A stretch of 35,114 bases of DNA from Candidatus Cloacimonadota bacterium (GTDB taxonomy: Bacteria > Cloacimonadota > Cloacimonadia > Cloacimonadales > TCS61), in assembly GCA_021157525.1 (NCBI GenBank), contig JAGGWK010000030.1:1-35114 (forward strand), read 5' to 3'. The position numbers were made by a program, and so were the translations under genes. Below the pieces are notes generated by a model, which saw only the letters and a list, made by a program, of their open reading frames with translations, was not told the DNA's origin and ran no database searches. Within the stretch, counting starts at the first letter, position 1; each line of letters opens with the position of its first letter. This document shows, piece by piece, positions 1-35,114 of the stretch.

Positions 1-2
1 AT

Positions 3-590
3 TTTATATACACTATTTTGATAGTTGCTCTTTTTGTGATCATTGTTCCTTTTACAAAGTACAGTGTTTCAATCTCAATAGTTATTTTTGGATTATTCAT
101 TATCTCTATTTTGATTTATTTGCACTATAATAAGAGAATGGATATTAAAAATAAAGTTATACTTTCTAATGTTATAATGGCAATTTTTATTATAATCGCA
201 GGAAGTAACTTAATAGAAAATAATCAACTAAAAAGAAAAAGTTCAAAACCGATGACAGATTTTATAATTGAAAAACACCTCAGAGATAGAAATATCTTAG
301 TTTATAATACAAGAAAACCCTCTATTGCATTTGGATTAAATAAATCCATTATATCTTTGAATGATGGAAGTAAAAAATTAAATAGAGAAACACAGTTTGA
401 AACAAATGCGGAATGGAAAAAATACCTTATTGATATGAAGAATGAAACTGAAGTTAATGAACTAAAAAAAATAATGAAAGAGCAAACGGTTCTTATCGTT
501 TATAAACATAAAATTCATAAAGAGCATAAATGGTTACTTGATTATTACAAAAATCGTAAAGAGATAGGTAAATGGTCAATTTATTACTAA
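3..590 (+). CDS. C-terminal part of an AT-rich multi-pass membrane protein (5' truncated)
   Basis: The frame is open to the left edge, so the true start lies outside the window; a TTG at 18 is the first possible internal start but has no ribosome site. The visible part begins with hydrophobic segments (about residues 1-20, 23-41 and 50-70), followed by a roughly 120-residue Lys-rich soluble tail ending in WSIYY. This layout, membrane helices followed by a C-terminal domain with a NILVYNTRKPSIAF stretch, resembles the end of ArnT/PMT-type (GT39-like) glycosyltransferases, but the resemblance is weak and I do not assign a function. Base use is extreme: two 60-base lines (181-240 and 541-600) contain only 12 and 13 G/C, far below the genes that follow, suggesting foreign origin or an island edge. 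Confidence 0.6.
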   Translation, partial: FIYTILIVALFVIIVPFTKYSVSISIVIFGLFIISILIYLHYNKRMDIKNKVILSNVIMAIFIIIAGSNLIENNQLKRKSSKPMTDFIIEKHLRDRNILVYNTRKPSIAFGLNKSIISLNDGSKKLNRETQFETNAEWKKYLIDMKNETEVNELKKIMKEQTVLIVYKHKIHKEHKWLLDYYKNRKEIGKWSIYY

Positions 591-1105
591 TAACATCTAA
601 TGAATAATGGCTCCCATCGAAAAACACTCCTTTTTTTATTCTGAGATCAAAACCCTTGGTTTCATGCTGAGCAGTGTATCAAATTCTGTTCAGAAGTTTC
701 AAACGGAGCAGATAGCTTGAGAAGTTGATCTATTTCGGCAATATCACAAAAAAGAAACCCCCAGAAGTCAAAAATCCCAAGATCGTCCACCAAGTGCCGT
801 TGTATGCGGCCGAAATTCACATTAATCGGTTTTAGCAGGAGAAGCCGGAACCGTAGTGACATCGATTTGGAGAGAAGACTCAAAACGAAGATTTGAAGCT
901 CGAATCCCGGTTTTCTTGCTTTTCTTCAGGTTGTGGGACAGCTCCGGTGCCTGGAAACCAGATGGTTCATTCTCTGCTTTTTTCCTTTCTGCTCCCTTCT
1001 CACTTCTCCCATCAATCCTCTTTTCCACATTAAATAAACTTTTCGGTTTACATATTTCCACAAAATCAGATTTTCCACCTCAAACATAGCATGAGCGGAG
1101 AGTAA
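591..1105. other. Intergenic stretch without a convincing gene
   Basis: About 515 nt between the AT-rich fragment and the peptidase gene. Several short open frames occur on both strands, but none has a ribosome site or recognisable protein. Composition changes here from very AT-rich to the window norm. The last 90 nt contain three same-strand TTTTCCACA-like 9-mers (1021-1029, 1054-1062, 1071-1079). The stretch could hold decayed sequence, but I cannot identify its source. Confidence 0.5.
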
Positions 1106-3490
1106 ATGAAAAAAGTATGGATTATCATGCTCATAATTATGGAGTGTTTGATGAATTTTGCAACGAATAATTACGGGTATCGGGTACCATCCCAAGACAT
1201 CATCGATTTGTATGACGCTCCCAAAGCGCCCTATTACACCATTATCCAAAGACACAACTTGGCTCTGGAAATTAGCTATTACTCAAACCAGACTTTGGCC
1301 GACCTGGCCGAGCCCAAACTGCAACTGGCCGGGCTGGAAATCTCACCTCGGCTCAATGGCGAACTCATGGCATCGCCTATTACCGCCATAACCATCCATG
1401 ATTTGGTAACAAACGAGAAAAAACCAGTTCCCCTCCCGGCAGGATGCAGAGTGCGGGGATATGATTTTTCTCCGGATTATTCCCACTGCGCCATCAAGTA
1501 TGAAGCAGAAGATGGTATTGGTCTGATGATATTGGATGTGGCATCAAATCAACTGGAAGTGGTTCCGAACATCCGTATTAACGATATATTCAGCGGTGAA
1601 TCACTACAGTGGTTTAATGATAACCAGCGGCTGTTGCTTTTCTGCATCCCGCCAGAAAGAGGCGCTGTACCAAAAACCCAAAAGCTCCCCGACTCACCGG
1701 TGATAGAAGAATCTCTGGGCAAAAAAAGCACCCTTCGCACCTACACAAACCTGCTGTCAAGCCCCGCTGATGAAACACTTTTTGACTACTATTTTACTTC
1801 TCAGATGCAGATTCTCGACCTTGCCACCGGCACCACCACTCCCCTGAAAAAACCGGATATTTACTATCAGGCCATGCTCTCCCCGGATAATCAGTTTCTC
1901 CAACTGGCTACCATTTCCCATCCCTACTCCTACCAGGTTCCTTATTACTATTTTCCTCAGAATTTCAGCCTGATAAACCTTCAAACCGGCGATATAACGC
2001 TGCTTCACCAGCGGCCACTGCAAGACCAGATTCCCATGGGCGGCACCTACATTGGGCCCCGTTATTACGATTGGCAACCGGGATATCCGGCACGTCTGGT
2101 GTGGAAGGAAGCCCTGGACGAAGGGAATCCCAAAGTCAAAGCAGCATTTCGCGATCGCATTATGGTATGGGATGCAGCAGCGGATGACTCGCCCAAAGAA
2201 CTTCTTCGCTTGCAATATCGCTATTCCCGACTGTGGTGGTCTTCCAGCAGAGATGAACTGATCGTGCGTGAATACGATCGGGATCGTCTGTGGCACAGGG
2301 ACTGGCTGTATCGGGATGCATCCGCGCCTGAGCTGCTCTTTGATATGAGCAACAATGACGAATACCAGGATCCCGGTGATCTGGTGATGGTGCGGGATGA
2401 ACAGGATCAAAGCGTGTTTCTCAAGCAGGATGAAACCGTGTTTTACCGCAACAATACCGGCGCTACCCAGCAGGGAAATTTCCCCTTCCTTGCCACCTAC
2501 GATCTGGATGCAAAAAAGCTCTCCTATCTCTATCGCAGTGGCCAGGAATTCTTCGATAGGGTAAGCGGCTTTGTGGACAAAGACCTCACTACCATCCTGA
2601 TACGCAGAGAAAGCAAAACCATGCCCCGCAACTACCTGCTGCATGATCTGAAAAGCGGCACGGACACAGCCATCACCAATTATCCAAACCCCTATCCGCA
2701 GCTTACCGAACTACGCACAGAACTGGTGACTTACTCCCGCAAAGATTCCATTCCCCTTTCTGGCGTGCTCTATTATCCGGTAGATTATCAACCTGGAAAA
2801 CGCTACCCCCTCATCATAAATGCTTACCCCGATGAATTTACCGACGCCGCCACCGCCAGCCAGATCACCCAGAGTGACAACCGCTTCCCACTGTTCTGGG
2901 GCTCCAGCTACAAGTATCTGGCATTGAAGGGATTTATGATACTGGCACACGCGTCTATTCCCATCGTAGGCGATCCCCAAACGGTGAATGAGAGCTTTAT
3001 CGACCAGACTCTGGGAAGTGTGGAGGCCGCCATCGATTATCTGGATGGCCGTGCCCTGATAAACCGGAACAAAGTGGGCATTGCAGGGCATAGCTATGGT
3101 GCCTTTATGGTAGCCACCGTGCTGGCCCACAGCGAACTGTGTGCCTGCGGCGTTGCCCGCAGTGGCGCCTATAATCGCACTCTCACACCCTTTGGCTTTC
3201 AAAGTGAACGACGCACCTTCTGGCAGGCACCGGAATTTTATATCAAAGCCTCACCCTTTGTGTATGCCGATAAAATAAAAGCACCTATTCTGCTAATTCA
3301 TGGACTGGATGACCCAAATTCTGGCACTTTCCCCCTGCAATCAAAACGCTTTTACCAGGCCCTCAAAGGTAACGGCGCCACAGCACGGCTGGTGTTGCTG
3401 CCTCTGGAAGGTCACGGCTACAGAGCTCGGGAATCGAACTTGCATGTTCTGGCTGAGATGATCGACTGGTTTACAACCTACCTCAAGTAA
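1106..3490 (+). CDS. S9 family prolyl-oligopeptidase-like serine peptidase, glutamyl endopeptidase (S9D) type
   Basis: A 794-residue protein with an N-terminal hydrophobic stretch (about 1-18) that could be a signal peptide or anchor. Residues ~40-520 are a beta-rich region, as in the beta-propeller of S9 peptidases. Residues ~540-794 are an alpha/beta-hydrolase domain. The triad can be placed: nucleophile Ser663 in GHSYGAF, Asp736 in HGLDDPNSG, His770 in EGHGYRARES. The block around VARSGAYNRTLTPFGFQ and the phrase LPLEGHGYRARES closely match the chloroplast/bacterial glutamyl endopeptidase group as I recall it, pointing to cleavage after Glu in peptides in the envelope. The ATG at 1106 follows GGAGAG at 1097-1102. 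It stands alone: AT-rich DNA lies upstream and a hairpin separates it from the chaperone operon. The family call is firm; substrate and location are inferred. Confidence 0.9.
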   Translation: MKKVWIIMLIIMECLMNFATNNYGYRVPSQDIIDLYDAPKAPYYTIIQRHNLALEISYYSNQTLADLAEPKLQLAGLEISPRLNGELMASPITAITIHDLVTNEKKPVPLPAGCRVRGYDFSPDYSHCAIKYEAEDGIGLMILDVASNQLEVVPNIRINDIFSGESLQWFNDNQRLLLFCIPPERGAVPKTQKLPDSPVIEESLGKKSTLRTYTNLLSSPADETLFDYYFTSQMQILDLATGTTTPLKKPDIYYQAMLSPDNQFLQLATISHPYSYQVPYYYFPQNFSLINLQTGDITLLHQRPLQDQIPMGGTYIGPRYYDWQPGYPARLVWKEALDEGNPKVKAAFRDRIMVWDAAADDSPKELLRLQYRYSRLWWSSSRDELIVREYDRDRLWHRDWLYRDASAPELLFDMSNNDEYQDPGDLVMVRDEQDQSVFLKQDETVFYRNNTGATQQGNFPFLATYDLDAKKLSYLYRSGQEFFDRVSGFVDKDLTTILIRRESKTMPRNYLLHDLKSGTDTAITNYPNPYPQLTELRTELVTYSRKDSIPLSGVLYYPVDYQPGKRYPLIINAYPDEFTDAATASQITQSDNRFPLFWGSSYKYLALKGFMILAHASIPIVGDPQTVNESFIDQTLGSVEAAIDYLDGRALINRNKVGIAGHSYGAFMVATVLAHSELCACGVARSGAYNRTLTPFGFQSERRTFWQAPEFYIKASPFVYADKIKAPILLIHGLDDPNSGTFPLQSKRFYQALKGNGATARLVLLPLEGHGYRARESNLHVLAEMIDWFTTYLK

Positions 3491-3559
3491 TGGCCCCTGC
3501 ATCTCCAAAAAAGCGAGATTTCTCACCAACATTGAAATGAATCAATAGGTGATCATATC

Positions 3560-3586
3560 GGAAGGCAATCACAGAGGTTGTCTTCC
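3560..3586 (+). terminator. Stem-loop after the S9 peptidase gene, possible terminator
   Basis: Arms GGAAGGCAA (3560-3568) and TTGTCTTCC (3578-3586) form a 9-bp stem with one G-U pair and a 9-nt loop. The downstream tract is CTCCATTTTA, so the T run is poor. It lies about 70 nt after the stop codon and before the hrcA promoter. Confidence 0.4.
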
Positions 3587-3667
3587 CTCCATTTTATAGA
3601 ATAATCCTTTCACATGCATCAAGTGCTCATGCAGGCAAACCAAAAACCTGGCACTCTAATATTTCGT

Positions 3668-3695
3668 TTGACAACCAAGCAAAGGGAATTATGTT
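3668..3695 (+). promoter_or_regulatory. Sigma70-like promoter of the hrcA operon
   Basis: A perfect -35 TTGACA (3668-3673) is followed after 16 nt by TATGTT (3690-3695), four of six matches to TATAAT. The predicted start of transcription (about 3702) is immediately before the CIRCE operator, the usual arrangement for HrcA repression. Confidence 0.7.
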
Positions 3696-3704
3696 GTCAC
3701 CGAA

Positions 3705-3731
3705 TTAGCAGTCATGAAACTTGAGTGCTAA
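3705..3731 (+). promoter_or_regulatory. CIRCE operator (HrcA binding site)
   Basis: TTAGCAGTC-N9-GAGTGCTAA matches the CIRCE consensus TTAGCACTC-N9-GAGTGCTAA at 17 of 18 arm positions; the one change (G at 3711) breaks one base pair of the inverted repeat. It lies just after the promoter and 18 nt before hrcA. CIRCE is the binding site of the HrcA repressor, encoded by the first gene here, so autoregulation of the operon is expected, with derepression on heat shock. Confidence 0.93.
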
Positions 3732-3749
3732 AATTAAGAGGATGAGGAT

Positions 3750-4797
3750 ATGAAGAAAAACGAGATACGGCAGAGGAAAGTTTTACGGCATCTGGTGGAG
3801 AGCTACATCGCCACAGGAGAGCCGGTATCATCTAAATTGCTGTGCGAAAAATATATCGTTAATGCCAGTCCGGCAACGTTGCGGATAGACCTGAATCGGC
3901 TGGAAAAGCAGAATCTGGTGTATCAGAAGCATACGTCTGCCGGCCGGATACCCACCATCCAGGGCTATCGTGCCTATATCAATCAGGTGGAGCTGGAGCT
4001 CAAGGCAGAAGCCTACAAAGACCACGAGGCTCTGCGGGAAATCCTGATAAAATACTATCAAGATATTCCCATGGCGTTCCACTACATCATGCAGTTGCTG
4101 GCCAAAGAAACCGATCAGCTGAGTTTTGTTGCAGAACCGGAAATCTCCTATGGCTATCTGGAAAAGCTGGATGTCTTTAAGGTGAGCAACAACAAGCTCC
4201 TTTTTGTGGTGAGTCTTGATTCGGGTATCGACAAAACCGTGATCCTGAACTATGAGCACCCCATCACCGAGCAGCAAATCAAGGCTATCGTGCGCTACCT
4301 CAATGAGCGCTTGGCCGGGCATCGGCTCTTTGATATCCAGGAAAAATATATCGAAGATCTGGCTCAGAAAATCTCTGAAGAAAACAAGTTGCTCATCCGT
4401 TTTTTGGATGAACTTTACAAAGCTATCATCGAGATCAGCAAATACTACATTCACTTCGATGGCCGCATCAGCTTTCTGGAGCAACCGGAGTTTGATGACA
4501 AGAGCTCCATCCTCCGCTTTTTGGGCTTTATGCAGCGGCAAGATCAATTGGTGAGCATGATGCAAAAGCACGACAAGCAATCGTCTCCCTACAAAGTATT
4601 ACTGGGAGAAGATTTTTGCGAAACCGATATGGTAAATTACAGCCTGGTATATGCCCGGTACGAGATCTTCGGCGTTCCCGGATACCTTGGCATCCTGGGT
4701 CCGGCACGGATGAATTACCGCCACAACATCCCCATCATTCGGGATATGGCGCAGATCATTACAGACACAACAAACAAAGGAATAGTGGTATCGAAAC

Positions 4798-4808
<11 letters not shown>
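3750..4808 (+). CDS. hrcA: Heat-inducible transcription repressor HrcA
   Basis: The 352-residue length is normal for HrcA. The N-terminus (about 1-75) is a winged-helix DNA-binding domain with the family signatures RQRKVLRHLVESYIATGEPV and SAGRIPTIQGYRAYI. The rest is the GAF-like dimerisation domain ending in GPARMNYRHNIPIIRDMAQII. HrcA binds CIRCE and depends on chaperones for folding, so free DnaK or GroEL levels tune repression. The ATG at 3750 follows AGAGG/GAGG purine runs at 3737-3747. It is the first gene of the operon, directly behind a promoter and CIRCE; its end overlaps grpE by 11 nt, implying coupled translation. Confidence 0.97.
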
Positions 4809-7354
<2,546 letters not shown>

Positions 7355-7359
7355 TTGAT

Positions 7360-7379
7360 GAAGCGGCTCACGCCGCTTC
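7360..7379 (+). terminator. Stem-loop between dnaK and dnaJ (partial terminator or mRNA processing site)
   Basis: GAAGCGGC (7360-7367), loop TCAC, GCCGCTTC (7372-7379): a perfect 8-bp stem followed by TTTCCCCTTTTC. It begins 5 nt after the dnaK stop. The interrupted T run suggests partial termination or protection of the upstream message, which would give more DnaK than DnaJ; that role is inferred. Confidence 0.5.
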
Positions 7380-7419
7380 TTTCCCCTTTTCTTGGGGTTA
7401 GCAAACAACAAGGATTGAT

Positions 7420-8571
7420 ATGGCAAAACGAGATTACTACGAAATACTGGGTGTAGAGAAATCTGCAACCGATGCAGAAATAAAAAGAGCCTATCGCAAA
7501 CTGGCAATGAAGTACCATCCGGATAAAAATCCGGATAACCATGCAGCGGAAGAGAAATTTAAGGAAGCATCGGAAGCCTACGAGGTTTTGAGCGATGCAA
7601 CCAAACGCCAGAAATATGACCAATTTGGTCATGAAGGGCTCACCGGAGCCTTCGGTGGCGGTGGCTTCTCCTGGGAAAACTTCTCCCATGCCAGTGATCT
7701 TAATGACATCTTTGGTGATGGACTTGGCGGTATCTTCGAAAACCTCTTTGGGTTCGGCGGCGGCAGACGCAGAAGTCGGTCTCAATCAAACCGAGGTGAA
7801 GATCTGCAAATAGCCCTTTCTCTCACACTGGAAGAGATCGCCAAAGGGGTAGATAAAAAGATCAAAATAAACGTTAAAGAAAACTGCGATTACTGCCACG
7901 GAAGCGGCTCGGCAGATGGCAAAAGCCATGTCTGCCCACAATGCCATGGAACCGGCCAGGTGATGCAGATGGCCCGTTCACTCTTTGGCCAGATGCAAAC
8001 CGTTGTCACCTGTCCATCTTGTCATGGCGAAGGGCGCATTATCAAAAACAAGTGCCCCAAATGTAATGGTGAAGGCCGCGTCAGCAAACCGAAGACTATA
8101 AACATCCACATCCCGGCGGGAGTGAGTGAAGGCCAATACATTCGCCAGCGGGGACAGGGAAACATCGGTAAACGCAACGGTGAAAAGGGAGACATCCTGG
8201 TAATGATCCAGGAAAAAGAACATCCCATCTATGAGCGGGATGGTGATAATCTGATCTGCGAATTTCCCATCAGTTTCAGCCAGGCTGCCCTGGGTGATGA
8301 CCTCACCGTGCCGACCCTGAGTGGTAAGCTCAAAGTGAAGATTCCTTCCGGCACCCAGAGCGGAAAAGTTTTCCGACTGCGGGGCCAGGGTTTACCTCAT
8401 GTAAACAGCAGCTATACCGGAGATCTCTTTGTGCGGGTACGGGTGATTACCCCAACTCATATCTCTTCCGAAGAGCGGGCTTTGCTGGAGAAACTCAAAA
8501 CTTTCGATTCTGAAAAAAAGCTGAATCCCGGCAAAAACTTTTTCGGCAAACTAAAAGATATCTTTACCTAG
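7420..8571 (+). CDS. dnaJ: Chaperone DnaJ (Hsp40)
   Basis: A 383-residue type I J-protein. The J domain (1-~70) has the HPD motif at 33-35, which stimulates DnaK ATPase. A Gly/Phe-rich linker follows (~72-115). The zinc region has four CxxCxGxG motifs from Cys156 to ~219 ([32 protein letters not shown]). The C-terminal substrate-binding domains complete a full-length protein. AAGGA lies 6 nt before ATG. It is separated from dnaK by 65 nt containing a hairpin and is followed 11 nt later by rsmE. Confidence 0.98.
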
Positions 8572-8582
8572 GAAGGAGTCCT

Positions 8583-9314
8583 ATGCCCGGATTTTACGCC
8601 CCACACTTGAAACTTTCTCAAACCTCTGTCGTGCTCACAGGTGATGAATTTCATCACCTGTGTCACGTGTTCAGGCGTAAAACCGGGGATGCAGTGCTCC
8701 TCACCAATGGCTCAGGCGTGCGTGCCGGCGGTGTTATTCAGCATCTCGATAAAGGGAGTGCTTCCATTTCTCTGGACTGGACGCAGGAATATGAACCTGC
8801 CAAGCCGCCAATGGCCTGTGCCTTTGCTCTTTTGCGCAACAAAAATGATGCCATCATCATAGACAAACTCACCGAGCTGGGAGTGCGAGACCTGTTTCCC
8901 TTCACCTCAGATTTCACGGTGAGAAAGTCATCATCCAATACTGTCGGAAAATTTCAAGCCATTGCCGTGAGCGCCATCAAGCAATGTGATAATGCTTTTC
9001 TACCGCGAATTCATCCGGTTTTGCCTCTGGCAGCCTGTCTGGACACAATTTCCGCAGCCCGCTACGTCCCCTGTGTGGCGGTAGAAACCGGCAAACACGA
9101 TTTGCTCCATGATGCCCGCGATACCGGCGAATCCACCTGTGTCGTCATCGGCCCGGAAGGCGGTTTTTCCCCTGAAGAGAAGGCGCTGTTTGCCAAAAAT
9201 CAGCTTCATACCTTTAGCTTGGGAAACCACATCCTCCGCGCTGAAACTGCTGCCATTACTTCCATTTCGCAATTACTTCACATCAACCTCATCAATAACC
9301 CTCAATACTACTAG
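8583..9314 (+). CDS. rsmE: 16S rRNA (uracil1498-N3)-methyltransferase RsmE
   Basis: A 243-residue SPOUT-fold methyltransferase that uses SAM to methylate N3 of U1498 in 16S rRNA. An N-terminal PUA-like domain (GDEFHHLCHVFRRKTGD) is followed by the knotted catalytic domain with DKLTELGVRDLFPF, IGPEGGFSPEE (GPEGG at 190-194) and LGNHILRAETA, all RsmE signatures. GGAAGGAG precedes the ATG. rsmE directly after dnaJ is a common arrangement. Full length, no missing motifs. Confidence 0.96.
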   Translation: MPGFYAPHLKLSQTSVVLTGDEFHHLCHVFRRKTGDAVLLTNGSGVRAGGVIQHLDKGSASISLDWTQEYEPAKPPMACAFALLRNKNDAIIIDKLTELGVRDLFPFTSDFTVRKSSSNTVGKFQAIAVSAIKQCDNAFLPRIHPVLPLAACLDTISAARYVPCVAVETGKHDLLHDARDTGESTCVVIGPEGGFSPEEKALFAKNQLHTFSLGNHILRAETAAITSISQLLHINLINNPQYY

Positions 9315-9322
9315 GAGGCCCC

Positions 9323-9520
9323 GTGACAACCCCAAAAGATAGTAACATACTCAGTGAATTTCGGCACAACTTTGTGCTTTCTACCGATGCAGGCCGATTG
9401 GTTCTGCAAAATGCCAAAGGACTGCGCATCATCCTCAAGAAGGGTGAAACCATGGAATCGGCAAAAGTGCTTCAGGATTTCTTCAATCAATCGGTTGATG
9501 AGATTGTCCTGGGCAAATGA
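9323..9520 (+). CDS. Small protein of unknown function (GTG start)
   Basis: A 65-residue open frame starting with GTG at 9323, with a perfect AGGAGG at 9313-9318 but only 4 nt spacing. It begins 8 nt after rsmE and ends in an ATGA overlap with the next tiny ORF. The product is soluble, mixed charge, with an alternating hydrophobic middle (RLVLQNAKGLRIILKKGE) and an amphipathic C-terminal half ending DEIVLGK. I do not recognise a family. The ribosome site and the exact fit in the operon argue that it is real. Confidence 0.6.
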   Translation: MTTPKDSNILSEFRHNFVLSTDAGRLVLQNAKGLRIILKKGETMESAKVLQDFFNQSVDEIVLGK

Positions 9521-9654
9521 TCCGTTTCCAGCATCCCCGCCTTATGGTGTTTTCGCTCGCTTTCCTTTTTTTTGGATGCAAATCGCTGCCAAGATCCCGC
9601 AAGCTTCTGCCACCCAGCAGCAACTGTACTCTGACTCTTTGCCAATATCCGTAA
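9517..9654 (+). CDS. Candidate tiny lipoprotein (45 aa)
   Basis: The ATG at 9517 overlaps the TGA of the preceding ORF (ATGA) and the frame runs 45 codons to TAA at 9652-9654, filling the gap before cca (10 nt later). The translation has a short basic start (MIRFQHPR), a hydrophobic core and a lipobox-like FLFFGC with Cys21, then a Lys/Arg/Pro/Ser-rich 24-residue tail. This is the layout of a type II signal peptide plus a very short mature lipoprotein, and lspA is present in the window. The lipobox (Phe at -2 and -3) is not ideal. No family recognised; it could be chance. Confidence 0.4.
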   Translation: MIRFQHPRLMVFSLAFLFFGCKSLPRSRKLLPPSSNCTLTLCQYP

Positions 9655-9664
9655 AACGGAACAG

Positions 9665-10897
9665 ATGAAGAAACTGGAACAAATTTTAACCAAGGCCATC
9701 GCCAACACCGAATTTGCCGGAAAGGCCTATTATGTGGGCGGCTATGTGCGGGATGCGGTAATGCAGCGACCCAGTTGTGATGTGGATGTGGTTGTGGCAT
9801 TGCCAGAAGGTGGTTTGCGTCTGGCTCGGTATCTACACGCTATCGGCGTGACAAACAAACCGGTGATCTTCGAAAAATTCGGTACCGCCAGCGTGCAGAT
9901 TGCATCCCATACCGTAGAATTTGTGATGACCCGCAGCGAATCTTATAGAGATAAAGACAGAAAACCCGACGTGGTTTCCGGTACTCTGCTGGAAGATGTG
10001 ATGCGCCGGGATTTTACTATCAACACACTGCTGAGGCAGATCGGAACCGACGCCATCCTGGACCTTACTCAGCGTGGTCTGGATGACATCAAAGCAGGGA
10101 TTATCCGCTCCACATCCGATCCCGAACTTATTTTTCGCGAAGATCCTCTGCGCATTTTGCGCGCGCTTCGTTTTGCTGCTCAGCTGGGCTTTACCATCGA
10201 AGCAGGAACCGCTGCTGGCATCCATAAAAACGCTGCAACCCTGGCACATATTTCCTGGGAGCGGCGGCGGGATGAATTGAGGAAATTGCTTCTCAGTCCA
10301 GATCCTCTCAGAGGGATACAGCTGCTGAAAACCTACGGCCTTATGCCATCCCTGATACCACGGTGGGATATTGTGAAAAAACCATCCTGGTTACCCCCGG
10401 ACGCTGTTGCTGCCATAGATGCTGATTTGCCCGCCCGGCTGGGAATGTTTATGCTGCTGGGCCTGGAATTTGATACAGTGCACTATCGGAACGTGTTGAC
10501 TCAGCTGCGGTTCAGTAAGGAGATTATCGGCAATGTCATCAGCTTTTGCCGACAGATAAATATTTTGTGGCCGGCATTACGCCATCGGGATGTAACCGAT
10601 GTTCTGCTGAGAAAGGTAATGTATCTTGAAAAAGACACCCACACTCCCCAACAGATCATGCAGTGCTTTGAAGCGGTTAATCATATTTCTCTGCTTCCTT
10701 TGATGCAGCGCCTTTCCCAGATCTCCGAGACTTTTTCAGATGCAAAGATGCCCGTCAGTGGCCAGGATATACAATCGCATTTTGCCATAAAAACAGGCGT
10801 AAAGGTGGGAAAGTATTTGCAACGGGCCACAGACATCTGGTTGGAAAATCCGCAATTCTCCCGTGAAGAAATTTTACATACACTGGAGCAGTCTTAA
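9665..10897 (+). CDS. cca: CCA-adding tRNA nucleotidyltransferase / poly(A) polymerase family
   Basis: A 410-residue class II nucleotidyltransferase. The head domain has YYVGGYVRD (GG at 25-26) and the metal-binding pair Asp39/Asp41 in DVDVVV, followed by RRDFTINTLL and FREDPLRILRALRFAAQLGF, the neck motif of the Cca/PcnB family. It most likely completes or repairs the 3' CCA of tRNA; poly(A) polymerase activity is the alternative within the family, and the sequence alone does not decide. The only ribosome site is a weak GGA, so translation may be coupled to the tiny ORF ending 10 nt upstream. Its TAA shares a base with the ATG of the next gene. Confidence 0.9.
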   Translation: MKKLEQILTKAIANTEFAGKAYYVGGYVRDAVMQRPSCDVDVVVALPEGGLRLARYLHAIGVTNKPVIFEKFGTASVQIASHTVEFVMTRSESYRDKDRKPDVVSGTLLEDVMRRDFTINTLLRQIGTDAILDLTQRGLDDIKAGIIRSTSDPELIFREDPLRILRALRFAAQLGFTIEAGTAAGIHKNAATLAHISWERRRDELRKLLLSPDPLRGIQLLKTYGLMPSLIPRWDIVKKPSWLPPDAVAAIDADLPARLGMFMLLGLEFDTVHYRNVLTQLRFSKEIIGNVISFCRQINILWPALRHRDVTDVLLRKVMYLEKDTHTPQQIMQCFEAVNHISLLPLMQRLSQISETFSDAKMPVSGQDIQSHFAIKTGVKVGKYLQRATDIWLENPQFSREEILHTLEQS

Positions 10898-11337
10898 TGA
10901 CATTGTGCGAAGTATGTGGTAACGAGGTTGCGGCCTCGGCATCTCTTTGTCCCTTTTGTGGTAATCCCCTTTCGAAAAAGAGTACAACCGTCTCTCGCAA
11001 ATTTGCAACCTTTTTCATTAAAAAAGAGATGCCCACCTGCGACGCCGCCTGCCACCTTCTGGAAGAACAGATTCGTCTCTGCGGCAAACGGGGGATCAAG
11101 GTGCTCAAAGTGATTCACGGCTACGGCTCCAGTGGCGTCGGCGGCGAGCTGCGCTGGTGTCTGCGTGAATACATGGATGTTCTTATTCGTCGTGGCTGGA
11201 TGCAGTATTATGTGGCAGGTGAAGAACTCAATCGCCAGACACCAGCAGGCCGCACATTGATTGGTTCTTTTCCACGATATACCAAAGACAAAGATTGGGG
11301 CCGGAAAAACAAGGGTATCACGGTAATTGTGGTTTAA
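10897..11337 (+). CDS. Zinc-ribbon plus Smr-like domain protein
   Basis: A 146-residue protein. The N-terminus is a C4 zinc ribbon: Cys4/Cys7 and Cys18/Cys21 (CEVCG...CPFCG). The remainder, ~46-146, reads as a small MutS-related (Smr) domain: helix, then IKVLKVIHGYGSSGVGGELR with the HGxGxxG signature at 74-80, then a final beta strand GITVIVV. Smr domains bind or cut nucleic acids or act on stalled ribosomes; here the metal ribbon could add RNA or protein contact. TAATG overlap with cca makes this the last gene of the chaperone/RNA operon. Domain call fairly firm; function inferred. Confidence 0.75.
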   Translation: MTLCEVCGNEVAASASLCPFCGNPLSKKSTTVSRKFATFFIKKEMPTCDAACHLLEEQIRLCGKRGIKVLKVIHGYGSSGVGGELRWCLREYMDVLIRRGWMQYYVAGEELNRQTPAGRTLIGSFPRYTKDKDWGRKNKGITVIVV

Positions 11338-11350
11338 GTTGGGAAGAGTA

Positions 11351-11380
11351 ACCACGAATGACACAAATAAACACGAAAGG
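11351..11380. repeat. Three near-identical decamers (ACCACGAATG-type)
   Basis: ACCACGAATG / ACACAAATAA / ACACGAAAGG sit head to tail with a 10-nt period, just after the Smr gene. Similar CACGAATNA decamer strings are, to my memory, a recurrent intergenic motif in environmental bacterial genomes. Confidence 0.5.
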
Positions 11381-11553
11381 GAAAAATCACCGTATTCCTG
11401 AGGAAATCTCCCATAGAGACTCGACGAAGGATGGCAGAAAAAGTTACCTTTCAGTGCATATTTTTCCGGCAACACCTTGCAGGTTAGGGAAAACCCACAA
11501 GGAGATTGAGTAAGGTTCTCAACCTCTGAGCTTAAAAACTACTGAAAAAAAAG

Positions 11554-11587
11554 TGGTGCCCGGGCAGGGCTTGGACACCAGGTTTTT
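11554..11587 (+). terminator. Candidate terminator of the chaperone operon
   Basis: TGGTG (11554-11558) pairs with CACCA (11576-11580), continued past a mismatch by CC/GG, and is followed by GGTTTTT. It has an A-rich run upstream as well, so it could act in both directions. It lies ~215 nt after the last gene, and the 11338-11553 stretch before it holds no convincing gene. Confidence 0.4.
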
Positions 11588-11600
11588 CTATTTCATAAGA

Positions 11601-11635
11601 AAGAAAAAATTGCCCCGACACTCACGCATCGGGGC
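11601..11635 (-). terminator. Rho-independent terminator of the large secreted protein gene
   Basis: On the minus strand GCCCCGA (11635-11629), a 10-nt loop and TCGGGGC (11618-11612) form a 7-bp GC-rich stem, followed by AATTTTTTC. It starts 9 nt after the stop codon of the gene at 11645-14368. Confidence 0.85.
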
Positions 11636-11644
11636 GAAATTCCC

Positions 11645-14368
11645 TTATTTCATCATGATCATTTTCTTGGTAGATGTAAACCCATTGGCCTGCATTTTAT
11701 AGAAATAAACGCCACTTGTAACGGTGTTATTTTCGTCATCATTACCATTCCATGTAACGGTATGAGTGGCTGCATCCATGTGTTCATTTACCAGAGTTTT
11801 AACCTTTTCTCCCTTGATGTTGAATACATCGATCTGAACATTGCCAGCCTGTTTCAGGCTGAAGCTGATTTCAGTAGTGGGATTGAAGGGGTTTGGATAA
11901 TTACCCAGCAGTGCTGTAGCAGCAGCAACCTGATTTCCTGCATCCACATGAATTACGTTTACTGTGTTTGATGCATCAGATTCAAATCCGCCATCGTACA
12001 CTACTTTTACGTTGTAGTCGTAGTTTCCGGAAGCTACGTTGAGGTCGAGAAAGAAGAGGCTGGTAACCTGTCCTGCTTGCACGCCATCACGGTAGATGCG
12101 ATAGGCAAGGATGCCCCGATCGGCAGTTGGAGCAGACCATGTGCACATGATGTTTGGCTGAGCTGGTCCCTGAGAAACAGCGTTGAAGTTTGTAGCTGTG
12201 GGAAGAGTGACAGTTACGTTTGCTACGTTGGATGGATTAGATTCGCCATCGTCGTAGGTAGCAGTTACGTAGTAGGCATAGGTTCCTGCATCCAGTTCGT
12301 CATCGGTAGCGGTGGTGATGGAGGGATCTGTGATAGTTTCTACCACAACGTCATCGCGATACACTTTGTATCCGGTGAGGGAACGGTCTGCGCCACCAAC
12401 GATACCATCGATGCACCAGTTATAATCCAGGGATGCGCCGAGGTTAGGAAGCAAGTCCCAACTACCGTTAAAGTACATCCAGGCGCCTTTATCGGGAACC
12501 ATTGGGCCAGCGTCTGTAGCAGCTGGATGGTCACCGGTAGCAATGATATGGTACCCAATCCAATATTCATTTCCAGCAATAAGAGCTACCGGAGAAGTAA
12601 GAGTATGTGTGAGAATTTCTTCAGGAACCACGCTGTTGGTAACGTCTGCAGAGTAAACTTCTGTTCCGGGATCGCCAAAGCTTCCGCCTTCCCATACTTT
12701 TACTTCTACACTACTGAAGTCAGCAGAGCGAATAACGATTTTTACCGCGGTAAGAGCATTGCCATAGAAGGCGGAAAGCTCGGTAGCGGTGAAACGGGCA
12801 GCGCAGGTAAATTCTGCTGCAGCGCCGGTTCCGATGCCGTTTCCATCATAGCCTGTATTGTAGGAAAGCACGCCACCGGTTCCACCGGGTTGTTGCCATT
12901 CCATCTCTACAGAATTAAAGTCATCTACGTTTGCAGTGAAAGCTGTAGGAGCAGGCCAGGGAGAAGCGGGAAGAAGGGTGAAATCGATACCCGATACTGC
13001 GCCGCCGGCGGTAACGGCTACGTTTGGTACAGCCACGGCGCCATAGCCAGCCAGAGCTGCAATAACGGTATAAGATCCGGGCAATACGGAGAGGGTGTAG
13101 GTGCCGTCTGCTGCCGGATTAGTATTTACGCCACCAGCGCTTACAACTACATCTACCACGTTTCCGGTGCCACCATCCAGAGTAACGGTACCAGAGATTG
13201 TGCCGGGAGTAGGAGGAGTGAGATCGCCGGTGAATTTGTACATCCCGCCGATGCTGGGATTTGTCTGGTCGTTAAATGCGCCAGCCCAACCGGTGGTAGT
13301 GTTTACCCATGCGGTAGCAAGGAATTGTATACCGAAGGTTTCGTCGAAATCTGTCCAGGAGTGGCCACCATCAAAGCTATAGGATGCGCCAGCCATGTTA
13401 TTATTAACGTCTGCACCAGTAGTAATCCAGGTATTTGCTGTGCCGGGAACATATTGGAAGTCGTTTGTGTAGCAGTTACCGGTGTAGGCTACTGCTGTCC
13501 ATGTAACGCCACCGTCAGAAGTTTCAACGATGTCGCCGGTGGTATTTGCGCCTTTATCCTGAGCCAGACCATGCAACGCGTCTCTAAAGCGAACGTCTGT
13601 GTAGACCGTTGCACCGAGGCCAGTATCACTTACATCCCAAGTTAAACCTTTGTCAGTAGAACGGAATACCCGTCCAAGATTAGTGCCAAACCAGATATTG
13701 TCGTCCACAGCGTCATAATATCCTACCACGCCCCATTCTCCAGCAGCAGGAGCGGGGATGTTGGCTTGGGGAACCCGAGTCCAGGATGCGCCAGCGTCTG
13801 TGGTGGTGTAGAGTTCAAAGTAGCCACCGACGGGGTCGCCTTGAGCGAAGCCGGTGTTGGCATCGAAGAAATGCACAATGTTGGGGAAGGAAGCGCCGTT
13901 GGTGTACATATTTGCGTCACCGGAACGTGTCCAGGTTAGGCCGCCATCTGTGGTATGATAGATACCAGTGGCAGTGCCGGCGGAGTGAACGGGAGCCCAT
14001 GCTTCAGTTCCGCTGATACCGAAGATCATAGCGGGTTCGGCTGTGCCGGAAGGACCGTTGATTTCGTGAGATGTCCAGGTAGTTCCGCCATTGGTTGTCA
14101 CAGATACATCGCGATAGTGAAGCTGAGATCCGCTACCATCGTAACCGATACACCATGCGATGTTTTCATCTACTGCATCCATATAGCGAACGCCCGTTGA
14201 AGGATTGGGGAAATTTGTGTTTTGCGTATCCCACTCGAAGGTACGATTAGACGCTTGGATGTCTCGTGTCATCAGTTCAGCGCGGTTTGCATCCAGAGCA
14301 GCAAAGAGCACCGAAGAAGACAGCACGAGCAAGCTCATGACAATAACAATTAACGTTGTCTTTTTCAT
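11645..14368 (-). CDS. Large secreted modular protein: BNR/Ycf48-like repeats, carboxypeptidase-regulatory, Fn3-like and C-terminal sorting domain
   Basis: About 907 residues. A signal peptide (1-~23, MKKTTLIVIV...VLFA) is followed by at least six Asp-box-like units (TTNGGTTW, TTDGGLTW, TTDAGASW, STDKGLTW, TSDGGVTW, SFDGGHSW), a BNR/Ycf48-like beta-propeller over ~40-380. Then come a carboxypeptidase-regulatory-like domain (GTISGTVTLDGG...GYGAVAVPNV, ~385-465), a ~200-residue beta-rich region, two Fn3-like modules (TGYKVYRDD, LAYRIYRDG) and an 88-residue C-terminal domain from LLGNYPNPFNP to KKMIMMK, the FlgD-like/type IX-style sorting domain typical of Cloacimonadota and relatives. AGGAG at 14376-14380 favours ATG 14368 (7 nt) over ATG 14371 (4 nt). 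Likely surface-bound or exported; ligand unknown. Confidence 0.88.
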   Translation of the reverse strand: MKKTTLIVIVMSLLVLSSSVLFAALDANRAELMTRDIQASNRTFEWDTQNTNFPNPSTGVRYMDAVDENIAWCIGYDGSGSQLHYRDVSVTTNGGTTWTSHEINGPSGTAEPAMIFGISGTEAWAPVHSAGTATGIYHTTDGGLTWTRSGDANMYTNGASFPNIVHFFDANTGFAQGDPVGGYFELYTTTDAGASWTRVPQANIPAPAAGEWGVVGYYDAVDDNIWFGTNLGRVFRSTDKGLTWDVSDTGLGATVYTDVRFRDALHGLAQDKGANTTGDIVETSDGGVTWTAVAYTGNCYTNDFQYVPGTANTWITTGADVNNNMAGASYSFDGGHSWTDFDETFGIQFLATAWVNTTTGWAGAFNDQTNPSIGGMYKFTGDLTPPTPGTISGTVTLDGGTGNVVDVVVSAGGVNTNPAADGTYTLSVLPGSYTVIAALAGYGAVAVPNVAVTAGGAVSGIDFTLLPASPWPAPTAFTANVDDFNSVEMEWQQPGGTGGVLSYNTGYDGNGIGTGAAAEFTCAARFTATELSAFYGNALTAVKIVIRSADFSSVEVKVWEGGSFGDPGTEVYSADVTNSVVPEEILTHTLTSPVALIAGNEYWIGYHIIATGDHPAATDAGPMVPDKGAWMYFNGSWDLLPNLGASLDYNWCIDGIVGGADRSLTGYKVYRDDVVVETITDPSITTATDDELDAGTYAYYVTATYDDGESNPSNVANVTVTLPTATNFNAVSQGPAQPNIMCTWSAPTADRGILAYRIYRDGVQAGQVTSLFFLDLNVASGNYDYNVKVVYDGGFESDASNTVNVIHVDAGNQVAAATALLGNYPNPFNPTTEISFSLKQAGNVQIDVFNIKGEKVKTLVNEHMDAATHTVTWNGNDDENNTVTSGVYFYKMQANGFTSTKKMIMMK

Positions 14369-14392
14369 CATTTTTCTCCTTATATCTTTTAA

Positions 14393-14414
14393 AATATACT
14401 CTTGCATTTGCAAG
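14393..14414 (-). promoter_or_regulatory. Candidate promoter -10 with adjoining palindromic operator
   Basis: On the minus strand TATATT (14398-14393) lies ~22 nt before the start codon of the secreted protein gene, and directly upstream is the inverted repeat CTTGCA-TT-TGCAAG (14401-14414). A palindrome placed where the -35/-10 spacer should be suggests repressor binding. No good -35 is visible. Confidence 0.4.
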
Positions 14415-14613
14415 TTTAGTGCCAGAGACAACAGCGGTGATAATTGTTCAAGTTTTAATTGGTAACAATGAGAAATTTATGGTAATTTTATCGGTCTGAA
14501 TGCAGCATAACTGATTTTATTTCATAGGAATGATCTGTGAAATGTCTTTTCCGTTGAATGCTGGAATAAGCAGTGTCCCAGAGATGAGGCAGGATGGCAA
14601 TAGCTCTGTGTCG

Positions 14614-14673
14614 GGAGCTTTTTGTAAACAATCAGCACACTAAGGCCGTGCGGTTTACACTGCAAAAAACTCC
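14614..14673. repeat. 60-nt imperfect inverted repeat downstream of the tRNA
   Basis: GGAGCTTTTTG-TAAAC on the left (from 14614) matches the reverse complement of GTTTA-CACTG-CAAAAAACTCC on the right (to 14673) with a 5-nt bulge, and an inner GCAC/GTGC stem caps it. It lies in the ~370-nt gap between the secreted protein gene and tRNA-Val, where I see no coding sequence. Confidence 0.45.
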
Positions 14674-14736
14674 ACAAGGACAAAAGGGCCTCGATCAATT
14701 TACATTTTTGCTATGGGGTAGATTATATTGAGAAAA

Positions 14737-14812
14737 TGGTGGGCAATACTGGACTCGAACCAGTGACTTCTACGATGTGAACGTAGCGCTCTACCGACTG
14801 AGCTAATCACCC
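14737..14812 (-). tRNA. tRNA-Val (anticodon CAC)
   Basis: The minus strand folds as a full cloverleaf of 76 nt including encoded CCA (14739-14737). Acceptor GGGTGAT pairs with ATTGCCC (two G-U pairs). The D arm is GCTC...GAGC. The anticodon arm is CTACG-TTCACAT-CGTAG with CAC read from 14779-14777. The T arm is ACTGG-TTCGAGT-CCAGT. CAC reads GUG, valine. It lies between ruvB and the secreted protein gene, same strand. Confidence 0.96.
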
Positions 14813-14869
14813 GCCAAAATATGAAGCTAAAAAGGAACCTGCGCATTATCCGTCAAGACTAAAAAAACC

Positions 14870-15907
14870 CTAAGACTCGGTATCCATGGTTTCAAATATA
14901 TCCATTTGCCGTTGGTTTGGCGTTATTTTAAAATGTTTGTATGCCTTGATGGTAGACTTCCGTCCCTGAGCTGTGCGGTCGAGAAATCCTTGCTGGATGA
15001 GATAAGGCTCGTAGATTTCCTCCACCGTCCCGGGATCTTCACCCACAGCTACCGCCAGAGTTTTCAGTCCCACAGGACCACCATTGTAGTTTTCCATTAT
15101 GGTCATCAGGATGCGTTTATCCATGTCGTCCAGGCCGGCATCGTCCACATTGAGCATCTGCAGAGCCCGGCGGGCAATATCCAGAGTAATCACGCCGTCG
15201 CCCCGGATCTGTGCATAGTCTCTCACACGGCGCAACAGGCGATTTGCCACCCGTGGTGTACCTCTGCTGCGGCGGGCGATTTCGATGGCTCCTTCCTCTT
15301 CGATAGGCACATCCAGCAATCGGGCTGAGCGTTTTACGATGCTGAGAATGCTGGCCATGTCATAATAATCCAGCCGTAACACCAGGCCAAAGCGTGCCCG
15401 CAATGGCGATGTGAGCAATCCGGCGCGGGTGGTGGCACCGATGAGGGTAAAGGGTTCGATCTCTATTTTCAGTGAGCGGGCGCTGGGGCCACTGTCTATG
15501 ATAATCTCCATCTCGAAATCTTCTATGGCGGGATACATATATTCTTCCACCACGTGGTTAAGGCGGTGGATTTCATCGATGAAAAAGACGTCATGGGATT
15601 GCAGGTTTGTAAGGATGCCGGCAAGGTCGGGCGCTTTTTCCAGCACCGGGCCGGAGCTTACTTTTATTTCTACTTCCAGCTCATTGGCGATAATATTCGC
15701 CAAAGTGGTTTTTCCCAGCCCCGGAGGGCCGTAAAAGAGGATGTGATCCAGTGGCTCATTACGCAGTTTCGCCGCTTGAATGGAGATGTCGAGAATCTCT
15801 TTAATCTGATCCTGTCCTACAAAATCATCCAATCGCTTTGGCCGCAAAGTTCGGTCAAAATCCTTTTCATCCGTCATTACGTCAGGATTTGAAATTCGTT
15901 GTAACAT
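14870..15907 (-). CDS. ruvB: Holliday junction branch migration helicase RuvB
   Basis: A 345-residue AAA+ motor that works with RuvA and RuvC to move Holliday junctions. Signatures: [11 protein letters not shown], Walker A GPPGLGKT (60-67), Walker B DEIH (111-114), sensor/arginine-finger region [18 protein letters not shown], and a C-terminal winged helix with [10 protein letters not shown] and [18 protein letters not shown] precedes the ATG by 3 nt. No ruvA or ruvC adjoins it; it is divergent from the thiamine operon and followed by tRNA-Val. Full length. Confidence 0.98.
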
Positions 15908-15979
15908 AGCTCTCCCTGTTTCTCGTTTCTTAAAACAAGAGATGGGGTTTGATCAAATCTGTCAACGCCGATTTTTCCG

Positions 15980-16007
15980 GCAGGATGGCAGACCACCGGC
16001 ATCCTGC
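15980..16007. repeat. Perfect 8-bp inverted repeat between ruvB and the riboswitch
   Basis: GCAGGATG (15980-15987) and CATCCTGC (16000-16007) flank 12 nt. It lies in the divergent ruvB/thi promoter region and may be an operator or an RNA hairpin on the ruvB side. The rest of 15908-16079 shows only a TTGACA (16039-16044) as a possible -35 for the thi transcript, without a clear -10. Confidence 0.45.
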
Positions 16008-16079
16008 AAAATAATAGACCATCGATGGGTGAAAGCGGTTGACATCCAGACTACTCTCGAAAAAGCTCCTTACCAAATA

Positions 16080-16200
16080 GTAACAGGGGTGCCTGAAAAG
16101 GCTGAGATCAGACCCTTTGAACCTGATACGGGTAATGCCGACGCAGGGAGTTCACCACTCTCTTCAATCACGCATTGCCTCCCCTTGAAAAATCGGAGGT
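16080..16200 (+). promoter_or_regulatory. TPP riboswitch with a probable Shine-Dalgarno-sequestering platform
   Basis: The aptamer (16080-16155) has the THI-box signatures GGGGTGCC, GGCTGAGATCA, ACCCTTTGAACCTGAT, GGGTAATGCC and GCAGGGAG. P1 can form between GTAAC (16080-16084) and GTTCAC (16150-16155). Downstream, CCTCC (16178-16182) is complementary to the Shine-Dalgarno GGAGG (16195-16199) of thi4. The same segment, as CTCCC (16179-16183), can instead pair with GGGAG (16146-16150) of the aptamer's 3' edge. So ligand binding should free CCTCC to hide the ribosome site, lowering translation of thi4-thiE-thiC. The aptamer call is secure; the switch is inferred from base pairing. Confidence 0.95.
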
Positions 16201-16204
16201 ATCT

Positions 16205-16975
16205 ATGGAAACAATCGTGTCACGGGGAATCGTGGCTTCGTACCACAAAAAACTGATGGAAAATCTATCGGTGGATGTGGCAATCGTTGGGGGTGGCCCC
16301 AGCGGATTGGTAGCCGCCGCAACGCTGGCCAAGGCTGGGAAAAAAGTAGCGCTGTTTGAGCGCAAACTGGCTCCCGGCGGCGGTATGTGGGGCGGCGCCA
16401 TGATGTTTAATCAAATCGTGGTGCAGCAGGATGCGGTGGAAATCCTCGATGAATACGGCATCACACGGGAACCTTTTGAAGCGGGCTACTGGCTTTGCGA
16501 CTCGGTGGAGGCCACGGCTGCCCTCATCTTTGCAGCTAAAAAGGCCGGAGCCACCATCTTCAATTGTTATTCGGTGGAAGATGTGGTTTTTCAAAATAGC
16601 GCAGTGACGGGTGTGGTGGTAAACTGGACCCCTGTTCAAAGCGCCGGGATGCATGTGGATCCGCTAGTGATCATGGCAAAATCGGTATTGGATAGTACTG
16701 GTCATCCCTGCGAAGTAAGTAGATTGCTGGCATCTAAAAATGATGTAACGCTGAACACACCTACCGGCGGCGTGGTTGGGGAGCGGTCTCTCTCCATAGA
16801 AGAGGGTGAACGCACCACCGTGGAAAATACCAAAGAAATCTTCCCCGGCCTTTTTGTAAGCGGGATGGCGGCAAATGGCGTGTGTGGCAGTTTCCGCATG
16901 GGCCCCATCTTTGGCGGGATGCTGAATAGTGGTAAAAAAGTTACTCGTCTCATCATAGAAAAGCTGGATGCCTGA
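16205..16975 (+). CDS. thi4: Thiazole synthase Thi4, sulfide-dependent (non-suicide) type
   Basis: A 256-residue Thi4 family protein that makes the adenylated thiazole precursor from NAD, glycine and a sulfur source. The NAD-binding motif is VGGGPSG (28-34), followed by ERKLAPGGGMWGG, and the C-terminus has FRMGPIFGGMLNSGKK. Where fungal and plant enzymes carry the sacrificed Cys in a CMDPN motif, this has MHVDPL with His150, as in catalytic archaeal enzymes that use sulfide. That fits an anaerobic, sulfidic habitat. The ATG at 16205 is chosen because it follows CGGAGGT by 4 nt; a TTG at 16175 would lie inside the regulatory hairpin. Overlaps thiE by 8 nt. Confidence 0.95.
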   Translation: METIVSRGIVASYHKKLMENLSVDVAIVGGGPSGLVAAATLAKAGKKVALFERKLAPGGGMWGGAMMFNQIVVQQDAVEILDEYGITREPFEAGYWLCDSVEATAALIFAAKKAGATIFNCYSVEDVVFQNSAVTGVVVNWTPVQSAGMHVDPLVIMAKSVLDSTGHPCEVSRLLASKNDVTLNTPTGGVVGERSLSIEEGERTTVENTKEIFPGLFVSGMAANGVCGSFRMGPIFGGMLNSGKKVTRLIIEKLDA

Positions 16976-17606
16976 GATGCAGGATTTTGGCCTCTATCTC
17001 ATCATCACAAAGCCAAAACTGTCCTATGGTGAAATTGCCCGCATCGCTGTAAAACACAACATCCGCTACCTGCAATTGCGAGAAAAACATCTCAGCGACC
17101 GGGCTTTGCTGGCTGCCGCCAGAGAGATCAAACGCATCACCCGAAACACTACTACGCAGTTGGTGATAAACGACCGTCCGGATATCGCGTTGCTGGCGGA
17201 TGCCGACTGCCTGCATCTGGGGCAAGATGATCTTTCCATCCAGGATGCGAGGAAAATCGTAGGTGAAAAGATGGCTATCGGCCTCAGCACTCACAGCATC
17301 CGGCAAGCAGAAAAAGCCCTGCAACACAACCCCGCCTACATCGGCTTCGGGCCCATCTATCCCACTCCCACCAAGGCAAATCCAGACCCCCCGGTGGGCA
17401 CCGATAAAATAGCAGAAGTGGTGAAAATGGCTGCACAGAAGCAGATTCCCGTGGTGGCTGTCGGCGGCATATTCCCGCAGCACATTTACCGCATACTGGA
17501 TGCAGGAGCTCAAAACCTCTGCATGGTACGCTACCTGATGGAGAGCACACACACCGAGGAACGGGTGATGGAAATAAGCAAATCAATACAAGAGAGGAAA
17601 AAATGA
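16968..17606 (+). CDS. thiE: Thiamine-phosphate synthase ThiE
   Basis: A 212-residue TIM-barrel enzyme that joins hydroxymethylpyrimidine pyrophosphate with thiazole phosphate. Motifs: YLQLREKHLSDR, VINDRPDIALLADADCLHLGQDD split across strands 4-5, IGLSTHS, YIGFGPIYPTPTK and VVAVGGI. The ATG at 16968 lies inside the end of thi4; an in-frame ATG at 16977 is an alternative. It ends in ATGA overlap with thiC. Length and motifs are normal. Together with thi4 and thiC it supplies thiamine phosphate; no thiD kinase is present in the window. Confidence 0.96.
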   Translation: MPEMQDFGLYLIITKPKLSYGEIARIAVKHNIRYLQLREKHLSDRALLAAAREIKRITRNTTTQLVINDRPDIALLADADCLHLGQDDLSIQDARKIVGEKMAIGLSTHSIRQAEKALQHNPAYIGFGPIYPTPTKANPDPPVGTDKIAEVVKMAAQKQIPVVAVGGIFPQHIYRILDAGAQNLCMVRYLMESTHTEERVMEISKSIQERKK

Positions 17607-18877
17607 CACAAATGCAACAGGCCCGCAAGGGCATTATAACTCCGGAAATGAAAACCGTGGCCGCCTACGAACAGGTGGAGATTCAGTGGCTTCTGGCCGA
17701 AGTGGCGGCGGGACGCATCGCGATTCCCAAAAATCGCAACCACGATTTCCCGGCTCGGGGAATTGGCAACGGCCTGAAAACCAAAGTGAACGCCAATATC
17801 GGCACCAGCGGCCTTCGCTGCCGGGAAGAACAGGAATTGCGCAAACTGGACATGGCGGTGCAGTATGGCGCCGATGCCGTGATGGACCTTTCTACCGGTG
17901 GTAACCTCAACGATATCCGGCAAAAAATGATTAGCCACTCCCCGGTAATGATCGGCACCGTGCCCATCTACGCTGTGATGACACGCATCGCCGACCAAGA
18001 TAAACCCTTCAGCACCATGACTGCCGATATGCTTTTCGATGAACTGGAGCTTCAGGGTCAACAAGGTGTAGATTTCATGACTCTTCACTGCGGCGTAACC
18101 CGGCGGTCATTGGAATTTCTGAAAAATCATGAGCGGGTCGGCGGCATCGTGAGCAGAGGTGGCAGTTTACTGAAACGCTGGATGATAGATAATGATGCAG
18201 AGAATCCGCTTTATGAGCAGTACGACAGAGTTTTGGACATCTGCGAAAAGTATGATGTCACCATCAGTCTGGGTGACGGACTGCGTCCCGGTGCCGGTGC
18301 CGATGCATCTGATCGTGGGCAAATGGCTGAACTTCTGGTCTTGGGTGAGCTCACGCAACGGGCCTTTGAGCGGGGTGTGCAGGTGCTGGTAGAAGGCCCC
18401 GGCCATGTGCCGTTGGATCAGGTGGCCATGAATGTGCAATTGATGAAACGGGTGTGCCACAATGCACCATTTTATGTGCTGGGCCCACTGGTTACGGATA
18501 TTGCTCCGGGATATGATCACATTGTGGGCGCTATCGGCGGTGCTATTGCCGCCGCCGCCGGCGTGGATTTCCTGTGCTATGTTACTCCCGCCGAACATCT
18601 GTGTTTGCCAAACGAAGAAGATGTGAAGCAGGGGGTAATGGCCAGCCGGATTGCTGCTCATAGCGGTGATGTGGTAAAGGGTGTGAAAGGCGCCCGGGAA
18701 CAGGATTTTGCCATCAGCAAAGCACGCCGGGATCTGGATTGGGATGCAATCTATGCCAATGCCATCGACCCGGAACATGCCCGTATGCGCAAGATGCAGT
18801 CGGAAGGTGCCGACGATGATGCCTGCAGCATGTGCGGTAAATTATGTGCTGTAAAGACCGATAGAAATCTGAAGTAA
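17603..18877 (+). CDS. thiC: Phosphomethylpyrimidine synthase ThiC
   Basis: A 424-residue radical-SAM enzyme that rearranges aminoimidazole ribotide to hydroxymethylpyrimidine phosphate. Motifs: NANIGTS, MDLSTGG, TLHCGVTRRSLEFL, ISLGDGLRPGAGADA, EGPGHVPLDQV, GPLVTDIAPGYDHI and DFLCYVTPAEHLCLP. The iron-sulfur cluster ligands are at the C-terminus, Cys408-x2-Cys411-x3-Cys415. This is the short form without the extra N-terminal domain of the enterobacterial enzyme. GAGAGGAAAAA precedes the ATG, which overlaps the thiE stop. A strong terminator follows 14 nt after the stop. Confidence 0.98.
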   Translation: MTQMQQARKGIITPEMKTVAAYEQVEIQWLLAEVAAGRIAIPKNRNHDFPARGIGNGLKTKVNANIGTSGLRCREEQELRKLDMAVQYGADAVMDLSTGGNLNDIRQKMISHSPVMIGTVPIYAVMTRIADQDKPFSTMTADMLFDELELQGQQGVDFMTLHCGVTRRSLEFLKNHERVGGIVSRGGSLLKRWMIDNDAENPLYEQYDRVLDICEKYDVTISLGDGLRPGAGADASDRGQMAELLVLGELTQRAFERGVQVLVEGPGHVPLDQVAMNVQLMKRVCHNAPFYVLGPLVTDIAPGYDHIVGAIGGAIAAAAGVDFLCYVTPAEHLCLPNEEDVKQGVMASRIAAHSGDVVKGVKGAREQDFAISKARRDLDWDAIYANAIDPEHARMRKMQSEGADDDACSMCGKLCAVKTDRNLK

Positions 18878-18891
18878 TTTCAGGATACGTA

Positions 18892-18930
18892 AAAAACCGG
18901 TTTCCGGAAAATCTCCGGAAGCCGGTTTTT
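18892..18930. terminator. Strong bidirectional terminator after thiC
   Basis: ACCGGTTTCCGG (18896-18907) pairs with CCGGAAGCCGGT (18915-18926), 12 bp including one G-U, around a 7-nt loop, flanked by A4 on the left and T4 on the right. It ends the thi operon and can also stop the minus-strand metallophosphoesterase transcript coming from the right. Confidence 0.93.
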
Positions 18931-19027
18931 CTCGTTTCAGAGATGTGTCAGTCCGCTACAGGCAAAAAGCTTCGTCCTTCATCAAGAAAACGGTGTGAGT
19001 CCCCTCGGGGTGAGGTAATTTCAAACA

Positions 19028-19930
19028 CTATTTGAGAGTAATCAATACCACTTCTGGCTGACTGAAGAAGCGCACCGGCACAATGCCGCTGCCTGCTCCC
19101 CGGGAAGTATAACCATACATTTCCTGCCACTGCCATTTTCCGGCCACCATATTTCCGGGTACCGCGGCATTGGTGAGCAAGGGGATTTCTCCAGGCAGAC
19201 AAATCTGCCCGCCATGGGTGTGCCCGGCCAGATAAAGCTTGTAACCCCGCTTTGCCGCCTGCTCAAATAATTCTGGTGAATGAGATATCAGCAACTTGCA
19301 AACGTTGCTTTCCAAGTCCTTTTCCGCCAGATCAAAATCGGCTGCATCAAAGTAATGGGCATCTTCCAACATAACCACAGCCAGGGCATCGGCATCTCGA
19401 TGCAGAAGCAGATGTTCGTTCGTGAGCATGGTAACCCCGAGGGATTCTAAAAAGACACCGGTATCCCAGGTATCGTGGTTTCCCAGGATGCCATAAACCG
19501 AGGATTTACACAGTAATTCCGGGATGAGGTCAGCGAGCAGTTTATTAGAATAATCTTCGTTCCCCCTCACCCGAAACCGATAATCTCCGCCTAAAATGCA
19601 GATGTCGTAGGTGAGATCGGCTAAGAGTGCCAAAATATGATGTACCAAATCCGGCACTCCTTCGATGTGCAGGTCACTGATAAAAAGAATGCGGAAATCA
19701 TGAAAATTGGCTGGCAATCCAGGGATGGAAAAGGTTTGCCGAACAACGCGCACCTTTTGGGCATTGCGTACTCCCATCCGGTATAGGTGCGTCGCTTTGA
19801 GCACCGTTTTTATCATGGTTCTCAGCCACGGAACCGAATCCAGACGATAGCGGGATTGCAGATGACGGCGAATCAACCATGCATCCCGGGTCTTTTCACC
19901 ACGACGGCGGTTTGGATGAATCGGTCGCAT
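19028..19930 (-). CDS. Calcineurin-like metallophosphoesterase (YkuE/YaeI-like)
   Basis: A 300-residue protein with every metal-ligand block of the family: DLH (86-88), GGD (114-116), GNHD (150-153), HSPE (217-220) and GHTHGGQ (236-242). The ~80-residue N-terminal part is basic, has no clear membrane segment, and includes a region (VRNAQKVRVVRQTFSIPGLP) like the lead-in of YkuE-type enzymes, which hydrolyse phosphoester or lipid-pyrophosphate substrates. The substrate is not predictable here. The start ATG at 19930 follows GAGGG by 10 nt. Directly upstream are two very short ORFs, so it may be the last gene of a small operon. Confidence 0.9.
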   Translation of the reverse strand: MRPIHPNRRRGEKTRDAWLIRRHLQSRYRLDSVPWLRTMIKTVLKATHLYRMGVRNAQKVRVVRQTFSIPGLPANFHDFRILFISDLHIEGVPDLVHHILALLADLTYDICILGGDYRFRVRGNEDYSNKLLADLIPELLCKSSVYGILGNHDTWDTGVFLESLGVTMLTNEHLLLHRDADALAVVMLEDAHYFDAADFDLAEKDLESNVCKLLISHSPELFEQAAKRGYKLYLAGHTHGGQICLPGEIPLLTNAAVPGNMVAGKWQWQEMYGYTSRGAGSGIVPVRFFSQPEVVLITLK

Positions 19931-19943
19931 AGCGTAGTTTCCC

Positions 19944-20018
19944 TCAGCGGGAGTCTCCCGGAACAGGAGGGCATCCTATCACACGGTAATCGAGTCGATC
20001 TTTTGAGCGGTTATTCAT
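19944..20018 (-). CDS. Possible 24-codon ORF coupled to its neighbours
   Basis: An ATG (20018-20016) overlaps the TGA of the 50-codon ORF as ATGA, and the frame ends with TGA at 19946-19944, 13 nt before the metallophosphoesterase start. It encodes a basic 24-residue peptide containing DYRVIGCPPVPG. It has no ribosome site of its own. It may be only a spacer that carries ribosomes to the next start; weak evidence. Confidence 0.25.
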   Translation of the reverse strand: MNNRSKDRLDYRVIGCPPVPGDSR

Positions 20019-20167
20019 GTCGCTGATGTTTCACTGAATATCAGTGAGAGTGCGGCTTCTGGTGACGGAGCAAAGATACTTTGACCGATATGGCTGTGAC
20101 GCAGTTTTCTGGTGAGATTGATCTCGGTATCCCTTTGCATATCAAATGGCAGGATAGGTTTATTCAC
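20015..20167 (-). CDS. Small protein of unknown function (50 aa, GTG start)
   Basis: A 50-codon frame on the minus strand starts with GTG at 20167, 7 nt after AGGGAG (20180-20175), an ideal ribosome site, and ends TGA at 20015. The peptide starts MNKPILPFDMQRD, has a basic centre (LTRKLRHSHIGQ) and a short hydrophobic C-terminal stretch (AALSLIF). An in-frame ATG at 20140 is an alternative start. It lies in an otherwise empty 330-nt gap, same strand and upstream of the metallophosphoesterase, with a perfect CACTGA/TCAGTG repeat (20032-20046) inside its last codons. Family not recognised. Confidence 0.5.
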   Translation of the reverse strand: MNKPILPFDMQRDTEINLTRKLRHSHIGQSIFAPSPEAALSLIFSETSAT

Positions 20168-20233
20168 AAATACGCTCCCTAACTAAAAACAATGAGAAAA
20201 AGTCCTGAAATTTACTCCTGACACCCAAAGATT

Positions 20234-20259
20234 TTCCCCATTCTATTCTGACTGGGGAA
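20234..20259 (-). terminator. Candidate terminator of the response regulator-kinase gene
   Basis: On the minus strand TTCCCCA (20259-20253) and TGGGGAA (20240-20234) flank a 12-nt loop, one base after the kinase stop codon. The following AATCTTT is a weak T run. Confidence 0.4.
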
Positions 20260-20260
20260 G

Positions 20261-21676
20261 TCAAAACCTCAAAGTAAAAATGGTGCCGTTATCTCGCGAG
20301 ATGGTTATTTTTCCATGAAGCTGAGCTGTGAGTGACGAAATGAGCTGAAATCCCAAATTGCCATCATCGAGGGTAAGAGAGGGATCTAGCCCAATGCCGT
20401 CGTCTCCGATTTTCACTTCAAGGCAGTTTTCCTGCCGCTTCATGGATATCGTGATCAAGCCTCGCACCCGCCCTTCAAATGCATATTTATAGGCGTTTGA
20501 CACAATCTCGTTGATTATCAGTCCCAGAGGAATTGCAGTATCCAAGTCCAGAGGGATGTCTTCAATATCGATCTCTGCCGCCACCTGCAGGTCTGCACGG
20601 ATGTACATGGCGCCGAGCTGCTGCAAAAGCTGCCGCACGTAGATGTCCAGGTCTATCTGAGAAAGGTTGTCGTTCTTGTAGAGTCGTTCGTGTATCAGGG
20701 CCATGGAACGTACCCGGTTAAGGCTGTCGATGAAAAGCTGACGATCGGTATCGTTTTTTATAAAGGTCGATTGCATCCTGAGCAAACTGGAGATAACCTG
20801 CATATTGTTTTTTACCCGGTGATGCACTTCTTTGAGCAGGATTTCTTTTTCCCGCAGCGAGCTTTCCACCAAATCCTGGGCGTTTCTCCGTTGGGTGATA
20901 TCAAAGGCAACACCCCCGACAAAAACCTCGCCGTTACTCCGCTGGATGCGAAATTTATGGTTCTCTATGATAACAGCTTTGTCCCCCAACGTGAGGGTTT
21001 GCTCGTAAATGCAGCTTCCGGTTTCTTTGGCGATATCATCATACCGACTCATCAGGGCTGCTTCGTCTGGAGAAAATATATCCTCATCCCGAATCCCCAC
21101 CCATTGCCTGTTTTGAAACAGCTTCTTGAAATAAGTGTTGATGAAGAGGTATTTCCCTTCGGCATTTTTGATGTACACCAGAGCCTGAATTTCATGCATA
21201 AAACTAAAAAAGAGCTGCTCACTTTCCACCAACTCCTGAGAACGCTCCATCAAGCGCTGTTCCAGCAAAAGGTTCTGGTTTCGCAAACGGTCCTCAGCCT
21301 GTTTCAGACGCAGCATAGTGTTTACCTGAGCCAATAAATAGTGCGGATGAAAGGGCTTGTTCACAAAGGATTCAGCTCCGGCTTTCAATGCGGATTTGAG
21401 CCAATCATGATCGGTATTTACACCGGTCATCATCAGCACCGGAATGTTTTTCAGGGATGCATCCTGCTTGAGCTGACGACACACCGAAAGACCATCGATA
21501 TCGGGAAGATAGATGTCCAGTAGAATAAGATCCGGTAGAATTTTCCGAATCTTCTCCAGCCCTTCGTAACCGGTTTCCGCCAGAGCGATTTCTACCTGGT
21601 ACGGCAATTCCATTAAAAGTTCTTTTACCAATTCTCTGATTTCCCGATCGTCATCAATCACCAGAATTTTACACAT
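20261..21676 (-). CDS. Response regulator receiver-PAS-histidine kinase (HisKA_2 type)
   Basis: A 471-residue soluble signalling protein. Residues 1-~120 are a receiver domain with acidic pocket DDD (8-10), phospho-acceptor Asp54 in LLDIYLPDIDG, Thr84 and Lys107. A coiled coil (~123-155) leads to a PAS domain (~160-268). The kinase core has the HisKA_2 motif LKEVHHRVKNNMQ (phospho-His 285 or 286) and a HATPase with N-box NEIVSNAYKYAF (389-400) and G-box GDDGIGL (424-430). There are no membrane segments, so it senses inside the cell or receives phosphate from another kinase. GGAGG at 21685-21681 fixes the ATG at 21676; the open frame continues far upstream but has no such site. Divergent from nfo. 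Confidence 0.93.
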   Translation of the reverse strand: MCKILVIDDDREIRELVKELLMELPYQVEIALAETGYEGLEKIRKILPDLILLDIYLPDIDGLSVCRQLKQDASLKNIPVLMMTGVNTDHDWLKSALKAGAESFVNKPFHPHYLLAQVNTMLRLKQAEDRLRNQNLLLEQRLMERSQELVESEQLFFSFMHEIQALVYIKNAEGKYLFINTYFKKLFQNRQWVGIRDEDIFSPDEAALMSRYDDIAKETGSCIYEQTLTLGDKAVIIENHKFRIQRSNGEVFVGGVAFDITQRRNAQDLVESSLREKEILLKEVHHRVKNNMQVISSLLRMQSTFIKNDTDRQLFIDSLNRVRSMALIHERLYKNDNLSQIDLDIYVRQLLQQLGAMYIRADLQVAAEIDIEDIPLDLDTAIPLGLIINEIVSNAYKYAFEGRVRGLITISMKRQENCLEVKIGDDGIGLDPSLTLDDGNLGFQLISSLTAQLHGKITISRDNGTIFTLRF

Positions 21677-21757
21677 TACACCTCCTAACCTTGACACAGA
21701 TTTTGAAACTCCAGATTTTCCCTGTTGAGTCAATAAAAAATATCGACAGGAGACCAA

Positions 21758-22612
21758 ATGAAATATATTGGTGCCCACGTAAGTGCAGCCGGCGGTGTGG
21801 AAAATGCCCCGAAAAATGCCGCTGCAATAAAGGCTTCGGCCTTTGCTCTGTTTACCAAAAATCAGCGGCAATGGACGGCCAAACCCCTTTCTCCAGAGAG
21901 TATTCTGCTGTTTGGCGCAGCCATGGATGCAGCCGGTATCAGCCGGAATGCGGTGCTTCCCCACGATAGCTATCTCATCAACCTGGGACATCCCGACCCG
22001 GAAAAGCGGGAAAAATCCATCAATGCTTTTATCGATGAAATTCAGCGATGCGAAAAGCTGGGCCTGAAATATCTCAATTTTCACCCCGGCAGCCATCTGC
22101 GACAGATATCTGAAGAGACCTGCCTGGAACTGATTGCCGATTCGATAAACCAGGCATTGGCACGCACCGCAACCGTGGTTGCCGTGATAGAAAATACTGC
22201 CGGACAAGGGAGCAATGTAGGCTTTTCCTTTGAGCATCTGGCAACCATCATCAGTCACACTACCGATAAAAGCCGGATAGGCGTGTGCATCGATACCTGC
22301 CATGCTTTTGCCGCCGGATACGATCTGCGCTCGGCTGCATCCTGCCAAAATACCTTTGCCGAATTTGAACAGATTGTGGGATTTTCCTTTTTGTGTGGGA
22401 TGCATCTGAACGATGCGAAGCGGCCGTTGGCCAGCCGCGTCGATCGTCACGGCAGTCTGGGAACTGGAGAGATCGGGTTGGATGCCTTTCGATACATTAT
22501 GCAGGATGCCCGGTTTGATGGGATTCCATTGATATTAGAGACCCCTGATCCGGAAAAATGGGGAGAAGAAATTGCGCTATTGCGCAGCTTTGAAAAAGAG
22601 GTGAATAAATGA
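21758..22612 (+). CDS. nfo: Endonuclease IV (AP endonuclease)
   Basis: A 284-residue TIM-barrel, tri-zinc enzyme that cleaves DNA at abasic sites. Signatures of the family: [79 protein letters not shown] and [13 protein letters not shown] lies 5 nt before ATG. Upstream is a TTGACA (21691-21696) that could be a -35, but the -10 is poor. Its TGA overlaps the next gene's ATG, so DNA repair is linked to a macro-domain hydrolase. Confidence 0.97.
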
Positions 22613-23124
22613 AAAATCGCATCCAAATAGTACAAAAAGACATCACCACCATGGCGGTGGATGCCATCGTAAATGCAGCCAACAACAGCCTTTTGGGGGG
22701 TGGCGGCGTGGATGGCGCAATTCATCGGAGAGCGGGGAAAAAGCTATTGGCAGCGTGCCGCACCCTGGGTGGCTGTGTGACAGGTAATGCCAAAATCACC
22801 CTCGGCTACAACCTTCCTGCATCCTATGTGATACATACGGTGGGCCCGGTGTGGCAGGGAGGAAACCACGGCGAGGCAGATTTGCTTGCCTCAGCCTATT
22901 GGCGAAGTCTGGAAGTAGCCGCTCAGAAAGGGATAAAAACCATCGCTTTCCCGGCCATCAGCACCGGCGTGTATGGGTACCCTGTACAGGATGCCGCCAG
23001 AATTGCCCTGGATACGGTGTGTGATTTCCTGCAGGATCATGACCTCCCGCAAAAAGTGTGGTTTGTGTGCTTCAGCAGCCAGGCGCTGACCATTTATCGA
23101 GAGCTCTACGATGCGCTTTGTTAA
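22609..23124 (+). CDS. Macro-domain protein, MacroD/YmdB-type ADP-ribose hydrolase
   Basis: A 171-residue single macro domain. The ADP-ribose-binding signature [23 protein letters not shown] is at ~17-39 (given here in family terms: [14 protein letters not shown]), followed by [19 protein letters not shown] and [10 protein letters not shown]. This matches YmdB/MacroD enzymes, which hydrolyse O-acetyl-ADP-ribose and remove mono-ADP-ribose from proteins; some relatives act on DNA. It shares ATGA with nfo and overlaps the following methyltransferase by 14 nt, so the three are one transcription unit. Substrate inferred only from family. Confidence 0.93.
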
Positions 23125-23758
23125 GACCAATGACGGCTCGGTAACTGCCTATAACGAAGAGCATCACGACCATTATCACTCCCTCAGTGGCGCCATGGAA
23201 GAGGCTTTTGAAAAGCATGTTCATCCCCTGGGACTGAGAGATGGGATGCACATTCTCGACTTCTGCTTTGGACTGGGGTACAATAGCATCGCCGCCTGTA
23301 GCGAAGCCAGTAATCTGCGTATTACCGGCCTGGAAATAGATGAAGAAATAGTGGCGGCCATTGCCCGGATGCCGGTTCCACCTCAATTGGATGCAGCCTA
23401 CGCTCCTTTTCGTCATCTTGCTACCACCCGCAGTGCCACAGATACCAAAAACAATCGTATCACACTTCTACTCGGCGATGCCAGAAAAACGGTTCTCCAT
23501 TTGCCGCCTCTCTCTTTCGATCGCGTCTATTTTGATGCTTTTGCACCTCAAAAACAGCCGGAGCTCTGGACGGTAGAAGTCTTTGCCGCTGTGTGGAGCA
23601 CCATGAAACCGGGAGGGCTTCTGAGTACTTACAGCTGTGCCAAGTGGGTACGGGCAAACATGGAAGCGGTTGGTTTTGAAGTGCGTGACGGGCCCCGCAT
23701 TGGACGACGCAGCCCGGCCACCATTGCAGAGAAAGGCGTGCAAGAGATTACAGAATGA
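23111..23758 (+). CDS. MnmC2-like tRNA methyltransferase (DUF752), stand-alone
   Basis: A 215-residue SAM-dependent methyltransferase. It shows [19 protein letters not shown], the hallmark start of the DUF752/MnmC methyltransferase family, SAM-binding [12 protein letters not shown], the acidic GLEIDEE, and the catalytic-area [16 protein letters not shown]. In gammaproteobacteria this domain is fused to an FAD oxidoreductase (MnmC1), and makes the last methylation of mnm5s2U34 in tRNA. Here only the methyltransferase is present, as in some deep-branching bacteria. The start lies within the macro-domain gene (14-nt overlap). Function by family. Confidence 0.88.
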
Positions 23759-23760
23759 AA

Positions 23761-23850
23761 GCTTCCCCCTGGTCGCAACGCTCCGCGTGTGACCGTGAAA
23801 GCGTCCCAGCGCAGACTTGTGCGAACGTTGAGCGTACTCAAGGGAAGCAG
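23761..23850. repeat. Structured intergenic repeat, copy 1
   Basis: Between convergent genes. GCTTCCC (23761-23767) and GGGAAGC (23842-23848) enclose a hairpin GGTCGCA / TGTGACC (23771-23777 / 23788-23794) and the segment TGCGAACGTTGAGC...CTCAAGGG (23820-23844), which recurs near 34905. TTGAG/CTCAA forms a small stem. The rest of 23759-23926 holds no coding sequence. Confidence 0.6.
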
Positions 23851-23926
23851 CGCTCAGGACGAGTATAGACTCCCTTCCGTCTTCGCCAAGGCTCCACCGA
23901 AATAGGTAGAATGGAAGGATTCGCCG

Positions 23927-24766
23927 TCATCCTCTCTTGGTGCAGATTATGCTGCCTACATCCACCCCCAGATCCGTGGCAATCACCGGACACTTGGCCT
24001 GCAGCAAAAAGAATATCGGTGCATCCTTACCGCTCAGAGATTCATAATTACCCTGACCTTTGGCAATAATCAGTGGTGCCTGCTCAAATCGCCGACGAAA
24101 GGCTGCCGAACAATCGCCCAAAATAGTTCCCGGTGCGTCAGAGCCATTATCGATAATCTCACAAGTTATTCCCGCCGCCAGGGCATCACGGCGTGTCGCA
24201 TCATTGAGTGCCGGCCCACCTTTTACTGCATAAATCACCGGCAATTCAAGGGATTCGATAAACACCCGATCAAACACGGTCTCTCCAGCGTTATCGGCAA
24301 GATACAACACCCATGGTACTGTAGCCAACTGCTCACGCAATGCATCCCGTGCATCCATGGCAAAGGATGCCGCCAGCACCCGCTCCACAGTATCCCACAA
24401 GGGGCCATAATCATCCTTCACCCCCAGATCGATGATATTACCGGCAATGGCCAGACGCAGAGCAGTGTCAAAGGGATCCGCCGATAATGCCACCAGTTCT
24501 TTGAGACGAGGATACAAGCTCAGTGCAGCGGCGGTATCACGAGCTTTGGCTATTTCGTAGGGATCATGGGCTGTGATAACGCGTCGAACCAGTCGATGCA
24601 CATCCTGAGCAATTTGCGGGGGCGTGGCCTCAGATGGCATATTCTGCAACAATTGCAAGGTTTGAAGCATCACCTGGTGCTGCTGAGATGCCGTGCCTTT
24701 GGCAAGTCGGGCAGCCTGCAGGGCTTGTCGAAGGAAACAGGGATAGCAATCCAGATAAATCTTCAT
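23927..24766 (-). CDS. DUF89 family metal-dependent phosphatase (AF1104-like)
   Basis: A 279-residue protein. CYPC near the N-terminus (Cys7, Cys10) and the DUF89 active-site blocks LADNAGETVFDR, VKGGPALNDAT and AKGQGNYESL are present, with a C-terminal TDLGVDVG. DUF89 proteins are metal-dependent phosphatases proposed to clear damaged or over-accumulating phosphometabolites; the CxxC subtype occurs mainly in archaea and anaerobic bacteria. The start ATG (24766-24764) shares its A with the stop of ackA, and GAGGGTG lies upstream; the frame is open further but inside ackA. Coupling to acetate kinase suggests a role near acetyl phosphate or coenzyme A metabolism; this is inference. Confidence 0.85.
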   Translation of the reverse strand: MKIYLDCYPCFLRQALQAARLAKGTASQQHQVMLQTLQLLQNMPSEATPPQIAQDVHRLVRRVITAHDPYEIAKARDTAAALSLYPRLKELVALSADPFDTALRLAIAGNIIDLGVKDDYGPLWDTVERVLAASFAMDARDALREQLATVPWVLYLADNAGETVFDRVFIESLELPVIYAVKGGPALNDATRRDALAAGITCEIIDNGSDAPGTILGDCSAAFRRRFEQAPLIIAKGQGNYESLSGKDAPIFFLLQAKCPVIATDLGVDVGSIICTKRG

Positions 24767-25986
24767 CAGAGCACCCTCGCAGCGCAATGAAAAATCAGTT
24801 GATAAGCATCGATGGCGATTTGCAGTTCTTCATTGCTCGGTAGCACTACGATGTCTGTGCGAGAGTACTTCTGCGACACCACTCCCGGCCTGGAGCCGTT
24901 GGTCGCATTGCCCTCATAATCCAGTACCATCCCAAGATTTTGCAGTCGGTTACAAATACGTTCCCGCATCTTCACACCGTGCTGACCGATGCCGCCGGTA
25001 AACACCAGGATATCCACTTTTACCAGATTTGCTGCGTAGGCTCCGATGTATTTACGGATGCGGTTGGCGTAGGCATTCAGAGTAATAATAGCCCGCTCAT
25101 TGCCTTCATCCGCCGCTTTTTCCAGGTCTCGCAAATCATTTGAAATGCCGCTCATGCCCAGAAGCCCGCTTTTTTTATTCATTATGGTATTCAGTTGGGA
25201 TGCAGTGTAGCCTTTGTCTATAAGGAAGGTAATGATTGAGGGATCCATATCGCCACAGCGGGTACCCATGATCAATCCTTCCAGCGGAGTGAAGCCCATG
25301 GAGGTGTCCACGGAAATGCCGTTTTCGATGGCCGTAACCGAGGCACCATTGCCCAGATGACATGAGATGATGTTGGTATTTTCGGGTGAGCGTTTTACCA
25401 GTTTCAGTGCTTCGGAAGCGACAAAACGGTGAGATGTACCGTGAAATCCATAGCGCCGGATGCGGTACTTTTCGTACATCTCGCGGGGCAGGCCGTAGAG
25501 ATAATTTTCCGGCTTCAGGGTTTGATGGAAAGCGGTATCAAATACCGCAACCTGTTGTACATCAGGCAGTGCGGCCATGGTTTCCCGGATGCCGGTGAGA
25601 TTTGCCGGATTGTGCAACGGCGCCAGCTCGATGTTCTCTTCGATAGCCTGTAACACATCTGTGTCGATAATCACCGATTGTGCATATTTTTCGCCACCGT
25701 GCACCACGCGATGTCCTACGCCGCCGATTTCTTTTATACTTTTCAGGATGCCGGTATCTGCATCCAGAAGAGCCTCCATCACCAATTCCATAGCCTGCTT
25801 GTGGTTCAGTATCGGGGTAATGCGTTCAAAGACTCCCTGAGGTGCAGTTTGTTCGATGCGACCCTTTTCTTCGCCAATGCGCTCTACCAGGCCTTTTCCC
25901 AGGCTTTCCCGGGACGGCATGGCATACACTTCGTACTTCAGCGATGAGCTGCCACAATTTATAACCAGGATCTTTTTACTCTTCAT
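24766..25986 (-). CDS. ackA: Acetate kinase
   Basis: A 406-residue ASKHA-fold kinase that interconverts acetyl phosphate + ADP with acetate + ATP, the energy-yielding step of acetate fermentation. Motifs: LVINCGSSSLKYEVY, GHRVVHGGEKY, VFDTAFHQTL, RRYGFHGTSHR, CHLGNGASV, GFTPLEGLIMGTRCGDMDP split over the hinge, KSGLLGMSG and VFTGGIGQHG. AGAGGAG precedes ATG. No phosphate acetyltransferase gene adjoins it in this window. Its TGA shares one base with the DUF89 ATG. Divergent from tdk across ~275 nt with no gene. Confidence 0.98.
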   Translation of the reverse strand: MKSKKILVINCGSSSLKYEVYAMPSRESLGKGLVERIGEEKGRIEQTAPQGVFERITPILNHKQAMELVMEALLDADTGILKSIKEIGGVGHRVVHGGEKYAQSVIIDTDVLQAIEENIELAPLHNPANLTGIRETMAALPDVQQVAVFDTAFHQTLKPENYLYGLPREMYEKYRIRRYGFHGTSHRFVASEALKLVKRSPENTNIISCHLGNGASVTAIENGISVDTSMGFTPLEGLIMGTRCGDMDPSIITFLIDKGYTASQLNTIMNKKSGLLGMSGISNDLRDLEKAADEGNERAIITLNAYANRIRKYIGAYAANLVKVDILVFTGGIGQHGVKMRERICNRLQNLGMVLDYEGNATNGSRPGVVSQKYSRTDIVVLPSNEELQIAIDAYQLIFHCAARVL

Positions 25987-26215
25987 GATATTCTCCTCTA
26001 AGAAAAAACTGCGGCGAGATTTTCAGGTGAAACCACTACGTCAAGCATGTTTCAAAGATTTTTAAGACCCCCCGGATTTTGAGGGATTTTCATGCAATGT
26101 CTCAGATTATCCCATAACGGCTTCGCCGCACAGGACAAGTTTCGGGTTTGTGGGTTGGAGAAAAAGCGGATTATAAAGCCCTTCCAATAACCAACATTCC
26201 AACGAGATAATTCCG

Positions 26216-26243
26216 TTGACACAAAACTCCCCCCTTCGATAAA
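26216..26243 (+). promoter_or_regulatory. Sigma70-like promoter of the tdk operon
   Basis: TTGACA (26216-26221), 16-nt spacer, GATAAA (26238-26243; four of six). About 20 nt separate it from the tdk start, with GGAGA in between. The rest of 25987-26215 contains a short CGGC-TT-GCCG hairpin and no gene. Confidence 0.55.
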
Positions 26244-26262
26244 TGACCCGCTGGAGAATGAT

Positions 26263-26823
26263 ATGAACATTATACATAAACATACCGGGTGGATAGAAGT
26301 TATTTGTGGGAGCATGTTCAGTGGCAAAACTGAAGAGCTGATTCGACGCGTCCATCGTACCGAGTTTGCCCGTCAGAAAGCGATAGTATTCAAGCCCGGG
26401 CTGGATAATCGCTACGCCGAAGATCAGGTGGTTTCCCATAGCAGGATGAGCGCCCCATCCATCAATATCGAAGATATTACAGAGCTATCCCGGTACATCA
26501 CCGATGACCTGGATGTGGTAGCCATTGACGAAGCGCAGTTTTTTTCTGACGCCATAGTTGACGTTTGCAACCAGTTGGCAGACCAGGGATTGCGGGTGAT
26601 CGTTGCCGGCCTTGACCAGGATTATCGCGGCGTACCCTTTGGCCCGATGCCGCAACTGCTGGCCATCGCTGAATACGTTACCAAACTGAATGCCATCTGC
26701 GTGAAATGCGGCAACCCTGCCAGTCGTACCCAACGTCTTGTCAAAGATGACCACACTATACTGGTAGGAGCATCAGACTTCTATGAAGCCCGCTGTCGCA
26801 ACTGTCATGAGGTTATCGAATGA
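26263..26823 (+). CDS. tdk: Thymidine kinase
   Basis: A 186-residue type II thymidine kinase that phosphorylates thymidine in salvage. P-loop GSMFSGKT (16-23), Walker B/catalytic IDEAQFF (88-94), GLDQDYRG (116-123), and a zinc site of four Cys (146, 149, 178, 181). The lasso-like thymidine-binding region follows ([20 protein letters not shown]). Preceded by a good promoter and GGAG. It overlaps yggT by ATGA, and a purine phosphorylase lies just after, so the operon includes nucleoside salvage. Confidence 0.97.
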
Positions 26824-27077
26824 CAGGCATCGGAACCTTCGTCGCCTTTGTGGCAAACATCTTTATCTACCTGATAATCTTCCGCGCAATACTTTCGTGG
26901 TTTTCACCAAATCCATACAATCCGCTGTTTCAGTTGCTGCGGCGTCTCACCGATCCGATTCTTCTTCCCATCCACAGATTGATGAGTCGGTTTTTCACTC
27001 TGCCGGGCATTGATATTTCACCGATTATAGCTATTTTGCTCCTCAGTTTTATACGCAATTTCTTTATGAGGTTTTAG
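26820..27077 (+). CDS. yggT: YggT family membrane protein
   Basis: An 85-residue protein with two hydrophobic helices (~8-26 and ~62-80) flanking the YggT signature [31 protein letters not shown]-like centre (key parts SWF, NP, TDP and PIHR). YggT/Ycf19 proteins sit in the inner membrane; roles in membrane or cell-division organisation and osmotic tolerance have been reported, but the biochemical function is unclear. ATGA overlap with tdk, and the next ATG follows its TAG with no gap, so it is co-translated. Confidence 0.88.
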
Positions 27078-27890
27078 ATGATTGAAGCAATACGGGAAGC
27101 ACGGAATTATTTGCAGGATATCCTGCCTCGAACACCCAAAGTGGGTATCGTGCTCGGCACCGGCCTCAGCGGTCTTGCATCCATGGTAAAAGATCCCGTC
27201 GTGATACCCTATGGCGAAGTGCCGCATCACCCGGTATCTACCGCTCCCAGCCATGTGGGACAGTACGTTTTTGGTTCCCTGGAAGGAGTGGATGTACTCA
27301 TGATGCAGGGACGTCTGCACTATTACGAAGGCTACACCATGCAGGAAATCACCTTTCCCATTCGGGTGATGCAGGGAGCTGGAATCACTCATCTCATCGT
27401 CACCAACGCAGCAGGCAGCCTTAATGAATCGATGCAACCGGGAGACTTGGTGATTTTGCGTGACCATATCAATTTCATGGGAACAAATCCCCTTATCGGG
27501 CCAGATGATCCACTATTGGGTGAACGCTTCCCCAGCATGCATCAGCCCTACGATACCGCTATTATTAACAAAATTGAGGCTATCGCTGCCGCACACAACA
27601 TCCCCATCAAACAGGGCGTGTACACCGCAGTATCCGGCCCCAGTCTTGAAACCACAGCCGAATGCCACATGTTCGTGGGTCTGGGATCTGATCTGGTGGG
27701 AATGTCCACTGTGCCGGAAGTTATCGTCGGCATCCAGACAGGACTGAAAATAGCCGGAATCTCGGTAGTTACCAACCTGAGCAACATATTTCACTCCAAG
27801 GCTCACACCCAGGAGGAGATACGCAAATACGCCGCTCAGGCCCAGAATAATTTACAAATGATAATCGTATCATTAATAAACCAACTGTAA
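27078..27890 (+). CDS. punA: Purine nucleoside phosphorylase (NP-I, trimeric type)
   Basis: A 270-residue enzyme that splits purine nucleosides with phosphate. Motifs: GIVLGTGLSGLA, phosphate-binding HVGQYVFGSLEG and QGRLHYYEGY, VTNAAGSLNESMQPGDLV, the base-site SGPSLETTAE, GMSTVPEVIVG and TNLSN. It pairs with tdk in nucleoside salvage. GAGG lies in the end of yggT, 7 nt before ATG; the start directly abuts the yggT stop. Normal length for the human/Bacillus type. Confidence 0.95.
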   Translation: MIEAIREARNYLQDILPRTPKVGIVLGTGLSGLASMVKDPVVIPYGEVPHHPVSTAPSHVGQYVFGSLEGVDVLMMQGRLHYYEGYTMQEITFPIRVMQGAGITHLIVTNAAGSLNESMQPGDLVILRDHINFMGTNPLIGPDDPLLGERFPSMHQPYDTAIINKIEAIAAAHNIPIKQGVYTAVSGPSLETTAECHMFVGLGSDLVGMSTVPEVIVGIQTGLKIAGISVVTNLSNIFHSKAHTQEEIRKYAAQAQNNLQMIIVSLINQL

Positions 27891-27901
27891 AAGGTGGAAT
27901 T

Positions 27902-28312
27902 ATGGCAACAAAAGAACTCAAGCCATCTGCATTGAAGGAATACGAGAACCTTCTATTGGAAGAAAGAAAGCAGGTTCAGGAAATTATTCGCAGCATCGAT
28001 GAATCCCAGAAACGGGGCATAAGAACCGGTAGCGGCGACCTCTCTGCCTACGCTATGCATCAGGCGGATATGGGAAGCGATACCAACAGCGCAGAACGAG
28101 GCGTGTTTATGCTGGAGCGGGAAATCGGGAAGCTGAAGCTGATCAATGCAGCATTGGGACGCATCTATGATAAGACCTATGGCATTTGTGAAATCTGTGG
28201 CGAATACATCCAGAAAAAGCGCTTGAACATCGTACCTTATGCTCGCTATTGCATCGAATGTAAATCGAAGGAAGAGCAGAAACTGCGTCGCCGCCGTCGC
28301 CGTCGCAGATGA
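27902..28312 (+). CDS. DksA/TraR-type zinc-finger protein with Arg8 tail
   Basis: A 136-residue protein. An N-terminal coiled coil (~8-38 and ~66-90) leads to a four-Cys zinc finger: Cys96, Cys99, Cys117, Cys120 (CEICGEYIQKKRL...YCIEC), the TraR/DksA signature. Such proteins bind RNA polymerase through its secondary channel to modulate transcription, but many small members are uncharacterised. The acidic coiled-coil tip of DksA is not clearly seen. The C-terminus is a run of eight Arg (129-136), which may bind RNA or DNA. ATGA overlap with lspA. A known neighbour pattern in FCB bacteria is DksA-like followed by lspA. Confidence 0.88.
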   Translation: MATKELKPSALKEYENLLLEERKQVQEIIRSIDESQKRGIRTGSGDLSAYAMHQADMGSDTNSAERGVFMLEREIGKLKLINAALGRIYDKTYGICEICGEYIQKKRLNIVPYARYCIECKSKEEQKLRRRRRRRR

Positions 28313-28845
28313 AACGTTTCCCTTATTTGTGGGTCACTGCTGTTGTCATCGTCCTGGATCAGGTATCAAAATTCCTCATTCGGAATGTTGTGGATTTTGG
28401 TCCGGATCATATTATTCGGATTACGCCCACTTTTTTCTGGCTTACCCATGTGCAAAATGAGGCAGCTGCTTTCAGCTTTTCCCTGGGCAGACATCTGCAT
28501 AACATCGCTCCATCACTGATTCAGAACCCTGTGGCCTTTGACAAAATGCTCCACGTCATCGTCACCATCATCGCCTGCGGAGCCATTTATTTCTTTGCAG
28601 CCCACACGAAGCATCGCACCGAAAAGCTGGCACTCGCCCTCATCCTGGGAGGTGCTTTGGGCAATTTCATTGACAGGATAACCATTGGAAGCGTAACCGA
28701 TTTCATCTGGTGGGATTTTCCGGATTTTCTCATGGAGCGCTGGCCAGTATTTAACATCGCCGATAGCTCCATCGTGATTGCAATCACGATTTATGCTGTC
28801 TGGACGATCTTTTTCGAAAAAAAGAATAGGAGGAAACATGAATAA
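28309..28845 (+). CDS. lspA: Lipoprotein signal peptidase (signal peptidase II)
   Basis: A 178-residue inner-membrane aspartyl peptidase that removes lipoprotein signal peptides before the lipidated Cys. Four hydrophobic segments, LDQVSKFLI near the N-terminus, HVQNEAAAFSF (the NxGxAF-like motif), GALGNFIDRI, and the two catalytic aspartates Asp131 (VTDFI) and Asp152 (FNIADSS). There is a longer insertion (~60-78) between helices 1 and 2 than in E. coli, as I remember it. Its end overlaps the next gene by 8 nt. Confidence 0.96.
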   Translation: MKRFPYLWVTAVVIVLDQVSKFLIRNVVDFGPDHIIRITPTFFWLTHVQNEAAAFSFSLGRHLHNIAPSLIQNPVAFDKMLHVIVTIIACGAIYFFAAHTKHRTEKLALALILGGALGNFIDRITIGSVTDFIWWDFPDFLMERWPVFNIADSSIVIAITIYAVWTIFFEKKNRRKHE

Positions 28846-30982
28846 ACGGGCATTAGTTCTTTTTTGCGTCGTGCTTTTTGCCATGATGCTAAACGCCCAA
28901 AGCGGCTCGGCTCGGTTTCGGCTGAATGCATCTCGCGAGGGGACGCCGTTCTTCTCGGAATACATCGAAGGCTCTTCAAACAACAAAGCCCTGGAAGTGT
29001 ATAACGGAACCGGCGAAACCATCAATCTGGATAATTACCGCATCGGCCAATCGGTAAATGGCGGCGGATGGCTGTTTTATCACACATTCCCCGCAGGCGC
29101 AACCCTGGCCAATGGCGATGTATGGGTGCTTACCACCAACGAAGCAAATGCGCAATTGCAGGCTGTGGCCGATGAAATCCTCAGCTACCCCAGCGTAACG
29201 CATCACAACGGAAACGATGCACGATCTCTGGAGGTAACCACCGACGGCGGATCTACCTGGACCATTATCGACATCATCGGCATTCCCGATGAAGATCCCG
29301 GTGACGGCTGGGAAGTGGCCGGCGTAGCCGCTGCAACCAAAGATCACACCCTTGTCCGCAAACCCGGCATCAGTCAGGGTACTACCGATTGGGCGGCTTC
29401 CGCCGGTACCAATGCCGACGACTCCCAATGGATCGTCTATCCCCAGGATACCTTTGAATATCTGGGAAGCCACGACGCCGGCGGCCCTGACATCAATCCA
29501 CCTCTTCTGGTTTCTGCTACCAGCACCAGTATTACCGGCCTGACAGTACAATTTAACGAAGCAGTAGATCAAACCTCTGCCGAAACGGTGGGAAATTACA
29601 GCATTTCCGGCCTCACTATTTCCGGCGCAGTGCTTACATCCGGCACCATTGTCACCCTTACCACCAGCGAGCAAACCGCTGCTGCATCCTATACCCTCAC
29701 GGTGAATAATGTGGCCGATCTGGCGGGAAACGTGATAGAGCCAAACAGCTCAATCAACTTTATCGGCTACGATACCAACTACGACCAGATTGCCGACATC
29801 CAGGCAGATCCTGCCGCCTATGAAGGCAACAGCGTGACCGTCCACGGCATCGTGACCATGGGCGTGAATATAATACAAACCGGTAACACAAACGCCTACG
29901 TGCAGGATGCATCCGGCCGTGGCATAAACATTTACAGTTCATCTCCCATCACCGAACTCGTGCGGGGAAACGAAGTGGAAATCACCGGCGTCGTGTCAGA
30001 ATACAATGGCACCACCGAAATCACCAGTCCTCAGGTAACCGTGCTTTCATCGGGAAATCCCGAGCCGGAAGCGCTGGAGATAGGACTTGATCAGGTGGGA
30101 GACGTTTCTCTGGAAGGAACCCTGCTGCAAGTTACCGGCGAAGTGTACGAAGTGTATGCAGCCGGCGGCGGCGTGAACCTGAACATCAATGACGATGATA
30201 ACAACCAGCTCACCGTGCGGGTGTGGGACAGCACCGGGCTGGACGTCACCGATTTTGTAGTGGGCTACATTTTGCAGGCTACCGGCATTGGTGACACTTT
30301 TAACGACATGCTGCAGATCGTTCCCGGATATCAGGATCAGCTGACAGCCGGCGTGATCGGCGGCTACGACGAAGTGGTTATCGATCCTCTCTACCCCACC
30401 GCATCCGACGATGTAACCATCAGTTTTGAATACCCGGATATCAGCAGCAATCTCATCCTCTATTGGAAAACCACACGGGATGTAGAGTATCGGGACATCA
30501 TCATGGATACCGTCTCGGTGCGTAACTACACCTATCAGGGAATCATTCCCGCTCAAAAAGAGGGAACCACGGTGGAATTTTTCATCCTGGTAAATGACAC
30601 TCTTGTCATCCCGGAAACAGCGCCGGAAGAACTCTTTGAGTATTCGGTGGGCATCACAAAACACCGGGCCATCCTCAATGTGGAGCCGCGGCCTTTTAAT
30701 CCTCGTAACGGCGAGACATTTGCCATCCAATATGGCTCTAAGTACGACGACAAAGCAATCGTCCGCATCTACAATGCCGAAGGAAAACTGGTGTTTGAGC
30801 CGGTGAACAAAAAAATCCAAAGCATCAATGGCCTGGACACCTACCGGTGGAACGGCCGTGATGACGACCATAAACTGCTGCCTATCGGCCTCTACATCTG
30901 TCATCTGGAATCAATCGATCGGGATGACGGCAGCAAAAAAACAGCTCAGGCGCCCATCGTTATCGGCGCTCCATTGAAATAG
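28838..30982 (+). CDS. Secreted modular protein: lamin-tail, Ig-like, OB-fold and FlgD-like C-terminal domain
   Basis: About 714 residues. Signal peptide 1-20 (MNKRALVLFC...LNA). Then a lamin-tail-like domain (FSEYIEGSSNNKALEVYNG, ~32-150), an SbsA-type Ig-like domain (NPPLLVSATSTSITGLTVQF, ~220-310), one or two OB-fold modules of the YhcR type (NSVTVHGIV, NAYVQDASGRGINIY, ~315-520), a loop region and a C-terminal FlgD-like/beta domain (VRIYNAEGKLVF, YRWNGRDD, ~640-714). Extracellular nucleases often carry this set, but no nuclease domain is seen. AGGAGG at 28828-28833 fixes ATG 28838, inside lspA. Followed by a PorV-like barrel. Confidence 0.85.
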   Translation: MNKRALVLFCVVLFAMMLNAQSGSARFRLNASREGTPFFSEYIEGSSNNKALEVYNGTGETINLDNYRIGQSVNGGGWLFYHTFPAGATLANGDVWVLTTNEANAQLQAVADEILSYPSVTHHNGNDARSLEVTTDGGSTWTIIDIIGIPDEDPGDGWEVAGVAAATKDHTLVRKPGISQGTTDWAASAGTNADDSQWIVYPQDTFEYLGSHDAGGPDINPPLLVSATSTSITGLTVQFNEAVDQTSAETVGNYSISGLTISGAVLTSGTIVTLTTSEQTAAASYTLTVNNVADLAGNVIEPNSSINFIGYDTNYDQIADIQADPAAYEGNSVTVHGIVTMGVNIIQTGNTNAYVQDASGRGINIYSSSPITELVRGNEVEITGVVSEYNGTTEITSPQVTVLSSGNPEPEALEIGLDQVGDVSLEGTLLQVTGEVYEVYAAGGGVNLNINDDDNNQLTVRVWDSTGLDVTDFVVGYILQATGIGDTFNDMLQIVPGYQDQLTAGVIGGYDEVVIDPLYPTASDDVTISFEYPDISSNLILYWKTTRDVEYRDIIMDTVSVRNYTYQGIIPAQKEGTTVEFFILVNDTLVIPETAPEELFEYSVGITKHRAILNVEPRPFNPRNGETFAIQYGSKYDDKAIVRIYNAEGKLVFEPVNKKIQSINGLDTYRWNGRDDDHKLLPIGLYICHLESIDRDDGSKKTAQAPIVIGAPLK

Positions 30983-30992
30983 GGAGGCAACC

Positions 30993-31832
30993 ATGAAACA
31001 AATACTTATCGCCCTGGTCGTACTGCTGTCGATTCCCGCCTTTGCCAGTTTCGATGATTATGAGCCTTCTGTTCGTGCACGGGGAATGGCCGGAGCATAC
31101 TACTCTACCAGTGATGACGCCAGTGCCGTATTTTACAATCCGGCCGGTTTAAATCTGGCACATAACAGCCTGTTGGTGAGCCACAGTTATCTCTTTGGCA
31201 ATTCCTTTCAGGAGCTCAACACCGTGGCTATGGCCATGAATCTTCCCAGGACTTACGGAACAATCGGTTTTGGTCTGGAAGCCATGAATGTGGAATATCG
31301 CAATGTAACCCTTACATCGGAAAAGACCTATACTCTGGCTCATGGTTTTACACTACTCAAGGATGTGCACTCATCGGTTCATCTGGGATATGCCATGAAT
31401 TTGTATCATCTCTCCTTTGAAGGATTTGGCGAGCAGCCAGCCTTCGGGATGAATGTTGGTGCCATGGCTATTTTGCATCAACGCACCCGCCTGGGCTTTA
31501 CGGTAACCAATCTGAACAAACCAAAAGTAGGAGAAGATAGTGACCTGTCCCTGCCACAGAAGATGGCAATGGGCATCTCATATATCCCGTATAATGGCGT
31601 AATTACAGCCATGGAACTAAAAAAAACCGTTGGCGGTGAAACCGAGATTCACGCCGGAACCGAAGTACAAGTGATGGACAAGCTCACCCTCCGTTGTGGC
31701 GCCCGCAGTCAACCTGCCAGCTACTCCTTTGGCGCTCGTTTCACCATGTTTGACGTGCTTGTTGATTATGGCTACAGCACCCATGAAGTGCTGGACGGCA
31801 CCCATCATTTCAGTCTGGGATACAACTTCTAG
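30993..31832 (+). CDS. PorV/FadL-like outer-membrane beta-barrel protein
   Basis: A 279-residue protein with signal peptide (1-18, ends FA-S) and a PorV/FadL-like entry motif ARGMAGAYYSTSDDASAVFYNPAGLN at ~30-54 (seen here in short parts: RGMAGAY, SAVFYNPAGL). The rest is alternating beta strands, ending in the aromatic HFSLGYNF of an outer-membrane strand. PorV is the shuttle of type IX secretion; FadL relatives carry hydrophobic molecules. GGGAGG precedes ATG, 10 nt after the secreted gene's stop, so the two are probably one unit. Assignment to PorV rather than generic FadL/UPF0164 is uncertain. Confidence 0.75.
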   Translation: MKQILIALVVLLSIPAFASFDDYEPSVRARGMAGAYYSTSDDASAVFYNPAGLNLAHNSLLVSHSYLFGNSFQELNTVAMAMNLPRTYGTIGFGLEAMNVEYRNVTLTSEKTYTLAHGFTLLKDVHSSVHLGYAMNLYHLSFEGFGEQPAFGMNVGAMAILHQRTRLGFTVTNLNKPKVGEDSDLSLPQKMAMGISYIPYNGVITAMELKKTVGGETEIHAGTEVQVMDKLTLRCGARSQPASYSFGARFTMFDVLVDYGYSTHEVLDGTHHFSLGYNF

Positions 31833-31850
31833 TTTAAAAAACTCAGAGAT

Positions 31851-31880
31851 AAAAAAACCCGCTGAAAAGCGGGTTTTTTA
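31851..31880. terminator. Bidirectional terminator between the PorV-like gene and ssb
   Basis: ACCCGCT (31857-31863), GAAA tetraloop, AGCGGGT (31868-31874) with A7 before and T6 after. It serves both the + operon and minus-strand ssb. Confidence 0.95.
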
Positions 31881-31892
31881 TTTCATAATATC

Positions 31893-32231
31893 TTACAAAA
31901 AGTACACGCGATCGGCGCGCACAAAGGTCCTGGTATGGGACTTACCTTCTTTATCATCCCACCGACTTTGCCGGAGGTATCCCTCAATTAATACAGGGAC
32001 GCCCTTCTTGCCCTTCTCTGCCACTTTTTCCGCAGTATTGCCCCACACTTCGACATCCACATAGGTGGTGAGCTCCTGCCATTTCCCTTCTTTGTCTTTG
32101 AAACTCTGATTGTTCGCTACAGTGATCCGTGTTATCGATGTTAAATTTTCCCCTACATGATGCACTTCTGCATCTTTTACAACATTTCCACCCAACATGA
32201 CTCTGTTTACACTTGGCGCACGATTACTCAT
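31893..32231 (-). CDS. ssb: Single-stranded DNA-binding protein, short form without acidic tail
   Basis: A 112-residue OB-fold SSB. Starts near the conserved VNRVMLGGNVVKDAEVHHV, then TSITRITVANNQSF, ELTTYVDVEVWG, VLIEGYLRQSRWDD and RTFVRADRVYFL. It ends right after the OB-fold: there is no linker and no DDIPF-like acidic tip used by other SSBs to recruit repair proteins. This may be a second paralogue or a lineage trait. AGGAGGAGG precedes ATG. Terminators lie on both sides, so it is monocistronic. Confidence 0.9.
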   Translation of the reverse strand: MSNRAPSVNRVMLGGNVVKDAEVHHVGENLTSITRITVANNQSFKDKEGKWQELTTYVDVEVWGNTAEKVAEKGKKGVPVLIEGYLRQSRWDDKEGKSHTRTFVRADRVYFL

Positions 32232-32312
32232 AATAACCTCCTCCTTTTGTTCGGTCTTTTCGTGTCATGTAGATACAAGACAGAGGATCGGTTATGTTGA
32301 AATTTTGTCAAA

Positions 32313-32346
32313 TAAAAAAAATGCGAGACTGAAAAGCCTCGCATTT
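32313..32346 (-). terminator. Terminator of the ugd gene
   Basis: On the minus strand AAATGCGAG (32346-32338), 10-nt loop, CTCGCATTT (32327-32319), then a T run. It starts 33 nt after the ugd stop codon. The rest of 32232-32312 is the ssb upstream region; a minus-strand TTGACA is present without a good -10. Confidence 0.9.
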
Positions 32347-32378
32347 GCGGTTCACGATTTTATCTGTTTTGCTGGATG

Positions 32379-33701
32379 CTATACGCGGCCGATGCCGTAA
32401 TACGTAAAGCCCATCTCCCGAATTTCCTCCGGATTGTATTGGTTGCGGCCATCAAATATCACCGGATCATTCAGCCGGTCTTTGATCGCCTGGAAGTCTG
32501 GGTAGCGGAATTGATTCCACTCGGTAACCAGCAACAAAGCGTCGGCATTGCGCAGGGCTTCGTAGTTCCCTTCGGCGTATGTAATGGCGGGATTATCCCC
32601 GAAGCGCCGCTTGGCTTCTTCCATTGCCACAGGGTCGTAAGCCTGCACTTTTGCCCCAGCTTCTATCAGAGCATTGATAATGGTAATAGACGGAGCTTCC
32701 CGCATGTCATCGGTTTTCGGTTTAAAAGCCAACCCCCAGATGGCAAAGGTTTTGCCACTGAGGTCTTCGCCAAAGTGTTTTTTCACTTTGGATGCCAGCA
32801 CCATTTTCTGGTCATCATTCACCGCTTCCACAGCCTGCAATATCCGGGCTTCCATCTTCACCTCTTTGGCGATCCGAATGAGGGCTTTGACATCCTTGGG
32901 AAAACAGCTGCCACCGTAACCTATGCCAGGATAGATGAATTTATAGCCGATCCGTGAATCTGAGCCGATGCCGTGACGCACTTCATTGATATCTGCACCT
33001 ACTTTTTCGCACAGCTGTGCGATATCATTCATGAAGGATATCTTGGTTGCCAGCATGGAATTTGCGGCATATTTGGTCATTTCTGCCGAGCGTACCGACA
33101 TAATGATAACCTTTTCCCGGCTACGGGCAAAGGGCGTGTAAAGTTCTCGCATTACTTCGGCACATTTGGGATTATCGGTTCCCACCACCACCCGGTCGGG
33201 TTTCATCGAGTCATTGATAGCGTCACCCTCTTTGAGAAATTCAGGATTTGATACTACGTCGAAAGTAAAATTCACGCCCCGTTTATCCAGGACTTCCTGC
33301 ACCCTGGCCCGCACTTTGTCCGCCGTCCCTATGGGCACGGTAGATTTATCGACGATGATTTTGTGGCCCTGCATATAGGTAGCGATGTCTGTGGCCACAG
33401 CCAGCACGTATTGCAGGTCTGCCGAGCCATCTTCATCGGGAGGCGTTCCCACGGCGATGAGAAGGATGTCGGATTTTTCTACTGCATCCTTGATGTCCAT
33501 GGTAAAAGTGAGTCGCTTCTGCCGGGTGTTATTCTGCACCATCTCGTCCAGTCCCGGCTCCCAGATGGGGATGCCGCCACTATTGAGCATATCTATTTTA
33601 TGCGGGTCGTTATCCACACAGATGACATTGTTACCCATTTCGGCAAAACATGTGCCGGTAACCAATCCTACGTAGCCAGTACCGATAACAGCGATTTTCA
33701 T
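32379..33701 (-). CDS. ugd: UDP-glucose 6-dehydrogenase
   Basis: A 440-residue NAD enzyme that oxidises UDP-glucose to UDP-glucuronate. Rossmann motif GTGYVGL (7-13), [29 protein letters not shown], Lys210 in [11 protein letters not shown], and catalytic Cys266 in [10 protein letters not shown], plus [23 protein letters not shown] places the start at 33701 rather than an ATG five codons upstream. It follows the epimerase gene by 79 nt on the same strand; together they make UDP-glucuronate and then UDP-galacturonate for capsule or LPS-like surface sugars. Confidence 0.98.
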
Positions 33702-33780
33702 AAAGACTCCTTTCAACTCTGTTCTTACTGTTTATTCAAAGGGCAAAACGCCAAACATCACTCATTTTATCAAGATATTT

Positions 33781-34752
33781 TTATCGATTCCCGATTTTTT
33801 CTTCACCCCTCAGCCAATCCACAAACAGGGCGATGCCCTCATCAAAACTCGTTTGGGGATTGTAACCCAGTATTTTTTTGCTCTTGCTCACGTCGGCAAA
33901 GGTCTGTTCCACATCGCCGGGCTGCATGGGCAATTGGTTCTTTCTGGCTTTTTTACCCAGATGTTTTTCGATGGTGGCAATCATGGTTTTCAGATCGATG
34001 GTACGTGATTCACCCAGATTAAAGATATCGAAGCGATTTCCGGAGCAGGTGTATCGGATGGCTTTGTTTATACCATCCAGGATGTCTGTGATGTAGGTGT
34101 AATCCCGTTTTGTAGTGCCGTCACCAAACACGTCGATCACTTCTTCATTCACTATTTTGCGTGAGAATTTGTGTATCGCCAGGTCGGGACGTTGCCGTGG
34201 GCCAAAAACGGTGAAGAAACGCAAACAGGATATGGACATCCCGAAAAGATGATGGTAGGTGTGGCACAAAAGCTCGCCTGCTTTCTTGGTTGCCGCATAG
34301 GGTGAAATGGGTAAATCCACAGAATCCGATTCGCTGAATGGCACTTTTTTGTTGTTACCATACACCGATGAAGACGAGGCAAAAACCACGTTTTTCACAT
34401 CATTGTGCCGACAAGCATCCAGCAGATTCACCGTCCCGTTGATGTTTACCGACGTGTACAGCTGTGGATCTTTGATAGATGGCCGCACGCCAGCCATGGC
34501 CGCCAGATGCACCAGGCAATCGATTTTGTGCTTGGCAAAAAGTTGGTTCATGGCTTCTACATCCCGGATGTCTGCTCTGATGAGCGTGAAATCAGGATTA
34601 GCCAGACTGGGCGCGATATTTTGCTCTTTGATAGCAGGATCGTAAAAATCGCAAAAGTTATCCAGTCCGATAACGGTGTGGCCATTGGCCAGAAGTGATT
34701 CCGTGAGATGGGAACCGATAAAACCGGCAGCGCCGGTGATTAATACTGTCAT
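33781..34752 (-). CDS. UDP-glucuronate 4-epimerase (GAE family)
   Basis: A 323-residue extended SDR. NAD motif GAAGFIG (7-13), the UDP-sugar-specific DNFCDFYDPAIKEQN, AAMAGVRPSIKDP, FASSSSVYG and catalytic YAATKK (Tyr152, Lys156), followed by FTVFGPRQRPD and FGDGTTKRDYTYITDI. These fit GAE enzymes that turn UDP-glucuronate into UDP-galacturonate; UDP-glucose 4-epimerase is less likely because of the MAGVRPSI block. AAGGAG lies 5 nt before ATG. Operon with ugd. Confidence 0.92.
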   Translation of the reverse strand: MTVLITGAAGFIGSHLTESLLANGHTVIGLDNFCDFYDPAIKEQNIAPSLANPDFTLIRADIRDVEAMNQLFAKHKIDCLVHLAAMAGVRPSIKDPQLYTSVNINGTVNLLDACRHNDVKNVVFASSSSVYGNNKKVPFSESDSVDLPISPYAATKKAGELLCHTYHHLFGMSISCLRFFTVFGPRQRPDLAIHKFSRKIVNEEVIDVFGDGTTKRDYTYITDILDGINKAIRYTCSGNRFDIFNLGESRTIDLKTMIATIEKHLGKKARKNQLPMQPGDVEQTFADVSKSKKILGYNPQTSFDEGIALFVDWLRGEEKIGNR

Positions 34753-34797
34753 GTTTTCTCCTTAGAAAATATAAAATCGTCTTCCTGAGGCTTTCTC

Positions 34798-34966
34798 TCA
34801 GAGAGACGTGAAAATTCTCCGTCATTCTGAGGAATCTTGCACGTTGCTCTACAAACGAAGAATACGGAGATTGAATATAAACCGTCACTCTTCCTTTAAA
34901 TTTATGCGAACGTTGAGCTCTGCTCAAGGGGAGTAGAATTTCTCTGTAAGATACGTCAGAGAGACG
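34798..34966. repeat. Intergenic dispersed-repeat region (copy 2 and direct repeats)
   Basis: TCAGAGAGACG occurs at 34798-34808 and 34956-34966. TGCGAACGTTGAGC...GCTCAAGGG (from 34905) repeats the element at 23820, with TTGAGC/GCTCAA as a stem. A CGTCATTCTGAGGA-type segment (around 34822) is a motif common in environmental FCB genomes. The region has no coding potential. Confidence 0.6.
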
Positions 34967-34992
34967 ATCATTTCCGGGGCTTGACTCACTGA

Positions 34993-35087
34993 AAAAACCC
35001 CCTTTTATTCCCCCTTGGAAAGGGGGACCGATCCATGCTCCCCTTGCAAGGGGAGAAAGATTTGCGTAGCAAATCAGAGGGGTTTTT
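34993..35087. repeat. Three-hairpin, cloverleaf-like palindromic element
   Basis: Outer arms AAAAACCCC (34993-35001) and GGGGTTTTT (35079-35087) enclose three hairpins: CCCCCTT/AAGGGGG (35010-35016/35020-35026), the perfect palindrome CTCCCCTTGCAAGGGGAG (35038-35055), and GATTTGC-GTA-GCAAATC (35059-35075). All three are self-contained. The outer stem and T run could also act as a terminator for a transcript from the left. Confidence 0.8.
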
Positions 35088-35114
35088 AATCTTTTTCTCT
35101 GAAATGTTTGATCC

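Follow-up and report, generated by a model that had tools for sequence, protein, structure and literature searches.

The element at positions 34993-35087 of the window, by which the whole 35,114-nucleotide stretch of Candidatus Cloacimonadota DNA analysed here is meant, is in all likelihood a dispersed repeat of the DNA itself, made of two class II intrastrand-triplex motifs set back to back on opposite strands, and this judgement, drawn from sequence, covers both its anatomy and the reading at the level of DNA. Each half-unit comprises a pyrimidine arm, its Watson-Crick purine arm and then a third strand mirroring the purine arm, with triads in which G lies on G and either A or T lies on A. 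Wherever a single strand is exposed, on the lagging strand, in a transcription bubble or during repair, the half-unit might fold back twice into a triplex, a step for and against which the chances appear balanced.

Anatomy of the element

The proposed parts are as follows.

34993-35087, no strand: whole element, an inverted pair of intrastrand-triplex half-units with the third strands outermost (pattern matches, repeated in the genome)
34996-35027, minus strand: half-unit 1, in the order Y-R-third strand, TCCCCCTT-3 nt-AAGGGGGA-5 nt-AGGGGGTT (8/8 triads)
34996-35003, minus strand: third (reverse-Hoogsteen) strand of half-unit 1 (mirror analysis and pattern match)
35009-35016, minus strand: purine arm (R) of half-unit 1 (stem and pattern match)
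35020-35027, minus strand: pyrimidine arm (Y) of half-unit 1 (stem and pattern match)
35028-35037, no strand: spacer separating the half-units (read from the sequence)
35038-35084, plus strand: half-unit 2, CTCCCCTT-2 nt-AAGGGGAG-21-nt linker-GAGGGGTT (8/8 triads)
35038-35045, plus strand: pyrimidine arm (Y) of half-unit 2 (stem and pattern match)
35048-35055, plus strand: purine arm (R) of half-unit 2 (stem and pattern match)
35059-35075, plus strand: hairpin cap in the linker from R to the third strand, identical with hairpin 3 of the earlier note and a variable palindrome in relatives
35077-35084, plus strand: third strand of half-unit 2, a mirror of its own R arm with T opposite A twice

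Both halves have the features of class II, namely stems of 6-15 nt, complementary arms and a mirror third strand, and the pattern of neither half-unit was matched in 100 shuffles. Relative to the 1-6-nt loops of the ITxF search, half-unit 1 lies inside the range (3 and 5 nt) and half-unit 2 outside it, owing to its 21-nt hairpin linker.

The element adjoins the contig end, 27 bases away, within the gap upstream of an epimerase-like ORF (33781-34752, minus strand, named from its translation), and the tRNA scan placed no tRNA over it. The remainder of the gap (34753-34990) holds further repeated palindromic pieces, one of the CGTCATTCTGAGG type and TCAGAGAGACG twice, and pieces of both kinds recur beside other copies of the element. 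Elsewhere in the window, a TPP riboswitch was found at 16075-16166 (71.8 bits), followed by ORFs that read as thiamine genes by translation, and a tRNA-Val (CAC) at 14737-14812 on the minus strand.

The earlier note had described a cloverleaf, with an outer stem enclosing three hairpins, and the stems exist as it placed them: the outer stem pairs 34993-35001 with 35079-35087 over 9 bp, hairpin 1 (35009-35027) has 8 bp and a 3-nt loop, hairpin 2 (35038-35055) is a perfect 18-nt palindrome, and hairpin 3 (35059-35075) has 7 bp and a 3-nt loop. Its view that this order exceeds chance also holds, the plus-strand RNA fold reaching -44.4 kcal/mol (z -4.2), which none of 200 dinucleotide shuffles matched. 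The DNA fold is strong too (z -5.0, 0/200 shuffles as good), and its minimum-energy structure differs from the cloverleaf by pairing hairpin 1 across to hairpin 2. No cloverleaf pair had changed on both sides among the nine near-full copies of the same genome. The cloverleaf was accordingly rejected as a unit; in each half it is instead the third strand that covaries with the purine arm. Compared across relatives, the element resolves into two independent halves, in each of which another stretch rich in purines comes after the pyrimidine arm and its complement. Since the third strands both terminate in GGGGTT and face in opposite directions, their ends are complementary and give the outer stem, which stops where half-unit 2 keeps an A for its own triad, with C 35002 opposite A 35078.

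Mirror third strands and the linker rule

Third strands were sought within 32 nt on one side of 127 distinct pyrimidine-arm hairpins, from loci that form a non-random set, chosen because they resemble the element or carry a transposase. A perfect mirror, with T allowed opposite A, followed 110 of the 127 hairpins, against less than 1% with shuffled flanks. By stem, perfect mirrors accompanied 50/52 AAGGGGGA, 33/42 AAGGGGAG and 27/33 other hairpins (shuffled flanks: 0.7, 0.2 and 0.9%, respectively), leaving 2, 9 and 6 hairpins lacking a perfect third strand. A mirror in which T may stand opposite A is the third-strand rule of the antiparallel purine-motif triplex, and T in this place, we infer, suits that motif but would not suit a pyrimidine-motif triplex of the other strand.

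When a parallel copy was looked for in place of the mirror, it occurred at none of the 42 AAGGGGAG hairpins and at 11 of the 33 other stems; 49 of the 52 AAGGGGGA hairpins are uninformative here, their sequence fitting both, and half-unit 1 by itself cannot separate mirror from parallel because its G-runs are symmetric. Third strands of the wrong stem gave unequal results, AAGGGGAG fitting 0/52 AAGGGGGA hairpins and AAGGGGGA remaining perfect on 13/42 and 11/33 wrong hairpins, and exchanging third strands among the other stems produced a fit in 123 of 1008 combinations. Stem and third strand vary together, as in AAGAGAGGGA/AGGGTGAGTT, AGGAGAAGG/GGATGAGGT and AAGGGGAGGG/GGGAGGGGTT; the 16 stem strings with a perfect mirror amount to eight kinds when grouped by eye, none of them a length variant of another.

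With the linker left free, the half-unit 2 pattern was matched 134 times, in 23 of the 124 phylum genomes, all 23 belonging to the window's family, while over the same 124 genomes the backward pattern gave none and a pattern with the Watson-Crick complement replacing the mirror gave two. Among the 128 units listed from these 134 matches, the linker measured 3 or 5 nt in 48 and 12-30 nt in 80, lengths of 6-11 nt being absent, and it began with A in 120 and ended with A in 119. A perfect stem of at least 5 bp was present in 42 of the 65 distinct long linkers (shuffled mean 2.3, maximum 7) and a stem of at least 3 bp in 63. Likewise, the perfect stems of 24 long arms summed to 125, compared with a mean of 66.7 and a maximum of 81 over 2000 shuffles, in a set that omits 4-6-nt linkers, one arm that is a longer form of another in the list, and stretches between halves that the pattern had caught.

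The position thus appears to need a tight turn or a hairpin, its letters being free. Between the purine arm and the third strand, the DNA would turn over 3 or 5 nt, or over any hairpin able to bring both ends together, a proposal we put at about an even chance. That hairpin 3 varies freely and yet is nearly always a hairpin would follow, because any hairpin can hold the ends of the turn together. No other finding hints as strongly as this linker rule that the fold of three strands may itself be what is kept.

Dispersal, neighbouring genes and rival readings

The earlier note had included a palindromic repeat of the REP/MITE sort among its readings, and as a dispersed palindromic repeat the element is borne out, both by its repeat count and by its order beyond chance. 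It is not a single copy: blastn returned 22 matches in the 2.23-Mb genome, nine of them near full length and 13 partial, and the count is probably a lower bound, given that a contig end is no more than 300 bases away from 9 of the 22. Several full copies have common flanks that hold further palindromes, and, judged from these flanks, longer mosaics are also duplicated, so that part of the local copy number is block duplication. The element has inverted ends, and its flanks are too diverged for a target-site duplication to be legible. Exact half-unit 2 occurs only once in this genome, and its hairpin, with up to two mismatches, at six places versus two for a backward control. Insertion of another repeat was considered as the source of hairpin 3 and is not supported in this genome, where its letters occur only inside copies of the element (11 places with up to two mismatches, all within full or partial copies). 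In seven partial copies (L012, L013, L016, L017, L018, L020, L021), the 5' half is joined to a CCTGGCAGG..CCTGCCAGG hairpin at approximately one point, and several of these junctions lie near an apparent gene 3' end with a C-terminal tail of the KMLLLK type (by eye).

A covariance model built from the nine copies found matches in 23 of the 124 phylum genomes, the window's own included, and 17 outward-facing pairs of 74-130 bp were found. With one genome per species, the exact pattern of the 5' half matched 12 stretches in records of Cloacimonadota, Stahlbacteria and Armatimonadetes. Plasmid records held one match of the same layout, between nifK and nifV on a Pseudanabaena nif plasmid, and phage records held none. 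Two loci (L054 and L070) carry the same element with identical 20-base flanks in genomes of two genera (g3 and g18), which reflects either transfer or mis-binning. At three others (L053, L056 and L058), a long insert occupies the loop of hairpin 1, the inserts of L053 and L058 being alike.

An alanine-racemase-like fusion gene (L165-L184 and L196-L200, named from translation) also carries half-units in frame at a single site, either alone or as tandem copies, in some of the genomes. The set comprised 20 of the 31 genomes with a match together with G071, fetched by its place; among these 21 genomes, seven have a recognisable half-unit (some mismatched), one has a degenerate half-unit (G069) and 13 have none, G063 among the latter having a longer unrelated stretch at the site. 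Tandem half-units are present in G071 and G072, and an extra insert lies in the linker of the half-unit in G076. Within one genus, G099 and G100 are longer at this site by 30-33 nt than G092, G093, G096 and G097, and no stop was reported within the frames at the site. On the gene tree, at least two half-unit changes are forced by well-supported branches, the minimum being five, and the half-unit label lacks clear clustering (69 and 84 of 500 shuffles as low), with the bootstrap unsettled. Single half-units appear, from these comparisons, to have been gained or lost independently. Palindromes tolerated in frame inside genes are known from the Rickettsia palindromic elements, which are longer and are not known to form triplexes.

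The arrangement of neighbouring genes could speak for a structured RNA between co-directional genes, a three-hairpin or cloverleaf form acting in the transcript like an attenuator or whalefall-1, a reading that we nevertheless consider improbable. In relatives (23 loci), all 16 elements with both neighbours seen sit between co-directional ORFs, and 14 of the 16 read in the direction of the genes; a stricter search gave 12 of 13, tandem copies not being independent. For these counts, ORFs of at least 90 aa were called crudely and relatedness was ignored. Of the 23 loci of relatives and the nine own copies, seven and four, respectively, lacked a neighbour on one side and were left aside, and L062, L063, L065, L070 and L071 were not among the loci used. 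Co-directional pairs are, however, the common background, accounting for 106 of the 124 neighbouring ORF pairs when more loci of this kind were taken in, and of the five own-genome copies with both neighbours two are flanked by convergent and two by divergent ORFs, the fifth lying between co-directional ORFs with the element opposed. The persistence of hairpin 3 as a hairpin while its letters change, and the sub-threshold match of whalefall-1 to the window element, would also suit an RNA. Against it stand the mirror third strand, which RNA base pairing leaves unexplained, the lack of two-sided covariation in the cloverleaf among own copies, and single half-units inside a coding gene; the structured RNA of the earlier note is further disfavoured by the Rfam search, in which no family reached its gathering score on the element, the matches below it being only weak. 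Holder et al. (2015, PMC4666352) also state that RNA is unable to form purine-motif triplexes. A bidirectional intrinsic terminator, recalling the terminator complex also raised in the earlier note, is less credible still. G-rich stems followed by T-runs at both ends of the element would speak for it, but the sole terminator call in the gap (34919-34937) falls outside the element, within which no G+C-rich hairpin directly before a T-run was called, convergent ORFs surround the element at 0/16 relatives' loci and 2/5 own-genome copies, and a study to which Holder et al. (PMC4666352) refer saw no activity of PIT elements as terminators.

Spread by a transposase is the more serious rival to the triplex reading, although still unlikely: the element would be a non-autonomous REPIN or MITE, mobilised by a tyrosine transposase of the Y1 (HUH) type or by a different transposase with a preference for the hairpins, and its triplex potential would be incidental. 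As an account of spread alone, it could hold alongside the preferred reading. Dispersal, the palindromes, the inversion of the halves, the gain or loss of half-units at one coding site and the presence of Y1_Tnp genes in 98 of the 124 phylum genomes all agree with it. Against it, the CCCC-T/A-GGGG hairpin was found in 2 of 56 Y1 stretches scanned (L027 and L152), in contrast to 91 in 150 kb of element loci; the scan covered part of the Y1 matches, among them the three own genes, the 30 best-scoring stretches of relatives and 20 with longer Y1 proteins. In L027 the hairpin belongs to the copy already known, on a 10-kb contig and at its far end, leaving that in L152, approximately 0.26 kb from the Y1 match, as one possible exception. 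Palindromes of other kinds border all three own Y1 genes, as well as several of the nine relatives' genes with borders listed, gene borders having been found for 9 of the 20 longer-Y1 stretches. G079, a genome 75% complete, has eight model matches and no Y1_Tnp match, and mirror covariation is not expected if triplex potential is incidental.

The TnpA-REP partner that the earlier note had proposed looking for did not emerge, the three own Y1_Tnp genes having other palindromes at their borders (by eye) and none being flanked by the element. These genes (L027 1-870, L028 1000-1830 and L026 1080-1930) each have their own kind of palindrome, again by eye. A REP moved by a RAYT was rejected, with the element hairpin near 1 of 50 relatives' Y1 stretches (L152) and 0 of 3 own. 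Among the matches listed, the element and Y1_Tnp share one contig (G100:C21), where they lie approximately 24 kb apart by eye. No parent transposase of a MITE was found for the element among the Y1 genes examined, and no tyrosine transposase is clearly linked to it among them. For the intrastrand-triplex repeat preferred here, the folded single strand might itself be copied or inserted, through fork stalling with template switching or by a single-strand enzyme; we hold this to be somewhat doubtful, give the two routes equal weight, and regard the route of spread as the least sure step. The host would tolerate the element mainly between genes.

Relation to known repeats and RNA families

Searches of the literature with sequence strings of the element returned no paper, and in another search, on the phylum and on repeats, none of the titles listed (10 of 54,067) concerned the phylum, which does not establish absence from print. 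Short, dispersed extragenic palindromes, often in inverted pairs, are also seen in the GTAG- and CGTC-tagged REPs and the RAYT/TIRYT borders (Di Nocera et al., 2013, PMC3733652). Unlike tagged REPs, the element carries neither GTAG nor CGTC at the foot of a hairpin, is not clearly linked to any tyrosine transposase, and has a third strand; GTAG occurs in it only at the loop of hairpin 3.

Whalefall-1 (RF01762), filed as a noncoding RNA and found only in whale-fall sequences (Weinberg et al., 2010, PMC2864571), resembles the element in its UCUCUCC/GGAGAGA hairpin, a second hairpin and a conserved 3' AGGGUGAGG. This likeness is judged from the model consensus. All matches here fall below the 37-bit gathering score: the window scores 16.2 bits, the best match in the phylum 25.3, and 0/124 genomes exceed the gathering score. 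Read as a third strand along the purine arm, the tail AGGGUGAGG agrees in six of seven triads by our own count, and the four phylum matches at E ≤ 0.01 (L223, L224, L225 and L226) are all triplex half-units by eye, one with an imperfect stem. The whalefall-1 family may be a DNA repeat and not an RNA, which suggests that at least one Rfam family merits re-examination.

More broadly, and tentatively, hairpin-capped intrastrand triplexes might be a class of selfish DNA repeat that occurs widely and is copied in folded, single-stranded form, in which the fold and not the letters is selected and of which whalefall-1 would be a misfiled member. If this were true, natural sequences would record triplex formation in cells. 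Covariation of the mirror type, seen in several kinds of stem and combined with the linker rule, is evolutionary evidence for a kept three-strand fold. It makes in-cell folding of bacterial intrastrand-triplex motifs testable, and the linker rule offers a simple way to find repeats that the published search, with its loops of 1-6 nt, would miss.

Among the closest known systems are the BoxC, PIT or TM elements (Holder et al., 2015, PMC4666352). In that study, the E. coli motif is reported to form a triplex by NMR in vitro and a duplex when the complement is present, with no footprint protection or stable triplex in cells; an earlier study cited in that text found no promoter or terminator activity, and unusual variability surrounds the sites of the motif (PMC4666352). 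Its TMECO consensus, CCCTCNCCC-N3-6-GGGNGAGGG-N3-GGGNGAGGG (PMC4666352), has no match in the window, whose element has other stem letters. Both have the class II order of Y, R and third strand, both accept T opposite A in the triads, and both are dispersed. Both also form inverted pairs whose two members are of unlike type: E. coli has five such pairs, always A + B (PMC4666352), and the pairs here join CCCCC and CTCCCC types. The differences concern orientation, linker and location, for the pairs here face outward, unlike four of the five E. coli pairs, which face inward by our own reading of the Table 1 coordinates; the linker is of 3 or 5 nt or a 12-30-nt hairpin, as opposed to the 1-6-nt loops of the published search; and in-frame coding copies exist, while all copies of the E. 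coli motif are reported to lie between genes (PMC4666352). By its sequence features, the element is a member of the BoxC/PIT/TM class with three variant traits, a pair that faces outward, a turn predicted to be capped by a hairpin, and copies within coding sequence.
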